From assembly GCF_013359815.1 (NCBI RefSeq), contig NZ_JABMCF010000040.1, forward strand, positions 124,001 through 188,000: 64,000 nt of DNA. The letters run 5' to 3'. The stretch comes from Curtobacterium flaccumfaciens. Lineage in GTDB: Bacteria > Actinomycetota > Actinomycetes > Actinomycetales > Microbacteriaceae. The notes under the pieces were generated by a model. It had not been told where the DNA came from. It did no database searches and worked only from the letters and a program-made list of their open reading frames with translations. Position 1 is the first letter of the stretch. Each line of letters begins with the position of its first letter. The translations under genes were made by a program, and so were the position numbers. This document shows positions 1 through 64,000 of this stretch, one piece after another.

Positions 1-161
1 TCGACGGCGACGAGGTCGTCCTCGAGGGCACCGGCTTGATGGCCGAGGCGCTCCAGCACGAGTGCGACCACCTCGACGGCACCGTCTACGTGATGACGCT
101 CGACCCCGAGGTCCGCCGTCAGGCACTGCGCGACATCCGTGCACAGGACTGGTTCCACTGA
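1..161 (+). CDS. def: peptide deformylase, C-terminal end (5' partial)
   Basis: The window opens inside this gene; the reading frame starts at base 3 and gives the last 52 residues before TGA at 159-161. The stretch QHECDHLDG is the third conserved peptide deformylase motif (HExDH), whose two histidines bind the catalytic metal and whose glutamate is the general base. The enzyme removes the N-formyl group from nascent proteins at the ribosome. The C-terminal tail (about 25 residues after the motif, ending DWFH) suits an actinobacterial deformylase. The identification rests on this single motif because the rest lies outside the window. Confidence 0.85.
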
Positions 162-303
162 GCGCTTGCACAGTCCCGCGTTCGCCGGCTGTGAACTGTG
201 GTGTGACACCCCCACGGGGGATTGTCGCTTTGTCCTGACGAGGGGGTACCGTGCTGCTGTCGGCCTCCCACCGACGACCATCCCATCCCCCCAGGACTCC
301 CGC

Positions 304-435
304 ATGACCAGTCAGAACGACGAGCTCAGCTCGCACCGCACCCGCACCAACCGTCGACCGGCCGAGGCCACCGTCACGACCGGTTCGACCGCCGTCCTCG
401 ACGCCCCCGCGACGGAGCAGTCGCAGGAGGCCTGA
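304..435 (+). CDS. small hypothetical protein, 43 aa
   Basis: A possible 43-residue protein starting at ATG 304 with a weak AGGA about 7 bases upstream. It is polar, rich in Thr, Arg, Ala and Gln, with no membrane segment or motif I recognise. The upstream bases 160-300 look intergenic. It could be a genuine small gene or chance; a conserved start with variable flanks in relatives would decide. Nothing in the sequence suggests a function. Confidence 0.3.
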   Translation: MTSQNDELSSHRTRTNRRPAEATVTTGSTAVLDAPATEQSQEA

Positions 436-467
436 GTCCCGCAGGCGCCCCCGGCGCCCGCTGAACG

Positions 468-516
468 GCCTGGAGGCCCGGATCACGTCCCACGGACGCG
501 ATCCGGGCCTCCAGGC
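468..516. repeat. type A palindrome (GGAGGCCCG hairpin), copy 1
   Basis: A perfect 17-bp inverted repeat: the left arm at 468-484 (GCCTGGAGGCCCGGATC) pairs with the right arm at 500-516 around a 15-base loop. It could act as a transcription terminator for the convergent genes on both sides. No U-tract follows. Confidence 0.85.
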
Positions 517-531
517 TGTTGCGTCCACACC

Positions 532-630
532 CGCGCGTACCGGGCGGAATCGGGCGTACCTGGTGAGAAGAACCGACTAGGTACGCCCGGATCGACCCGG
601 TACGCCCGAATCGACTCGGTACGCCCGGAG
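532..630. repeat. type B GTACC compound palindrome, copy 1
   Basis: Two GGGCGTACCKGG-type forward arms are followed, after a short AG-rich loop (GAGAAGAA), by three GGTACGCCCG reverse arms spaced about 18 bases apart. The arms can pair in more than one register, giving nested hairpins. Copies 2 (653-735) and 3 (822-903) have the same plan. Confidence 0.75.
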
Positions 631-652
631 CTGGTCGCTCAGCGAGGCGGCC

Positions 653-735
653 GCGCGCGTACCTGGCGGAATCGGGCGTACCTGGTCAGAAGAAACGACC
701 CGGTACGCCCGAAACGACCAAGTACGCCTGAAAGC
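653..735. repeat. type B GTACC compound palindrome, copy 2
   Basis: Same design as the copy at 532-630: forward arms GCGTACCTGG and GGGCGTACCTGGTC, loop AGAAGAAA, then reverse arms ACCCGGTACGCCCG and AAGTACGCCTG. The last arm has diverged. Confidence 0.7.
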
Positions 736-757
736 GGCCAGCCCGCACGCGGCGACC

Positions 758-806
758 GCCTGGAGGCCCGGCGGCAGTCCAGCGGACCGGCGCCGGGCCT
801 CCAGGC
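758..806. repeat. type A palindrome, copy 2
   Basis: Inverted repeat with arms 758-773 (GCCTGGAGGCCCGGCG) and 791-806, 16 bp, perfect, with a 17-base loop. Same family as 468-516. Confidence 0.8.
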
Positions 807-821
807 CGTCACGTCCACAAC

Positions 822-903
822 CGCGCGTACCTGGCGGAATCGGGCGTACCGGGTCGAAAGAACTGACCCGGTACCCCCGATTCGACCCGGTACGCCCGGC
901 GGG
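822..903. repeat. type B GTACC compound palindrome, copy 3
   Basis: Third copy of the GTACC element, ending only 2 bases from the stop codon of the acyl-CoA ligase gene. One reverse arm reads GGTACCCCC, a single-base departure from GGTACGCCC. It may form part of that gene's terminator. Confidence 0.7.
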
Positions 904-905
904 CG

Positions 906-2843
906 CTACGCGCGGTTGCGGCGCCGACCCTCGATCACCGGGGTCGCCGTCGTCTGCACCTTCGACCCGGAGTAGATGTGGTCGATGTCCGCGGCGAAGT
1001 CCTTGAGGATCACCGACCGCTTGATCGTGAGCTTCGGCGTGAGGTGCCCGGAGGCCTCGGTCAGGTCCGTGTCGAGGATCGTGAACGACCGGACCGACTC
1101 GGCGCGGGAGACCCGGCCGTTGGCGGCGTCGATGGCCTCCTGGACGGCGGAGAGCACGCGCTCGTCGTAGGCGGCCTCGTGCCCGCTCAGCGCCGGGGTG
1201 ATCCCGCGGGACTCGCACCAGCCGGGGAGCATCTCGCGGTCGAGCGTCACGAGGGCTGCGACGAACGGCTTGCCCTCGCCGACGACCACGACCTGGCCGA
1301 TGAGCGGGTGCTCGCGGATGCCGTCCTCGAGCGGTGCCGGCGCGACGTTCTTGCCGCTCGCGGTGACGATGAGCTCCTTGGCGCGGCCGGTGACCGTGAG
1401 GACCCCGTCGGCGTCGATCCGGCCGAGGTCGCCGGTGCGGAACCAGCCGTCGGCGAAGGCGTGCTCGGTTGCCTCGTCGTTCCGCCAGTAGCGGTCGAAG
1501 ACGTCGACGCCGCGGATCAGGATCTCGCCGTCGTCGGCGATCCGCACCTCGATGCCGGGCAGCGCCCGACCGACCGTCCCGATGCGGAGCTCCCGGGCCC
1601 GGTTGACGGTGGCGGGGGCGGTGGTCTCGGTCAGGCCGTAGCCCTCGAGGATGAGCACCCCGATCGACCGGAAGAAGTGCGACAACCGCGGGGACAGGGG
1701 CGCCGAGCCGCTGACGGCGTACTCGACCCGGCCGCCGAGGGCGTCGCGGAGCTTGGCGTACACGAGCCGGTCGAACAGCTTGAACTTCAGCCCGAGCAGG
1801 AACGGCACCCTGCCGGCTGCGAGGGCCTCGGAGTGGGCGACCGCGGTGTCGGCCGCCGCGCGGAAGATCCTGCCCTTGCCACCGAGGTCGGCCTTCTGCT
1901 CGGCGGAGTTGTAGATCTTCTCGAACACCCGGGGGACCGCGAGCAGGAACGTCGGCTTGAAGGTCGACACCGCCCGCATCAGGTCCTTCGTGTCCGGCTC
2001 GTGGCCGACGAGGACACCGGCGGACACCGACATCGCGGCGATGAACCGGGCGAAGACGTGGGCGAGCGGGATGAACAGCAGGGTCGAGGCGCCGTCGGCG
2101 ACGACCTCGGGCATCGCTTCGCTCGCGCCCTCCACCGTGGCGGTGAAGTTGTCGTGCCGCAGGACGCAGCCCTTCGGCCGGCCGGTGCTGCCCGAGGTGT
2201 AGATGATCGTGGCGTCGTCGTGGCCGTGCACGTTCGCGGTCCGGGCGTCGAGTTCGTCGTCGGTGACGTCCTCGCCGAGCCGGGTCAGGTCGTCGAGGCC
2301 GCCGCCGTCGATCGTCCAGTGCTGGCCCAGGGACGGCAGGTCGGGTGCGATGGAGGCGACGCGGCGCGCGTGCTCCTCCTGCTCGACGACGATCGCGACC
2401 GACTCGGAGTCGGACAGGATCCAGCGCACCTGGTCGGGGGAGCTCGTCTCGTACACGGGCACGGACACCAGGCCGGCTGTCCACACGGCGAAGTCGACCA
2501 GGGTCCACTCCAGACGGGTGCGGGACAGGATCGCGACGTGCGCGCCCGGTTCGAGCCCGGCGGCGACGAAGCCCTTCGCGATGCCGCGGACCCGGGCGAG
2601 CGTCTCCGCCGCGGTGAAGGTCGTCCAGGTGTCGCCGTGACGCTGGGCGAGGATCGGACGGTCGGGCGTCAGGCGGACGCGGTCGCCGAGGAGCCGCGCT
2701 GCCGAGCCGTGGTCCGGGGCGACGGGACCGGCGCTGGGCGGTGTGGCGTGCCTCCCGGCCGACGGCGTGGTCCCGGTGGCGGCGCTGCCAACGGTGGACG
2801 TGTCGGTGGAGGCGCTGCTGCGTGCAGGACGCTGATCGTTCAC
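906..2843 (-). CDS. long-chain acyl-CoA synthetase (AMP-forming), FadD15-like
   Basis: A 645-residue adenylate-forming enzyme that activates long-chain fatty acids to acyl-CoA through an acyl-AMP. The AMP-binding signature IIYTSGSTGRPKG is clear, followed by GYGLTETT and the C-terminal motifs YWRNDEAT, GWFRTGDLG and GRAKELIVTASGKN, which place it in the FadD15/FAA family rather than with short-chain ligases. The GTG at 2843 is preferred because GGGAG lies 4 bases upstream and the frame further up is not protein-like. The first roughly 50 residues are Ser/Thr/Ala-rich and probably disordered. It is divergent from the glucokinase gene. No signal peptide or membrane segment is evident. Confidence 0.92.
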   Translation of the reverse strand: MNDQRPARSSASTDTSTVGSAATGTTPSAGRHATPPSAGPVAPDHGSAARLLGDRVRLTPDRPILAQRHGDTWTTFTAAETLARVRGIAKGFVAAGLEPGAHVAILSRTRLEWTLVDFAVWTAGLVSVPVYETSSPDQVRWILSDSESVAIVVEQEEHARRVASIAPDLPSLGQHWTIDGGGLDDLTRLGEDVTDDELDARTANVHGHDDATIIYTSGSTGRPKGCVLRHDNFTATVEGASEAMPEVVADGASTLLFIPLAHVFARFIAAMSVSAGVLVGHEPDTKDLMRAVSTFKPTFLLAVPRVFEKIYNSAEQKADLGGKGRIFRAAADTAVAHSEALAAGRVPFLLGLKFKLFDRLVYAKLRDALGGRVEYAVSGSAPLSPRLSHFFRSIGVLILEGYGLTETTAPATVNRARELRIGTVGRALPGIEVRIADDGEILIRGVDVFDRYWRNDEATEHAFADGWFRTGDLGRIDADGVLTVTGRAKELIVTASGKNVAPAPLEDGIREHPLIGQVVVVGEGKPFVAALVTLDREMLPGWCESRGITPALSGHEAAYDERVLSAVQEAIDAANGRVSRAESVRSFTILDTDLTEASGHLTPKLTIKRSVILKDFAADIDHIYSGSKVQTTATPVIEGRRRNRA

Positions 2844-2903
2844 GGTGACTCCCTTGTCTGCCGGTTCGACTCGAGTGCGCCTCAACACCGAGGCGACACC
2901 GCC

Positions 2904-2956
2904 AGCATAGGACGCGTCACCGGGCGTTCCGTGACTTCGCGGCGAACCGGTAGGCT
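2904..2956. promoter_or_regulatory. divergent promoter region, acyl-CoA ligase / glucokinase
   Basis: On the plus strand TAGGCT (2951-2956) is a TAnnnT -10 box ending 8 bases before the GTG at 2965, a spacing that suggests a leaderless glucokinase mRNA. On the minus strand TATGCT (2909-2904) could be the -10 of the acyl-CoA ligase gene. The -35 boxes are weak. Both assignments are inference. Confidence 0.45.
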
Positions 2957-2964
2957 CGTTGCTC

Positions 2965-3918
2965 GTGCACGCCATCGGAATCGACATCGGGGGCACCAAG
3001 ATCGCGGGTGCGGTCGTGACGGAACTGGGCGAGATCGTCGCCGAGGACCGCGTGGCCACCAACGCTGCGGACCCGAACGCCATGCTCGACGACGTCGTCT
3101 CGATGGTCGAGCGACTCAGCTCGCTCCACCAGGTCGGCGCCGTGGGGGTCGCTGCCCCCGGGTTCATCGACGCCTCGCAGTCGATCGTCTACTACACGCC
3201 GAACATCCGGTGGCGGAACGAACCGCTCCGGCAGAAGCTGCAGCAGCGCCTCGGCGACCTCCACATCACGGTGGACAACGACGCGAACGCCGCCGGCTGG
3301 GCCGAGTTCCGGTTCGGCGCCGGTCGACTCGTGTCCGACATGACCATGCTCACCATCGGCACGGGCGTCGGTGGGGCCATCGTGACCGAGGACCGCCTGT
3401 TCCGCGGGGGCTTCGGCACCGGCGGCGAGATCGGTCACCTGCGCATCGTCCCGAACGGCCTGCCCTGCGGCTGCGGCGCCCGCGGCTGCATCGAGCAGTA
3501 CGGCTCGGGCCGCGCCCTGCAGCGCATGGCGAACGACGTCGCCGACGCCGGTGGCATCGGTTCGGCTCTGGCCGACGCCCGCGCCGACAACGGCGGCCAG
3601 CTCGACGGCAAGATCGTCGGCGACCTGATCCTGGCCGATGACCCGGGTGCCCTCGCGGCCCTCCGTCGGCTCGGTCGGCACCTCGGCGAGGCGTGCGCGT
3701 CGCTGTCCGCGGTGCTCGACCCGCAGCTCTTCGTGTTCGGCGGCGGCGTCGCCAGCGCGGGGGACCGGCTGCTCGACCCGATCAAGCAGGCGTACCTCAA
3801 CAACCTGCCGGCCCGCGGGTACCACCCCGAGCCGGACTTCGTGATCGCCGAACTCGTCAACGACGCCGGCGTCGTCGGTGCCGCCGACCTCGCCCGCATC
3901 CACGCCCGCACGGCGTAG
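2965..3918 (+). CDS. glcK: ROK-family glucokinase
   Basis: A 317-residue cytoplasmic sugar kinase expected to phosphorylate glucose to glucose 6-phosphate. The N-terminal ATP-binding motif GIDIGGTKIAG, the DNDANAAGWAE catalytic region and the ROK zinc motif CGCGARGCIE are all present; the last is the family's CxCGxxGCxE signature. Length matches actinobacterial ROK glucokinases (about 310-320). GTG at 2965 is chosen over TTG at 2959 because it gives the usual short N-terminus (MHAIGIDIGGTK) and sits 8 bases after a TAGGCT box. It could use polyphosphate instead of ATP; the sequence does not settle that. Confidence 0.9.
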   Translation: MHAIGIDIGGTKIAGAVVTELGEIVAEDRVATNAADPNAMLDDVVSMVERLSSLHQVGAVGVAAPGFIDASQSIVYYTPNIRWRNEPLRQKLQQRLGDLHITVDNDANAAGWAEFRFGAGRLVSDMTMLTIGTGVGGAIVTEDRLFRGGFGTGGEIGHLRIVPNGLPCGCGARGCIEQYGSGRALQRMANDVADAGGIGSALADARADNGGQLDGKIVGDLILADDPGALAALRRLGRHLGEACASLSAVLDPQLFVFGGGVASAGDRLLDPIKQAYLNNLPARGYHPEPDFVIAELVNDAGVVGAADLARIHARTA

Positions 3919-3928
3919 GGTCGGCGCG

Positions 3929-3964
3929 CACACACGCGCACACACGCACACACGCACACACGAA
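3929..3964. repeat. CA-rich microsatellite, CACACACG units
   Basis: Between the glucokinase stop and plsC lies a short run of near-identical 8-base CACACACG units. It is a simple-sequence repeat in a genome otherwise poor in such tracts, in the presumed leader of plsC. Confidence 0.8.
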
Positions 3965-4022
3965 CGACCGCCCACCCCCGGGCCGTGCACCACCCGGACC
4001 TTCTCACCACCTGGAGTCGTCG

Positions 4023-4748
4023 ATGACCTACTGGCTGCTGAAGAACTTCGTGCTCGGCCCGCTCATCCTCACCCTGTTCCGGCCGTGGGTCGTCGGGCGT
4101 GAGCACGTCCCGACCTCGGGCCCGGTCATCTTCGCGTCGAACCACATCTCGTTCATCGACTCGGTGATCCTGCCGGCGGTGCTCGACCGTCGGCTGTCGT
4201 TCCTGGCGAAGAGCGACTACTTCACCGGCCGCGGCCTGAAGGGCTGGGCGACGAAGACGTTCTTCAACGCCATCGGCCAGCTGCCGATCGACCGCTCCGG
4301 CGGCAAGGCGTCCGAGGCATCGCTCCGCACCGGCCTGCAGGTCCTGGCGCGCGGTGAGCAGCTCGGCATCTACCCCGAGGGCACCCGCAGCCCCGACGGC
4401 AAGCTCTACCGTGGCCGCACCGGCATCGCCCGGATGATCCTCGAGGGGCGCGTGCTCGTCGTCCCCGTGGCCATGGTCGGCACGCGCGAGGTGCAGCAGA
4501 TCGGGCAGCGCTTCCCGAAGATCAAGCGCGTCGGGGTCGTGTTCGGCAAGCCGCTCGACTTCTCGCGGTTCCAGGGGTTCGAGACCGACCGCTTCATCCT
4601 GCGCAGCGTCACGGACGAGGTCATGCACGAGCTCGCCGGCCTGAGCCGTCAGGAGTACGTGGACGTCTACGCCACCAGCGTGAAGGAGCGGGCGAGCTCC
4701 GCGCGCGAGGCCGTCATGCGGGAACGGAAGTCGACGCCTGCACGTTAG
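4023..4748 (+). CDS. plsC: 1-acyl-sn-glycerol-3-phosphate acyltransferase
   Basis: A 241-residue membrane-associated acyltransferase of the PlsC family, which esterifies lysophosphatidic acid to phosphatidic acid in phospholipid synthesis. The catalytic NHxxxxD box reads NHISFID (about residues 40-46) and the substrate-binding box EGTRS follows near residue 120. The N-terminus has one hydrophobic stretch (LLKNFVLGPLILTLF) that could anchor it. ATG 4023 has GGAG 8 bases upstream. The stop codon TAG overlaps a TAGGCT -10 candidate for the next gene. The family is broad, so the exact acyl acceptor is inferred. Confidence 0.88.
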   Translation: MTYWLLKNFVLGPLILTLFRPWVVGREHVPTSGPVIFASNHISFIDSVILPAVLDRRLSFLAKSDYFTGRGLKGWATKTFFNAIGQLPIDRSGGKASEASLRTGLQVLARGEQLGIYPEGTRSPDGKLYRGRTGIARMILEGRVLVVPVAMVGTREVQQIGQRFPKIKRVGVVFGKPLDFSRFQGFETDRFILRSVTDEVMHELAGLSRQEYVDVYATSVKERASSAREAVMRERKSTPAR

Positions 4749-4751
4749 GCT
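4746..4751 (+). promoter_or_regulatory. candidate -10 box (TAGGCT) for DAHP synthase
   Basis: TAGGCT fits the actinobacterial TAnnnT consensus and overlaps the plsC stop codon. It leaves a leader of about 95 bases before the TTG at 4853. No clear -35 box is visible. Confidence 0.35.
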
Positions 4752-4852
4752 CTGATGGTCCCGGCACCCCGCCAGGACGCCCATCGACGACGCGCGGCCC
4801 GGTGCCGGTCAGCGTCGTCGGGCCGCCCGCACAGAACACCGAGGTAACGCCC

Positions 4853-6238
4853 TTGCCCGAGTCGACCGACTTCGTCGCCCTGCAGGATCCGGACGTCATC
4901 GAGGGGCTCGACTATTGGCGGACGCTCCCGATCAAGCAGCAGCCGACCTGGCCGGACGCAGCCGCGGCCGAGGCCGCTTCGGCCGAGATCGCCACGCTCC
5001 CGCCGCTCGTGTTCGCGGGCGAGGTCGACAAGCTGCGTGAGCGGCTCGCCGCCGCCGCCCAGGGCAAGGCCTTCCTGCTGCAGGGCGGTGACTGCGCCGA
5101 GACCTTTGCCGGTGCCACCGCCGACTCCATCCGCGACCGGGTCAAGACGATCCTGCAGATGGCCGTCGTGCTGACCTACGGCGCCTCGATGCCCGTCATC
5201 AAGATGGGGCGCATGGCCGGGCAGTTCGCCAAGCCCCGCTCGAGCGACTTCGAGACCCGTGGCGACGTCACGCTGCCCGCGTACCGCGGCGACATCGTGA
5301 ACGGCTACGACTTCACGCCGGAGAGCCGGACGGCCGACCCGCGCCGCCTGGTGCAGGGGTACCACACCGCCGCTTCGACGCTGAACCTCGTCCGGGCCTT
5401 CACGCAGGGGGGCTTCGCCGACCTGCGCCAGGTGCACTCGTGGAACAAGGGCTTCGCCTCGAACCCCGCGAACGCCCGCTACGAGCACCTCGCCAAGGAG
5501 ATCGACCGCGCGATCCGCTTCATGGACGCCTGCGGTGCCGACTTCGAGGCGCTCAAGCACGTCGAGTTCTACGCCTCGCACGAGGGGCTGCTGATGGACT
5601 ACGAGCGCCCGATGACCCGCATCGACTCGCGCTCCGGCCTGGCCTATGACACGTCCGGCCACTTCATCTGGATCGGTGAGCGCACGCGCGACATCGACGG
5701 TGCCCACGTGGACTTCCTGTCGCGGGTGCGCAACCCGATCGGTGTGAAGCTCGGCCCGACGACGAGCGTCGACGACATGAAGGCGCTCGTCGACAAGCTC
5801 GACCCGAACCGCGAGCCGGGTCGCCTGACCTTCATCACGCGGATGGGTGCGGGCAAGATCCGCGACGAGCTGCCCAAGCTGCTCGAGGCGATCAAGGGCA
5901 TGGACGCCAACCCGCTGTGGGTCACCGACCCGATGCACGGCAACGGCCTGACCACGCCGACGGGCTACAAGACCCGCCGGTTCGACGACGTCGTGGACGA
6001 GGTCCTCGGCTTCTTCGAGGCGCACCGCCAGGTCGGGACGTACCCGGGTGGCATGCACGTCGAGCTCACCGGTGACGACGTCACCGAGTGCCTCGGCGGC
6101 TCGGAGCACATCGACGAGGCCACCCTCGCCACGCGCTACGAGTCGCTGTGCGACCCGCGCCTCAACCACATGCAGTCCCTCGAGCTCGCCTTCCTGGTGG
6201 CCGAGGAACTCGGCGCGCACCAGCCCGACCGCTCGTAA
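4853..6238 (+). CDS. aroG: class II 3-deoxy-7-phosphoheptulonate (DAHP) synthase
   Basis: A 461-residue enzyme joining phosphoenolpyruvate and erythrose 4-phosphate, the first step of the shikimate pathway. It is a class II (plant/mycobacterial AroG) type: LLQGGDCAETFAG carries the metal-binding cysteine, with MGRMAGQFAKPRSS, FYASHEGLLMDYE, MGAGKIRDELP and WVTDPMHGNG following in family order. TTG 4853 is preferred: GAGGT lies 7 bases upstream, MPESTDFVALQDPDVIEGLDYW is a typical start, and the 17 residues before it look random. Class II enzymes are regulated by aromatic amino acids and chorismate mutase in mycobacteria; nothing here shows that directly. It converges with the kinase gene. Confidence 0.93.
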   Translation: MPESTDFVALQDPDVIEGLDYWRTLPIKQQPTWPDAAAAEAASAEIATLPPLVFAGEVDKLRERLAAAAQGKAFLLQGGDCAETFAGATADSIRDRVKTILQMAVVLTYGASMPVIKMGRMAGQFAKPRSSDFETRGDVTLPAYRGDIVNGYDFTPESRTADPRRLVQGYHTAASTLNLVRAFTQGGFADLRQVHSWNKGFASNPANARYEHLAKEIDRAIRFMDACGADFEALKHVEFYASHEGLLMDYERPMTRIDSRSGLAYDTSGHFIWIGERTRDIDGAHVDFLSRVRNPIGVKLGPTTSVDDMKALVDKLDPNREPGRLTFITRMGAGKIRDELPKLLEAIKGMDANPLWVTDPMHGNGLTTPTGYKTRRFDDVVDEVLGFFEAHRQVGTYPGGMHVELTGDDVTECLGGSEHIDEATLATRYESLCDPRLNHMQSLELAFLVAEELGAHQPDRS

Positions 6239-6257
6239 CGCAGGAACCGTTTCGCCG

Positions 6258-6300
6258 AAGCGACAGAACCCCGCGGCATGTCCGCGGGGTTCTGTCGCTT
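6258..6300. terminator. strong hairpin terminator, 19-bp stem
   Basis: Perfect inverted repeat: arms 6258-6276 and 6282-6300 around a 5-base loop. The stem begins AAGCGACAGAACCCC and ends with CTT followed by TCG. It lies 20 bases after the DAHP synthase stop, between convergent genes, so it may work in both directions. Confidence 0.85.
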
Positions 6301-6309
6301 TCGCGTGTC

Positions 6310-6351
6310 GGACGGGAGGCCCGTGACGGCGCCGCCACGGGCCTCCCGTCC
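6310..6351. repeat. type A palindrome, copy 3
   Basis: A 42-bp palindrome without loop (21+21), with one mismatch, centred on GGCGCC, with GGACGGGAGGCCCGTG arms. It follows the 6258-6300 terminator between convergent genes. The downstream TGGGGTCGCGTCCAC tail is nearly repeated after the copy at 10366. Confidence 0.85.
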
Positions 6352-6393
6352 GTCCTGGGGTCGCGTCCACGGCCGAGGGTGCGGTGTCCGCAC

Positions 6394-8469
6394 CTACTGG
6401 TCGTAGGACAGGGTGATCGTGTCGCCGCGGTAGACGGTGGCGCCGGCGCCCGGGTCGGTGCCGGTGACGGGCAGCTTCGACTTCCAGTCGTAGAAGCCGC
6501 AGAGGATGTTCGTGCAGTCGGGCACGGACACCTTGAGGCCGAGGTCCTCGAGGGTCTTCGTCGCCTCGTTGATCGTGGGCCGCTCCGCTCCGAGGTCGGG
6601 CACGGTGATCGGCGTCGGGCCCTTCGACACGACGACGTCCACCGCCGACCCGCGCACGGCGGGGGAGTCCTGCACGGCGGCCGAGACGATCTGGCCCGAG
6701 GGCACGGTGTCGCTGTACTCCTCGGTGCGGGCGCCGAGGATCAGTCCGACGTCGTCGAGTGCGGCGGAGGCCTCGTCGACCGTCTTGCCGACCACGTCGG
6801 GAACCGGCCCGAGCGAGACGGTCAGGGTGACCGGCCCGGTCTCGCCGTAGGCCTGCACGGTCGTGAGGTCGAGGGCCTTGCCGCCGGACGCCCGGCCGGT
6901 CGCCGCGACCACGGTGTCCTTCGGGGCGTCGGCGGAGAACTCGTACCGGTCGTCCTGCAGCTCGAAGTCGTCGTCGAGCGCGGCCGTCACGGTGGAGAGC
7001 GGCTGGCCGACGATCGCCGGCAGCGGGATCATCCGGGGGCCGTTCGACACGACGATCTGCACCGCCGTGCCCTTCTGCACCTCGCGCTCCGCGGCCGGCT
7101 TCGTCGTGGAGACCTGCCCCTTCGCGACGACGGCGTCGAACCGTGTCCCGGTCTTCGACGCCGCCTGCAGGCCCTGTGCTTCGAGCAGCTGCCGGGCCTG
7201 CGAGACCGACTTGCCCGTGACTTCCGGGATCCGCACGTTGCCACCCGGCCCCGGGCCGAAGTACCAGCCGAAGCCGGCTCCGATCAGCGCGAGCACGACG
7301 ACCACGGACAGCAGGATCCAGCCGCGCTTCCGACGCTTCGCCGACTGGTCGGCGAGCCGCTGTCCGGCGGGGGAGAGCACGCCCGGCTGTGCCCCGGTGC
7401 GACGGGGGCCGGGGGCGTTGCCACGGGCACGGGCGGGCGCTCGACCGCGGTCGCCGGTGTCCCGGTCGCCGGACCGGTCGATGATGGCGGTCTCGTCCGC
7501 TCCTGCGGCTCCTGCAGCCCCCACCGAGGCGGCGGCCGCTGCGGCGCCGAGCGTGCCGGCGCCACCGGAGGGCAGGATCGCGGTGCCGTTCTCGGGGCGG
7601 AGCACGGCCGTGCGGTACTGGCCGGTCGCGCGCTGCTGGTTGCCCGACATGTGGTCGAGCATCTCGCGGGCGTCGCGGGGGCGGTCCTCGGGGTCGCGTG
7701 CGGTCGACCAGGCGACCAGCTCGTCGAGCTCCGGCGGCACCCCGGACACGGCGGCACTCGGTGCCGGCACGGAGTCGTTGGCGTGCTGGTAGGCGATCTG
7801 CATCGGCTGCTCGCCCTTGTAGGGCTGCTCGCCGGTGAGCATCTCGTAGAGCATGATGCCGAGCGCGTAGATGTCGCTGCGCGAGTCGGCGGCGCCGCGG
7901 GTCACGAGCTCGGGGGACAGGTAGGCGATCGTGCCGAGGAGTGCTGCGCCGGTCGCCGTGTTCGCGGTCGTGGCGCGGGCCAGGCCGAAGTCGCCGAGCT
8001 TGATGCGGCCGTCGTCGGCGAGCAGGACGTTCTCGGGCTTCAGATCCCGGTGCACGATCCCGGCGCGGTGGGCCGAGGCGAGGCCGGCCAGCACGGCGCG
8101 CAGGATGTCCGTCGCCTGCTCGGGCGTCAGGGCGTGGTGCTCCTGCAGCAGGTCCCGCAGCGTGATGCCGGGGATGTACTCCATGACGATGTAGGCGATC
8201 TCGCCCTCGGCGCCCTGGTCGTAGACGCCCACCAGGTTCGGGTGCGACAGCCGTGCGGCCGAACGGGCCTCCTGGATGAAGCGCTCACGGAACGCCTGGT
8301 CGTCGGCCAGGTGCCCGTGCATGATCTTGATCGCGACGCGTCGCTCGAGGCGCACGTCGGTCGCGAGGTAGACGGTCGCCATGCCCCCGCGCGCGATGCG
8401 GGAGCGGACGCGGTACCGCTGATCGATCATGCGACCGATCATCGGGTCCGTGGCGGCGTTGGTGGTCAT
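6394..8469 (-). CDS. PASTA-domain Ser/Thr protein kinase (PknB/Stk1 type, PknL position)
   Basis: A 691-residue membrane kinase. The cytoplasmic kinase domain (about 19-280) has the glycine loop ARGGMATVY, AIKIM with catalytic Lys48, HRDLKPENVLL, DFGLA and YLSPE. An Ala/Pro/Arg-rich juxtamembrane linker follows, then one membrane helix (about 380-404) and four extracellular PASTA repeats (405-691), which bind muropeptides or lipid II in related kinases. The fourth repeat carries two cysteines about 7 residues apart (DCTNILC). By position next to DAHP synthase and the Rv2175c-type gene it matches mycobacterial PknL, which lacks PASTA repeats. ATG 8469 is preferred because TAGAAT (8482-8477) ends 7 bases upstream, implying a leaderless mRNA; ATG 8478 is the alternative. 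Confidence 0.93.
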   Translation of the reverse strand: MTTNAATDPMIGRMIDQRYRVRSRIARGGMATVYLATDVRLERRVAIKIMHGHLADDQAFRERFIQEARSAARLSHPNLVGVYDQGAEGEIAYIVMEYIPGITLRDLLQEHHALTPEQATDILRAVLAGLASAHRAGIVHRDLKPENVLLADDGRIKLGDFGLARATTANTATGAALLGTIAYLSPELVTRGAADSRSDIYALGIMLYEMLTGEQPYKGEQPMQIAYQHANDSVPAPSAAVSGVPPELDELVAWSTARDPEDRPRDAREMLDHMSGNQQRATGQYRTAVLRPENGTAILPSGGAGTLGAAAAAASVGAAGAAGADETAIIDRSGDRDTGDRGRAPARARGNAPGPRRTGAQPGVLSPAGQRLADQSAKRRKRGWILLSVVVVLALIGAGFGWYFGPGPGGNVRIPEVTGKSVSQARQLLEAQGLQAASKTGTRFDAVVAKGQVSTTKPAAEREVQKGTAVQIVVSNGPRMIPLPAIVGQPLSTVTAALDDDFELQDDRYEFSADAPKDTVVAATGRASGGKALDLTTVQAYGETGPVTLTVSLGPVPDVVGKTVDEASAALDDVGLILGARTEEYSDTVPSGQIVSAAVQDSPAVRGSAVDVVVSKGPTPITVPDLGAERPTINEATKTLEDLGLKVSVPDCTNILCGFYDWKSKLPVTGTDPGAGATVYRGDTITLSYDQ

Positions 8470-8476
8470 CGGCGGC

Positions 8477-8482
8477 ATTCTA
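8477..8482 (-). promoter_or_regulatory. candidate -10 box (TAGAAT) for the PASTA kinase
   Basis: Read on the minus strand, TAGAAT is followed by 7 bases and the ATG at 8469. No ribosome binding site fits between, so a leaderless transcript is likely. This decides between the two ATG candidates. Confidence 0.45.
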
Positions 8483-8551
8483 CGAATCGAGACCGCACTC
8501 GGACGCACCGGCGCACCGGCCGTGACCCAATCTCGATCTTCCGGATGAGGC

Positions 8552-9823
8552 TCAGAGGGTCGCCAGCCAGCCCTCGGCAGCGCTCGCCCAGGTGGCGTAG
8601 GCCTTCGGGTAGGCGGAGAGCTGCACGGCCTGGGCCGCGTCGGTGATGCTCATCGAGGACCAGCCGGGCACGTCGAGCAGCCCGCGGGTCTTGCCGGCGT
8701 TCGGGTTGTTCCGCCCGCCGAAGAACAGCGCGGTGGCGTGCGCCGGGTCCTGCAGCTTCGCCGCGCTGCCCCAACCCTGGCTCGGCCGCTGCTGGAACAG
8801 GCCGACCGAGTCGCGGTCGCCGTGCGGCAGGTTCCGGAGGCTCGACTCCTGCATCGCGGCGGCGAGGGCCACGACGATGCCGCGGTCCGGGACGCCGAGC
8901 GATCGACCGACGGAGACGATGGTCGCGGCGTTCTGGCGCTGCTCGGCGCTCAGGCCGACGGCACCGCTCACCGCGGCGCTGGCAGCGACCGCGGGCGCGG
9001 CGGTGGCGTTCGACGACGGGATGACGAGCGTCTTGCCGGCGTAGATCGTGCTCGTGTACGACAGGCCGTTCGCCGACAGGAGCGACTTGACCGAGACGTG
9101 GTGCGCGGCGGCGATCGAGGCCACGGTGTCGCCGGCGCTGATCTTCACGCTCGACTTGGTCGACGGGGCCGAGGCGGTCGACACCGACGGTGTCGACGAC
9201 GAACCGTGCGGCACCCGCAGCGTCTGGCCGGGGTAGATGACGCTGCGCTGCGACAGCTGGTTCGCGCTGAGGAGCGCCGTGGTCGACACGCCGACGCGGG
9301 ACGCGATGGCGGAGACGGTGTCGCCCTGCTTCACGTGGTAGCTCGAGGTGTCCGAGCCGGAGCCGCCGGTCGACCCGGAGGTCCGCACCGCGGCGGTGGT
9401 GACGGCGGGGGTCGACGCCAGGTGGAGCGTCTGCCCGGGGTGGATGATCGTGTTCCAGCCGAGGCCGTTGCGCACGAGGATCTCCTGCGCCGACAGGCCG
9501 AAGCGGGCGGCGATGCCCGAGACCGTGTCGCCGTGGTGGACGGTGTATGTGGTGGGGGCCTTCGTGGTCACGGCGACGGTCCGCACGACGGTCTGCGACG
9601 GCCGAGCGACGGCGGTGCCGAACACCGGGCGGTCGGTCACGGCGCGGTCCTGGTCGACGTGGCGCTTGTGGTTCGCGTCGGCGTCGTCGTGCCGGGGCTC
9701 GGCGTGCGCGACCGGGCCGGTGAGGCCTGCGGTCACGGCGATGGTGCCCGCGAGGACGATGGGCATGGTGGCGAACCGGGCGGATCGTGCGCGCCGGGCG
9801 ACTTCGTCTGCAGCGTGGTCCAC
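8552..9823 (-). CDS. secreted triple-LysM protein with lysozyme-like C-terminal domain
   Basis: A 423-residue exported wall-binding protein. An atypical signal region (18-41, ending AHA-EP) is followed by three LysM repeats at about 92-136, 161-205 and 226-269, each with the GDTV..IA core. The Ser/Thr/Ala-rich linkers lead to a C-terminal domain (about 290-423) containing AAAMQESSL, GDRDSVGLFQQRPSQGWG and DAAQAVQLSAYP. That domain resembles the lysozyme/transglycosylase-like fold with a catalytic Glu in QESS. GTG 9823 has an excellent AGGAG 7 bases upstream. A role in peptidoglycan binding or cleavage is inferred from the domains, and the adjacent kinase gene suggests shared wall regulation. 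Confidence 0.85.
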   Translation of the reverse strand: MDHAADEVARRARSARFATMPIVLAGTIAVTAGLTGPVAHAEPRHDDADANHKRHVDQDRAVTDRPVFGTAVARPSQTVVRTVAVTTKAPTTYTVHHGDTVSGIAARFGLSAQEILVRNGLGWNTIIHPGQTLHLASTPAVTTAAVRTSGSTGGSGSDTSSYHVKQGDTVSAIASRVGVSTTALLSANQLSQRSVIYPGQTLRVPHGSSSTPSVSTASAPSTKSSVKISAGDTVASIAAAHHVSVKSLLSANGLSYTSTIYAGKTLVIPSSNATAAPAVAASAAVSGAVGLSAEQRQNAATIVSVGRSLGVPDRGIVVALAAAMQESSLRNLPHGDRDSVGLFQQRPSQGWGSAAKLQDPAHATALFFGGRNNPNAGKTRGLLDVPGWSSMSITDAAQAVQLSAYPKAYATWASAAEGWLATL

Positions 9824-9995
9824 GGGTTTCTCCTGATCTCGACTGAGCCGTGCGCACGCATGCGCGCACTCACAGGTGCCACAACGCTGGCATGGCCTGA
9901 TTCCCAAGTCAACCAGAGAGTCAGATGGGGTGGATGTGACGAATGTGACGAACGAGGCGCATTCACTCCGGCGGTCCCTCTGGCACCATGGGCGT
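9824..9995. promoter_or_regulatory. divergent regulatory region, LysM gene / Rv2175c-type gene
   Basis: On the minus strand TTGACT (within 9910-9916) is a good -35 for the LysM gene, giving a leader of roughly 70-80 bases. That leader holds an imperfect palindrome of GTGCGCA/TGCGCAC elements near 9850-9870. A direct repeat GTGACGAA occurs twice at about 9936-9953. No known riboswitch signature is apparent. Confidence 0.35.
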
Positions 9996-10352
9996 GTGAG
10001 TGCCGCACCCGTCGACGACCTGTCCCTCTCCGAACGCTGGCTGACCGTCCCCGAGCTGGTGGACATGTTCAGCACCAGCCCCGGACGGATCCACCGACTC
10101 TTCGAGCAGAAGACCCTGCTCGCAGCCCGCGTCGGCGGTGTGCTGCGCGTGCCCGTCGAGTTCCTCGAGGACGGCGAGCCCATGCCCGAACTCCGCGGCA
10201 CGCTGATCGTGCTCGGTGACAACGGCTTCACCGACGACGAGGCGGTGCGCTGGATGCTCACCGTCGACGACGCGATGGGCACCACGCCGATCGCGGCGCT
10301 GCGCGCCGGCCGCAAGGCCGAGGTGCGTCGCATCGCCCAGTCGCTGCTCTAG
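9996..10352 (+). CDS. Rv2175c-family DNA-binding protein
   Basis: A 118-residue protein with an N-terminal winged helix-turn-helix (ERWLTVPELVDMFSTSPGRIHRLFEQ) and the C-terminal Rv2175c domain (VRRIAQSLL end). In Mycobacterium tuberculosis, Rv2175c binds DNA and is phosphorylated by the neighbouring kinase PknL on a threonine in its N-terminus. The synteny with the kinase gene here suggests a similar pair. The start is uncertain: GTG 9996 gives MSAAPVDDLSLSERW, which has no Thr before the HTH other than Thr in WLTV, so the phosphosite may differ. A run of type A palindrome follows the stop. Confidence 0.82.
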   Translation: MSAAPVDDLSLSERWLTVPELVDMFSTSPGRIHRLFEQKTLLAARVGGVLRVPVEFLEDGEPMPELRGTLIVLGDNGFTDDEAVRWMLTVDDAMGTTPIAALRAGRKAEVRRIAQSLL

Positions 10353-10365
10353 ACGCGTTCCGGAC

Positions 10366-10407
10366 GGACGGGAGGCCCGTGGCGGTGTCGCCACGGGCCT
10401 CCCGTCC
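10366..10407. terminator. type A palindrome, copy 4, between convergent genes
   Basis: A 19-bp perfect stem (10366-10384 with 10389-10407) around a GTGT loop, sequence GGACGGGAGGCCCGTGGCG. It lies exactly between the Rv2175c-type gene and the convergent polyprenyl synthase gene. A shared terminator is the simplest reading, although there is no T-tract. Confidence 0.8.
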
Positions 10408-10422
10408 GTACTGGGGTCGCGT

Positions 10423-11541
10423 CTAGGACGACCGGCGGCTGACCGTGTCGGCCAGCGACGCGAGCTGCTCGCGTGCCGACGGCGTCAGCGGCGAGGCGTC
10501 CAGTGCCGCCTTGGCGCGCTGGACGTGCCGCTCGATCGACCGCTCCACGGCGGCCACGGCACCGGACTCGGTGAGGGTCGCGCGGAGCATCTGCACCTGC
10601 TCCTCGTCGAGGTCGGGGTCGCCGAGGAGTTCGTCCAGGAGCTGCCGCGGGCCGCTCGCCAGCGTCTTGCGCGCCGAGGCGATGAGGACGGTGCGCTTGC
10701 CCTCGCGCAGGTCGTCGCCGGCCGGCTTGCCGGTGACCTCGGGATCACCGAAGACCCCGAGCATGTCGTCACGGAGCTGGTACGCCACGCCGAGGGGGAG
10801 TCCGAAGGCGCGGAGGCCCTCGAGCTGGGAGTCGCTCGCGCCGGCGACCAGGGCACCGATGACCAGCGGGGCCTCGATCGAGTACTTCGCCGACTTGAAG
10901 ACGATGACGCGCTGGGCGCGGAGCAGGTGCTCGGACTCGTCGATGACGGGCCAGGCGGTCTCCTCGTGCACGTCGAGGTACTGCCCCGCCGTGACGTCGA
11001 GGCGCATCGCGTGGAACTCCTGGCGGACGATGCGGGCCCGCACCGGGTCGAGGAGCGCGAGGCCCTCGTCGAAGACCGAGTCGCTCAGCGAGAGCAGCAG
11101 GTCACCGAGGAGCAGCGCGGAGTTCGTGCCGTACTGCCCGCGGTCGCCGACGAAGCCGGACTCCTCGTGCAGGGACTCGAAGCGGCGGTGCGCTGCCGGA
11201 CGCCCGCGGCGGGTGTCCGAGCGGTCCATGATGTCGTCGTGCACCAGGGCTGCGGCGTGGAAGACCTCGAGCGCTGCGGCGACCGTGACGACGGCCTCGG
11301 CGGTGGTCTGCCGGGACCCTTCGGCCAGCGGGTCGAACGAGCCCGAACGGCCCGCCACCGACTGCCATCCCCAGTAGCAGAACAGCGCCCGGAAGCGCTT
11401 GCCGCCGGACAACAGGTCTCGGGCGTACCGGTCGAACGGCGCGAGGTCGGGGCTGATCGCGAGGAGCCGTTCACGCTGCTCGTCGAGTGCCCGGTCGATA
11501 CGCGCCGATACGAGGTCCACTAATCGCGTACTCTCAGCCAC
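10423..11541 (-). CDS. polyprenyl diphosphate synthase (trans-isoprenyl type)
   Basis: A 372-residue all-helical prenyltransferase that condenses isopentenyl diphosphate onto allylic diphosphates. The first aspartate-rich motif is VHDDIMDRSDTRRG and the second is YQLRDDMLGVFGD, with GGKRFRAL (substrate-binding Lys/Arg) near the N-terminus. Chain length cannot be read with certainty. The equivalent mycobacterial position holds idsA2, and products could feed menaquinone, carotenoid or carrier-lipid synthesis. GTG 11541 is chosen because TAGGGT (11554-11549) ends 7 bases upstream, suggesting a leaderless mRNA; upstream in-frame sequence is not protein-like. Confidence 0.88.
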   Translation of the reverse strand: MAESTRLVDLVSARIDRALDEQRERLLAISPDLAPFDRYARDLLSGGKRFRALFCYWGWQSVAGRSGSFDPLAEGSRQTTAEAVVTVAAALEVFHAAALVHDDIMDRSDTRRGRPAAHRRFESLHEESGFVGDRGQYGTNSALLLGDLLLSLSDSVFDEGLALLDPVRARIVRQEFHAMRLDVTAGQYLDVHEETAWPVIDESEHLLRAQRVIVFKSAKYSIEAPLVIGALVAGASDSQLEGLRAFGLPLGVAYQLRDDMLGVFGDPEVTGKPAGDDLREGKRTVLIASARKTLASGPRQLLDELLGDPDLDEEQVQMLRATLTESGAVAAVERSIERHVQRAKAALDASPLTPSAREQLASLADTVSRRSS

Positions 11542-11548
11542 GATCCCT

Positions 11549-11577
11549 ACCCTAGTGGAGTGGTCGAGGCATAGAAT
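11549..11577. promoter_or_regulatory. divergent -10 boxes, polyprenyl synthase / DUF3040
   Basis: Minus strand: TAGGGT (11554-11549) lies 7 bases from GTG 11541. Plus strand: TAGAAT (11572-11577) leaves a leader of about 55-60 bases before the DUF3040 ATG, with a GAGGGAACC ribosome binding site. Confidence 0.45.
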
Positions 11578-11637
11578 CGGTCCACTCAACCCGCGTTTTT
11601 CAACCCCGCGTCGATCCCAGGAACAGAGGGAACCAAG

Positions 11638-12033
11638 ATGCCGCTCTCGGAACAGGAGCAGCGCCTTCTCGAAGAGATGGAGCGCAGCCTCTACCAGAAC
11701 GATTCCGATTTCGTGGCTCGTGTCACACGTCGACAGGGTCGTCCGACGTACACAGCCATCACGCTCGGTGTCCTCGGTGCACTCGCCGGGGTCGCCATCG
11801 TCATCGTCGGCCTGGTGATCAAGGCGCCGCTGCTCGGCATCCTCGGCTTCGTCGTGATGCTCGCCGGTGTCCTGTTCGCGCTGCGCCCGGGCATGCGTGC
11901 CCCGAAGGCGAAGCCCGCTCGGCCGGGCAAGCCCGCGTCCGGTGGGTCGGCGCGTCCGTCCGCCGGTGGTGGCGGGTCCTTCATGGACCGGATGAACGAG
12001 CGCTGGGACAAGCGCAACGACCAGAGTCAGTAG
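11638..12033 (+). CDS. DUF3040 membrane protein
   Basis: A 131-residue protein of the actinobacterial DUF3040 family (Rv2169c-like). The N-terminal signature MPLSEQEQRLLEEMERSLYQNDSDF is diagnostic. Two adjacent hydrophobic helices (about 38-59 and 63-82) separate it from a basic, Gly/Pro/Ala-rich tail ending in a charged helix. The function of the family is unknown. Its conserved place just upstream of mraZ suggests an envelope or division role, but that is guilt by association. GAGGGAACCAAG precedes the ATG. Confidence 0.85.
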   Translation: MPLSEQEQRLLEEMERSLYQNDSDFVARVTRRQGRPTYTAITLGVLGALAGVAIVIVGLVIKAPLLGILGFVVMLAGVLFALRPGMRAPKAKPARPGKPASGGSARPSAGGGGSFMDRMNERWDKRNDQSQ

Positions 12034-12070
12034 CTGACGGGGGTCAGCAGGACTCCCTCCACACTCCTCC

Positions 12071-12098
12071 ACGGGGTCGGCCTTCGGGTCGGCCCCGT
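12071..12098 (+). terminator. intrinsic terminator hairpin after the DUF3040 gene
   Basis: A 12-bp stem (including two G-U pairs) closed by a TTCG tetraloop: ACGGGGTCGGCC / GGTCGGCCCCGT, followed by TTCGTGTTC. It separates the DUF3040 gene from the dcw operon. Confidence 0.8.
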
Positions 12099-12155
12099 TT
12101 CGTGTTCCCGGGGGCTGGTTTTTGCGGGGTCCGGCCGGGGTCCGTGCCGGCGCGA

Positions 12156-12270
12156 GTGGTCACGACATGCCGCGTGCTGGCCGCCGAGGGTGCAGGAACC
12201 GTCGGTTGGGGCCCGCGCGAGCGACAGTTCGTGACCACTCGGCGGCGCGGCGGCGGCACGTCGTGACCAC
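12156..12270. repeat. type D nested palindrome, copy 1
   Basis: Outer arms GTGGTCACGACATGCCGCG and CGGCACGTCGTGACCAC enclose an inner pair GGAACCGTCGG and CGACAGTTCGTGACC. The inner segment GCAGGAAC-GTCGG-TGGGG recurs in copy 2 at 12401. Confidence 0.7.
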
Positions 12271-12400
12271 GCGCTGACCGGCGGCCGGGCGTGGTGGAGC
12301 CGACCGTGCGCCCGCGTGCGCTCCGCGGCGATGGTGGGACGGGCCTCCAGGCCGGGGTGGCCGGGGCTGCCGGGGCGGACCGCCGCCGGTGCGTGCGCGA

Positions 12401-12487
12401 GTGGTCACGACATGCCGCGCGGTGGATGCCGAGGGTGCAGGAACTGTCGGCTGGGGGCCGCGCGAGCGACAGTTCGTGCCCGCTCGG
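12401..12487. repeat. type D nested palindrome, copy 2
   Basis: Begins with the same GTGGTCACGACATGCCGCG as copy 1 and contains GAACTGTCGGCTGGGG followed by CGACAGTTCG, an 8-bp stem. The outer right arm is missing or diverged. GAACTGTCGGCTG is also the core of the 186-bp array units near 33.2-34.0 kb. Confidence 0.7.
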
Positions 12488-12689
12488 CGTCGAGTGCCCG
12501 CGGCGCGCCCCGGGGCGCTCCACCGGCTGCGAAAGTCCTCCACTTTCCTCCACGACTGCTCCGGCACGCGCGAACCGCATGGATCCGGGCATCCACGGTC
12601 ATCCCTGGGCGGTGCATTCCAGCCTCGATGCCCCCAGTAGGGGTGTCGCGGGCGGAAAAGGGAGCGGATTCCTGGTCGAGGGGAGGGGA

Positions 12690-12735
12690 GTGGAGTAAAG
12701 TGGGGCTCGCAACGGTCCGGTGGAGCGGAGGGGAG
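12690..12735 (+). promoter_or_regulatory. mraZ promoter and candidate MraZ operator
   Basis: Two direct copies spaced 30 bases apart, GTGGAGTAAAGTGGGG (12690-12705) and GTGGAGCGGAGGGGAG (12720-12735), resemble the G-rich direct repeats bound by MraZ upstream of dcw operons. TAAAGT (12696-12701) fits a -10 box, so MraZ would sit on its own promoter. The second copy doubles as the ribosome binding region. Assignment is by similarity to the known autoregulatory arrangement. Confidence 0.6.
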
Positions 12736-12742
12736 GCCCGAC

Positions 12743-13174
12743 GTGCTGCTCGGTACTCATGCCCCGAAGCTCGACGAGAAGGGTCGCGTGATCCTCCCCG
12801 CCAAGTTCCGGGACGAACTGTCCGGCGGGCTCGTGATGACCCGCGGCCAGGAACGCTGCGTCGTGGTCTTCAGTGCCCGGACGTTCGAGGAACTCCACGA
12901 GCGCATCCGGACCGCCCCGATGACGTCGAAGCGCACCAGGGACTACATGCGTCTGTTCCTCTCGGGGGCCAGCGCCGAACAGCCCGACAAGCAGAACCGC
13001 GTGACGATCCCGCAGAACCTCCGCGAGTACGCGGGGCTCGAGCGGGACCTCACGGTCATCGGCAGCGGTGACCGTGCCGAGATCTGGTCCACCCCCGCGT
13101 GGGAGGCCTACTACGCCGAAGCCGAAGAGGCATTCGCCGACAACGACGAGGAGGTGATCCCGGGGATCTTCTGA
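12743..13174 (+). CDS. mraZ: transcriptional regulator MraZ
   Basis: A 143-residue DNA-binding protein, first gene of the dcw cluster. It has two SpoVT/AbrB-like halves: [24 protein letters not shown] (about 3-26) and [19 protein letters not shown] (about 77-95), each with the DxKGR or DKQNR hallmark. In E. coli MraZ represses its own operon and toroidal oligomers bind G-rich repeats; matching repeats lie just upstream. GTG 12743 has GGAGGGGAGG upstream. Its length is typical. Confidence 0.95.
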
Positions 13175-13280
13175 TCCGCGGATCGGGACTCCCAGCCGTG
13201 AAGCCCTGACGCCACTTCCCCGGTGTCAGGTCGCATGGATGGGGATCCGGACCCACGGCCCAGGAGACGAGGGGCTGCAC

Positions 13281-14246
13281 ATGGCCGACAACGACAACGA
13301 GACGCCACGCTTCCCGCACACGCCGGTGATGCTCCAGCGCATCGTCGACCTCTTCACGCCGACGCTCGAGGGCCCGGGCAAGGTCGTCGTCGACGCCACG
13401 CTCGGCATGGGCGGCCACTCCGAGGGCCTGCTCGAGCGGTTCCCGGAGCTCACGCTCATCGGACTCGACCGCGACACCGACGCACTCGGCATCGCGGGGG
13501 AGCGCCTGGCCCGCTTCGGCGACCGTGTCCGCCTCGTGCACACCGTGTACGACGGCATCGTCGACGCGATCGAGGGCGAGGGCTTCACGAAGGTCGACGG
13601 CGTGCTGTTCGACCTCGGCGTGAGCTCACTGCAGCTCGACCGGGCCGAGCGCGGGTTCGCGTACAGCCAGGACGCACCGCTCGACATGCGCATGGACCGG
13701 ACCGAGGGGCAGACCGCCGCCGACGTCCTGGCCACCTACGACGAGGGCGAACTCCGCCGCATCTTCCAGCGCTACGGCGAGGAGAAGCTCGCCGGCCGCT
13801 ACGCCCGAGCGATCGTCGAGCGGCGGGCGACGAAGCCGTTCGAGATGTCCGGCGACCTGGTCCAGGTGCTGCACGACGCGACCCCGGTCGCCATCCAGCG
13901 TCAGGGGCACCCGGCCAAGCGCGTCTTCCAGGCGCTCCGCATCGAGGTCAACGCCGAACTGAGCGTGCTCGAGCGGGCGATCCCGGCGGCGCTGGACGCC
14001 ATCGCGGTCGGCGGCCGGATCGTCGTCGAGTCGTACCAGTCCCTCGAGGACCGCATCGTCAAGCGGGCCCTGGTGGAGCGCACGAAGTCGAGCGCCCCCG
14101 CCGGCCTGCCGGTGGAGCTGCCCGAGCACGCCCCGACCTTCTCCCTGATCGTCAAGGGCGCCGAGCTGGCCGACGAGGCCGAACGCGCCGCCAACCCCCG
14201 AGCAACCCCCGTGCGCCTGCGCGCGGCCGAGCGGATCCGGAACTGA
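13281..14246 (+). CDS. rsmH: 16S rRNA (cytosine(1402)-N4)-methyltransferase
   Basis: A 321-residue SAM-dependent methyltransferase that N4-methylates C1402 of 16S rRNA. The SAM-binding loop is [17 protein letters not shown], followed by [31 protein letters not shown] and [11 protein letters not shown], all RsmH signatures. ATG 13281 is chosen because GAGGGG lies 6 bases upstream; the in-frame ATG at 13239 would add an untypical leader. It is followed after one base by the ftsL-like gene, so they are probably co-translated. Confidence 0.95.
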
Positions 14247-14247
14247 C

Positions 14248-14979
14248 ATGAGCACGAACCTCGCACTCGTCGACCCTGCGGTCGTCCCGTCGCGGGCCCC
14301 GCGCCCCGACCGTCAGCACCGCCCCGAGCTGGTCGAGGTCACGCCGACCGCGGCCCAGCGCCGGGCTCGCCCCCGCATCGGGTACGCCGTGGTGGCCGTC
14401 GCCGCGCTCGGCATCCTGCTGCTGGCCCAGCTCGGCATCAGCATGGTGCTCAGCCAGGGCGCCTACACGCTCAACTCGCTGTCGGCCGAGCAGACGAACC
14501 TGTCCCGCACGCAGCAGTCGCTGTCCGAGCAGCTCCGGGTCCTCGACTCGCCGCAGAACCTGGCCCGCAACGCGCAGTCGCTCGGCATGATCGCCAACTC
14601 GACGCCCGTGTACCTCGACCCGAAGACCGGTCGGGTGTACGGCACGCCGACGCCGGCGAAGCCCGACGAGGCCACGGCGTCCACCGAGAACCAGGTGCCG
14701 AACTCGCTGCTGAACGACGTCCCGCTGGCCACGAAGCCGGGGGACACCTCCACCAGCAAGGAGACGGGCACGACGAGCACGACGGACACGTCGGGCACGT
14801 CGGGCACGTCGGGCACGTCGAGCACGAAGGACTCGTCGGGCGCCACGGGCACCACGGGAACCACCGACAGCACCGCCACGTCTGAGAAGACGAGCGGCGC
14901 CAGCGCGTCGGACCAGGGGACGGCGAAGTCGTCCGTAGAGTCCGACGCGAACCCGCTCCAGGCGCCCTCCACCCGGTGA
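14248..14979 (+). CDS. FtsL-like bitopic division protein with low-complexity tail
   Basis: A 243-residue protein in the usual ftsL slot between rsmH and ftsI. A cytoplasmic N-terminus of about 48 residues precedes one membrane helix (IGYAVVAVAALGILLLAQLGI) and a short heptad-like segment (LNSLSAEQTNLSRTQQSLSEQL), as expected for FtsL/DivIC-type septal proteins. The last 90 residues or so are almost only Ser, Thr, Gly, Asp and Lys. They include a TSG triplet repeat encoded by 9-base direct repeats near 14788-14820. Sequence identity alone would not prove FtsL; the call rests on position and topology. Confidence 0.75.
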   Translation: MSTNLALVDPAVVPSRAPRPDRQHRPELVEVTPTAAQRRARPRIGYAVVAVAALGILLLAQLGISMVLSQGAYTLNSLSAEQTNLSRTQQSLSEQLRVLDSPQNLARNAQSLGMIANSTPVYLDPKTGRVYGTPTPAKPDEATASTENQVPNSLLNDVPLATKPGDTSTSKETGTTSTTDTSGTSGTSGTSSTKDSSGATGTTGTTDSTATSEKTSGASASDQGTAKSSVESDANPLQAPSTR

Positions 14980-15028
14980 CCGGCGGGTCCGCCGCACCCT
15001 CAGCACCGCCCGGGAAGGACCGCACCGC

Positions 15029-16798
15029 GTGACGAAGACGATCCGCAACCGACGCCTGCGCTACAGCATCGTGATGCTCGCCGTGATCGCCCTCGTCGGG
15101 GTGTTCGTGGTGCGGCTCGTCGACATCCAGGTCGTCCAGGCGTCCGAGCTGAACAAGGCGTCGGCGCAGAAGCGCAGCATCCCCGTGACGATCTACGGCA
15201 CCCGTGGGTCGATCGTGGACCGCAACGGCACCGAACTCGCCGACAGCGTGACCCGGTACAACATCACGACCTCGCCGCGCCTGGTCAAGCAGTTCAAGGG
15301 CAAGCTCGGCGGCACCCGCATCAAGGACGTCAGCGTCGGCACCGCCCTCAGCGCGCTGGCGAAGGCCTCCGGTGGCGACGTCGCGACCATGCGGAAGAAC
15401 ATCGCCGCGAACCCGAAGTCGGACTTCGCCTACCTGGTCAAGGGCCTCGACGTGCAGCACTACGAGGCCGTGCGGGCACTCGGGATCCCCTGGCTGTACC
15501 CGGAGCCACAGGCGGCGCGGGTGTACCCGACGGGTGCGACCACGGGCAACCTCACCGGCTTCATGGGCACCGACGGCGCCCAGGCCGGCTTGGAGTACTC
15601 CTACAACCAGTGCCTGGCGGGCACGAACGGGTCCGAGACCTACGAGCGCGGCGAGGACGGTGTGCAGCTCCCGGGCAGCACCGTGACCACGAAGAAGGCC
15701 AAGGACGGCGGCACGCTCGAGACCACGATCGACAGCGACCTGCAGTACATGGCACAGCAGACCATCGCGTCCGCCGCCAAGACCCTGCAGGCGGAGTCCG
15801 CGACGGCGACGGTCACGAGCGTCAAGACGGGTGAGCTGCTCGCGGTCGCCGACTACCCGACGGTGGACCCGAACGACGTCGACGCCACGACCGACAAGGG
15901 CGCCTTCGGTTCCCGTGCCCTGACGGCGTCGTACGAGCCGGGCTCCACGATCAAGGCCGCCATCGCCGCCGCGCTGCTCGACCAGGGCAAGTCGAACCCC
16001 ACCGACCAGGCGGTCGTGCCGTACTCGCGCACGTTCCCCTGGGGCGGCACGATCCACGACTCGGAGTTCCACCCCACCGAGAACCTGACGCTGACCGGCA
16101 TCCTGCAGAACTCGTCGAACGTCGGCATCACCGAGCTCGGCGCACGGCTGACCGCCCAGCAGCGCTTCGACTACATGAAGAAGTTCGGGCTGTTCGAGCC
16201 GGAGACGGCCATCGACTACCCGGGCCAGCCCTCGATGGACTACGGCACGAGCCCGAACTGGGACCAGCAGACGAACATCAACTCGATGTTCGGTCAGGGC
16301 ATCTCGACGACGGCCGTGCAGGTCGCGAGCGTGTTCCAGACGATCGCGAACGACGGTGTCCGGATCCCGCTGCACTTCGTGAAGGGCTGCACCACGGCGG
16401 ACGGCAAGACGATCGACGCGCCCGACGTGCAGAAGCAGCGGGTCGTCTCCGCAGCCGCCGCCACGCAGGTCACCGGCATGCTGCAGAGCGTCGTCACGGG
16501 TGGCACGCTGGTGGGCATGAAGCCGATCTCCGGCTACAACATCGCCGCGAAGACGGGGACCGCCGAGGTGGCCGAGGGGTCGCAGGGCTACGGCGGTCAG
16601 CGCATCACGTCGGTGGCCGGAATGGCACCCGCCGAAGACCCCCAGTATGTTGTCACGGTGACGTTCACGAAGCCGCAGACCAACAAGTGGTCCAGCGGAG
16701 CGGCTCCGGCGTTCCGCACACTCATGTCCCAGGTGCTCGAGAAGTACCGAGTAGCCCCCTCCGCGTCCGAGGCGAAGCTCTACCCGTCCACGTGGTGA
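15029..16798 (+). CDS. ftsI: septal penicillin-binding protein (FtsI/PBP2b class)
   Basis: A 589-residue class B transpeptidase that cross-links septal peptidoglycan with FtsW. A short N-terminus and one membrane helix (about 12-30) precede the PBP dimerisation domain (GTRGSIVDRNGTELA). The transpeptidase domain has the SxxK motif in YEPGSTIKAA (Ser near 305), SSN in QNSSNVG and KTGTAEV (near 508). The catalytic set is complete. GTG 15029 follows GGGAAGGACCGCACC. No PASTA domain is attached, as in mycobacterial PbpB. Confidence 0.95.
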   Translation: MTKTIRNRRLRYSIVMLAVIALVGVFVVRLVDIQVVQASELNKASAQKRSIPVTIYGTRGSIVDRNGTELADSVTRYNITTSPRLVKQFKGKLGGTRIKDVSVGTALSALAKASGGDVATMRKNIAANPKSDFAYLVKGLDVQHYEAVRALGIPWLYPEPQAARVYPTGATTGNLTGFMGTDGAQAGLEYSYNQCLAGTNGSETYERGEDGVQLPGSTVTTKKAKDGGTLETTIDSDLQYMAQQTIASAAKTLQAESATATVTSVKTGELLAVADYPTVDPNDVDATTDKGAFGSRALTASYEPGSTIKAAIAAALLDQGKSNPTDQAVVPYSRTFPWGGTIHDSEFHPTENLTLTGILQNSSNVGITELGARLTAQQRFDYMKKFGLFEPETAIDYPGQPSMDYGTSPNWDQQTNINSMFGQGISTTAVQVASVFQTIANDGVRIPLHFVKGCTTADGKTIDAPDVQKQRVVSAAAATQVTGMLQSVVTGGTLVGMKPISGYNIAAKTGTAEVAEGSQGYGGQRITSVAGMAPAEDPQYVVTVTFTKPQTNKWSSGAAPAFRTLMSQVLEKYRVAPSASEAKLYPSTW

Positions 16799-16812
16799 GG
16801 AAGAAGGAACAC

Positions 16813-18459
16813 TTGTCCGCACGGATCCCCCCGGTCCTCCGACCCGAACACCCGACCCCGAGGGCCGTCTCCGAACTCGCCAACGCGTTCGGTCTGCGAG
16901 TCGTCGGCTCGGTCGACAGCATCGAGACCACCGGTGTCACCCTGAGCGCCACCGAGGTGCAGCCGGGTGACCTGTTCGTCGGCGTGCACGGTGCGAACCG
17001 GCACGGCGCACAGTTCGCGACGGAGGCCGCCGAGCGCGGCGCCGTCGCCGTCCTGACCGACCAGGACGGCGTCGCACTGGTCGAGCCGTCCGGGCTGCCG
17101 GTGCTCGTCGTCGACGACCCCCGCGCCGCCCTCGGCGACGTCGCGGCGTGGGTCTACCGCACGCACCCCGACGAGGCCACCGACCTGCCGCAGCTGTTCG
17201 CCGTCACCGGCACGAACGGCAAGACGAGCACGTCCTACATCCTCGAGGGCATCCTCAAGCAGCTCGGCCTGGTCACCGGCCTGAGCTCGACCGCCGAGCG
17301 CCACATCGGTTCGCTCAGCGTGACGAGCCGCCTGACCACGCCCGAGGCCAGCGAGATGCACGCGCTCCTCGCCCGCATGCGCGAGAGCGAGGTCCGCGCG
17401 GTCGCCGTCGAGGTCAGCGCCCAGGCCCTCAGCCGGCACCGCGTCGACGGCATCGTCTTCGACGTCGCGGCATTCACGAACCTGTCGCACGACCACCTCG
17501 ACGACTACGCCGACATGGAGGAGTACTACCAGGCGAAGCTCCCGCTGTTCCAGCCCGAGCACGCCCGTCGCGGCGTCGTCTCGCTGGACACCGACTGGGG
17601 CCACCGCGTGGTGCAGGACTCCCGCATCCCGGTCACCACGATCACCGTGCACCCCGACGTCGAGGCCGAGTGGCACGTCGACATCGTCGAGGCCCACGCC
17701 GCCTACACCGAGTTCCGTCTGACCGGCCCCGAGGGCCGCGAACTGACCACCCGTGTGCCGCTGATCGGCTGGCACATGGCGGCGAACGCGGCACTCGCGA
17801 TCGTCATGCTCGTCGAGGGCGGGTTCGAGCTCGGTGCCATCGCACACGCGCTGGAGAGCAACCACCGCCGCTACCCCGACGAGGACGCCGCGAGCGAGCG
17901 TGACGGCGAGACCCACCGCGTCTCCGCCATCGAGTGCTACCTGCCCGGCCGCACCGAGCGCGTCTCCGGTGAGCACGGCCCGAGCGTCTACGTCGACTTC
18001 GGCCACAGCGCCGACGCGTTCGAGAACACCCTCGCCGCGGTCCGGCAGTTCACCTCCGGCAAGGTCCTCATGCTGTTCGGTGCGGACGGCGACCGCGACA
18101 CCACGAAGCGCGGCGACATGGCCCGCGTGGCCGCGGCCGGCAGCGACATCCTCGTCGTCACCGACCACCACCCCCGCTTCGAGGACGCCGCGTCGATCCG
18201 GAAGACCCTGGTCGACGCCGCACGTGCGGCGTACCCCGACCACGAGATCCACGAGGTCAGCCCGCCCGAGGCCGCCATCCGCACGGCCGTGAGCCTGGTC
18301 GGCGAGGGGGACTCGATCCTCTGGGCCGGCCCGGGTCACCAGGACTACCGCGACATCCAGGGCGTCCGCACGCCGTACTCCGCCCGCGACGAGGCCCGTG
18401 TGGCCCTGCGCGAGGCCGGCTGGGAGCCGAACTCCGGTCCGGCGGAGGACGTCCGATGA
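16813..18459 (+). CDS. murE: UDP-N-acetylmuramyl-tripeptide synthetase MurE
   Basis: A 548-residue ATP-dependent ligase adding the third amino acid to UDP-MurNAc-L-Ala-D-Glu. GTNGKTSTSY is the ATP loop (near 134), with TTPEAS, EVSAQALSRHRVDG, NLSHDHLDDYADMEEYY and the C-terminal YVDFGHSADAFENTL. The motif that usually reads DNPR in diaminopimelate-specific enzymes reads HHPR here (VVTDHHPRFED, near residues 451-461). In Curtobacterium-type walls (type B) position 3 is homoserine, so substrate specificity may differ. TTG 16813 is chosen for the GAAGGA 4 bases upstream; a GTG at 16792 overlapping ftsI is possible. It overlaps murF. Confidence 0.93.
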   Translation: MSARIPPVLRPEHPTPRAVSELANAFGLRVVGSVDSIETTGVTLSATEVQPGDLFVGVHGANRHGAQFATEAAERGAVAVLTDQDGVALVEPSGLPVLVVDDPRAALGDVAAWVYRTHPDEATDLPQLFAVTGTNGKTSTSYILEGILKQLGLVTGLSSTAERHIGSLSVTSRLTTPEASEMHALLARMRESEVRAVAVEVSAQALSRHRVDGIVFDVAAFTNLSHDHLDDYADMEEYYQAKLPLFQPEHARRGVVSLDTDWGHRVVQDSRIPVTTITVHPDVEAEWHVDIVEAHAAYTEFRLTGPEGRELTTRVPLIGWHMAANAALAIVMLVEGGFELGAIAHALESNHRRYPDEDAASERDGETHRVSAIECYLPGRTERVSGEHGPSVYVDFGHSADAFENTLAAVRQFTSGKVLMLFGADGDRDTTKRGDMARVAAAGSDILVVTDHHPRFEDAASIRKTLVDAARAAYPDHEIHEVSPPEAAIRTAVSLVGEGDSILWAGPGHQDYRDIQGVRTPYSARDEARVALREAGWEPNSGPAEDVR

Positions 18460-19964
18460 TCGCCATGACCCTCGCCGAGATCGCCACCGCGGTCGGCGGC
18501 GAGCTGATCGGCGGCGCGCAGGCGACCGACGTCGCCGAGCCCGGCGACCTGGTCGTCGAGGGCTCGGTCGAGACCGACTCCCGCCTGGTCCGCCCCGGCA
18601 GCGTCTTCTTCGCCCTGCCCGGTGAGGTCACCGACGGTCGACGCTTCGTGCCCGCAGCGGTCGACGCCGGTGCCGCCCTGGTGATCACGCCCGAGCGTGT
18701 GGACACCACCGCGCCGCAGATCGTCGTCACCGACGGGTACGAGGCCCTCGCCGCGCTCGCACACGAGGTCGTCACGCGCGTCCGGATGAGCACCGCGGAC
18801 CGCGTCCACGCCGACGGTCGCCCGGCGCCCCTGCGGGTCGTCGGCATCACCGGCTCGAACGGCAAGACGAGCACGAAGAACATGCTCCGCACGATCCTCG
18901 AGCAGCACGGTGCGACCGTCGCGCCCGAGGGCTCGTTCAACAACCACGTCGGCGCACCGGTCTCGATGCTCCGCGTCACCTACGACACCCGGTACCTGGT
19001 GGTCGAGATGGGCGCGAGCGGCGTCGGCCACATCGCCAAGCTCGTCTCGATCGCCGAGCCCGACCTCGGCGTCGTCCTCAAGGTGGGCCTCGCGCACGCC
19101 GGCGAGTTCGGCGGCATCGAGGCGACGCAGCGCGCGAAGTCCGAGATGGTCACCGACCTGCCCGAGACCGCGACGGCCCTGCTCAACGTCGACGACGACC
19201 GCGTCGCGTCGATGCGCGACCTGACGGCCGCGCGCGTGGTGGGCTTCGGCACGTCGGCAGAGGCCGACTACCGCATCACCGGCATCGAGACGGACCGCAG
19301 CGGCACCCGCTTCACCCTCACCGCGCCTCCCGTCCGCCACGAAGGCGACCGTCCGACGGACGCGACCCTGTCTGGAGGCCCGGATCACGTCGACGTGCGC
19401 CTCGCGATCCTGGGTGAGCACCACGCCGTGAACGCGTCCGCCGCGCTCACCGTGGCCCACCTGTGGGGCGTCCCGCTCGCCGACGGCGCCGCGGCGCTCG
19501 CGTCGATGACGCGCGCCGAGCGCTGGCGCATGGAGCTGCTCCAGGGCGGCCCCGAGGGCGTCACCGTCATCAACGACGCGTACAACGCGTCGCCCGACTC
19601 CACCGCGGCGGCGCTGCGGACCCTGGCGCAGATCGTGCGCCCGGGGGAGCGGACCGTCGCCGTGCTCGGTGAGATGGCCGAGCTCGGTGAGTACTCCGTC
19701 GAGGAGCACGACCGCATCGGTCGGCTCGTCGTCCGCCTCGGGATCGGACAGCTCGTGGTCGTCGGCCGCGGCGCGATGCCCATCCACCAGGCCGCCACCC
19801 TCGAGGGATCGTGGGACGGCGAGTCCGTGTACATCGAGGACGTCGACGACGCCGTCCGTGCCATGCAGGAGATGCTCCGCCCCGGCGACGTCGTCCTCGT
19901 CAAGTCCTCGAAGTCTGCCGAACTGCGATTCCTCGGCGACCGCCTCGGAGGTGTCACCGAATGA
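18456..19964 (+). CDS. murF: UDP-MurNAc-tripeptide--D-Ala-D-Ala ligase
   Basis: A 502-residue ligase that completes the UDP-MurNAc-pentapeptide. [11 protein letters not shown] is the ATP loop, followed by [41 protein letters not shown] and [12 protein letters not shown], all typical. ATG 18456 overlaps the murE stop and has GGAGGA 6 bases upstream. Between RFTL and VDVRLAILG there is a stretch about 15 residues longer than in ordinary MurF, encoded by DNA carrying arms of the type A palindrome (19323-19336 and 19372-19391). The insertion keeps the frame. Confidence 0.95.
19323..19391. repeat. type A palindrome arms inside murF
   Basis: GCGCCTCCCGTCCG (19323-19336) is identical to a segment of the 186-bp array at 33445-33458. 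CTGGAGGCCCGGATCACGTC (19372-19391) is identical over 20 bases to 470-489. Between them lies GTCCGACGGACGCGAC. Together they look like a decayed repeat captured in frame within the MurF central domain. Confidence 0.65.
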
Positions 19965-21064
19965 TCGCGCTCCTCATCGCCGGCGCCACGTCGCTGGTGT
20001 TCACGTTGCTGCTCACCCCGTCCTTCATCAAGCTCTTCCACCGTCTCGGGTGGGGGCAGTTCATCCGTGACGACGGTCCGCAGTCCCACCACACCAAGCG
20101 CGGGACCGCCACCATGGGCGGCATCGTCCTGATCATCGGTGCGGTGATCGGGTACTTCGTCGGCCACCTGATCGGAGGCGACTCGATCACGCTGTCCGGC
20201 CTGCTCGTGCTGTTCCTGATGGTCGGGCTCGGGTTCGTCGGCTTCATCGACGACTTCCTCAAGGTCCGGCGCCAGCGGAGCCTCGGGCTGGGCGGCTGGG
20301 CCAAGATCCTCGGCCAGGTCATCGTCGGCGTCATCTTCGCCACGATCGCCCTGGTCGTGCCCACGTCGAACGGCAAGCCGCCGGCGTCCACGATGATCTC
20401 GGCGATCCGCGACGTGCCGTGGCTCGACTTCATGGCGCTCGGCACCGTCATCGGCACCGTGCTGTTCCTCGCCTGGATCGTCCTGCTGACGGTGTCCACG
20501 TCGAACGGCGTGAACGTGGCCGACGGGCTCGACGGCCTGGCCACCGGGTCGAGCATCCTGGCGATCGGCTCGTACGTCATCATCGGCTTCTGGCAGTCGA
20601 ACCAGATCTGCGGCGGGGCACGGCTCGACTCGAACACCGCCCACGCCTGCTACACCGTCTCGAACCCGCTCGACCTCGCCGTGGTCGCGGCCGCGGTCTG
20701 CGGTGGGCTCATCGGGTTCCTCTGGTACAACACCTCGCCGGCGCAGATCTTCCTCGGTGACACCGGGTCGCTCGGCCTCGGCGGTGCCCTGGCTGGCCTC
20801 GCGATCCTCAGCCGCACCGAGCTGCTGCTCATCCTCATCGGTGGCCTGTTCTTCATCGTCACCGGCTCCGTCATCCTGCAGCGGGCCTACTTCAAGATCA
20901 CCCACGGCAAGCGCATCTTCTTGATGAGTCCGCTGCACCACCACTTCGAACTGAAGGGGTGGGCCGAGGTGACCGTCGTCGTCCGCTTCTGGATCATCGC
21001 CGGGCTCTTCGTCGCGGCGGGGGTCGGACTCTTCTACCTCGAATGGATCGCACGCGTTGGTTGA
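19961..21064 (+). CDS. mraY: phospho-N-acetylmuramoyl-pentapeptide-transferase
   Basis: A 367-residue polytopic membrane enzyme (about ten helices) moving phospho-MurNAc-pentapeptide onto undecaprenyl phosphate to give lipid [12 protein letters not shown], the Asp pair in [35 protein letters not shown] and [13 protein letters not shown] are the conserved MraY motifs. ATG 19961 overlaps the murF stop (ATGA). Cysteine-containing loop [21 protein letters not shown] (two Cys) lies between helices and is longer than in E. coli. Otherwise it is standard. Confidence 0.96.
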
Positions 21065-21068
21065 CCCG

Positions 21069-22604
21069 GTGTCCTCGCCGTCCCGCCTCCAGTCCCTCGA
21101 CAGCTGGTACTCCGAGGGGTGGAAGGGACTCAACGTCGCCGTCCTCGGCCTCGGTGCCACCGGGTTCTCGGTCGCCGACACGCTCGTGGAACTCGGCAGC
21201 GAGGTGACGGTCTACTCGTCCGACGCCCCCGCCGACAGCGTCGAGCTGCTCGACGTGATCGGTGCGCGATTCCTGCAGACGCCGCTCGACACCGTGCCGG
21301 ACGACCTCGTGCAGCAGGCGCCCGACGTCGTCATCGTGTCGCCGGGGCTGCCCCCGCACAACGCCACCGTGCAGTGGTCGGTGACGAACAGCACCGTCTG
21401 GGGCGACATCGAGCTCGCCTGGCGCGTGCGCGACAAGGTCGTCCGCGGCCCGGTCGCGGCCCCCTGGATCACGATCACGGGCACGAACGGCAAGACCACG
21501 ACGACACAGCTCACAACCGCGATGTACGAGGCCGGCGGCCTGCGTGCCGTCGCGTGCGGGAACATCGGCGTGCCGGTGCTCGACGTCGTCCGCGACCCGG
21601 TCGGCTACGACGTGCTCGTCGTCGAGCTCTCGAGCCACCAGCTGCACTACGCGGCGACGTCCGGCGACGGCGCCGTGGTGCCGCTCGCCAGCGCCTGCCT
21701 GAACATCGCCGACGACCACCTGGAGTGGCACGGCTCCGCCGAGGCGTACCGCGCGGCGAAGGCCAAGGTCTACGAGCGCACCGTGATGGCGTGCGTCTAC
21801 AACACCTCGGACGAAGCCACCCGGCAGATGGTGCAGGAGGCCGACGTGGTGGAGGGCTGCCGTGCGGTCGGCTTCACCCCCGGTGTCCCCGCTCCCGGTG
21901 ACGTCGGCATCGTCGAGGACGTCCTGTGCGACCGGGCCTTCAACGAGGACCGCCGCAACAGCGCGCTCGAGCTGTCGACCATCGCCGACCTCGAGGCCGC
22001 CGGGCTCGCAAGCCCGCACATGACCATGAACGTCCTGGCCGCCGCCGCCCTGGCCCGTGCTGGCACCGTCCAGCCGAGCGCCATCCAGTCGGCCGTCCGG
22101 GCGTTCCGCGCCGACCACCACCGCACCGAGCTCGTCGCCCAGGCGGACGGCATCACCTGGGTCGACGACTCCAAGGCCACGAACCCGCACGCCGCCACCG
22201 CGTCGCTCGCGTCGTTCGACACGGTCGTGTGGATCGTCGGCGGTCTGTTCAAGGGCGTCGACGTCGACGGGCTGGTCGAGCGCTTCGGCCCCGGCGTGCG
22301 CGCCGTCGTGGTGATCGGCACCGACCGGACCCCGGTCCTCGAGGCATTCGCGCGACACGCGTCCACGGTCCCGGTGCTCCAGGTGGAGACGACGGACACT
22401 GATCAGGTCATGCGCGAGGCGGTCCGGCATGCCGCATCGGTCGCGAGGCCGGGCGACACCGTCCTCCTCGCCCCGGCGGCGGCGTCGTTCGACCAGTTCG
22501 GCTCCTACGCCGACCGGGGGCAGCGTTTCGCGGCCGCGGTCAACGAGCACCTGGGAGGAGAAGTCGATGGCGACGACACCGACGGATCTTCCGAACAGCC
22601 GTAA
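21069..22604 (+). CDS. murD: UDP-N-acetylmuramoylalanine--D-glutamate ligase
   Basis: A 511-residue ligase adding D-glutamate to UDP-MurNAc-L-Ala. An N-terminal Rossmann segment (VAVLGLGATGFSVADTLVELG) precedes the ATP loop GTNGKTTTTQL, then VVELSSHQLHY, NIADDHLEWHGS, DDSKATNPHAA and APAAASFDQFGSYADRG. GTG 21069 is preferred; TTG 21057, overlapping the end of mraY, is possible, and neither has a strong ribosome binding site. The 3' end overlaps the ftsW start by 38 bases, unusual next to the 4-base overlaps elsewhere in this operon. Confidence 0.94.
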   Translation: MSSPSRLQSLDSWYSEGWKGLNVAVLGLGATGFSVADTLVELGSEVTVYSSDAPADSVELLDVIGARFLQTPLDTVPDDLVQQAPDVVIVSPGLPPHNATVQWSVTNSTVWGDIELAWRVRDKVVRGPVAAPWITITGTNGKTTTTQLTTAMYEAGGLRAVACGNIGVPVLDVVRDPVGYDVLVVELSSHQLHYAATSGDGAVVPLASACLNIADDHLEWHGSAEAYRAAKAKVYERTVMACVYNTSDEATRQMVQEADVVEGCRAVGFTPGVPAPGDVGIVEDVLCDRAFNEDRRNSALELSTIADLEAAGLASPHMTMNVLAAAALARAGTVQPSAIQSAVRAFRADHHRTELVAQADGITWVDDSKATNPHAATASLASFDTVVWIVGGLFKGVDVDGLVERFGPGVRAVVVIGTDRTPVLEAFARHASTVPVLQVETTDTDQVMREAVRHAASVARPGDTVLLAPAAASFDQFGSYADRGQRFAAAVNEHLGGEVDGDDTDGSSEQP

Positions 22605-23832
22605 CGGCCGGACCGCGACGACCCCACGACGGACGAACGGCGCGATCGTCGCTGTCAAGAACGTCTTCGTCGCGGAGTCCAGCACCTTCTACACGATCCT
22701 CGGCGTCACGCTGTTCCTCGTCGTCTTCGGCGTCGTGATGGTGCTGTCCTCGTCGAGCGTCGAGGAGTACGCGGCGACCCACGACTTCTTCGGGGCGGCG
22801 TCCCGCCAGGGCCTGTACGCCGTGCTCGGCGTGCCGCTCATGCTCATCGCCAGCCGGGTCCCGACCCGGATCTGGCGGAAGTGGGCGATGCGGCTGCTCG
22901 GTGCGGCGCTCGTCCTGCAGCTGCTCGTGTTCACCCCGCTCGGCATCGACATCCAGGGCAACCGGAACTGGATCGAGCTCGGGTCGTTCACCGCGCAGCC
23001 GTCCGAGGTCGTGAAGCTCGGGCTGGTGCTCGGCATCGGCGCCATCATCTACGTCAAGCGGGACAAGCTCGACGACTGGAAAGAGGTGTTCATCCCGATC
23101 GGGATCGCCTCGATGCTCTCGCTCGGGCTCGTCGTCCTCGGTGGTGACCAGGGCACCGCGATGGTCATGCTCATCCTGGTGTTCGGCGCGCTGTACATCG
23201 GCGGCGTCCGCGCCCGGCACCTGCTCGTCGGCCTCGGCGCGTTCGCCGTGATGCTGCCCTTCGTGACGATGGCCTCGGCCTCGCGCTCGACCCGCATCAG
23301 CGCCTGGCTGTCGGGATGCACCGACACCAGCCAGTACCAGGACATCTGCTGGCAGCCCGTGCACGGCATGTGGGCGCTCGCGTCCGGCGGCGTGTTCGGC
23401 GTCGGCCTCGGCAACTCGAAGGCGAAGTGGTCGTGGCTGCCCGAGGCGGACAACGACTACATCTTCGCGATCATCGGCGAGGAGCTCGGCCTGATCGGCG
23501 CCGTCGTGGTGCTCAGCCTGTTCGTGGTGCTCGCCGTCGGCATGATCAAGATCATCCGGCAGTCCCGCGACCCCTTCGTGAAGACGGTCACGGGTGGCAT
23601 CCTCGCGTGGATCATCGGCCAGGCGCTCATCAACATCGCCGTCGTGCTCGGCCTGCTGCCCGTGCTCGGTGTGCCCCTGCCACTCATCTCGGCGGGTGGT
23701 TCGGCCCTCATCATGACCCTGGTGGCGATCGGCGTCGTGCTCTCCTTCGCCCGTGACCTGCCCGGCAAGAACGACCCCGGCCTGACGAACGCCCCACTCG
23801 TCCGGACCTCCACGAACGGATCACTGCGGTGA
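22567..23832 (+). CDS. ftsW: septal peptidoglycan glycosyltransferase FtsW
   Basis: A 421-residue SEDS-family membrane protein with about ten helices, polymerising lipid II at the septum together with FtsI. GIDIQGNRNWIELGSFTAQPSEVVKLGLV contains the conserved catalytic-region segment, and VPLPLISAGGSALIMTLVAIGVVLS is the SEDS C-terminal signature. ATG 22567 has GGGAGGAG upstream and lies inside the murD 3' end. The extracytoplasmic loop includes a pair of cysteines (SGCTDTSQYQDICW). Order murD-ftsW-murG is conserved. Confidence 0.95.
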   Translation: MATTPTDLPNSRNGRTATTPRRTNGAIVAVKNVFVAESSTFYTILGVTLFLVVFGVVMVLSSSSVEEYAATHDFFGAASRQGLYAVLGVPLMLIASRVPTRIWRKWAMRLLGAALVLQLLVFTPLGIDIQGNRNWIELGSFTAQPSEVVKLGLVLGIGAIIYVKRDKLDDWKEVFIPIGIASMLSLGLVVLGGDQGTAMVMLILVFGALYIGGVRARHLLVGLGAFAVMLPFVTMASASRSTRISAWLSGCTDTSQYQDICWQPVHGMWALASGGVFGVGLGNSKAKWSWLPEADNDYIFAIIGEELGLIGAVVVLSLFVVLAVGMIKIIRQSRDPFVKTVTGGILAWIIGQALINIAVVLGLLPVLGVPLPLISAGGSALIMTLVAIGVVLSFARDLPGKNDPGLTNAPLVRTSTNGSLR

Positions 23833-24926
23833 GCAAGTACCTCTTCGCCGGCGGCGGCACCGCCGGCCACGTCAACCCCCTGCTCGCGGTCGCCGACCGG
23901 CTGACCGAGCGGGAGCCCGGCGCCGAGGTGCTCGTGCTGGGCACCGCCGAGGGCCTGGAATCCCGTCTCGTGCCGATGCGCGGCTACGAGCTGCTGACGA
24001 TCCCGCGCCTGCCGTTCCCGCGGAAGCTGAACGGTGCCGCCCTGCGCTTCCCGCAGCGGTTCGCGGCGGCGGTCAAGCGGACCGAGCAGATCATCCGCGA
24101 CCACGAGATCGAGGTGGTCCTCGGCGTCGGTGGCTACGCGGCCGCTCCGGCGTACATCGCCGCCCGCCGCACGGGCACCCCGATCGTCGTGCACGAGCAG
24201 AACGCGAAGCCCGGGCTGGCGAACCGCCTCGCCGCGTTCCTGACCGAGCACGTCGGCCTGACCTTCTCGAACACGCGCCTGCGCCACGGCCGCGTCGTCG
24301 GCATGCCGCTCCGTCGCGAGATCGAGTCGCTCGACCGCCGCGCCGTCCGGGCCGAGGGCCTCACCGAGTTCGGGCTCGACCCGGACCGACCGGTGCTGCT
24401 CGTGACCGGTGGCTCCTCGGGCGCACGGAGCATCAACCGGACGATCAACAAGTCCGCCGCCGCCATCGTGGGTGCCGGCTGGCAGGTCCTGCACGTCGTG
24501 GGTGCCGCGTCGGACATCGGCCCGAGCGACCTCGACGGCTACCACGTGCTGCCCTACTGCGACCGGATGGACCTGGCGTACGCGGCGAGCGACTTCGTCG
24601 TGTCGCGCTCCGGTGCCGGCATGGTGTGCGAGCTGACCGCCGTCGGGCTGCCGAGCGTGCTCGTGCCGTACCCGGTGGGCAACGGTGAGCAGCGCCACAA
24701 CGCGAAGGACGTCGTCGATGCCGGGGGAGCCGTCCTGGTGGCCGACGGGGAATTCGACCAGGACTGGGTGACGTTCCAGCTGCTGAGCATTCTGCAGGAC
24801 CGCTCCCGCATCGCCGACATGACCGTGCGGGCGGGCAGCGTCGGCCACCGCGACGGCGCCGACCGGATGACCGACCTGGTCCTCGACGCCGCGAAGCAGG
24901 CCCCCAGCACCACGGAGGAACGATGA
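23829..24926 (+). CDS. murG: UDP-GlcNAc--lipid I N-acetylglucosaminyltransferase
   Basis: A 365-residue peripheral GT-B enzyme that turns lipid I into lipid II on the inner leaflet. [15 protein letters not shown] is the N-terminal glycine-rich loop and [14 protein letters not shown] the second. [27 protein letters not shown] and [24 protein letters not shown] complete the donor site. GTG 23829 overlaps ftsW by 4 bases (GTGA). No unusual features. Confidence 0.96.
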
Positions 24927-26344
24927 CCATCAAGCCGGACCTGACCCAGCCGATCCCGGACGACCTGGGCACGGTGCACTTCGTCGGCATCGGCGGAGCG
25001 GGCATGAGCGGGATCGCCCGGATGTTCCTCGCCGCCGGGCACCGCGTGACGGGCAGCGACTCCCGCGAGACGGAGACGACCGGCACGATGCGCGACCTCG
25101 GCGCGACTGTGCACATCGGTCACGACGCGGCGAACGTCGGCGAGGCCGACACCATCGTCGTCACGAGCGCCCTCTGGCCCGACAACCCGGAGCTCCTCGA
25201 GGCGCAGCGCCGCGGTCTGCCGGTGCTGCACCGCTCGCAGGCCCTCGCCGCACTGATCGCCGAGCACCGCCTGGTCGCGGTCGCCGGTGCGCACGGCAAG
25301 ACCACCTCGACCGGCATGATCGTCACCGCGATGGTCGAGCTCGGCCTCGACCCGAGCTTCGTCAACGGCGGCGTCATCCAGTCCCTCGGCACCAGCTCGG
25401 CCCCGGGGTCCAGCGACCTGTTCGTGGTCGAGGCCGACGAGTCCGACGGCTCGTTCCTGCTCTACGACGTCGCCGTGGCCCTGATCACCAACGTCGACGC
25501 CGACCACCTGGACCACTACGGCAGCGAGGAGGCCTTCACCGAGGCCTTCGTCGAGTTCGCCGCGAAGGCGAGCGAGCGCGTCGTCATCTCGAGCGACGAC
25601 GCCGGTGCGAAGACGGTCACCGCCGGCATCCGCCAGCGCCCGGACGCCCCGGAGATCGTCACCTTCGGCGAGGCCGTCGACGCGGACGTCCGCATCGAGG
25701 GCATCACCGAGTCGGCTGGTGTCGAGGTCGACTTCCGCGCCGGTGGCGAGGCGTACCACCTGACCCTCCGCGTGCCCGGCCGCCACAACGCGATCAACGC
25801 CGTCGGCGCCTTCGCGGTCCTGACCGGCCTCGGCGTCGCCCCGGCCGACGCGGTCCGCGGGCTCGAGGCGTTCGGTGGCACCCAGCGCCGCTTCGAGCTG
25901 CACGGTGTCGAGCGCGGCGTCTCGGTCTACGACGACTACGCGCACCACCCGACCGAGGTCGCCGCGGCGCTCAAGGCCGCCCGCAACGTCGTCGGCGACG
26001 GTCGCATCATCGCGATCCACCAGCCGCACCTGTACTCGCGCACCCGCCTGATGGCCGGCGACTTCGCCAAGGTGTACGAGGAGCTCGCCGACCACACGGT
26101 CGTGCTCGACGTCTACGGCGCCCGCGAGGACCCGGAGCCCGGCGTGACCGGTGCCCTGGTGCAGGAGCGCTTCGCCGACCAGTCGCGCGTCGAGTTCCTG
26201 CCCGACTGGGACGAAGCGGCGGCCCGCGCGGCCGCGGTCGCCCGAGACGGCGACATCATCATGACGCTCAGCTGCGGCGACGTGTACCGGATCATCCCGC
26301 AGGTGCTCGGCGCCCTGGGCACCGACGGAGCGTCGTCCCGGTGA
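24923..26344 (+). CDS. murC: UDP-N-acetylmuramate--L-alanine ligase
   Basis: A 473-residue ligase adding L-alanine to UDP-MurNAc. [17 protein letters not shown], the ATP loop [45 protein letters not shown] and [15 protein letters not shown] are all diagnostic. ATG 24923 overlaps murG (ATGA) and is preceded by GGAGGAA. It in turn overlaps ftsQ by 4 bases. It closes the set of cytoplasmic Mur ligases, although no D-Ala-D-Ala ligase is encoded in the window. Confidence 0.96.
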
Positions 26345-27627
26345 AGCGCCCCGAGGGGTTCGACGAGGGGGACGCCCGCAGGGACGCCCCGGCCGAGGCC
26401 GCGGAAGCGCCCCGGCAGCGTCGTGGTCCCTCGAAGCCGCGGCTGCCGTTCCGCGGACGCGTCGCCGACGACCGGGAGGCCCGTCCCACGTCCGCCCCGG
26501 ACGCCCCGGTCGACGAGACGGTCGACGACACTGCCGAGCCCACCCCCGCGGACCGGCCCGCCGCCGACACGTCGGGTCCGCACCGCGACCGCGTCGGCGC
26601 GTTCGCCGGTGCGGCCGGACGCCGGTTCGGCGCCGGGCTCTCCACCGTCGCCGACCGCCTGCGCGAGTACACCCCGAACGAGGACCACCGGGACGAGGAG
26701 GCCGACCGCCGCGACGCGGAACGCCGAGCGGCCTCGAGCGGTGGAGCCGACCACGACGCGACCGTGACCGACGTGCTCGACGCGACCGGTGCCTCCCGGA
26801 CCGACCAGCACACCGAGGCGCCCATCGGGGCGCGGGTGCGCGCTGCCGAGACCGCCCGCGAGGCGCGCATCGCGAAGCGGCGCCGCCGCCTGCTCGAGCG
26901 TGCCGAGGTCCGCCGGTTCACCCGGCGCAGCCGGCACCGCCGCGCCGCGTGGATCACGGCGGCGAGCGTCGTCCTGGTGCTCGGGGTCTCGATCCTCGTC
27001 GCGGTGTTCTCCCCGCTGATGGCGCTCCGCACCATCGAGGTCAAGGGCACCAACCGCGTCGACGAGTCCGCGCTGCGCCAGGCGCTGTCCGACCAGATCG
27101 GCACGCCACTGGCCCGGCTCGACTTCGACGCGATCAAGCGGGACGTCGCCGGGTTCCCGCTCATCGAGAGCTACGTGACCGAAGAGGCCCCGCCGCACAC
27201 GCTCGTCGTCACGGTGACCGAGCGCACGCCGGTGGTCGCGGTGCGCTCCGGCAGCACCTTCGACCTCGTCGACCCCGCGGGCATCGTCGTGCAGTCGTCG
27301 CCGAAGCGCCCGGCGACCATGCCGCTCGCCGACATCGCCCGTGCGCGCCTGGGGTCCTCGAGCTTCCGCACCATGACCGAGGTCGTGCTGGCGCTGCCCT
27401 CGACGGTCCGGTCCCAGGTGACACGCGTCGCCGGGTCGACGGCCGACGACGTCACCCTGACGCTCAAGGACGGCTCGACCGTCGTGTGGGGGAGCCCGGA
27501 CGACTCGGACGCGAAGGCCGAACTGCTCGCCGCGCTGGTCAAGGACCACGCGGCACGGAACCCAGGCGTCGTGGTCGAGTACGACGTCTCAGCACCGGAC
27601 AACGGCGTGATCCGCGCCAAGGACTGA
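26341..27627 (+). CDS. ftsQ: cell division protein FtsQ/DivIB
   Basis: A 428-residue bitopic division protein. About 200 residues of charged, Ala/Arg/Asp-rich cytoplasmic sequence precede one membrane helix (about 202-222, [19 protein letters not shown]). The extracellular part starts with the POTRA segment ([23 protein letters not shown]) and continues as the FtsQ domain. GTG 26341 overlaps murC. The cytoplasmic tail is much longer than in E. coli and includes DDREARP, encoded by a GGGAGGCCCGTCC arm of the type A palindrome near 26469-26481. Confidence 0.9.
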
Positions 27628-27688
27628 ATTGCCGGACCTGATCGGCGACACGCGGCGTGGCGGGGCGACACTGCGCCGAACGCACCCG

Positions 27689-27694
27689 TAGCGT
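27689..27694 (+). promoter_or_regulatory. candidate ftsZ promoter -10 (TAGCGT)
   Basis: The 146-base gap between ftsQ and ftsZ is the largest inside the dcw run. TAGCGT matches TAnnnT and would give an ftsZ leader of about 73 bases with GGAGG 10 bases before the start. Dedicated ftsZ promoters are common in actinobacteria. Confidence 0.45.
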
Positions 27695-27773
27695 CGGAGC
27701 CAGCACCACATCTACCAGCATTGCCCCTGAACTTCAAGTAGAGGTTGAGGGTTCTACCGGAGGCCTGACTGAC

Positions 27774-28934
27774 GTGACCACGAACCACAACTACCTCGCC
27801 GTCATCAAGGTCGTCGGTGTCGGCGGCGGCGGCGTCAACGCCGTCAACCGCATGATCGAGCTCGGTCTCCGTGGGGTCGAGTTCATCGCGATCAACACCG
27901 ACGCCCAGGCACTGCTGCTCAGCGACGCCGACGTCAAGCTCGACGTCGGCCGCGAGATCACCCGCGGCCTCGGTGCCGGCGCGGACCCCGAGGTCGGCCG
28001 TCGTGCCGCCGAGGACCACGCCGAGGAGATCGAAGAGGCCCTGGCCGGCGCCGACATGGTGTTCGTCACCGCGGGCGAGGGCGGCGGCACCGGTACCGGT
28101 GGCGCACCGGTCGTCGCGCGCATCGCGAAGTCCATCGGCGCACTGACCATCGGTGTCGTCACGAAGCCCTTCAGCTTCGAGGGCAAGCGCCGCCAGTCGC
28201 AGGCCGAGAACGGCGTCGCGGGCCTCAAGGACGAGGTGGACACGCTCATCGTCGTCCCGAACGACCGCCTGCTCGAGATCAGCGACCGCGGCATATCCAT
28301 GGTCGAGGCCTTCGCCACGGCCGACCAGGTCCTCCTGGCCGGTGTGCAGGGCATCACCGACCTCATCACGACCCCGGGCCTGATCAACCTCGACTTCGCC
28401 GACGTCAAGAGCGTCATGCAGGGTGCGGGTTCCGCGCTCATGGGCATCGGCTCGTCGCGCGGTGCCGACCGTGCGATCAAGGCGGCCGAACTCGCCGTCG
28501 CGTCGCCGCTGCTCGAGGCCTCCATCGACGGTGCGCACGGCGTGCTGCTGTCGATCCAGGGTGGCTCGAACCTCGGCATCTTCGAGATCAACGACGCCGC
28601 GCGTCTGGTGCAGGAAGCCGTGCACCCCGAGGCGAACATCATCTTCGGTGCGGTCATCGACGACACCCTGGGCGACGAGGTGCGCGTGACCGTCATCGCC
28701 GCGGGCTTCGACGGCGGCGAGCCGGCGCAGCAGCAGAAGGAACGTCGTTCGAGCTACGTCGACCCGGAGTCGAGCGCAGCGGCGCCCGTCGCCGCCTCGA
28801 CCGGTGCGATCGAGGACTCCACCACGTCGAGCCCGTCCTGGGCCTCGCAGGAACACCAGCCGCCGGTGCAGCGCGCCGCCGACCCGGCGTTCGACGACGA
28901 CGACGAGCTCGACGTCCCCGACTTCCTCAAGTAA
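27774..28934 (+). CDS. ftsZ: cell division protein FtsZ
   Basis: A 386-residue tubulin-like GTPase that forms the Z ring. [13 protein letters not shown], the tubulin signature [26 protein letters not shown], and the T7 region [11 protein letters not shown] are present. A variable linker leads to the C-terminal peptide [12 protein letters not shown], the site that binds SepF and other partners. GTG 27774 is chosen for GGAGG upstream and the typical [19 protein letters not shown] start. No ftsA is present, as usual for actinobacteria, so SepF encoded downstream is the likely membrane anchor. Confidence 0.97.
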
Positions 28935-28941
28935 CCCACCC

Positions 28942-29664
28942 TTGGTAGCCGACACGCGCCTCCAGGCCTCGTCCCACGACGACGGACTGGAGGCGCGCGT
29001 TGCGTCCGTCAGGAGCGGCATCGCCGACGCGGCGCGAGCCGCAGGGCGCTCGCCCGACGAACTCACGCTCGTCGTCGTCACGAAGTACCACCCGGCGTCA
29101 CTCGTGCGCGAGCTCGCCGCACTCGGCGTGACCGACGTGGGGGAGAACCGCCACCAGGAGGCGCAGGCGAAGGCCGCCGAACTGGCGGACCTCGGCCTGA
29201 CCTGGCACTTCGTCGGGCAGCTGCAGTCGAAGAAGGCCCGCCAGGCCCGGCGGTACGCCCACGTCGTGCAGTCGCTCGACCGCGGCTCCGTCGTCGACGC
29301 GTTCGCCCCGACCGAGGCCGAGCCGGAGCCGCCGGTCATCGACGGCTTCGTCCAGGTGAACCTCACCGACGACCCCGGCCGTGGCGGGGTGCAGCCGGAC
29401 GACGTCGAGGCGATGGTGGCGCGTGTGCTGGCCACCGGGACCATCCGGCTGCGGGGTGTGATGGCGGTCGCGCCCCTCGACTCGGAGCCCCGAGCCGCGT
29501 TCGCCCGACTCCGCTCGATCTCCGAACGGGTGGTGTCGCTCGAGCCCGGCGCCACCGACATCTCGGCCGGCATGAGCGGGGACTACGCCGAGGCGATCCT
29601 CGAGGGCGCGACACACCTGCGGATCGGCACCGCAATCACGGGAAACCGGCCGCCCGCACCCTAG
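28942..29664 (+). CDS. YggS-family PLP homeostasis protein
   Basis: A 240-residue alanine-racemase-fold protein binding pyridoxal phosphate, of the YggS/YlmE/PLPBP family, thought to balance vitamin B6 forms. The PLP lysine lies in VVVTKYHPA, with [23 protein letters not shown] and [14 protein letters not shown] following. No ATG/GTG is well placed; TTG 28942 just after ftsZ is the likeliest start. The first 20 residues (including DGLEARV) are encoded by a type A inverted repeat (28955-28965 with 28987-28997). The pgeF/ylmD gene often found between ftsZ and yggS is missing. Confidence 0.9.
28955..28997. repeat. type A palindrome at the start of the yggS-like gene
   Basis: An 11-bp inverted repeat CGCGCCTCCAG (28955-28965) / CTGGAGGCGCG (28987-28997) right after the start codon. 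As mRNA it could form a hairpin near the ribosome landing site or attenuate transcription between ftsZ and the downstream genes. Confidence 0.65.
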
Positions 29665-29667
29665 CCT
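29662..29667 (+). promoter_or_regulatory. candidate sepF promoter -10 (TAGCCT)
   Basis: TAGCCT overlaps the stop codon of the yggS-like gene and leaves a short leader of about 38 bases with CCCGGAGGAACC before the sepF ATG. Inferred from consensus only. Confidence 0.35.
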
Positions 29668-29705
29668 CGTTGCAGGGCACCACGAGCACGAACCCCGGAG
29701 GAACC

Positions 29706-30290
29706 ATGGCCAACCCGCTGAAGAAGACGATGGTCTACCTCGGCCTCGCCGATGAGGAACTCGACTACGAGGACGAGCAGCAGGCCGAGCCCGCGCGCCA
29801 GCAGGCAGCCCCTGCTCGCCAGGCCGCAGCGGCTGCTCCGGCCCCCGCCGAACCGCAGGAAGCCCCCGCCGCGGCAGCAGCCCCGGCGGCCGCTCCCGCA
29901 GCGGCGCCGGCTCCCACCAAGACGCACACCCACCAGCGCGGCGCCCAGGTCACTCCGCTCCGCCGCTCGCACACGACCGCACAGAAGGCGACCCCGGTCC
30001 AGGAAATGAACGAGATCCTCACCGTCCACCCGCGCGAGTACAAGGACGCCCAGTCCATCGCCGAGAGCTTCCGCGACGGCATCCCCGTCATCATCAACCT
30101 CTCGCAGATGACCGAGGGCGACGCCCGACGCATGATCGACTTCGCCTCGGGGCTGTCGCTCGGCCTGTTCGGCAAGATCGAGCGCGTCACGAACAAGGTC
30201 TTCCTCCTGTCGCCGGCCCACGTCGCAGTGAGCGGTGAGCCCGCTGAGGTAGAGTCCGACATCGAGGCGAACTTCTTCGCCCAGTCCTGA
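29706..30290 (+). CDS. sepF: cell division protein SepF
   Basis: A 194-residue Z-ring anchor. The N-terminal amphipathic helix ([17 protein letters not shown]) would bind the membrane; an Ala/Pro/Gln-rich linker (about 20-80) follows; the C-terminal SepF domain (about 100-185) contains [25 protein letters not shown] and binds the FtsZ C-terminal peptide. ATG 29706 has GGAGGA 4 bases upstream. In actinobacteria lacking FtsA, SepF is the main FtsZ tether. Confidence 0.95.
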
Positions 30291-30358
30291 GCCGTACCCG
30301 GCACACCCGCCCCTGAGCGTCGTCTGACGACGCTCGCCCGAGACGAGCGAGCCCCATC

Positions 30359-30655
30359 GTGTCCGTGATCCTAGGGATCATCTCCCTCGCGTTGCTCCTG
30401 TACTTCTTCGTGATGTGGGGGCGCTTCGCGCTCGACCTCGTGCAGAGCTTCAACCGTTCCTGGCGGCCGCGCGGGGGCATGCTCGTGGTGTCCGAGTTCG
30501 TCTACACGGTCACGGATCCGCCCATCCGAGCGGTGCGACGGGTCCTCCCGCCGCTCCGCCTCGGGCCGGTGGCGCTCGACTTCGGCTGGACGATCGTGAT
30601 GCTCGTCGTCATCATCGCCCGGTTCGTGGTCGCCGCCCTGGCACGCGGTATCTGA
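30359..30655 (+). CDS. YggT-family membrane protein
   Basis: A 98-residue protein with two membrane helices (about 3-22 and 75-95) separated by a basic loop containing VYTVTDPPIRAVRRVLPPLR, the YggT signature. The family is linked to division site placement and to osmotic tolerance by studies elsewhere, without a defined activity. GTG 30359 starts the frame. Its place between sepF and divIVA is conserved in Gram-positive bacteria. Confidence 0.9.
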   Translation: MSVILGIISLALLLYFFVMWGRFALDLVQSFNRSWRPRGGMLVVSEFVYTVTDPPIRAVRRVLPPLRLGPVALDFGWTIVMLVVIIARFVVAALARGI

Positions 30656-30840
30656 GCGGACTCCCGTCCGCGACACGCGCCACGCCCGGCGCTGGTCACG
30701 GTTCCGCCCCATCGTCGGTGTACGGTGGTCGGGATCGATGCCCGCTCCGGTGGCGCATCCGCACCGCACGGTACGACTGGTAGATTCGGTCGCACCGCAT
30801 GCGGTTCCACACGTTCAGCAGTTCTATTGAGGTGACGGCA
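30656..30840 (+). promoter_or_regulatory. divIVA upstream region with candidate -10 (TAGATT)
   Basis: A 185-base gap without a gene. TAGATT (30781-30786) fits TAnnnT and gives a leader of about 50 bases. GAGGTGA lies 6 bases before the ATG at 30841. An independent divIVA promoter is plausible; nothing else is recognisable. Confidence 0.4.
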
Positions 30841-31521
30841 ATGGCTTTGACGCCGGAAGACGTAGTCAACAAGCGGTTCCAGCCGACGAAGTTCCGCGAG
30901 GGCTACGACCAGGACGAGGTCGATGACTTCCTCGACGAGGTCGTGGTCGAGCTCCGTCGCCTGACCGCGGAGAACGACGAGCTCCGCCAGCGCCTGCAGG
31001 CGGCCGAGTCGGCCCCGCAGCCGGCGCAGGCCGAGCAGCCCGCTCCCGCAGCCGAGCCGGAGCCCACCCCGGCCCCGGTCGAGGCAGCACCGGAGCCCGC
31101 TCCGGTCGCCGCGGCGGCTCCGGCCACGACGGTCCCCGCCGACGAGGACACCGAGGGCACCACGAACCTCCTGACCCTGGCGCGTCGTCTCCACGAGGAG
31201 CACGTCCGCGAGGGCATCGAGAAGCGCGACGCGCTCATCGCCGAGGGCACGGCCCAGGCGGCTCGCCTGGTCTCCGAGGCCGAGGCGAAGCAGCGCCAGA
31301 TCATCGCCGACACCGAGAACACGAACCGTCAGCGTGTCGCGGTGCTCGAGCAGGAGCAGCGCCAGCTCGAGGGCAAGATCGACGAGCTCCGGACCTTCGA
31401 GCGCGACTACCGTGCGCAGCTCAAGAGCTACATCCAGGGTCAGCTCTCCGAGCTCGACACCTCGGGCGAGCAGTCCGGTCTCACCCCGGCGCCGGCTTCG
31501 GCGCAGGGCTTCGGCAACTGA
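30841..31521 (+). CDS. divIVA: DivIVA/Wag31 polar growth protein
   Basis: A 226-residue coiled-coil scaffold directing polar growth. The N-terminal lipid-binding domain (ALTPEDVVNKRFQPTKFREGYDQDEVDDFLDEV) is diagnostic and is followed by a coiled coil. A Pro/Ala/Glu-rich linker (about 60-105) splits it from a second long coiled coil (about 112-205), as in mycobacterial Wag31. ATG 30841 is preferred over an upstream in-frame ATG because of GAGGTGA and the perfectly typical N-terminus. Confidence 0.95.
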   Translation: MALTPEDVVNKRFQPTKFREGYDQDEVDDFLDEVVVELRRLTAENDELRQRLQAAESAPQPAQAEQPAPAAEPEPTPAPVEAAPEPAPVAAAAPATTVPADEDTEGTTNLLTLARRLHEEHVREGIEKRDALIAEGTAQAARLVSEAEAKQRQIIADTENTNRQRVAVLEQEQRQLEGKIDELRTFERDYRAQLKSYIQGQLSELDTSGEQSGLTPAPASAQGFGN

Positions 31522-31523
31522 CG

Positions 31524-32210
31524 TTGTCGCGACCAGCATCACGAGCGAAGGTCAGTGTCCGCGCGATCGCGGCACTGGCCTTCGCCGCTGTCGTGGTGGT
31601 GGCGTTCGACCAGGTCGCCAAGACGTTGGTCGTCGCGAACCTGCCCTACGGCACCCCCGTCCCGGTCCTGGGCGGGGCGTTGCAGTTCCTGTACGTCCGG
31701 AACCCGGGAGCCGCGTTCTCGTTCGCGGTGAACATGACCTGGGTGTTCTCGGTCATCTCGGCCGCGGTCGTCGTCGCGATCATCGTGTACTCGCGTCGCA
31801 TCCGGTCGATGTGGTGGGCCATCGTGCTCGGCATGCTGCTCGGCGGCGCGCTGGGCAACCTGCTCGACCGGCTCTTCCGTGAGCCCGGCTTCGGTCGGGG
31901 TCACGTCGTCGACTTCATCTCGACGCCGTGGATGATGCCGGCGATCTACAACGTCGCCGACTCCTTCATCTGCATCAGCATGGTGGTCTTCGTGCTGCTG
32001 GTGATCCTCGGGGTGAACCTCGACGGCACCCGCACGCTCTCGGCCAAGCGCCAGGCGCAGCTCGACGCGGCGCAGCCGGTCGACGCGGCGGAGCCGCTCG
32101 ACGGTGGGGCCGCGTTCTCGTCGGCCGATGCCGCTCTCGACGAGCCGACCCGCGCCTCCAGGCCGGAGGACCGCGATCGTCGCGACACGCTGGGCCACGA
32201 CGCCACGTGA
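31524..32210 (+). CDS. lspA: lipoprotein signal peptidase (signal peptidase II)
   Basis: A 228-residue polytopic aspartic protease that removes signal peptides from prolipoproteins. Four membrane helices are visible, with the catalytic aspartates in GNLLDRLF and [17 protein letters not shown] is also typical. A roughly 65-residue soluble C-terminal extension, acidic and probably disordered, is not part of the usual enzyme; it includes PTRASRPE, encoded by a CGCGCCTCCAGGCC arm of the type A palindrome near 32153. Start is TTG 31524, two bases after divIVA. It overlaps rluD. Confidence 0.92.
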
Positions 32211-33136
32211 GCGAATCGCGTTCTCTTCCCGTGCCCGACGGGCTCGCCGGTGAGCGCGTCGACGCCGCCATCGCGAAGCTCCTCGGCTTCAGCCGGTCGT
32301 TCGCGGCCGACGTCGTCGCGGCCGGTGGCGTCCGCGTCGACGGCGTCCCCGTCGACAAGTCGGACCGGCTGCACGCCGACTCCTGGCTCGAGGTCGAGTG
32401 GACCCCGAAGGAGCCGCCGCGCATCGTGCCGGCGGCCGTGCCGGGCATGACGATCGTGCACGACGACGAGGACATCGTCGTCGTGGACAAGCCCGTCGGC
32501 GTCGCCGCGCACCCTTCGCCGGGGTGGGACGGGCCGACCGTGCCCGGGGGCCTCGCCGCGGCCGGGTTCACCATCGCGACCTCCGGCGCCGCCGAACGCG
32601 CTGGGATCGTGCACCGCCTCGACGTCGGGACCTCGGGCCTGATGGTCGTCGCGAAGACCGAGCTGGCGTACACGCACCTGAAGCGGGCGTTCAAGGAGCG
32701 CACGGTCGAGAAGGTCTACCACGCACTCGCGCAGGGCCACCCCGACCCGACCTCGGGCACGATCGACGCCCCCATCGGGCGGCACCCGTCGAGTGACTGG
32801 AAGTTCGCGGTCACGTCGGAGGGCAAGCCGAGCGTCACCCACTACGAGACGCTCGAGGCCTTCCGGGCCGCCACCCTGCTCGAGGTGCACCTGGAGACCG
32901 GGCGCACCCACCAGATCCGGGTGCACATGGCGGCCACACGCCACCCGCTCGTCGGGGACACGATGTACGGCGCCGACCCGGTGCTCGCGGCGGAGCTCGG
33001 GCTGACGCGCCAGTGGCTCGACGCCGTCCGGCTGGGCTTCGGCCACCCCCGCACGGGCGAGTGGGTGTCGTTCGAGGCGCAGTACCCGGATGACCTGCAG
33101 GCAGCGCTGGAGCAGATCCGGAGCGCGTCGCTCTGA
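32207..33136 (+). CDS. RluD-family 23S rRNA pseudouridine synthase
   Basis: A 309-residue RluA/RluD-type enzyme that converts uridines in 23S rRNA to pseudouridine. An N-terminal S4 RNA-binding domain ([33 protein letters not shown]) precedes the catalytic motif [15 protein letters not shown], whose Asp is the nucleophile, and [16 protein letters not shown] 32207 overlaps lspA (GTGA). The exact uridine targets cannot be read from sequence. The lspA-rluD pairing is conserved in Gram-positive bacteria. Confidence 0.92.
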
Positions 33137-33139
33137 CGC

Positions 33140-34020
33140 GCCCGGGCGCTTGCGCTGAGTGGTCGTGAGCTGTCGGCTGCGGCGCCGCCAGGCGACGCTT
33201 TGTGCGGCCGCGGCGGAGCGCGTGCGGCGTGTCCTGCTCCCTCGGCGGCGCGGCTCGCGCGTGTCCAGAGCGCCGCGCCCGGGCGCTTGCGCCGAGGGGT
33301 CGCGAACTGTCGGCTGCGGCGTCGCCAGGCGACGCTTTCTGCGCCCGCGGCGGCCTGCGTGCGGCGTGTCTTGCCCTCTCGGCGGGGCGCCCCGCGCGCG
33401 TCGCGACCTGTTGCCGGTCTGGAGGCGCGGTGCGGGCCCGCCCCGCGCCTCCCGTCCGCCGTGCCCGGGCGCTTGCGCCAAGAGGTCACGAACTGTCGGC
33501 TGCGGCGCCGCCAAGCGACGCTTTCTGTGCCCGCGGCCGTCGGCGTGCGGCGTGTCCTGCTCTCTCGGCGGGGCGCCCCGCGCGCGTCGTGACGCGGTGC
33601 CGGTTTGGAGGCGCGGTGCGGGCCCGCCCCGTGCCTCCTGTCCGGCACGCCCGGGCGCTTGCGCCGAAGGGTCACGAACTGTCGGCTGCGGCACCGCCAG
33701 GCGACGCCTTCCGCACCCGCGGCGGTCGGCGTGCGGCGTGTCCTGCGCCCTCGGCGGGGCGCCCCGCGGGTGTCGCGACCCGGTGCCGGTCTGGAGGCGC
33801 GCTGGGGCCCCGCCCCGCGCCTCCTGTCCGGCACGCCCGGGCGCTTGCGCCGAGGGGTCGCGAACTGTCGGCTGCGGCGCCGCCAGGCGACGCTTTCTGC
33901 ACCCGCGGCGGCCTGCGTGCGGCGTGTCCTGCCCCCTTGGCGGGGCGCCCCGCGCGTGTCGCGGCCCGATGCCGGCCTGGAGGCGCGGTGCGGCCCCGCC
34001 CCGTGCCTCCAGTCCGCCCC
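33140..34020. repeat. 186-bp tandem repeat array
   Basis: Units begin with GCCCGGGCGCTTGCGC at 33140, 33277, 33463, 33649 and 33835. The last four are spaced exactly 186 bp; the first is 137 bp because it lacks the terminal hairpin. Each full unit holds GAACTGTCGGCTGCGGC with a following imperfect palindrome, a GGCGGGGCGCCCCGC palindrome, and a type A hairpin (GGAGGCGCG...CGCGCCTCC). Because 186 is a multiple of 3, several frames stay open on both strands, but their Arg/Ala/Pro-rich products follow the DNA repeat and are not convincing proteins. It lies between rluD and dnaE. Confidence 0.9.
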
Positions 34021-34050
34021 GACGCGCGCGGGAATGTGGGCGGCCGCGGT

Positions 34051-34056
34051 TAGGCT
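34051..34056 (+). promoter_or_regulatory. candidate dnaE promoter -10 (TAGGCT)
   Basis: TAGGCT follows the end of the repeat array and precedes dnaE by 39 bases; CCGGAGGTTCC is the ribosome binding site just before GTG 34096. Confidence 0.45.
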
Positions 34057-34095
34057 GTTCCCACCCCGCAGCACACCGTACGAACCGGAGGTTCC

Positions 34096-37626
<3,531 letters not shown>

Positions 37627-37637
37627 GAGCAGCGACC

Positions 37638-37988
37638 ATGGCCGGTCACCGGATCTTCGGGACGCCCGTCGCGGACGTCTACGGGCACTACCTGGCGAAG
37701 GTGGAGCGGAAGGGCCACACGAAGGCGGAGCTGGACACCGTCATCGAGTGGTTGACCGGCTTCGACGGGCGGGCGCTCGCGCAGCACCTGGCCGACCGGA
37801 CCACGTTCGAGGACTTCTTCGCCGGCGCGTACCTCAACCCGAACGCCCCGCTCATCACCGGGGTGATCTGCGGGGTGCGGATCGAGGAGCTCGACGACCC
37901 GCTCATGCGGCAGATCCGGTACCTCGACAAACTCGTCGACGAGGTCGCCAAGGGCCGGCCGATGGTGAAGATCCTGCGGACCGCGTGA
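37638..37988 (+). CDS. DUF2200 protein
   Basis: A 116-residue cytoplasmic protein of the DUF2200 family, recognised by HRIFGTPVADVYGHYLAKVERKGHTKAELDTVIEWLTG. The family has no known role. No membrane segment or catalytic motif stands out. A GGAG lies about 10 bases before ATG 37638, which starts 11 bases after dnaE, and the next gene overlaps its stop (GTGA), so the three may be one transcript. Confidence 0.82.
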   Translation: MAGHRIFGTPVADVYGHYLAKVERKGHTKAELDTVIEWLTGFDGRALAQHLADRTTFEDFFAGAYLNPNAPLITGVICGVRIEELDDPLMRQIRYLDKLVDEVAKGRPMVKILRTA

Positions 37989-38788
37989 CCGACACGCGGC
38001 CGGCGCCCCCGGACCCCGGAGTGCTCGCCGCGTTCGGTGCGGGAGCAGCCGCACCGGTGCCCCTCGTGGGCGGCCGCGGCCGCTCCTGGCGGGCGGGCGG
38101 CATCGTCCTCCGGCCACACGACGGTGCGCTCGTGACCGACTGGCGCGCTGCGCTGCTGGCGGACCTGGGCTACACGTCGGCGTTCCGGACTCCGAGACCG
38201 GTGCCCACTCGCGCCGGTGCCTGGCGGTGCGGGGAGTGGGAGGCGTGGGAGTTCGTCGCCGGGGCCGCTGACGAGACCCGTGTCGACGACGTCATCCGAG
38301 CGGGTCGGGCCTTCCACCGCGCAGTTGCCGGCGTCGGGTGCCCCGCGTTCCTCCGGACGGCCGACCCCGAGACCGACGACCCGTGGCGTCGCGCCGACCG
38401 CATGGCCTGGGGCGAGGCACCACTGCCGACCGACCCGACCCTCGATCGCCTGGCCGCGGCGATCCGTCCCGTCCACGCGCCGGCGCAGTTGGTCCACGGG
38501 GACCTGCTCGGCAACGTCCTGTTCGCGGAGGGACTCGCGCCCGGGATCATCGACTGGCCACCCTACTGGCGTCCGGCCGGCACGGGAGCCGCGATCGCCG
38601 CGGTCGACGCGGTCTGCTGGCACGGCGTGTCCGTCGACCGTCTCGACGATCTCGGCGAGGGCGAACACGAGTGGCGGCAGTTGCTCCTGCGCGCCCTCGT
38701 GTTCCGGGTCGCCACGCTGCACCTGCTCGGTGCGTTCGACGTGGCCAGCATCGCGCGACACCGCGCGGTCGTCGACGCACTCGCGTGA
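37985..38788 (+). CDS. TIGR02569-like protein (aminoglycoside phosphotransferase fold)
   Basis: A 267-residue protein matching the actinobacterial TIGR02569 family in layout: GAGAAAPVPLVGGRGRSWRAGGIVLRP at the start, WEAWEFVAG in the middle and LVHGDLLGNVLF near residue 165. The HGDLLGN box is the kinase-like Brenner motif, and IIDWPPYWRP would supply the metal-binding Asp. It probably has an aminoglycoside phosphotransferase/kinase-like fold. Substrate is unknown, and resistance should not be assumed. It overlaps the DUF2200 gene by 4 bases. Confidence 0.7.
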   Translation: MTDTRPAPPDPGVLAAFGAGAAAPVPLVGGRGRSWRAGGIVLRPHDGALVTDWRAALLADLGYTSAFRTPRPVPTRAGAWRCGEWEAWEFVAGAADETRVDDVIRAGRAFHRAVAGVGCPAFLRTADPETDDPWRRADRMAWGEAPLPTDPTLDRLAAAIRPVHAPAQLVHGDLLGNVLFAEGLAPGIIDWPPYWRPAGTGAAIAAVDAVCWHGVSVDRLDDLGEGEHEWRQLLLRALVFRVATLHLLGAFDVASIARHRAVVDALA

Positions 38789-38789
38789 C

Positions 38790-38831
38790 GGACGGGAGGC
38801 CCGTGGCGGCGCCGCCACGGGCCTCCCGTCC
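38790..38831. terminator. type A palindrome, copy 5, perfect 42-bp
   Basis: A perfect 21+21 palindrome starting GGACGGGAGGCCCGTGGCGG and centred on GGCGCC, 1 base after the TIGR02569-like stop and 16 bases before the stop of the convergent glycosyltransferase gene. Probably a bidirectional terminator; also marks the left edge of the glycan island. Confidence 0.85.
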
Positions 38832-38847
38832 GCTCGTCGGTCGTCGC

Positions 38848-40302
38848 TCAGGCGCCGCGGCCGGCGATCGCGCGGAGGCGGGCGACGATGCGCGGGTTGC
38901 GCGCACCGAACGTGAGCGCGGCGAGGCGTCGGACCGACACCGTCGCGCGGTGCACCAGGAGGCCGGTCGCTTCGGCGATGTCCGAAACCGCGTGCCAGCG
39001 AGCACGCAGGGACGCGGGGTCGATCTCGTTCGCGGCGGCTGTGCGGACGAGCCGGACGAGGTCGTCCCCGTCACGCCAGCTCGTGCTCTGGTTCTCGAAG
39101 CGGCGCAGGATGCGGTCGATCGCCGACGCACGGTGGTTCGCGACCGCGTGTGACCACCGGACGTCCTGCGACACGGGGTCGACGAGGATCCAGCGGGGAG
39201 CGTTGGCGTTGAGCGCGGAGAGCTGCGCGAACGTGGTCAGGGCACCGAGCGCGACCGCGACGTCGAAGATCTGCCGTGGCCGACCCCCGACTGCGATCGC
39301 AGCGCCCGGGAACGCCTCACGGGCGTCCCGGATCTGCGACTTCGCGACGATGATCGTGACGACGACGTCATCCGGCGCTGCAGCGAGGGTGCTGCGGGTC
39401 CGGGCGATGACCTCGTCCGTCAGGTCGGCCGGGAGGTGCAGTGCCACGCGGACGACGTCGTCGTCGGGCAGGAACGCATCGGCGAACACGTCGACGGCGT
39501 CACGGTACCGGGCGAGGAAGAGCGCGATCGCGCCGCCGTAGAAGGGGTAGCGCTCGAGCAGGATCCGCTCGTGCTCGAGCCGGAGCGAGGGACCGCGATC
39601 CCCGCTGAAGCTCGTCGAGCCCGTGTGCAGGACCAACGCGCGGTTCGCCAACACCGAGGTGAAACCATGCTCGTTGATCCGCAGGCAGAAGTCGTTTTCC
39701 TCGCCGTAGCCGGGGGAGAAGACGTCGTCGAACAACCCGAAGCGGTCGACCATCTCGCGCCGGATGAGGAAGCAGAAGCCCATCGCCACGGGGGAGACCG
39801 TGTGCCGCGGGAGCAGGTACTTCGTCCGGCCGTGCAGCTCGCGGGTGCGGCGCGGTGCGAGGCCCGCCCGCGGGTTCCGCCGCGCGTAGGGGAAGGACGC
39901 GATCGTGGCGTTGTCGCTCCTCGCGCACACGACGCCGATCGAGTCGTCCGAGGCCAGGACCGCGGTCATCTCGTCCAGGAACCCCGGCATCGGGACGGTG
40001 TCGCTGTTGAGGAGCAGCACGTCGTTGCCCGTGCGGTCGAGGTCGAGGACCGCCCGGTTGCAGTTGCCGACGAAGCCGAGGTTGCGGCTGTTGCGGGTGT
40101 ACTCGAACCCCTCGTGGTCACCGACGAGCTCGAGCACACGGGCCTCGATCGCGTCGACGCGGGGGCCCACGTCGTTCGCCAGGAGCACGCGGTCGACGGA
40201 GAAGTCCACCGTCTCGAGCAGTGCCTCGATGCAGCGCTCGAGACCGGGGAGGTCGTCGTAGATCGGGACGACGATCGTGACCGGACGACGGTCGCGCGTC
40301 AT
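38848..40302 (-). CDS. GT2 glycosyltransferase (rhamnosyltransferase-like)
   Basis: A 484-residue GT-A enzyme. VTIVVPIYDDLPGLERCIEAL opens the domain, NLGFVGNCNRAV and LLLNSDTVPMPGFLDEM give the DxD-like site (NSD), and GYGEENDFCLR is the acceptor-side GT2 motif. The C-terminal 200 residues lack a recognised domain. It closely resembles the gene at 57484-58938 in order of motifs and length, implying duplication within the island. No signal or membrane helix. It overlaps the next upstream GT4 gene by 4 bases. Sugar and acceptor are unknown. Confidence 0.85.
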   Translation of the reverse strand: MTRDRRPVTIVVPIYDDLPGLERCIEALLETVDFSVDRVLLANDVGPRVDAIEARVLELVGDHEGFEYTRNSRNLGFVGNCNRAVLDLDRTGNDVLLLNSDTVPMPGFLDEMTAVLASDDSIGVVCARSDNATIASFPYARRNPRAGLAPRRTRELHGRTKYLLPRHTVSPVAMGFCFLIRREMVDRFGLFDDVFSPGYGEENDFCLRINEHGFTSVLANRALVLHTGSTSFSGDRGPSLRLEHERILLERYPFYGGAIALFLARYRDAVDVFADAFLPDDDVVRVALHLPADLTDEVIARTRSTLAAAPDDVVVTIIVAKSQIRDAREAFPGAAIAVGGRPRQIFDVAVALGALTTFAQLSALNANAPRWILVDPVSQDVRWSHAVANHRASAIDRILRRFENQSTSWRDGDDLVRLVRTAAANEIDPASLRARWHAVSDIAEATGLLVHRATVSVRRLAALTFGARNPRIVARLRAIAGRGA

Positions 40303-41669
40303 CGCCGAGCCAGCTTCCGGACGACGACGCCGGGCTGGGCGAGGAGTCGGCCGACGGCCCCGGAGCGGGATCGCACGCGGCTCGCGAGGAGTCCGACGGC
40401 GGCTCTGGCGCTCGTCGCACCGAGCGAGGCGTACGCGCCGGGCAGCTCGAACCAGTAGCGCGCCGCCTGGGGGAGCCGGTAACCCTCGGTGCCGACCAGC
40501 GCGACCAACCGTGCGATGGCCGCCGCGTTGTCGTGGCCCGCACCCGTGACGGTGGCGAGGCGTTCCGGTGCAGCCGCACCGTGCCTCCTGGCCGTGTCCG
40601 GGTCGGCCGCGTACGCAGCGAGGGCGTCAGCGAGGGCGTTCGTGTCGTCGGCATCGACCAACGCGCCGGTCACACCGGGCTCCACGAGTTCCGCGCTGCC
40701 GCCCTGGCGCGTGGCGACGACGGCCCTGCCGAGCGCCATGTACTCGGCGGTGGTGCGACCGAAGGCCTCGATGGTGGACGGTGTGACGCAGACGTCGGCC
40801 GCGTGGATGAAGGGCGCGGGCGTGTGCTGCTCGCCAGCGAAGACGACGTGCTCGGCGACACCGAGCGCGCGGGCGCGGTCGGTGAGCCGCTGGTCCTCAC
40901 CCGGGTGCTTCCAGCTCCCGACGAAGCAGACGCTCGCGGTCACGCCTCGTCGGCGCAGCGCGCCGAGCGCATCGACGACGCGGTGTTGCCCCTTGGACTC
41001 CTCGACGCGGCCGAGGACCGTGATCCGGAGGCCGGGTTCTGCCTGCGGGAAGGGGGCGACGGCAGGCGTGTCGTCCTTCGTCGCCAGGAGTCGGCTCGTG
41101 TCGACCGTCGGGTAGGCGACGGAGAGCTTGTCGGCGGGGATGTACTTGGCGAGGTGGTCGCGCATCGCCTCGGAGTTGGTGACGACGACCCCGGACAGCA
41201 GGCCGATGTCGCCGAGGACGCCCGCACGGCCCGTCTGGAACTGCAGACCGTGGTCGAGGTCGCCGTACTCACGGACGAACCACGCCTGCGGGATCCCGAG
41301 GACCGCGGCGGCGAACGACGCCCACGGGGCGACGAGTGTGTTGGTGACGACGAGGTCCGGGCGCTCCCGCTCGTACTTCCGGATGATCGCGTTGACGGCG
41401 GCGTAGTCGACGGTCGCGAAGGCGGCGCGTTCGGCAGCCGGTGCGGGCTGCGGACTCGGCAGGGCCCAGCCGCGGAACCGCAGCGCGTCGTACGACCAGC
41501 CACGCTCGTCGAGGGCATCGATGAACTTGCCGCGCGGGGCCTTGGTGATGAAGGTCGGCGTCATGGCCGGGTCCTGCGCCTGCCAGTCCTCCACGAAGCG
41601 GATGAGTGACCGTTCCGCCCCGCCGAGGTTCACCGGCGCGGTGGAGTGGTTGGCGAAGCTGACGATCAC
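40299..41669 (-). CDS. GT4 glycosyltransferase
   Basis: A 456-residue GT-B enzyme. The N-terminal half has NHSTAPVNLGGAERSL (a GGAE loop) and VVTNTLVAPW; the C-terminal half has LRITVLGRVEESKGQHRVVDALGALRRRG, HTPAPFIHAADVCVTPSTIEAFGRTTAEYMALGRAVVAT with the E-x7-E element typical of GT4. GTG 41669 lies 6 bases after TAGGGT (41681-41676) and no ribosome binding site is seen, so it is probably leaderless. Divergent from the ABC exporter genes. Donor and acceptor unknown. Confidence 0.88.
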   Translation of the reverse strand: MIVSFANHSTAPVNLGGAERSLIRFVEDWQAQDPAMTPTFITKAPRGKFIDALDERGWSYDALRFRGWALPSPQPAPAAERAAFATVDYAAVNAIIRKYERERPDLVVTNTLVAPWASFAAAVLGIPQAWFVREYGDLDHGLQFQTGRAGVLGDIGLLSGVVVTNSEAMRDHLAKYIPADKLSVAYPTVDTSRLLATKDDTPAVAPFPQAEPGLRITVLGRVEESKGQHRVVDALGALRRRGVTASVCFVGSWKHPGEDQRLTDRARALGVAEHVVFAGEQHTPAPFIHAADVCVTPSTIEAFGRTTAEYMALGRAVVATRQGGSAELVEPGVTGALVDADDTNALADALAAYAADPDTARRHGAAAPERLATVTGAGHDNAAAIARLVALVGTEGYRLPQAARYWFELPGAYASLGATSARAAVGLLASRVRSRSGAVGRLLAQPGVVVRKLARR

Positions 41670-41837
41670 CCACCAACCCTACTAATGATTTTCCAAGCGT
41701 TTGCTCTCTGGCCACTCGCCGCGCACCCGAGTCACCGCGTCGAACGTGCGTCGTGCAACGAGTGTGCGAGAATGCCTCGTCCCCGAATCCCTGTGAGGAG
41801 CGCTGCGTTGCGCCCCGGAGGAGCCTGCACCCGAAGC
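41670..41837. promoter_or_regulatory. divergent promoter region, GT4 / ABC exporter
   Basis: The AT-richest intergenic stretch of the island (TACTAATGATTTTCC near 41680-41694). Minus strand: TAGGGT (41681-41676) 6 bases before GTG 41669. Plus strand: GAGAAT (41768-41773) is a possible -10, and CCCGGAGGAG (41814-41823) a ribosome binding site set rather far from the ATG at 41838. Confidence 0.4.
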
Positions 41838-42659
41838 ATGACGTACCTGAACGAGCTCATGTCGTCGCGGGAACTCCTGGCGAACCTCACCGCCCGCGAG
41901 GTCAAGGGCAAGTACCGCCGCACGGTCTTCGGGCAACTGTGGTCCCTGATCAACCCGCTCGCGACGATGCTGATCTACACGATCGTGTACTCGTTCATCT
42001 TCCGGGCACGACTCGAGGTCGGCGACCCCAGCGGACTGAACATCTACCCGCTGTGGTTGATGTGCGGCCTGCTGCCGTGGATCTTCGCGCGCAACGTCAT
42101 CAACTCGGGCATGACGTCGATCGTCGCCAACGGCTCGCTGATCAAGAAGGTGTACTTCCCGCGGATGACGCTGCCGCTCGCGGCCGTCGGGTCCTTCGGG
42201 TTCACGTGGCTGGTGGAGATGGGGGTGCTGTTGATCGCCCTCGCGATCGCGGGGTCGAACTTCTGGATCTACCTTCCGTTGATCGCGCTGACGATGGTGT
42301 TCCTCGCCATGTTCGCCGCCGGCCTCGGGCTGATCCTGTCGATCATCAACGTGCACTTCCGCGACATGCAGCACCTCGTCGGCATCGGCCTGCAGATGTG
42401 GATGTACCTGTCGCCGATCATCTACCCGCTCTCGCTCGTCGAGGACGCCGCGAACAAGGCCGGACACCCGTGGATCATCCACGTCTACAAGCTCAACCCG
42501 ATCGAGCGGTTCTCCGAGGTCTTCCGGAACCTCATGTACGACAACCGCCTCCCGAACTGGACCGACCTGGTCGCGTGCGCCATCGCTGGATGCGCCTCGC
42601 TCGCACTCGGCTACTTCGTGTTCTCCCGCAACGAGAAGAAGCTGGCTGAACTCCTGTGA
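41838..42659 (+). CDS. polysaccharide/teichoic acid ABC exporter, permease (Wzm/TagG type)
   Basis: A 273-residue integral membrane subunit with about six helices. The ABC-2 signature is clear: NLTAREVKGKYRRTVFGQLWSLINPLATMLIYTIVYS, then FARNVINSGMTSIVANGSLIKKVYFPR and VHFRDMQHLVGIGLQMWMYLSPIIYP. With the ATPase encoded downstream (GTGA overlap) it would export an undecaprenyl-linked glycan. ATG 41838 gives a standard N-terminus; a TTG at 41808 is possible. Confidence 0.9.
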   Translation: MTYLNELMSSRELLANLTAREVKGKYRRTVFGQLWSLINPLATMLIYTIVYSFIFRARLEVGDPSGLNIYPLWLMCGLLPWIFARNVINSGMTSIVANGSLIKKVYFPRMTLPLAAVGSFGFTWLVEMGVLLIALAIAGSNFWIYLPLIALTMVFLAMFAAGLGLILSIINVHFRDMQHLVGIGLQMWMYLSPIIYPLSLVEDAANKAGHPWIIHVYKLNPIERFSEVFRNLMYDNRLPNWTDLVACAIAGCASLALGYFVFSRNEKKLAELL

Positions 42660-43384
42660 ACGACTCCGCCGTCTCCGTCGAACACGTCTCCAAGCGCTTC
42701 CGCATGTACCACGAGCGCAACGACTCGCTGAAGAGCATGGTCATGCGCGGGAAGAAGTCCGTGCACGAGGACTTCTGGGCCCTGAAGGACGTGTCGTTCG
42801 AGGTACCACAGGGCAAGACCTTCGGCCTCATCGGCAAGAACGGCTCGGGAAAGTCCACGCTGCTGAAGTGCCTGGCGAAGATCCTCTGGCCCGAAGAGGG
42901 CTCGATCACCGCCCGCGGCAAGCAGGCATCGCTGCTCGAGGTCGGTTCCGGGTTCCACCCCGAGCTCTCCGGTCGCGAAAACGTGTTCCTGAACGGCTCG
43001 ATCCTCGGGATGAGCCGCAAGGAGGTCACGCGGAAGTTCGACGACATCGTTTCGTTCTCCGGCGTCGGTCACTTCATCGACCAGCCCGTGAAGAACTACT
43101 CGTCGGGCATGTACGTCCGGCTCGGGTTCTCTGTTGCGGTCGCGGTCACCCCGGACGTGCTCGTCGTGGACGAGGTGCTCGCCGTCGGTGACGCGACCTT
43201 CCAGAAGCGCTGCCGGACGAAGTTCAAGGAGATGAAGGACGAGGGCCGCACCGTCATCCTCGTCTCCCACTCGATGAGCACGGTGAAGGACATGTGCGAC
43301 GAGGTGGCTTGGCTCAACGAGGGCGAGCTGAAGATGATCGGCAAGACGAACGACGTCGTCAAGGCGTACAACGAGACCGTCTGA
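42656..43384 (+). CDS. polysaccharide/teichoic acid ABC exporter, ATPase (Wzt/TagH type)
   Basis: A 242-residue ATPase. Walker A is GKNGSGKSTLLKCL, the signature is NYSSGMYVRLGFSVA, Walker B is VLVVDEVLAVGD, and the switch His lies in ILVSHSMST. SLLEVGSGFHPELSGRENVFLNGSILGM is typical of the O-antigen/teichoic acid subfamily. There is no C-terminal carbohydrate-binding extension, so export probably does not depend on recognition of a capped chain end. Overlaps the permease gene. Confidence 0.92.
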   Translation: MNDSAVSVEHVSKRFRMYHERNDSLKSMVMRGKKSVHEDFWALKDVSFEVPQGKTFGLIGKNGSGKSTLLKCLAKILWPEEGSITARGKQASLLEVGSGFHPELSGRENVFLNGSILGMSRKEVTRKFDDIVSFSGVGHFIDQPVKNYSSGMYVRLGFSVAVAVTPDVLVVDEVLAVGDATFQKRCRTKFKEMKDEGRTVILVSHSMSTVKDMCDEVAWLNEGELKMIGKTNDVVKAYNETV

Positions 43385-43414
43385 GCGCGAGCTCGACTGC
43401 GAGAGGGAACAGAC

Positions 43415-46108
43415 GTGTCCGAAGAGACCCCCGCGACGATGCGGTCCGAACGCCGGTTCACGGTCGGCGTGGTCCTGGCCGTGTACAACGTCGCGCGCTA
43501 CCTGCCCGACCTGCTGGGATCGCTCGAGCGGCAGACGCACCCGCTGACCGACGTGCAGCTCGTCTTCGTCGACGACGGCTCCACCGATGGCAGCCTGGAA
43601 CTCTTGCAGGAATGGGCCGAGTCCCGCCGTGACCACGTCACGGTCGTGGGGCAGACGAATGCGTGGGTCGCCTCTGCCCGCAACACGGGGATCGAACACC
43701 TGGATGCGGAGTGGGTGACCTTCGCGGACCCGGACGACGTGTTCGACGAGCGCTACTTCGAAGAGGTCGTCAAGTTCATCGGCCTGCACGGTGCTCCACG
43801 CGTCGGCATGCTGGTCACGCACCAGCTGCGGCTCAACGAGCAGCTCGAGCTCGTTGACTCGCATCCGCTCCGGGCCAAGTTCGCGAAGGGGTCGCGGATC
43901 GTCGACCTGACGCAGGAGCCCGTCATCCAGATGGCCGTCAACTCGGCCTTCTTCCGGACCGCAGCGATCCAGGAACACCAGATCCGCTTCGACGGGCGCG
44001 TCCGCCCGGTGTTCGAGGATGCCCACTTCATCGGCTCCTACCTGCTGGCGTCCGGACTGAGCGACGTCGGGATCCTCGCCTCGGCGAAGTACCACTACCG
44101 CGTGCGAGGCGACGGCACGTCGCTGATGGAGAGTCACTTCGACCACCCGGGCAAGTACACCGACGTGCTCCGGTACGGCCACCTCGACCTCATCCGCTCG
44201 GCCGAACGTCTTGGCGGCGTTCCCAGGTGGCTCGAGAACACGCTGCTCTACGACCTGTTCTGGTACTTCAAGAACGAACGTGCCCTGAACTCGGCTTCGG
44301 CACTGGCCCCGAGCCACACCTTCGACGAGTTCCACACGTTGATCGCGTCGATCCGCGCTGGGATCTCGGACGACGCCATCCGCTCCTTCGACGCGATGGG
44401 CGTCGAGTTCGCCGTGCGCAAAGCACTCCTCGACGGGTACACCGGTGCTCCGGTCCGACCGCAGTACGCGAAGGTGGAACGGGTCGATGAGACTCGTCAG
44501 CACGTCAAGTTCACGTACTGGTTCACCGGGGAGCTGCCGGACGAGCGGATCGTCACCGACGGGCGTGACGTCGCCCCGGTGTACGCGAAGACCCAAGACC
44601 TCGTCTTCTACGGCGCCGCGGTGCTCCGCCAACGCCACGTGTGGGTCGACCGTGGTCGGCTGACGCGCCTCTGGATCGACGGTGCGGTGGTCCCGTTCAG
44701 CCGAGGCGAGCGGTACGAGCCGGACGAGGCTCTGACGCTCCGCCAGCTCCGGCCCCAGATCCTCGGACAGCGCAAACGACTCGAGGGTCGGTGGTCGGAC
44801 GTGTCGACCCCTGCACTGCAGCACCTCAAGCGCCAGGCGCGCGAGGTGTACGAGAGCGTTCGATCCGGGCGGTACCGCCGCCGGACCGAGGACGCGATCC
44901 TCGGTGTCTCGGTGCGGACGCGTCGGACACGCGAGCGGTACGAAGACGCCTGGGTGTTCATGGACCGTGACACCGATGCGAACGACAACGCTGAGCACCT
45001 GTACCGGTGGGTGCGAGCGAACCACCCCGAGATCAACTCGTGGTTCGTCCTGGCGCGGGGCTCGAAGGACTGGGATCGGTTGCGGACGGAGGGCTTCCGA
45101 CTGGTTGCGTACAAGTCGTCAGAGTGGCGGAAGCTCATGATGCACGCGGCTCACCTCGCCTCATCGCACATCGACGTCTACGTGGTGAGCCCGCTCCCGC
45201 GCTGGCGCTACGGACAGCCGCGGTTCACCTTCACCTGGTTGCAGCACGGTGTGACCAACTACGACATCTCCCGGTGGGTGAACTCCAAGCCCGCCGAGCT
45301 GTTCGTGACTGTCACCCCGCAGGAGAAGGCGTCCATCGCCGGCGACGGGCCCTACACCTTCACCGAGCGTGAAGTCGTCCTGACCGGGTTTCCGCGTCAC
45401 GACGAGTTGCTGCGGAAGCGGCGTGCGACGCCGCCGGCGGACCGTGACCTGATCCTCATCATGCCGACCTGGCGGAAGAAGCTCGCCGGTCAGCAAGTGC
45501 CGGGCAGCAACGAGCGGGCGAAGAACCCGCGGTTCGCATCCAGCCAGTACGCCTTGGAGTTCGACGCGCTCATCGGTTCCGAACGGCTCCGGGACGTCGC
45601 CGCTCGTACCGGCAAGCGCATCGTCTTCATGCCGCACCCGAACATGCGTCCCTACCTGACCGACTTCACGGTGCCCGACTGGGTCGAGGTGTGGGACTTC
45701 GCGGCAGTGAACGTGCAGGACGTCCTCGCCCGCGCGGCGTCGATGGTTACCGACTACTCCTCGCTGGGGTTCGAGGCGGCGTTCATCGACGTTCCGCTGG
45801 TCTACTTCCAGTTCGACGCGGCATCGTTCTTCGACGGATCGCACGTCGGTCGGCGCGGCTACTTCGACTACGGCCGCGACGGGTTCGGCCCGGTTGCCGA
45901 CACCGTCGCCGGTGTCGAGGCCGCGATCGAACGCATCGGTGACGACGCGTGGGTGTCCGCCCCGGAGTACCTCGCGCGCACTGCGGCGGCCTTCGTGACC
46001 CGCGACGAGCACAACGCCGAGCGGGTCATCGACGCGATGCTCGCGCTCGACGGGGCTCCACGCATCACGGAGCCCCAGCAGGCCGTGGAACGCGTGACCA
46101 GTAGCTGA
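43415..46108 (+). CDS. GT2 - CDP-glycerol glycerophosphotransferase (TagF-like) fusion
   Basis: An 897-residue two-domain enzyme. Residues 15-230 are a GT2 domain (VGVVLAVYNVARYLPDLLGSL, FVDDGSTDGS, TFADPDDVFD). After a roughly 270-residue linker region, residues 510-880 match the TagF/glycerophosphotransferase domain, with WLQHGVTNYDISRWVN, VVLTGFPRHDELL, RIVFMPHPNMRPYL and SMVTDYSSLGFEAAFIDVPLVYFQ. It would add both a sugar and a polyol phosphate to a glycan, giving a teichoic-acid-like polymer. GTG 43415 follows GAGAGGGAAC. Directly downstream of the exporter, it is a good marker of the island's product class. Confidence 0.9.
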   Translation: MSEETPATMRSERRFTVGVVLAVYNVARYLPDLLGSLERQTHPLTDVQLVFVDDGSTDGSLELLQEWAESRRDHVTVVGQTNAWVASARNTGIEHLDAEWVTFADPDDVFDERYFEEVVKFIGLHGAPRVGMLVTHQLRLNEQLELVDSHPLRAKFAKGSRIVDLTQEPVIQMAVNSAFFRTAAIQEHQIRFDGRVRPVFEDAHFIGSYLLASGLSDVGILASAKYHYRVRGDGTSLMESHFDHPGKYTDVLRYGHLDLIRSAERLGGVPRWLENTLLYDLFWYFKNERALNSASALAPSHTFDEFHTLIASIRAGISDDAIRSFDAMGVEFAVRKALLDGYTGAPVRPQYAKVERVDETRQHVKFTYWFTGELPDERIVTDGRDVAPVYAKTQDLVFYGAAVLRQRHVWVDRGRLTRLWIDGAVVPFSRGERYEPDEALTLRQLRPQILGQRKRLEGRWSDVSTPALQHLKRQAREVYESVRSGRYRRRTEDAILGVSVRTRRTRERYEDAWVFMDRDTDANDNAEHLYRWVRANHPEINSWFVLARGSKDWDRLRTEGFRLVAYKSSEWRKLMMHAAHLASSHIDVYVVSPLPRWRYGQPRFTFTWLQHGVTNYDISRWVNSKPAELFVTVTPQEKASIAGDGPYTFTEREVVLTGFPRHDELLRKRRATPPADRDLILIMPTWRKKLAGQQVPGSNERAKNPRFASSQYALEFDALIGSERLRDVAARTGKRIVFMPHPNMRPYLTDFTVPDWVEVWDFAAVNVQDVLARAASMVTDYSSLGFEAAFIDVPLVYFQFDAASFFDGSHVGRRGYFDYGRDGFGPVADTVAGVEAAIERIGDDAWVSAPEYLARTAAAFVTRDEHNAERVIDAMLALDGAPRITEPQQAVERVTSS

Positions 46109-46114
46109 GCCCCG

Positions 46115-47719
46115 TCAGCCCAGCGCGGGGACGCGGACCTTCGCCTCGATCATGTTGTGGTCGGAGGGAATCACCGACGTCCCGGGGTTCCAGTTGTTGA
46201 CGAACTCGTCGCTGCCCTGGAGGCCCTGGGTCAGGATGTAGTCGATCCGTTGACCGTCCTTGTTCGGATCGTCGGCCTGGTTCGACGGCGCTTGGTAGTT
46301 GTTGTACGTCGTCTTCGCCATGCCGTAACGGCGCTGGGAGGCCGACGCGTCATAGAAGCCCCCTCGGATCAACGTGGGCTGCGCGCCGTCGATCGCGTCT
46401 TCCGGGTACCGGCTGTCGTTGAGGTCGCCGCCCAGCAGGACGGGAAGCCGCTTGCCCGCGGCGTTCGGTGTGTTGACCCGGTTGAGCGCCGTCAGGAGTT
46501 GCGCGGAGTTCTGACCGAGGAGCGTCTTCCGCGGTGTGCTGTACGCGCTCGACGGGATGCCGTAGTGGGCGGCGACGACGTAGAAGGAGGTCCCGCTGCC
46601 GTCATTGGCCTGCAACTTCGCCCACGGGGTGTTCGTGTCCGGCGCCGCCGACGCAGGGGAGACCTCGTAGTCCTTGACGCCAGCGAGGACACCGTGGTCG
46701 AGGACCGTGTACTTCGCCGGGTCGTAGTAGATCCGGTTGCCCTGGTGGGACTTGCTGACGGTCATCGGGGCCGTGTCGACGAGCTGCAGGTTCGGGAGGC
46801 GTCGATCGAGATCCCGGTAGGCCTGCTCGGATCCGGCACCGTTCGAGAGACCACTGGCCTCGAGGACGGTGAGCACATCCGGGGCCTTGTCGTTGATCAC
46901 CTTGGCGATCGCCGGCGCTCGCTTCGCCCAGCCGGGCGTGCCGCTCGTCTCGCAGCCGGAGCACAGGACGTTGTAGCTGGCGAGGTGCACGGGCGTGCCG
47001 GAAGCATTCGGCTTCGTGGGCGTGGGCCAGGCGCTCACCTGCGCCGACTTCCGGACGAAGGTCGAGTTGAAGTAGGTGTTGCGCGCCATCGCGCGGACGT
47101 AGATGGGGTTCCCGTACGCGACCGAGGTCAGGTCGCTGTCGGACCCCGGCAGGGTCCACGTGCGGGTGGCCGGGTCGAACGCCGACGACCACGGCGTGAA
47201 GTGCGGCGTCCACCGGTCAGGGGTCCGGTTCTCGTTGGGACCCGCTGACCATCGGACTTGGTAGTCGCTCGCGTTGGCGACCTCGGGAATCGACACCGTG
47301 ACGCCGTTCGTCGCGGGCTTCGCCGTGATCGTCCCGAAGGTCGCCACGGCGTTCGGCTGGAGCTTCGTCGTCACCGTCTTCGCCCAGGCACCGGCCGTCG
47401 TGGCGGTCTTCGCGGCGACCGTCACGTAATAGGTCTTGTCGGGCTGGAGCTTCGTCATCCATGCTCCGACGGCGGTCGAGTCCTTGTAGACGGGGCTGCC
47501 GAGATCCGACCGTGTCGACCACTTGAGGACGTAGCTGGTCGCCTTCGGCACGGCTTTCCAGGTCATCTTGACGCTCTTGCCGGCCCAGTCCTGTGTGGCC
47601 TTCGCGACTCCGGTGACCTGCGCGGGCTTCGTCGCGGCTTGTGCTGGTGCCACGACGAGCACCGACGACACCGCGATCGCGCCGACGACGGCGAAACGAG
47701 TGATCCAACGAGAAGACAT
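46115..47719 (-). CDS. secreted endonuclease/exonuclease/phosphatase-fold protein with two FN3-like domains
   Basis: A 534-residue exported protein. A signal peptide (1-29, ending AQA-A) is followed by two fibronectin type III-like domains (about 36-120 and 125-220, each with a YV-KWS or YQVRWS strand). The EEP domain (about 243-534) shows HLASYNVLC, TVLEASG, GGDLNDSRY, RIDYILTQ and SDHNMIEAKV, matching the metal and catalytic residues of DNase I-like enzymes. Substrate could be nucleic acid or a phosphodiester in a glycan or lipid; the setting hints at the latter. ATG 47719 has AGGGGGTCGAG upstream. Only 6 bases separate it from the convergent TagF fusion gene. Confidence 0.85.
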   Translation of the reverse strand: MSSRWITRFAVVGAIAVSSVLVVAPAQAATKPAQVTGVAKATQDWAGKSVKMTWKAVPKATSYVLKWSTRSDLGSPVYKDSTAVGAWMTKLQPDKTYYVTVAAKTATTAGAWAKTVTTKLQPNAVATFGTITAKPATNGVTVSIPEVANASDYQVRWSAGPNENRTPDRWTPHFTPWSSAFDPATRTWTLPGSDSDLTSVAYGNPIYVRAMARNTYFNSTFVRKSAQVSAWPTPTKPNASGTPVHLASYNVLCSGCETSGTPGWAKRAPAIAKVINDKAPDVLTVLEASGLSNGAGSEQAYRDLDRRLPNLQLVDTAPMTVSKSHQGNRIYYDPAKYTVLDHGVLAGVKDYEVSPASAAPDTNTPWAKLQANDGSGTSFYVVAAHYGIPSSAYSTPRKTLLGQNSAQLLTALNRVNTPNAAGKRLPVLLGGDLNDSRYPEDAIDGAQPTLIRGGFYDASASQRRYGMAKTTYNNYQAPSNQADDPNKDGQRIDYILTQGLQGSDEFVNNWNPGTSVIPSDHNMIEAKVRVPALG

Positions 47720-47751
47720 CTCGACCCCCTGATCTGATCTCCGCTCGACGG

Positions 47752-47757
47752 TAGACT
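47752..47757 (+). promoter_or_regulatory. candidate -10 (TAGACT) for the GT2 gene at 47817
   Basis: TAGACT lies in the 97-base gap between divergent genes and leaves a leader of about 55 bases with GAGGGG 12 bases before GTG 47817. Confidence 0.35.
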
Positions 47758-47816
47758 GTCTCGGCTGCGGACGGTATCCACCGAACGGGGGACCACAGAC
47801 GAGGGGTGTCGAGAAC

Positions 47817-49532
47817 GTGTCAGATCCACTCCTCTCGGTCGTCATACCGGTGCACGACGCCGCGCCGTGGATCGGTGAGCTGCTCGACAGCGTGCTGGAC
47901 CAGGACGTCGAGGCGATGGAGGTCCTGGTGGTCGACGATCGCTCGTCCGACGAGACGGCGGGGATCATCGCTTCGTTCCGTGCTCGTGATCCGCGCGTCC
48001 AGCACCTCCGATCAGACGCCCCCGGCGGGGCTGCGGCACGGAACACCGGAGCCGCAGCCGCCCGGGGGGAGTACCTCGTCTTCGCCGATTCGGACGATCT
48101 CGTGCCGCCCGGCGCGTACCGAGCGATGGTCGGGTCGCTCGAGGCGTCCGGGTCAGATCTGGTGATCGGCGACCACCTCAAGTTCTCACCGACGCGCACC
48201 TGGAGTCCCACCGCGCGGTGGCGCACCTTTGACCACGCGCTGCAGGGGACCACCCTTGCCGAGACCCCGGCACTCCTGACCGGTAGAGCGTGCTGGAACC
48301 GACTCTTCCGGCGGTCGTTCTGGGAGCAGGCTGCGCTGGGGTTCCCGGACGTCGGCCACGCCGATGACATCGAGCCCATGACACGGTCGGTCGTGGAGGC
48401 GCGTGCGATCGACGTCATCACGACGTGCGTGTACCTCTACCGCGAGCGCGCCGGGGGAGCTGGCGGATCGATGTCGAACCAGGTGGACGAGGCTGCCCTG
48501 CTCGACTACCTGTGTGAGGAGACGGCGTGCGCGATACTCGTGCGTGCGGCATCCCCGGCGGTCGTCCACCAGCAGTCACTGCTGGTCCTCGACGCGGACG
48601 GCTGGGTGCACCTCGACCGGTACTTCGCATCGGTCCCGTCCGGCTCGCCGATGCCGGGCGGTGTCGAGCAGTCCCTCGACCGCCTGCTCGACGAGTTGGA
48701 CGCAGCGGTCCTCGACGACGTCGCCGCCGAGCGCCGGTGCTTCTTCGCCCTGCTCTGGGCCGGGCAGCCTGATGCCGCGTCCGACTTCGCCGCTGCGATG
48801 CGTGCTCGGGAGTCAGAGCCCGAACGGTTCCTCCGGGAATGGGTGTCGGCCACCGCGGTCCTGCTCGATTCCGTGGGACCCGCTGGCCTCGACCGGTCGG
48901 CGCTGGTTGACGACGGTCTCCTGACCGCCCTGCTGCACGCGGCGGACCGGATCGATGCCCCGGGCCTCGCACCGCTCGTCGCCGCTGCTGAGCGTGTCGT
49001 TCGGCGCGCTCCGACGGGCCCCGGCGGGTCCGAACTCCTCGGGGCGACCCGTCGAGCTGTGCTGTCTGCTGATCCCGAGGCTGTCCGCCTCATCTCGCTG
49101 TTGCGGCACCACGCTCCGGTGGTCGTCGACCAGGTCACGCCCAGCGTCGACGCTCTCCGTGTCGAGGGGCCGGCGCCGTCACCGTCCCTGTCATCGTCCA
49201 TGCGGCTGGTGCTGCGTTCGGGCGATCAGGTCCGCACGGTCGACCTCGATGGGGCAGGTCCCCGATGGCTGGGGCGGATCCCCGCCGACGGGGGTCCCGA
49301 CGCAGCGGGGCGTTGGACGGTCACCGCCGGGTTCCGGCTGTCCACCATCGACGTCGAGGTCCCGGTCGTGACCGCGCGGATGCCGTTGCCTCCGCTCGAC
49401 GCGCGCCACGTGCTGCAACCACTGAGCGATCGGCGCGACGGCTGGCGTTTCCTGGTCGATCACCGGGCGCCCCGATCGGTGCTCAGCCGGGTCCGGTCGG
49501 CCGCGGAGCGACTGCGCCGTTCACGGACCTGA
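47817..49532 (+). CDS. GT2 glycosyltransferase with long C-terminal region
   Basis: A 571-residue protein. Residues 1-220 form a GT2 GT-A domain: LLSVVIPVHDAAPWIGELLDSVLDQD, VVDDRSSDETAGI, PGGAAARNTGAAAARGEYLVFADSDDLVP, and DADDIEPM-like GHADDIEPMTR near the acceptor site. The remaining 350 residues are of unknown role and contain VAPLVAAAERVV-type helical and later beta-like segments (VDLDGAGPRWLGRIP). No membrane helix is seen. It starts the plus-strand run with the acyltransferase genes, so its product may be acylated. Confidence 0.82.
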   Translation: MSDPLLSVVIPVHDAAPWIGELLDSVLDQDVEAMEVLVVDDRSSDETAGIIASFRARDPRVQHLRSDAPGGAAARNTGAAAARGEYLVFADSDDLVPPGAYRAMVGSLEASGSDLVIGDHLKFSPTRTWSPTARWRTFDHALQGTTLAETPALLTGRACWNRLFRRSFWEQAALGFPDVGHADDIEPMTRSVVEARAIDVITTCVYLYRERAGGAGGSMSNQVDEAALLDYLCEETACAILVRAASPAVVHQQSLLVLDADGWVHLDRYFASVPSGSPMPGGVEQSLDRLLDELDAAVLDDVAAERRCFFALLWAGQPDAASDFAAAMRARESEPERFLREWVSATAVLLDSVGPAGLDRSALVDDGLLTALLHAADRIDAPGLAPLVAAAERVVRRAPTGPGGSELLGATRRAVLSADPEAVRLISLLRHHAPVVVDQVTPSVDALRVEGPAPSPSLSSSMRLVLRSGDQVRTVDLDGAGPRWLGRIPADGGPDAAGRWTVTAGFRLSTIDVEVPVVTARMPLPPLDARHVLQPLSDRRDGWRFLVDHRAPRSVLSRVRSAAERLRRSRT

Positions 49533-49544
49533 GCGCGGCTCCGG

Positions 49545-49550
49545 TAGCAT
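49545..49550 (+). promoter_or_regulatory. candidate -10 (TAGCAT), leaderless acyltransferase gene
   Basis: TAGCAT ends 6 bases before GTG 49557, with no ribosome binding site between, as in several other genes of this window. Confidence 0.45.
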
Positions 49551-49556
49551 CGCCGG

Positions 49557-51644
49557 GTGCGTCGTGCGAAGGACGGGTCCGATGGGCCCCAGCGAGGATT
49601 CCGAGCCGACATCCAGGGGATCCGAGCGGTCGCCATCGCCCTGGTCATCCTGTACCACCTCTGGCCGAACCGGATCACCGGCGGGTACGTGGGCGTCGAC
49701 GTCTTCTTCGTCATCTCCGGCTTCCTGATCACCGGTCACATCCTGAAGGCTGCCGAGCGCGAACAACCGGTCCCGATGCTCATCGGGTTCTACGCACGCC
49801 GGATCCGACGGCTGGCGCCCGCCGCGGTCGTCGTGCTGGTCGCGGTCCTGGTGTTCACGGTGCTCCTGCTGCCGGCATCGACCTGGTCGGCGACGGGCTC
49901 GAACGTGCTCGCCGCGTCGTTGTTCTCCGAGAACTGGTTCCTCGCCGCCCAGTCGGTCAGCTACCTCGACGCCGATGCCGTCCCCTCCGCGGTGCAGCAC
50001 TTCTGGTCGCTCTCGGTCGAGGAGCAGTTCTACATCGTCTGGCCGCTCGTCCTGCTGGCCGCGATCGCCCTCCTCGCACGTCGTCGTGCAACCTGGATCG
50101 TCGTCGTGATCGGCGCGGTCGGCATCGTGAGCTTCTGCTGGGGGCTCCTCCACACCGCGACCAACCATGATGCGGCGTTCTTCGACACCACCGCTCGGGC
50201 CTGGCAGTTCGCGGTCGGGGCGCTCGTCGCGTTCGTGCCCCTGCCCGGTCCGCGCACACGGCTCTGGGTGCCGTGGGTGGGGCTGGCCGCCATCGCGGCC
50301 GCCGCACTGCTCTACTCCGAGGCCACGCCGTTCCCCGGCATCGCTGCGGTGCTGCCGACGGTCGGCGCTGCGGTCGTGATCGCCGGACGCGCACCCTCAG
50401 CGGAACCGTGGTCGTTCGGGTTCCTCGCGTCGTTCGGACCGGTGCGCTGGCTCGGCGACGTCTCGTACTCCGCGTACCTCTGGCACTGGCCCCTCATCAT
50501 CCTCGTTCCGCAGTGGCTCGGAGTGGACCTCGGCCTGCGGTTGAAGCTCGCCATCCTGTGCGCCACGGTCGTCCTGGCGTGGGCTTCCCACCGGTACGTC
50601 GAGAACCCGGTCCGTCGGAGTGCGGTCCTCACGAAGCGACGTCGACGCAGCTTCGTCGCCGGCGGTGCGACCCTCCTCGTGTTGGTCGCCGGGTGCTTCG
50701 GCACGGTGGGGGTGGCGAACGCCCAGATGGACGCTGCGGACGACCGACTCCTCGCGCAGGTCACCGGAGGGCAGACGTGCCTCGGCGCAGGTGCGATCGG
50801 CGACCGGTCGTGCGCTGACCCGTGGGGCGACATCGACGTGGCCGACGTTCCAGCGCCACTGTCGGACAAGCCGCTCGTCTGGAAGGACGACTGCATCGAC
50901 GACGTCACGGAGAACACCGAGAAGTACTGCACCTACGGTGACCCCGACGCATCCGAGACCCTCTTGCTCTGGGGAGATTCGCACGCTGGTGCCTGGTCGA
51001 GTGCCTTCGACATCGCGGGGAAACTCGACCACGTGAAGGTGATCGTCGCGGCGCGGAACCGGTGCCCGTCGAGCATGGAAGCCCCGACCGGCACGACCTA
51101 CGGGGACGTGATCCCGGCCGACCAACGCGGGTGGTGCGCGGCGCGGAACGACTGGGTGATGAAGACCCTGGTCCCACGTGCCGATCGCGTCGTGCTCGCT
51201 GACCTCTGGGCGAACTACCGTTTCGCGGGGACGGACTCGGCCCAAGCGGACGGCTACTCCGAGCTCATCGACGGCGTTCGGGATGCTGGGCTGCCGGTGA
51301 CGATGCTGCAGCACGTGCCGCTCACAGGACAGACCCTCGAGGACAAGGTGATCGGCCCGTCGTGCCTTGCATCGGGTGGGTCGTGCACGAACGACGTCGC
51401 ACACGCTCTGCCGCCGTCGACCTCGCTGCCACAGCGTCTGCTCGTGGACGAAGGCTACGGGGACGTCGTGCGCTGGGTCCCGGTCGAGTCGCAGTTCTGT
51501 CACGACGGTCGCTGTTACTCGGCGATCGGCGGCGTCTCCGTCTACTTCGACGGGTCCCACCTGTCCAACACCTACAGCGCTTCGCTCGGTCCGTGGCTCG
51601 CGACCGCTCTGGACCGCACCCAGCCGCTCAGCGTCGTCGGCTGA
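49557..51644 (+). CDS. OafA/YrhL-type acyltransferase with C-terminal SGNH domain
   Basis: A 695-residue membrane O-acyltransferase. The N-terminal acyltransferase-3 domain (about 1-370, ten or so helices) starts FRADIQGIRAVAIALVILYHLWPN, with the catalytic-type His, and has FYARRIRRLAPAA and HFWSLSVEEQFYIVWPL. The extracytoplasmic SGNH domain (about 430-690) has LLLWGDSHAGAW and DGSHLSNTYS, giving the Ser and Asp-His of the triad. Such fusions O-acetylate peptidoglycan or surface glycans. GTG 49557 follows a TAGCAT box. Confidence 0.9.
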   Translation: MRRAKDGSDGPQRGFRADIQGIRAVAIALVILYHLWPNRITGGYVGVDVFFVISGFLITGHILKAAEREQPVPMLIGFYARRIRRLAPAAVVVLVAVLVFTVLLLPASTWSATGSNVLAASLFSENWFLAAQSVSYLDADAVPSAVQHFWSLSVEEQFYIVWPLVLLAAIALLARRRATWIVVVIGAVGIVSFCWGLLHTATNHDAAFFDTTARAWQFAVGALVAFVPLPGPRTRLWVPWVGLAAIAAAALLYSEATPFPGIAAVLPTVGAAVVIAGRAPSAEPWSFGFLASFGPVRWLGDVSYSAYLWHWPLIILVPQWLGVDLGLRLKLAILCATVVLAWASHRYVENPVRRSAVLTKRRRRSFVAGGATLLVLVAGCFGTVGVANAQMDAADDRLLAQVTGGQTCLGAGAIGDRSCADPWGDIDVADVPAPLSDKPLVWKDDCIDDVTENTEKYCTYGDPDASETLLLWGDSHAGAWSSAFDIAGKLDHVKVIVAARNRCPSSMEAPTGTTYGDVIPADQRGWCAARNDWVMKTLVPRADRVVLADLWANYRFAGTDSAQADGYSELIDGVRDAGLPVTMLQHVPLTGQTLEDKVIGPSCLASGGSCTNDVAHALPPSTSLPQRLLVDEGYGDVVRWVPVESQFCHDGRCYSAIGGVSVYFDGSHLSNTYSASLGPWLATALDRTQPLSVVG

Positions 51645-51690
51645 TCTGCGGGTACCCGCACGTGCCGTCGGGGACCCCTGGTGCGAGAGA

Positions 51691-52377
51691 ATGTCGTTCG
51701 TGCGTCGCTCTCGATACCTGATGGCTGCCGTTGCGCTGGCAGTCGCCGTCGCGGTCCCCGTGGTGACCGTCGAACCGAACGCCCTCCGAGCAGCCGAGGT
51801 CGCGCCCGAGCACGACCTGCGTGTCGCCGTGGTCGGGGACTCCTTGAGCGCGGGACGATCGGGTTTCCTCGGGAACGGCCTGGACGACGAGAGCTGGATG
51901 ACGTACGCACAGGGCGACGGCATCGAGTACGCCGGTGGATGGGCACGGGCCGGCGCGACCCCGGACGCCATGGCAGCAGCCGTAAGACCGGTCGGCGACG
52001 TCGACGTGCTGGTGATCCTGGCGGGCACGAACGCCGTGCGCCTCGGGAAATCGCTCGACGAGGAGCGCTCGGCGTACGAGCGGATCGTCGAGACGGTCGG
52101 CGCCCGCAAGGTCATCGTGGCGGACCTGCCACCGTACCGGTGGCGGCCGGGAGCCGCGGCCACCTACCGGACGGCGCTGCAGCAGTTCGTCGCCGACGAA
52201 GGGTGGACGTGGGCGGATCCGTGGACGTTCGCCCGGTCCGGGTCCTCGTGGGCGGCCGGAGTGAGCACCGACGGCACACACCCAGCGGGCGCCGCCGAGT
52301 ACCAGCAGCTCGGCGGGGCGTTCCGGAGCATCATCCTGGCCGTGGGGACGTCCGCCGGACTGGACGATCGCGGCTGA
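51691..52377 (+). CDS. SGNH/GDSL-family hydrolase, exported
   Basis: A 228-residue protein with an N-terminal hydrophobic signal (MAAVALAVAVAVPVVTV) and a compact SGNH hydrolase domain. VAVVGDSLSAG holds the nucleophile Ser, VLVILAGTNAV the Gly-Asn block and VSTDGTHPAGAAEYQQLG the Asp-His pair. It may be an esterase acting on acylated glycans, opposing or completing the adjacent acyltransferases. ATG 51691 or GTG 51700; the latter lies 7 bases after GAGAAT and would be leaderless. The stop codon lies within a CTGACG repeat. Confidence 0.85.
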   Translation: MSFVRRSRYLMAAVALAVAVAVPVVTVEPNALRAAEVAPEHDLRVAVVGDSLSAGRSGFLGNGLDDESWMTYAQGDGIEYAGGWARAGATPDAMAAAVRPVGDVDVLVILAGTNAVRLGKSLDEERSAYERIVETVGARKVIVADLPPYRWRPGAAATYRTALQQFVADEGWTWADPWTFARSGSSWAAGVSTDGTHPAGAAEYQQLGGAFRSIILAVGTSAGLDDRG

Positions 52378-52418
52378 CGCTGACGCTGACGCTGACGCTG
52401 ACGCTGACGCTGACGCTG
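52374..52418. repeat. hexanucleotide microsatellite (CTGACG)7
   Basis: Seven perfect CTGACG units followed by CTGAGG, starting one base before the TGA of the SGNH hydrolase gene and ending about 27 bases before the -10 box of the next acyltransferase gene. Copy-number change would alter the promoter's upstream spacing, not the protein. Confidence 0.92.
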
Positions 52419-52444
52419 AGGCCGGCCCGTCTTCTGTCGATCGG

Positions 52445-52450
52445 TACGAT
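52445..52450 (+). promoter_or_regulatory. candidate -10 (TACGAT), leaderless acyltransferase gene
   Basis: TACGAT ends 5 bases before ATG 52456. The CTGACG array lies where the -35 and upstream region would be. Confidence 0.45.
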
Positions 52451-52455
52451 GAAGC

Positions 52456-53448
52456 ATGCTCTCGACGCCGGCCGTCCCGGAACACCTCGCGACGCGCCGG
52501 AGCCGATCGGACCGTTCGGTCGCGGTCGACCTCGTCCGGGTGGTGGGCGTCGTCGCGATCGTCGCCGGGCACACCTGGGACCAGCGGCACTTCGCCCAGG
52601 CGGGTCTCTACACGTGGCACGTCCCGGTTTTCTTTGTCCTGACCGGTTACCTCTGGAAGCCCGGTCGTTCAGCCTCCGACGAACTCGGGCGGCGTGCGCG
52701 CACCCTCTTGGTCCCGTACCTCAGTTGGCTCGTCCTCGTGACCCTGATCTGGTTCGGGTTCCGTGCTGCGCTGGGCGATCCGTTGGACAGCAGGACGCTC
52801 ACCCTGCTGCCCCTCGGCGGCGACTGGATCTCGCGGCCGTACTCGGCGTTCTGGTTCGTCACCTGCCTCTTCGTCGCTGCAGTGCTGATGCGGTGGCTCG
52901 AACGCGTCCACCCGGTCCTGCCCTGGTTCGTTGCAGGCGTCGGGATCGCCTGGTGCATCGGTGACCGCTTCGCCATCGCGCACATCCCGGAGTCGGCGGG
53001 CATGGCGATGCCCGCGCTCGCGTTCATGCTCGTCGGGATGCTCCTCCGACGTTTCCGTGCCACGATCGACCGCCCGATCGTCACGGGGCTGGTCCTGCTC
53101 GTCCCGTCGTGGTGGCTCGGTTGGTCGGGAGCCCTCGACACGCTCAACATGAAGGCCGGCAACCTCGGGACGCCGTTGCTCAGCGTGCTGATGGCGTCGG
53201 CGATCTCGTGTGGCATGCTCCTGGTCGCTGAGGGGACGGAACGCTGGATCCCGCGCTGGGGCCGGACCGTGGTCTTCGCCGTCGCCGCCTGCGCGATCCC
53301 GATGATCCTGACGCACACGCTGTCACTGGCGATCACGGAGCGTCTCGGCCTGCCATCGTCGAAGTGGACGTTCCTCATCGCGTACTTCGTGCCGCTCCTC
53401 GTCGCGCTCGTCCTGCGGGCGACCCCGGCGAAGCGCTTCCTGTTCTGA
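52456..53448 (+). CDS. acyltransferase-3 family membrane protein
   Basis: A 330-residue polytopic O-acyltransferase (about ten helices) without an SGNH domain. VAVDLVRVVGVVAIVAGHTWDQ carries the conserved His, and VPVFFVLTGYLWKPGRS follows as in family members. It resembles small OafA-like enzymes that acylate exported polysaccharides. ATG 52456 is preceded by TACGAT. It ends 52 bases from the convergent GT4 gene; that gap has only GC-rich runs (GGCCCCGGGG, GGGCCCC) that might form a weak terminator. Confidence 0.85.
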   Translation: MLSTPAVPEHLATRRSRSDRSVAVDLVRVVGVVAIVAGHTWDQRHFAQAGLYTWHVPVFFVLTGYLWKPGRSASDELGRRARTLLVPYLSWLVLVTLIWFGFRAALGDPLDSRTLTLLPLGGDWISRPYSAFWFVTCLFVAAVLMRWLERVHPVLPWFVAGVGIAWCIGDRFAIAHIPESAGMAMPALAFMLVGMLLRRFRATIDRPIVTGLVLLVPSWWLGWSGALDTLNMKAGNLGTPLLSVLMASAISCGMLLVAEGTERWIPRWGRTVVFAVAACAIPMILTHTLSLAITERLGLPSSKWTFLIAYFVPLLVALVLRATPAKRFLF

Positions 53449-53500
53449 GCCGACGGCCCCGGGGCATTCGACACCTGGGCCCCGACGAGGGGCCGCGCCG

Positions 53501-54553
53501 CTACCCCTGAACGGCGTCGAGCAACTCCGCGTACCGCCGCGACAATGCGAACGGCGCCAGCCGCCTGCTGAACTCCGCGGCCTCGGCAGCACCCGCGGCG
53601 GGCGCCGCCAGTGCCACGCTCAAGGACTCCTCGGCATCGCCGGCGTCGAACCACCGGACCCACGCCTCGTCGCCGAACTCGACACGCAGGTGCGGCTCGT
53701 CCGGCAGGATCGACGGCACGCCGAACGATGCGGCGAGGTGCAGGACCCCCGAGTTGAGCACCCGCCGGTAGGGGAACACCGCGGTGTCCGCCGCCCGGAA
53801 CCACAGCTGGACGTCGATGTCCTCGACCTGGTCGTGCTCGCGAACCGCACGCACGTCGTCGCCGAGCAGCCGGTCGATCTCCTCGCGGTCGACGGCCGTG
53901 GTCCGGCCGGCCAGCAGGAGCACCGGGCGCTCGGACGGCTTCGTCCGACGCACGGCCTCGACCAGGACGTCGATGCCCTTGTAGGGGCGCATCTGGCCGA
54001 AGGCGAGGACGGCGTGGTCGCGGTCCGTGAGTCCGAGCGAGGCGCGCGCTTCCTCCCGCGAAACCGAGTCCGGGTACACGCCCTGGTAGCTCGGGTGCGG
54101 GAGGTGTACGACCTTTGCAGGGTCGAGCTCGTAGTACGAGGACACGGCCGTGGGTGTGTCCCTGTTCATCACGTGGACGACGTCTGCGGCGTCGGCCAGG
54201 TAGCGGTTCAGTTCGAGTTCGAGCTCGAGGTGCCGCGCATCGTGGGGGAGGACGTTGTGGATCGTCCAGACGAGCCGAGCTCCGCGTGTGCGCGCCGCGT
54301 CGACGGCGGTGCGGAAACGATCGAGACGAGCCTGGGCTTCTTCGAGGTCGTCGTCGTTTCGTTGCACGATCGGGGATGTCCAGTGCATGTGGAAGACGTC
54401 ACCGGTACCGAGGCGACCGAGGTGCTGCTCGAGCTGCTCCAGACGCAGGCTCTCGAGGACGTTCCAGCCGCGTGCCCGTGGGGCCAGCAGCATGAGGTTC
54501 AGGAACGGGTTGTCGCGGTAGGCAGGGAACACCGCGAGGAGGTGATCGGGCAC
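53501..54553 (-). CDS. GT4 glycosyltransferase (short)
   Basis: A 350-residue GT-B enzyme. VFHMHWTSPIVQRNDDD and LVWTIHNVLPHD are N-terminal acceptor-side features; AVLAFGQMRPYKGIDVLVEAVRR is the donor-site loop, and FPYRRVLNSGVLHLAASFGVPSILPD replaces the usual E-x7-E region, with Glu less obvious. GTG 54553 lies 6 bases after TAGGAT (54565-54560), suggesting a leaderless mRNA. Related proteins act in exopolysaccharide synthesis; sugar unknown. Confidence 0.85.
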   Translation of the reverse strand: MPDHLLAVFPAYRDNPFLNLMLLAPRARGWNVLESLRLEQLEQHLGRLGTGDVFHMHWTSPIVQRNDDDLEEAQARLDRFRTAVDAARTRGARLVWTIHNVLPHDARHLELELELNRYLADAADVVHVMNRDTPTAVSSYYELDPAKVVHLPHPSYQGVYPDSVSREEARASLGLTDRDHAVLAFGQMRPYKGIDVLVEAVRRTKPSERPVLLLAGRTTAVDREEIDRLLGDDVRAVREHDQVEDIDVQLWFRAADTAVFPYRRVLNSGVLHLAASFGVPSILPDEPHLRVEFGDEAWVRWFDAGDAEESLSVALAAPAAGAAEAAEFSRRLAPFALSRRYAELLDAVQG

Positions 54554-54559
54554 TGACCG

Positions 54560-54565
54560 ATCCTA
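54560..54565 (-). promoter_or_regulatory. candidate -10 (TAGGAT), leaderless GT4 gene
   Basis: Minus-strand TAGGAT is followed by 6 bases and the GTG at 54553, separating this gene from the upstream glycosyltransferase operon. Confidence 0.45.
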
Positions 54566-54593
54566 CGGGGGCTCGACCGGAGGCGGGGTGGTG

Positions 54594-54749
54594 TCAGTCG
54601 AGCGTGGCGACGATGTACTCGGCCTCGTGCAGGACCGAGCAGAACGCCAGTCCCTCGTGGTCGAGCGCATCGCGTTTCCGGATGACCGCACCGCACACCG
54701 AGCACTTGGTCGTGAAGGTCGACCGCATTGCATCCGAGAGGAGCGACAT
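54594..54749 (-). CDS. small zinc-ribbon-like protein, possibly 5'-truncated
   Basis: A 51-residue protein from ATG 54749: MSLLSDAMRS leads into CSVCGAVIRKRDALDHEGLAFCSVLHEAEY, with CxxC plus C..H that could bind zinc. The same frame stays open and protein-like for 32 codons upstream (residues such as FTRFRDKRGLLFTLPEQAAR) until a TGA at 54848-54846. It contains a TTG at 54770 that would give 58 residues. Upstream of the TGA a GTG at 54899 overlaps the stop of the next gene (GTGA) in the same frame. Either a short start is used or the gene carries a nonsense mutation. Function unknown. Confidence 0.6.
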   Translation of the reverse strand: MSLLSDAMRSTFTTKCSVCGAVIRKRDALDHEGLAFCSVLHEAEYIVATLD

Positions 54750-54895
54750 GCGAGCAGCCTGCTCCGGCAAGGTGAACAGCAGGCCTCGTTTGTCTCGGAA
54801 CCTGGTGAACGTGCCCGAAGAATCCGCCTCAGAGTCGAAAGGCGCTCAGCTCCGCGGGCTCGTGGTGTCCGCTCGCCACGCGCGCCGAGAAGCGC

Positions 54896-57484
54896 TCACA
54901 GCGACCGGACGACCTGCCCCGCCTCCGCCGCAGCCCCGACCACGACGGCGAAGTCCCCGTCCGCGACGGACTGCCCCTCCGCCAGCCACACGACGTTCCG
55001 CGTCCCCGGCTGCGGCACGAACGACGAAGCACCTACCCCCGAAGACGGTGCCTCCACGACCAGCACGGTCACCTCGTCCAACCCGCTGGATCCCCGGTAC
55101 CAGGACGTCGGCATGTCGACCTGCACCACGTGTCCCGCGGCTTCGAGCGCGATGACCAGTGCGGACACGTCCGCGACGCGCGTGCCGTCGTGCTTGACGG
55201 CGACACGGAAGCCAGCAGCCCCCTCCTCCCGGACGACGACCGGTCGCGAGGACCGCACCATCACGCCGTGGCCCTTGGGGAGCCCGGGGTCCACTCCGAG
55301 GTAGCGCAGTCCGGCTGCGTCGTACCGGGCGTCGGCGTCGGCGTCGGGGTACCGCCCGCGCCACCGCTCGTCGAAGATGCGGCGGTTGTCGACGCGGGCG
55401 TCGTCCCGGCCCGGCGTGCGGCTCTCGTGGTGGACGACGACCGACGACGGGACGACGACGAAAGCGGAGCCCGCCGGTGACGTCGACAGTGCGCGGAGGC
55501 ACAGGTCCACGTCCTCCAGCCCGTTGGCGTACACGGGGTCGAACCCGTGCCAGCGGATCAGGTCGGCGGCACGGAACGCCGCGGCGGCTGCGGTGATCGC
55601 CGAGAACCGCACTGCGCCGGCGGAGCCCGACCCGAACACGCGGTCGGCGTCGTGTCGCGGGTGGTCGCCGAGGAAGTGCCAGGGGAGCACCTTGTCCCCG
55701 CCGAAGACCGTGCCGGCGGCCTGCACGACGCCGTCCGGGTACACGAGCAGGGGCTGCGCGCCGAGGACCGACGGGTCGTCCAACGCGCCGACGAGCGGCC
55801 GCAGCCAGCCGGTGGTGACCTCGGTGTCGTTGTTGAGCATGACGACGGTGCCGCCCGAGGACCGGGCGAGTCCGAGGTCGCTGCCCAGGGCGAAGTTCCG
55901 GTTCCGGTCCTCGCGCTGCAGGACCACCCGGGGTTCGTCACGGAACCAGGCACCGAGGATCGCGGAGACCGATCGCGGAGAGCCGTTGTCGACCAGGACG
56001 ACCTCGACGCGGTCGCCGTCGTGGTCGGCCGCGCCGAGGACGGCATCGACGGCGCGCCGGGTCATCGTCCAGTCGCGGAACACCGGCACGACGACCGAGA
56101 CGAGTCCGGTGTCCCGTGTCGGTGCTGCGGACGCCAGGGCGTCCCAGTCGATGCGGTGGCGGGCGAGCGCGACCTCCTGCCACGACGCGGGCTGGGCGGA
56201 GGAGACCCGTCGCTGGTCCCGCACGTTGTCGTAGTCGACGCCGATGACGGGGACGTACGCGGGCACCCCGAACCGCTGCCCGATGCGGAGCAGCCACTCC
56301 CAGTCGATCCAGCGTCGGAGCGTCTCGTCGAACGGGCCGACCCCTGCGGCGACGTCACGGCGGACCACGAGCGCGTTGAGGTCGATGAAGTTGCCGGCGA
56401 GCAGGTCGTCGAGCGTGCCGTCCTCGCCGCGGTACGTCTCGACGGGCGCGGTCCGGTCGTCCGCGTTGTTCGCGCCGACCATCCGCAGACCCGTGTGCAC
56501 GGCGGGCCCGTCGGTCTCGAGCAGAGCCGCGAGGGCCGCGGTCAGGTGTTCGGGACGCCAGGTGTTGTCGGCGTCGAGGAACGCGACGAAGTCGCCACGC
56601 ACGGCCGCGAGTCCGGTGTTCCGTGCGGCGCCGGCACCGCCGTTCTCCCGCTCGAGGAGCCGGATGCGCCCGTCTTCGGCAGCGAGCCCGCGCACGACGT
56701 CGACGGTGTTGTCGCCGGACCCGTCGTCGACCACGAGGAGTTCCCAGTTCGTGTGCTGCTGCGCTCGCACCGAAGCGATCGCCGCACCGACCACGTCGGC
56801 GCGCCGGTACACCGGCATCACGATCGACACGAGCGGTTGCTCCGCGTCGCGCCGCGCGACACCGCGCGGGTACCGGCCGAGGGCCTCGGCGACCTCGGGC
56901 CCGTCCCACGTGGACCGGTAGCGTCGCCGGGTGCGGTGCTGCGCACCGGCGAAGGCGCGCGCATCGGCGACGGCTGCGTCGCGTGCGGCGCCCCAGGTGG
57001 GAGCGTCGCCACGGCGGCCTGGAGGCACGGGGAGCGTGGTCGCGTCGGTCGCGTTCCGCAGGAAGTGCCGGAGCGCATCGAGCGTGGTCGCCGGGCGGTC
57101 GGCTCCCGGCACCGAGGCGGCGTACACGCCTGCGTCGAAGAGCGGCCCGGTCTGGAAGAGCTCGGGGCCCTCCTGGTGCAGGGCGTCGTACCAGGACATC
57201 GCGGGGACGGGCTGGTGCTCGCGCATCCACTCGTGCTCGATGAGCGGGTGCAGCGAGAGCCCACGCTGCCCGTCGTTGTGCACGTAGAACGCGACGGCGT
57301 CGGCGTCGGTGTCGAACGTCCGTCCGGTCTGTGCCTCGAAGTACGCGCGGTCGAGCACCTCGAACTCGGCGATCCGCCGGGCCCAGCGGTCGAGCCGGTC
57401 GGTCACGGTCAGCGGTCGGTCCGGGCCCCGGAAGGGTCGGGCGAGGCGCCGTGCGACGCGGCCGATGCCCTTCGCCTCGGCCAT
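54896..57484 (-). CDS. tandem double-GT2 glycosyltransferase with partial GT-B tail
   Basis: An 862-residue protein. After about 210 residues resembling the N-terminus of rhamnan/O-antigen transferases (FEVLDRAYFEAQTG, HPLIEHEWM), a first GT2 domain begins at PLVSIVMPVYRRADVVGAAI (about 216) with VVDDGSGDNTVDVV and FLDADNTW. A second begins at GLVSVVVPVFRDWTMTRRAV (about 460) with VLVDNGS, MLNNDTEVTTGWL and GLEDVDLCLRAL. Residues 755-862 look like the first part of a GT4 domain (FRVAVKHDG, NVVWLAEG) that stops early at VRSL. ATG 57484 overlaps the stop of the upstream gene (TGATG). It probably adds two sugars; the third domain looks truncated. Confidence 0.85.
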   Translation of the reverse strand: MAEAKGIGRVARRLARPFRGPDRPLTVTDRLDRWARRIAEFEVLDRAYFEAQTGRTFDTDADAVAFYVHNDGQRGLSLHPLIEHEWMREHQPVPAMSWYDALHQEGPELFQTGPLFDAGVYAASVPGADRPATTLDALRHFLRNATDATTLPVPPGRRGDAPTWGAARDAAVADARAFAGAQHRTRRRYRSTWDGPEVAEALGRYPRGVARRDAEQPLVSIVMPVYRRADVVGAAIASVRAQQHTNWELLVVDDGSGDNTVDVVRGLAAEDGRIRLLERENGGAGAARNTGLAAVRGDFVAFLDADNTWRPEHLTAALAALLETDGPAVHTGLRMVGANNADDRTAPVETYRGEDGTLDDLLAGNFIDLNALVVRRDVAAGVGPFDETLRRWIDWEWLLRIGQRFGVPAYVPVIGVDYDNVRDQRRVSSAQPASWQEVALARHRIDWDALASAAPTRDTGLVSVVVPVFRDWTMTRRAVDAVLGAADHDGDRVEVVLVDNGSPRSVSAILGAWFRDEPRVVLQREDRNRNFALGSDLGLARSSGGTVVMLNNDTEVTTGWLRPLVGALDDPSVLGAQPLLVYPDGVVQAAGTVFGGDKVLPWHFLGDHPRHDADRVFGSGSAGAVRFSAITAAAAAFRAADLIRWHGFDPVYANGLEDVDLCLRALSTSPAGSAFVVVPSSVVVHHESRTPGRDDARVDNRRIFDERWRGRYPDADADARYDAAGLRYLGVDPGLPKGHGVMVRSSRPVVVREEGAAGFRVAVKHDGTRVADVSALVIALEAAGHVVQVDMPTSWYRGSSGLDEVTVLVVEAPSSGVGASSFVPQPGTRNVVWLAEGQSVADGDFAVVVGAAAEAGQVVRSL

Positions 57485-58938
57485 CAGCGGCGCCCCGGCA
57501 GTCGTGCGGCGACCTTCGCGATCGCCTGGCCGGTGCGGAAGGACCTGCTCGCGCGCAGGTCGGTGAGCTCCCGGCGCAGGCGCACGACCTCGTCCGCTGC
57601 GCTGGCCGCGGCGACGTCGGCGGCCGTGAGGTCGAGGGGGAGCAGCGCCGCCCACCGACGTTCGAGCGCGTCGGCCGTGCCCGCGAGCGGGGCCGTCAGC
57701 GCATCCTCGATGCGTGCACGGGCGTCGGTGACCGCGCCCGGTGCGACGACCACGGCGAAGTGGTCCACGACGGCCGCGAGGGTGTCGGCGCCCGTCCGGT
57801 GCGCTCGCGACGACCACGGCACCGCGTTCTGCGCGGCCCGCACGACCACCAGGTGGAGCGCCCGCCGGTTGGCCGCGACGACGTCCGCGGGCGCCGGGTC
57901 CACGAGCACGGCGACCGTGACGAGGTCGTCCGGGCTGGGGTCTCCGGTGGTGACGGTCCACGCGGCCGGTGCCGACGTACCGGCGGGGAGCCGGGCCTCC
58001 AGGTCGAAGCCGTCCCCGAAGGCCGCGTCGACCTGGCGGACGAGCGTGTCGGCGTCCTCGACGTGCCGCAGGTCCACGGCGAGCCGCGGGCGCTGCCCCG
58101 AGGGGACGAGGACGTCGGCGAACCGCTCGGTCGCCGTCATGCCGTGCCGCTGGTACGCGGCCACTGCGTCCGGCAGGAACGGGTAGCGACCCTCGAGCAC
58201 GCGCTGGTGCGCGGCGCGCAGCGCGCTGCGGTTGCCGGAGAAGCTCTTGCCGCCGGCGTGCAGGACCAGCGCGCGGTTGGCGATCTTGGCGAGCCAGCCG
58301 TGGGCGGCGATCCGGAGGCAGTAGTCGTTCTCCTCGCCGTAGCCGGGCGCGAAGGCCTCGTCGAACAGACCGTGCTCGGCGATCAGCTCGCGGCGGGTGA
58401 GGAAGCAGAAGCCCATCGCGACGGGCAGGACCTGGGACACCGGGAGCAGCGGTGCGAGCTCGCCCCAGACCCGTCGCGTGCGGTCCTCGGTGCGGGCCGT
58501 ACCCCGGTTGGTCAGGCGGTAGGGGATGCTCGCGATCGTCGCGTTGTCACTGCGCGCGGTCACGACGCCGGTGCGGTCCTCGTCGAGGACCGCGAGCATC
58601 GCGTCGAGGAACCCCGCCGTCGGCACGGCGTCGCTGTTGAGGAGCAGGACGGCCTCGGTGCCGGCGTCGTCGGCGCCGCGGTCGAGTTCGTCCACGGCAC
58701 GGTTGCACGTGCCGACGAACCCGAGGTTGTGGTCGTTCCGCTCGTACCGGAACCCGGGGCGGTCGCCAATCCGGTCGAGCAGCGCCCGCTCGATGGTGTC
58801 CGCCTCGGGCCCGCAGTCGTTGACGAACAGCGCGCGGTGCCGTTGGGTGTCCAGGTGCTCGAGGAGCCCGTCGACGCACCGCAGCAGGGAGTCGAGGTCG
58901 CCGTACACGGGCACGACGACGAGGGTGGAGCGGGTCAT
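57484..58938 (-). CDS. GT2 glycosyltransferase, paralogue of the 38848-40302 gene
   Basis: A 484-residue GT-A enzyme: LVVVPVYGDLDSLLRCVDGLLEHLD, NLGFVGTCNRAVDELD, LLLNSDAVPTAGFLDAM, SDNATIASIPYR, VLPVAMGFCFLTRREL and PGYGEENDYCLRIAAHG. The same motifs occur in the same order, with an identical total length, in the gene at the other end of the island. A type A arm (CCGGGCCTCCAGGTCG near 57989-58005) encodes DLEARLPAG. ATG 58938 overlaps the upstream gene (ATGA). Sugar unknown; related enzymes are rhamnosyltransferases. Confidence 0.87.
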   Translation of the reverse strand: MTRSTLVVVPVYGDLDSLLRCVDGLLEHLDTQRHRALFVNDCGPEADTIERALLDRIGDRPGFRYERNDHNLGFVGTCNRAVDELDRGADDAGTEAVLLLNSDAVPTAGFLDAMLAVLDEDRTGVVTARSDNATIASIPYRLTNRGTARTEDRTRRVWGELAPLLPVSQVLPVAMGFCFLTRRELIAEHGLFDEAFAPGYGEENDYCLRIAAHGWLAKIANRALVLHAGGKSFSGNRSALRAAHQRVLEGRYPFLPDAVAAYQRHGMTATERFADVLVPSGQRPRLAVDLRHVEDADTLVRQVDAAFGDGFDLEARLPAGTSAPAAWTVTTGDPSPDDLVTVAVLVDPAPADVVAANRRALHLVVVRAAQNAVPWSSRAHRTGADTLAAVVDHFAVVVAPGAVTDARARIEDALTAPLAGTADALERRWAALLPLDLTAADVAAASAADEVVRLRRELTDLRASRSFRTGQAIAKVAARLPGRR

Positions 58939-60293
58939 CGGTCGGACTCCTCTGCTTCGAGTGCACGTGCGAGGGCGTCCACGGCGGTCTCCAGCGGGCC
59001 ACCGAGCACCCCCGCAGCCAGGGGCACGTGCCCGGTCGGGCCGTCCGCAGCTGCCTGCCGGACGGCGTCGGCGACGGCCAGGCCGAGGGAACGGGCATCG
59101 GCGGGGACCGCCTCGAGGTTCGGGTGCAGGTGCGCCCGGGTGCCGCGGAACTCGTTCGTCACGACACGTGCGCCGGACACCGCGCCGTCGAACGGTGGGT
59201 GGCTCGGGTGCGGGCTGTGCTGGAGCGACAGCACCACGTTCGTCGATGCGATGAACCGGAAGTAGTCGTCCCAGGGCATGGTGCCGTGCGAGACGAGCTT
59301 CACGTCGCCTGGGCCCCCGTCGAGCTCGACGTCGCCGTGCTGTTCACCGGCCGAGTGGAACTCGATCCGGATGCCGTCGGCGGCCAGCTCCTGCACCGCG
59401 ACCCGCAGTGCGGCGACGCCGAGGCGGAACAGGTTCCGGTGCTTGCTCGGACGGCCGTAGAAGAGGACCCGGACCACGTCCTCGTGCGCCCGGGCAGCGG
59501 CCACGCGTTCGAGCAGCTCGAGGTCGAGGTGCGGTGTGAAGGTGTGCTCGGAGGGGACGTCGAGGCCCTCGACGTCGGCCAGGTACCGGCGCAGCGGCTC
59601 GGAGTTCACGAGCATCCGGAAGCCGGCGCGGTAGGTCGAGGCGGCGACCGCGTACTCGGTCGACCACGGGCTGAAGCCGGGTTCGTAGTCCTGCACCAGG
59701 TACACGACGCGGTGTCGGGGGACCACCCCGGCGGTGACGGCGACGTCGATCGGGTGCGCGGTCTTCCAGTGCGTGGCGACCCAGACGTCGTCGCGGCCGA
59801 ACTCGGTGTCCAAGATGTCCTCGCGCCGGACCACGCGGACCCCGGGACGTCCGTCGACGCGCGACTCCGGGAACCGGTCGGCGACGAGCGCCTCGGCTGC
59901 GGCGGCACTGTTGCCGGGTGTCGTCCACCGGACCATGACGACCCGGACCCGCCGGCCGAGGCGGTCGCCGAGCGCCAGGGCGACGGCCAGGGCGGTCTGC
60001 ACCCCGGCGAAGGCGGCACCCTCCCGGAGTTCGTCGACCACGAGCACCACCTCGGGATCGCGGTCCACGGTGCGGATGCCGGCGAGCGACAGGCTCGTCT
60101 CCACCAGGCCGTCGAACGGGCGCGCGGCCAGCGGCGCACGATCGCGTTCCCGCCGAGCCACACCGACGTCGACCCGGGACACCGTCCGGCCGAGTCGCTC
60201 ACGGACGTCGTTGCGGTAGTGGCCGTCGCGGGCGTACCGCTCGTTCACCCGGACGAGGTCGCTCACGAGGCGCCGTGCCTTCTCGAAGTTCAT
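58935..60293 (-). CDS. glycosyltransferase, WsaF-like GT-B
   Basis: A 452-residue protein, first gene of the minus-strand operon. VVLVVDELREGAAFAGVQTALAVA starts the GT-B N-domain; VWVATHWKTAHP and VVYLVQDYEPGFSPWSTEYAVAASTYR are highly characteristic of WsaF-type rhamnosyltransferases; VLFYGRPSKHRNLFRLGVAALR and PHPSHPPFDGAVSGARVVTNEF complete the donor site. ATG 60293 lies 8 bases after TAACGT on the minus strand, with GAGGG very close, so it may be leaderless. Rhamnan as product is inference from family resemblance. Confidence 0.85.
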   Translation of the reverse strand: MNFEKARRLVSDLVRVNERYARDGHYRNDVRERLGRTVSRVDVGVARRERDRAPLAARPFDGLVETSLSLAGIRTVDRDPEVVLVVDELREGAAFAGVQTALAVALALGDRLGRRVRVVMVRWTTPGNSAAAAEALVADRFPESRVDGRPGVRVVRREDILDTEFGRDDVWVATHWKTAHPIDVAVTAGVVPRHRVVYLVQDYEPGFSPWSTEYAVAASTYRAGFRMLVNSEPLRRYLADVEGLDVPSEHTFTPHLDLELLERVAAARAHEDVVRVLFYGRPSKHRNLFRLGVAALRVAVQELAADGIRIEFHSAGEQHGDVELDGGPGDVKLVSHGTMPWDDYFRFIASTNVVLSLQHSPHPSHPPFDGAVSGARVVTNEFRGTRAHLHPNLEAVPADARSLGLAVADAVRQAAADGPTGHVPLAAGVLGGPLETAVDALARALEAEESDR

Positions 60294-60346
60294 CAGCCCT
60301 CACGTTACTGGGCGTCGGCGTTCGGCTCGGTAGGATCGGATCCCTC
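60294..60346. promoter_or_regulatory. divergent promoter region, WsaF-like GT / hisD
   Basis: Plus strand: TAGGAT (60331-60336) ends 10 bases before ATG 60347 of hisD. Minus strand: TAACGT (60307-60302) ends 8 bases before ATG 60293. Only 53 bases separate the genes, so the two promoters overlap. Confidence 0.45.
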
Positions 60347-61654
60347 ATGATGCAGCGAATCGACCTCCGCGGTGGCCTCCCCGCCCGTGCCGAACTCCTC
60401 CGACTCATGCCCCGCGCCGCGGGTGACGTGTCGCACGCGGTCGACGCCGCGCGCGAGTTGATCGAGGACGTCCGACACCGTGGGGCCGCGGCCCTGCACG
60501 ACCAGGCCGAGCGCTTCGACGGCGGGGCTCCCCCGAACGTCCGCGTGCCCGCCGCCGAGATCACCGCAGCCGTGGCCGGGCTCACTCCGGAGGTCCGGGC
60601 AGCCCTCGACGAGGCCGTCCGCCGCGTCCGGGCCGCGAGTGCCGCGCAGATCCCCGCCCCGTCCGTGACCACCCTGGCCGACGGCGCCGAGGTCCACCAG
60701 CGCTGGCAGCCGATGCGCCGCGTGGGGCTCTACGTGCCCGGTGGCAAGGCTGTCTACCCGTCCAGCGTCGTGATGAACGTCGTCGCGGCCCAGGTCGCGG
60801 GCGTGCCCTCGATCGCCCTCGTGTCGCCGCCGCAGCGTGACCACGGCGGCGCGGTGCACCCGACGATCCTCGCCGCGGCGGGGCTGCTCGGCATCGACGA
60901 GGTCTACGCGATGGGCGGCGCCGGAGCCGTCGGCGCGCTGGCGTACGGCGTCGCCGAGATCGACCTCGAGCCGGTCGACCTGGTCACGGGGCCTGGGAAC
61001 AACTACGTCGCCGCCGCCAAGCGTCTGGTGCGCGGGGTGGTGGGCATCGACTCCGAGGCCGGGGCGACCGAGATCCTCGTGATCGCGGACGACACCGCCG
61101 ACGCCGGGTTCGTGGCCGCCGACCTCATCAGCCAGGCCGAGCACGACGAGCAGGCCGGCAGCGTGCTGGTGACGACGTCCGCGGCGTTCGCCGACGCGGT
61201 GGAAGCCGCCATCCCGGAACGCACCGCTGTGCTCGGGACGGCCTCGCGCCTCCAGACCGCCCTGGACGGACCGCAGTCCGCGATCGTCCTGGTGGACTCG
61301 CTGACGGACGCCGCGACCGTGAGCAACGCCTACGGTCCCGAGCACCTCGAGATCCAGACGGTCGACGACGACGCCGTGCTGGCCGACATCGACGCCGCCG
61401 GTGCGGTGTTCGTCGGGCCGAGCACGCCGGTGAGCCTGGGGGACTACCTGGCCGGGTCCAACCACGTGCTGCCGACCGGCGGCCAGGCCCGGTTCGGGTC
61501 CGGGCTGTCCGCGTCGACGTTCCTGCGACCCCAGCAGATCGTCCGGTACACGCCCGAGGCCCTGGCCGAGGTCGCGCCGCACATCGTCGCCCTGTCCACC
61601 GAGGAGCAGCTCCCCGCGCACGGGGCCGCCGTGACGGAGCGCACGAACCGATAG
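60347..61654 (+). CDS. hisD: histidinol dehydrogenase
   Basis: A 435-residue zinc enzyme making the last two oxidations of histidine synthesis (histidinol to histidine, two NAD+). [67 protein letters not shown] and [24 protein letters not shown] are the family blocks, with the catalytic Glu/His pair and zinc ligands in place. ATG 60347 is favoured since it lies 10 bases after TAGGAT; ATG 60350 is the alternative. No other his gene is in view downstream within the window. Confidence 0.95.
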
Positions 61655-61657
61655 CCT
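61652..61657 (+). promoter_or_regulatory. candidate nrdR -10 (TAGCCT)
   Basis: TAGCCT overlaps the hisD stop and ends 10 bases before ATG 61668, with GGGGA in between that could serve as a ribosome binding site. Confidence 0.4.
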
Positions 61658-61667
61658 GGGGAACGAC

Positions 61668-62168
61668 ATGTTCTGCCCCTTCTGCCGCCACCCGGACTCC
61701 CGCGTCGTCGACTCACGGACGAGCGACGACGGAACCTCCATCCGCCGCCGTCGACAGTGCCCCAACTGCGGTCGACGGTTCTCGACCACCGAGACCGCCT
61801 CGCTCAACGTCGTGAAGCGCAACGGCGTCACCGAGCCGTTCAGCCGCGACAAGATCGTCTCCGGCGTGCGCAAGGCGTGCCAGGGGCGCCCGGTCACCGA
61901 CGGTGACCTGGCCGTGCTCGCGCAGCGCGTCGAGGAGACCGTGCGGTCCTCCGGGTCCAGTCAGATCGACGCGAACGACATCGGCCTGGCGATCCTCGCG
62001 CCCCTGCGGGAGCTCGACGAGGTCGCCTACCTGCGGTTCGCGAGCGTCTACCAGGCGTTCGACTCGCTCGAGGACTTCGAGGACGCGATCGGCCAGCTCC
62101 GCCGCGACCACCACGCGGCATCCGACACGGCCGCCGGGTCGTCCACACCGTCCGGCACGCGCGCGTGA
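61668..62168 (+). CDS. nrdR: transcriptional repressor NrdR
   Basis: A 166-residue ribonucleotide reductase regulator. The N-terminal zinc ribbon [17 protein letters not shown] ... [12 protein letters not shown] is exact, followed by the ATP-cone domain ([29 protein letters not shown]). It senses ATP/dATP and represses nrd genes through NrdR boxes; no nrd gene or obvious NrdR box is in this window. The last 20 residues form a Ser/Thr-rich tail. It overlaps pyrD by 4 bases. Confidence 0.96.
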
Positions 62169-63241
62169 GCGGCATCGCCGAACGCATCGTGCGCGGCGGC
62201 TACCGCGTCGTGTTCCGCTCCGTGTTCGCGAACATGGACCCGGAACGTGCCCACCACCTGGCCTTCGCCGTCATCGCGGGGCTGCCCCGCCTGCCGTTCC
62301 TGAGCGGCGTCGTCGAGCGGTACTGCCGTCCCGCTGCGGCCGACGGCATCACCACCATGGGCATCCACTTCCCGTCGCGCTTCGGTCTGGCGGCCGGGTT
62401 CGACAAGGACGCCCGCGGCATCGCCGGTCTCGGCCTGCTCGGCTTCGGCCACGTCGAGGTCGGCACCATCACCGCCAAGCCGCAGCCCGGCAACGAGCGC
62501 CCGCGCCTGTTCCGGCTGATCGGCGACCGCGCCCTGATCAACCGCATGGGCTTCAACAACCACGGCGCCGCAGCGGCCGCCCGGCGCCTCGAGCGCGCCC
62601 GCCGCAACCCCGGTCGCCCCGTCATCGGCGTGAACATCGGCAAGAGCCGGGTGGTCTCCGTCGAGGACGCCATCGACGACTACCTCGAGTCCACCCGTCG
62701 GCTCGCGACGTTCGCGGACTACCTGGCGGTCAACGTCAGCTCGCCGAACACGCCCGGTCTGCGCGGACTGCAGGAACTCGACCAGCTCCGACCGCTGCTG
62801 TCCGCGGTGCGTGACGCCGCCGGCCGGACGCCGGTGCTCGTCAAGATCGCGCCGGACCTGACCGACGAGCAGATCGACGCGATCGCGGGCCTCGCGGTCG
62901 AGCTCGGGCTGTCCGGGGTGATCGCCAACAACACGACGATCTCCCGCGAGGGCCTGACCGCCGATCCGTCCGACGTCGAGGCTATGGGTGCCGGGGGACT
63001 CTCCGGCGCGCCGGTCGCCGCCCGCTCGCTCGAGGTGCTGCGTCGCGTCCGCGCCGCGGTGCCCGCCGACTTCTGCGTCATCGCCGTCGGCGGCGTGACC
63101 ACCGAGCAGGACGTGCAGGACCGCATCGACGCCGGGGCCACGCTCGTGCAGGGCTACACGGCGTTCCTCTACGAGGGACCCACCTGGGCGGCGCGCATCA
63201 ACCGGCTGCGCCGTCGGCGGCTGCGTCGCGCCGCGCGGTAG
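62165..63241 (+). CDS. pyrD: dihydroorotate dehydrogenase (quinone), class 2
   Basis: A 358-residue FMN enzyme of pyrimidine synthesis that passes electrons to quinone. The N-terminal membrane-associating helices ([19 protein letters not shown]) mark class 2. [57 protein letters not shown] (catalytic Ser region), [18 protein letters not shown] and [24 protein letters not shown] follow in order. GTG 62165 overlaps the nrdR stop. Followed by a type A palindrome. Confidence 0.96.
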
Positions 63242-63253
63242 ACGCGACCACCT

Positions 63254-63301
63254 GACGGACTGGAGGCCCGTGGCGACACCGCCACGGGCCTCCAGTCCGT
63301 C
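63254..63301. terminator. type A palindrome, copy 6, between convergent genes
   Basis: A perfect 22-bp stem (63254-63275 with 63280-63301) around an ACAC loop, GACGGACTGGAGGCCCGTGG at the 5' side. It lies 13 bases after pyrD and is probably its terminator. Confidence 0.85.
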
Positions 63302-63325
63302 ATGGGGCGCGCCCACGGCCGCTTC

Positions 63326-63376
63326 GTGAGCAGAACACGCCGTGGCTCGCCAGTCGACCCGTCGTGTTCTGCTCAC
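63326..63376. repeat. GTGAGCAGAACACG inverted repeat
   Basis: A perfect 14-bp inverted repeat, GTGAGCAGAACACG (63326-63339) and CGTGTTCTGCTCAC (63363-63376), with a 23-base loop. It is unlike the type A family and lies between two other hairpins in the pyrD / DUF3043 gap. Confidence 0.75.
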
Positions 63377-63425
63377 TCGATCGCCGATGCGGAGCGTGGG
63401 AGCGGGGAACAGGGGAGCGGGAACG

Positions 63426-63461
63426 ACGAAGCGCCGCCCGGCAGGCCGGGCGGCGCTTCGT
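63426..63461 (-). terminator. hairpin terminator of the DUF3043 gene
   Basis: A perfect 16-bp stem (63426-63441 with 63446-63461) around a 4-base loop, rich in GCGCCGCCCGG. It lies 14 bases beyond the DUF3043 stop on the minus strand. No T-tract follows. Confidence 0.75.
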
Positions 63462-63474
63462 CGTGTGCGTGTGG

Positions 63475-64000
63475 CTAGAGCGTGGGGTACTGCCCACGCC
63501 GGACCTGGGGCTTCGGCAGCCGCAGGAAGCGCAGCTGCCACGCCCGCGTGAGGATGTAGAGGAACGTGCCGCGCTGGAACTCGCCGAACTTGTTGGTGAG
63601 CTTGCGGCGGAGCGACAGCCACAGCACCACGCAGTCGATGATGAACAGCGCCACGAACGCCCACACCAGCAGCAGCGAGTATGACGCGATCACGGTCTGC
63701 GCGGCGGCGAACCCGACGATCAGGAACAGCACGAGCACGGGCATCATGACCTCGCCGACGTTCCAGCGGGCGTCGATCCAGTCGCGGACGAAGCGTCGCT
63801 GCTCACCGCGGTCCTTCGCCGGCAGGTAGCGCTCCTCGCCGTTGGCCATGCCGACCCGGGCGCGCTCGCGCTCGGAGTTGAGGCGGGCACGGGCGGCCTT
63901 CTTGTCGACCGGCGTGTTGCCGACGAGGGGGCGGCGGTTCGCTGCCTCTCGCTCGCGGCGGGACGGCGTGGGGCGGCCCTTGCCCTGCTCGAGGAGCTCG
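63475..64000 (-). CDS. DUF3043 membrane protein (5' partial)
   Basis: The gene runs off the right edge; about 174 C-terminal residues are present. The N-terminal part in view (GKGRPTPSRREREAANRRPLVG, then basic coiled residues) and KDRGEQRRFVRDWIDARWNVGEVMMP are the DUF3043 hallmarks. Two membrane helices follow (about VLVLFLIVGFAAAQTVI and LLLVWAFVALFIIDCVVLW), then a basic tail ending VRRGQYPTL. The family is confined to actinobacteria and has no known function. An internal ATG at 63849 is not needed because the conserved frame continues upstream. Confidence 0.88.
   Translation of the reverse strand, partial: ELLEQGKGRPTPSRREREAANRRPLVGNTPVDKKAARARLNSERERARVGMANGEERYLPAKDRGEQRRFVRDWIDARWNVGEVMMPVLVLFLIVGFAAAQTVIASYSLLLVWAFVALFIIDCVVLWLSLRRKLTNKFGEFQRGTFLYILTRAWQLRFLRLPKPQVRRGQYPTL

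Follow-up and report, generated by a model that had tools for sequence, protein, structure and literature searches.

In the window, a 64-kb stretch of Curtobacterium flaccumfaciens DNA analysed here at its full length, a rluD-like gene (32231-33136) and dnaE (34096-37626) are separated by a gap of 959 bp with a GC content of 79%, most of which is occupied by five tandem units, one of 137 bp and then four of 186 bp. The gene on the left encodes an RluA-subfamily pseudouridine synthase that is nearest to RluD and scores under the RluD equivalog cut-off; the gene 3' of the array was identified as dnaE. With this qualification, the placement of the array between rluD and dnaE proposed in a first-pass annotation was borne out. 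Tandem Repeats Finder detected a period of 186 at 33271-34018 (4.0 copies, 89% match, score 1146) and a period of 137 at 33137-33402 (1.9 copies), and ungapped copies of the unit start at 33132, 33269, 33455, 33641 and 33827, giving spacings of 137, 186, 186 and 186. The constant 186-bp spacing and the single unit shortened by 49 bp, both noted in the first-pass annotation, were confirmed; the short unit is the first of the array and the missing 49 bp are the part that carries the terminal hairpin.

Each unit is composed of an element termed A, followed in the full units by a hairpin termed B. All lie on the plus strand: unit 1 (33137..33268, element A without hairpin B), unit 2 (33269..33454, A and B, the hairpin extending to about 33458), unit 3 (33455..33640), unit 4 (33641..33826) and unit 5 (33827..34018, including the end of its own hairpin). 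Hairpin B is present in units 2-5 only, with cores at 33421..33452, 33607..33638, 33793..33824 and 33979..34010, and the same four units are the only ones to carry an exact copy of the palindrome GCGGGGCGCCCCGC (33382..33395, 33568-33581, 33754-33767 and 33940-33953). Units 2-5 carry the sequence GAACTGTCGGCTG unchanged and unit 1 carries it with a single mismatch; when two mismatches are allowed it is found 7 times in the window and 6 of 100 shuffled sequences reach that number, so the word alone is not rare evidence. Of the three palindromic modules described earlier for each unit, unit 1 has neither an exact GCGGGGCGCCCCGC nor hairpin B; the hairpin then called type A appears to be element B. 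The forward inner box of element A is well kept, with three mismatches to CGCCGAGTGGTCACGAACTGTCGC in units 2-5 (33290..33313, 33476..33499, 33662..33685 and 33848..33871, plus strand) and five in unit 1 (33153..33176, plus strand). Its inverted partner is worn (8-10 mismatches) and the outer boxes were recognised by eye only. The array is followed by a conserved 75-nt leader of dnaE (34021..34095, plus strand), 97-100% identical to that of five relatives and 84% identical to that of G046, and a dnaE promoter placed directly 3' of the array is plausible. A search of the 64-kb window against Rfam matched no known RNA family at the gathering score.

The first-pass annotation missed that the unit is assembled from parts dispersed over the genome and did not recognise element A as such. 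The array unit has 67 matches in its own genome and matches in all 66 genomes of the genus, and the matches split into two kinds that correspond to A and B. These were analysed in a 464-kb sample consisting of the window and twenty spaced 20-kb stretches, with genes called by a purpose-built codon model. A and B occur together in 4 gaps of the sample, some A elements alternate with B, and other tandem arrays are present elsewhere in the genome. Hairpins, B included, are strongly concentrated between genes (46.7 kb of gaps held 89 of them, 46.8 kb of gene sequence a single one).

The arms of hairpin B read GGAGGC...GCCTCC; the element usually measures 32 nt, to which an outer extension is added. 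Copies with a complementarity of at least 0.7 number 37 in 464 kb, one of them inside a called gene. Gaps of 40-2500 bp were sorted by the orientation of their flanking genes, counting the four array copies once and excluding one copy that lies between divergent calls in 5.2 kb free of called genes. B occupied 18 of 49 convergent gaps, 14 of 139 co-directional ones and none of 60 divergent ones (convergent versus divergent, p = 7e-8). It lies close to stop codons: within 36 bp for 14 of 19 convergent copies and within 34 bp for 8 of 17 co-directional ones. Examples standing alone in convergent gaps of the window are located at 6315..6346, 10371..10402, 38795..38826 and 63262..63293. Across 67 intergenic copies, uncorrected for kinship and including some tandem copies with three array copies left out, double compensatory cells in the two parts of the stem numbered 72 and 49, where shuffling gave means of 39.9 and 32.4 and none of 2000 shuffles reached either value. 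Asymmetric subtypes of B recur at several loci. A covariance model of B matched all 66 genomes of the genus at E 0.001 and was not found outside it; among 90 genomes of the family (84 genera) only two were matched at E 1e-6, both from the genus itself.

The copy at 38795..38826 lies in a 59-bp convergent gap (38789-38847) that was compared across relatives carrying the right-hand gene; from 22 loci, the second copy of G017 and the poorly aligned G009 were excluded, leaving 20 genomes. An intact B was present in 10 of the 12 in which the next gene is convergent and in none of the 8 in which it is co-directional; the co-directional relatives have almost no gap, which could alone explain the missing hairpin there. 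The other two convergent cases are G031, with a degenerate B, and G034, in which B is missing, also from the first 220 nt of a longer stretch. The sequence of the stem changes between these relatives and its pairing is kept. The paired changes and the persistence of B at this junction suggest that it is kept by selection, and its placement and pairing fit a two-way terminator or a 3'-end hairpin. B is not a classical intrinsic terminator, as TTTT was found within 20 nt of either end in none of 40 intergenic copies.

Element A (~130 bp) is built from a 24-bp box, CGCCGAGTGGTCACGAACTGTCGC, with a maximum of four copies set in mirror order at distances of 32, 39 and 32 bp, so that a full element with four boxes covers about 127 bp. 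With up to six mismatches allowed, the box has 47 matches in the 464-kb sample, located in 12 gaps and in no gene, and k-mers of the box were absent from 405 kb of genes. Its spacing is fixed: thirteen plus/minus pairs share a distance of exactly 39 bp, and six pairs on the same strand one of exactly 32 bp. A elements often form runs of two or three at a single site. In the window, a full element with four boxes (12142..12284) is followed 245 bp on by a second A element (12387..12529), and both lie in the 709-bp gap (12034-12742) before mraZ, with which the division cluster begins. Avoidance of divergent gaps by A was not significant (p = 0.076). A sequence-only model of A matched 64 of the 66 genus genomes, the exceptions being G002 and G023, and 10 of 120 genomes of the family, three of these from the genus itself and seven, weakly, from six other genera. 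The exact box was found in 3 of 299 family genomes, namely the own genome (29 copies) and two genomes of genus g35, and in none of the six other genomes of the own genus in that sample; the exact box is thus far narrower in range than element A. A GTDB scan with a longer form of the box returned ten stretches, nine from Curtobacterium and one from the distant Thiopseudomonas (L136, an exact pattern match).

The rluD-dnaE gap was compared across the genus using 60 fetched loci and the window. After setting aside 4 loci without a rluD match and 5 in which the rluD match is over 2300 bp away, 52 clean gaps were kept; G023, G042, G043 and G061 were outside this set, as was G065, in which dnaE had no match. 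At L044, L053, L058, L060 and L080, the best rluD match before dnaE lies at this larger distance with 73-86% identity, and gene order may differ there. The clean gaps fall into a short class (19 gaps, 84-147 bp) and a long class (33 gaps, 264-1022 bp). At E 1e-3 or better the unit matched all 33 long gaps, in some of them over only 22-32 nt, and none of the 19 short ones. Short, empty gaps are found in several clades, so that both gain and loss may have occurred. The gap of G005 (L084) contains at 102-344 a 19-bp repeat of about 13 copies.

Close copies of the unit were counted in seven genomes, ranging from 1 to 5 per gap: five in the window genome (G000) and in G007, four in G046, three in G014, two in G003 and one each in G015 and G055, these being copy numbers as assembled, which may be inexact for any draft genome. 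A diverged copy is present in the gap of G056. As like units occupy the same place in G003, G007, G014, G015, G046 and G055, an assembly error is an unlikely source of the array. G007, which is listed as the same species as G000, has the same layout of five units with the short one first; support for grouping the short first units is weak (0.41 and 0.48). For 17 of 19 units of multi-unit arrays the nearest unit is one of the same genome, the exceptions being unit 1 of G007 and the partial unit 3 of G014. Units of G000 and G007 are on average 80.5% identical, third positions of rluD 89% and the 75-nt dnaE leader 100%. A high mutation rate need not be invoked for this divergence of the units, as separate amplification of different old variants would explain it. 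The single unit of G055 has a mean likeness of 0.881 to the G000 units, which are 0.870 alike among themselves, and may be near the ancestral form.

The first-pass annotation had left two branches, a structural DNA or RNA element and a repeat-protein nursery kept open by a period of 62 codons, and had counted at least two plus-strand frames and one minus-strand frame as open. This count is correct over the four full units (stops per frame: 1, 0 and 0 on the plus strand; 0, 0 and 2 on the minus strand) and does not extend to the whole array at 33137-34018 (1, 1 and 1; 0, 0 and 2). It is the several frames open over the full units that speak for their translation as a repeat protein or nascent gene, a reading that we regard as highly improbable. 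When random 186-nt units with the dinucleotide make-up of the array were repeated exactly fourfold, 4-6 frames were open in 1798 of 2000 simulations; openness across the array is the chance expectation at 79% GC. The bias towards synonymous changes in one frame that would have pointed to a protein was not observed. dN/dS among the four full units was 1.0, 1.04 and 0.73 in the plus frames and 0.86, 1.05 and 0.69 in the minus frames, near the means for shuffled columns (0.96-1.05, sd 0.32-0.42), and the 37 variable columns were split 11/14/12 over the three codon positions. Nor is the frame kept in two of the four multi-unit relatives: G003 and G014 retain a spacing of 186, but the spacings of G007 (143, 186, 186 and 208) and G046 (194 three times) break it. 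The idea that the 186-bp period is meaningful for translation was accordingly rejected, since that period is common by descent in one clade and is replaced by 194 in G046 and partly by 143 and 208 in G007. In addition, the codon model called no gene in the array, and the best Pfam match of the four open frames scored 16.2 bits, below the cut-off of 27. The array thus shows neither the synonymous excess nor the kept frame of a protein-coding repeat, and it is the structural branch of the first-pass annotation that the analysis supports.

Element A is a candidate regulatory or mobile DNA element of the Microbacteriaceae, not described before, and a dedicated putative protein reading its phased mirror boxes could aid tandem growth and homogenisation, a proposal that we hold only tentatively. 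The boxes are conserved mainly at the sequence level and paired change among them is weak at most, which suggests protein binding; their middle varies between genera with the box arms still matching each other, as if site and binder changed together. That A is instead kept as a long hairpin of RNA or single-stranded DNA we likewise consider rather unlikely. The mirror order of the boxes is compatible with a hairpin, and other genera provide three loci whose inner arms are 100%, 92% and 86% complementary despite their different sequences. At 21 loci of the own genome, however, arms paired with their own partner no better than with shuffled ones (0.806 versus 0.801 for inner and 0.548 versus 0.556 for outer arms), although this comparison is biased because similarity to a single consensus guided the choice of elements. 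Choosing elements by one arm only, a less biased procedure, gave a weak excess of compensation (39 versus 30.2, sd 5.5; reached in 138 of 2000 shuffles). Unit 3 folds as RNA somewhat better than its shuffled versions (z -2.27, 4/200), too small an effect to build on. Maintenance of A as a hairpin through compensatory change was considered unsupported for the own genome.

Our preferred reading, which we regard as reasonably probable, is that the array is a non-coding BIME-like mosaic of terminator-like hairpins and probable protein-binding boxes. Each full unit would represent one A element, with its mirror-order 24-bp boxes partly decayed, followed by one hairpin B, and unequal recombination or replication slippage between units would account for tandem growth and homogenisation. 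At the RNA level, B would function as a terminator-like or 3'-end hairpin, working in both directions between convergent genes, and if it is taken as such, the array could serve as a multi-hairpin insulator between rluD and dnaE. The A boxes would be bound by a putative sequence-specific protein. Somewhat unlikely, in our assessment, is a purely selfish or neutral origin, with A and B as REP-like DNA spread by some enzyme and surviving at harmless 3' ends, and the array as a passive minisatellite without effect on rluD or dnaE. Such an origin would agree with a copy number that varies from 0 to 5 at one site in one genus with the neighbours intact, with the 19 of 52 clean gaps that are empty, and with the recurrence of asymmetric B subtypes, as copying would predict. 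It accords less well with B stems that stay paired through double changes and with the retention of B by 10 of 12 genomes at the convergent junction compared. The enzyme is also missing where it was sought: a search for the Y1 transposase (PF01797), with controls positive in 5 of 14 genomes, gave no match in the own genome at E 0.1 and none in the 66 genus genomes at E 0.001. Mobilisation by a RAYT was rejected on this ground, the search covering the Y1 family only.

Several known systems resemble the array in part, all set beside it by description. BIMEs combine palindromic units with other conserved modules, often in tandem, and bind gyrase, Pol I or IHF; the array of A and B units likewise holds palindromes and other conserved modules in tandem. 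BOX elements of pneumococcus are module mosaics in which one part is amplified in tandem, and the array shares this mosaic character with a different host and different modules. REPINs are dispersed palindromes, as are A and B. Intrinsic terminators without a U tract exist in high-GC bacteria, and B similarly is a GC-rich hairpin soon after stop codons, two-way between convergent genes; unlike such terminators, its arms have the same conserved sequence at hundreds of loci, more than termination by itself would require. REP sequences of the GTAG and CGTC superfamilies are described as intergenic palindromes, mostly of convergent or co-directional gaps near the 3' end of the upstream gene, occurring alone or clustered with other conserved stretches (PMC3733652). 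B resembles them as a short palindrome in many intergenic copies that prefers convergent and co-directional gaps near 3' ends, but its stems are longer (a 32-nt core plus an outer extension), no unpaired GTAG or CGTC tag was seen by eye in its flanks, with CGTC occurring inside the paired outer arms, and it is accompanied by a second element with four boxes at fixed spacing (PMC3733652). In contrast to GTAG REPs, the 66 Curtobacterium genomes are without a Y1 transposase; CGTC REPs are themselves said to lack a dedicated one, and Actinobacteria are not among the phyla listed there with tagged REPs (PMC3733652). Because the transposase was not found and the unpaired tag was not seen, the A and B repeats were not filed under either superfamily.

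By analogy, the nearest actinobacterial parallel to the array is the MIRU-VNTR of Mycobacterium tuberculosis. These dispersed tandem intergenic units, such as the rnc-fpg1 array, vary in copy number, are 40-100 bp long and are absent from the same gap in relatives, and the length of the array before the DNA-repair gene fpg1 is reported to be linked to expression (PMC2734929). The Curtobacterium array also consists of dispersed tandem intergenic units of variable copy number in an actinobacterium and is missing from its gap in some relatives; judged by description, it differs in having units of 186-194 bp with two palindromic modules (PMC2734929). The RepRanger census, which uses its own definition of REPs, counted them in three Actinomycetota genomes, so that such repeats are not unheard of in the phylum, and its main text does not name Curtobacterium (PMC12306157).

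Familiar in kind as the repeat system is by its likeness to REPs and BIMEs, it is apparently undescribed in the Curtobacterium lineage as far as searches of open-licence literature show: judged by titles and the beginnings of abstracts, no description of repeats in Curtobacterium was found there. A high-GC actinobacterial genus thereby gains a REP/BIME-like system of its own, with some 300 hairpins per genome as a rough extrapolation from the 464-kb sample. As the genus has no Y1 transposase, how such repeats spread in the absence of a RAYT can be asked directly. The rluD-dnaE gap offers a natural series (empty, 1, 2, 3, 4 and 5 units) on the effects of an array beside the gene of the replicative polymerase, and such arrays could double as typing markers.

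Other repeats were noted alongside A and B. Further families of intergenic palindromes, for example GTGAGCAGGAATGGTCG, GTGCGAGGTTGCGCAC and GGAACCAGGTTCCGGACAC, are present at L130:9192-9250, L117:18940-18998, L122:9905-9966, L122:4067-4133 and in other gaps of the sample. In one convergent gap of the window (162-905), the motifs CGGGCGTACCTGGT / GTACGCCCG recur alongside two B hairpins whose loops are longer. Tandem repeats of other kinds comprise a 9-bp repeat of 10.7 copies inside a called gene (14763-14858) and a perfect GCTGAC repeat of 7.8 copies (52373-52419). Finally, the palindrome GTGAGCAGAACACG...CGTGTTCTGCTCAC at 63326-63376 is perhaps an A-like element with another box middle.
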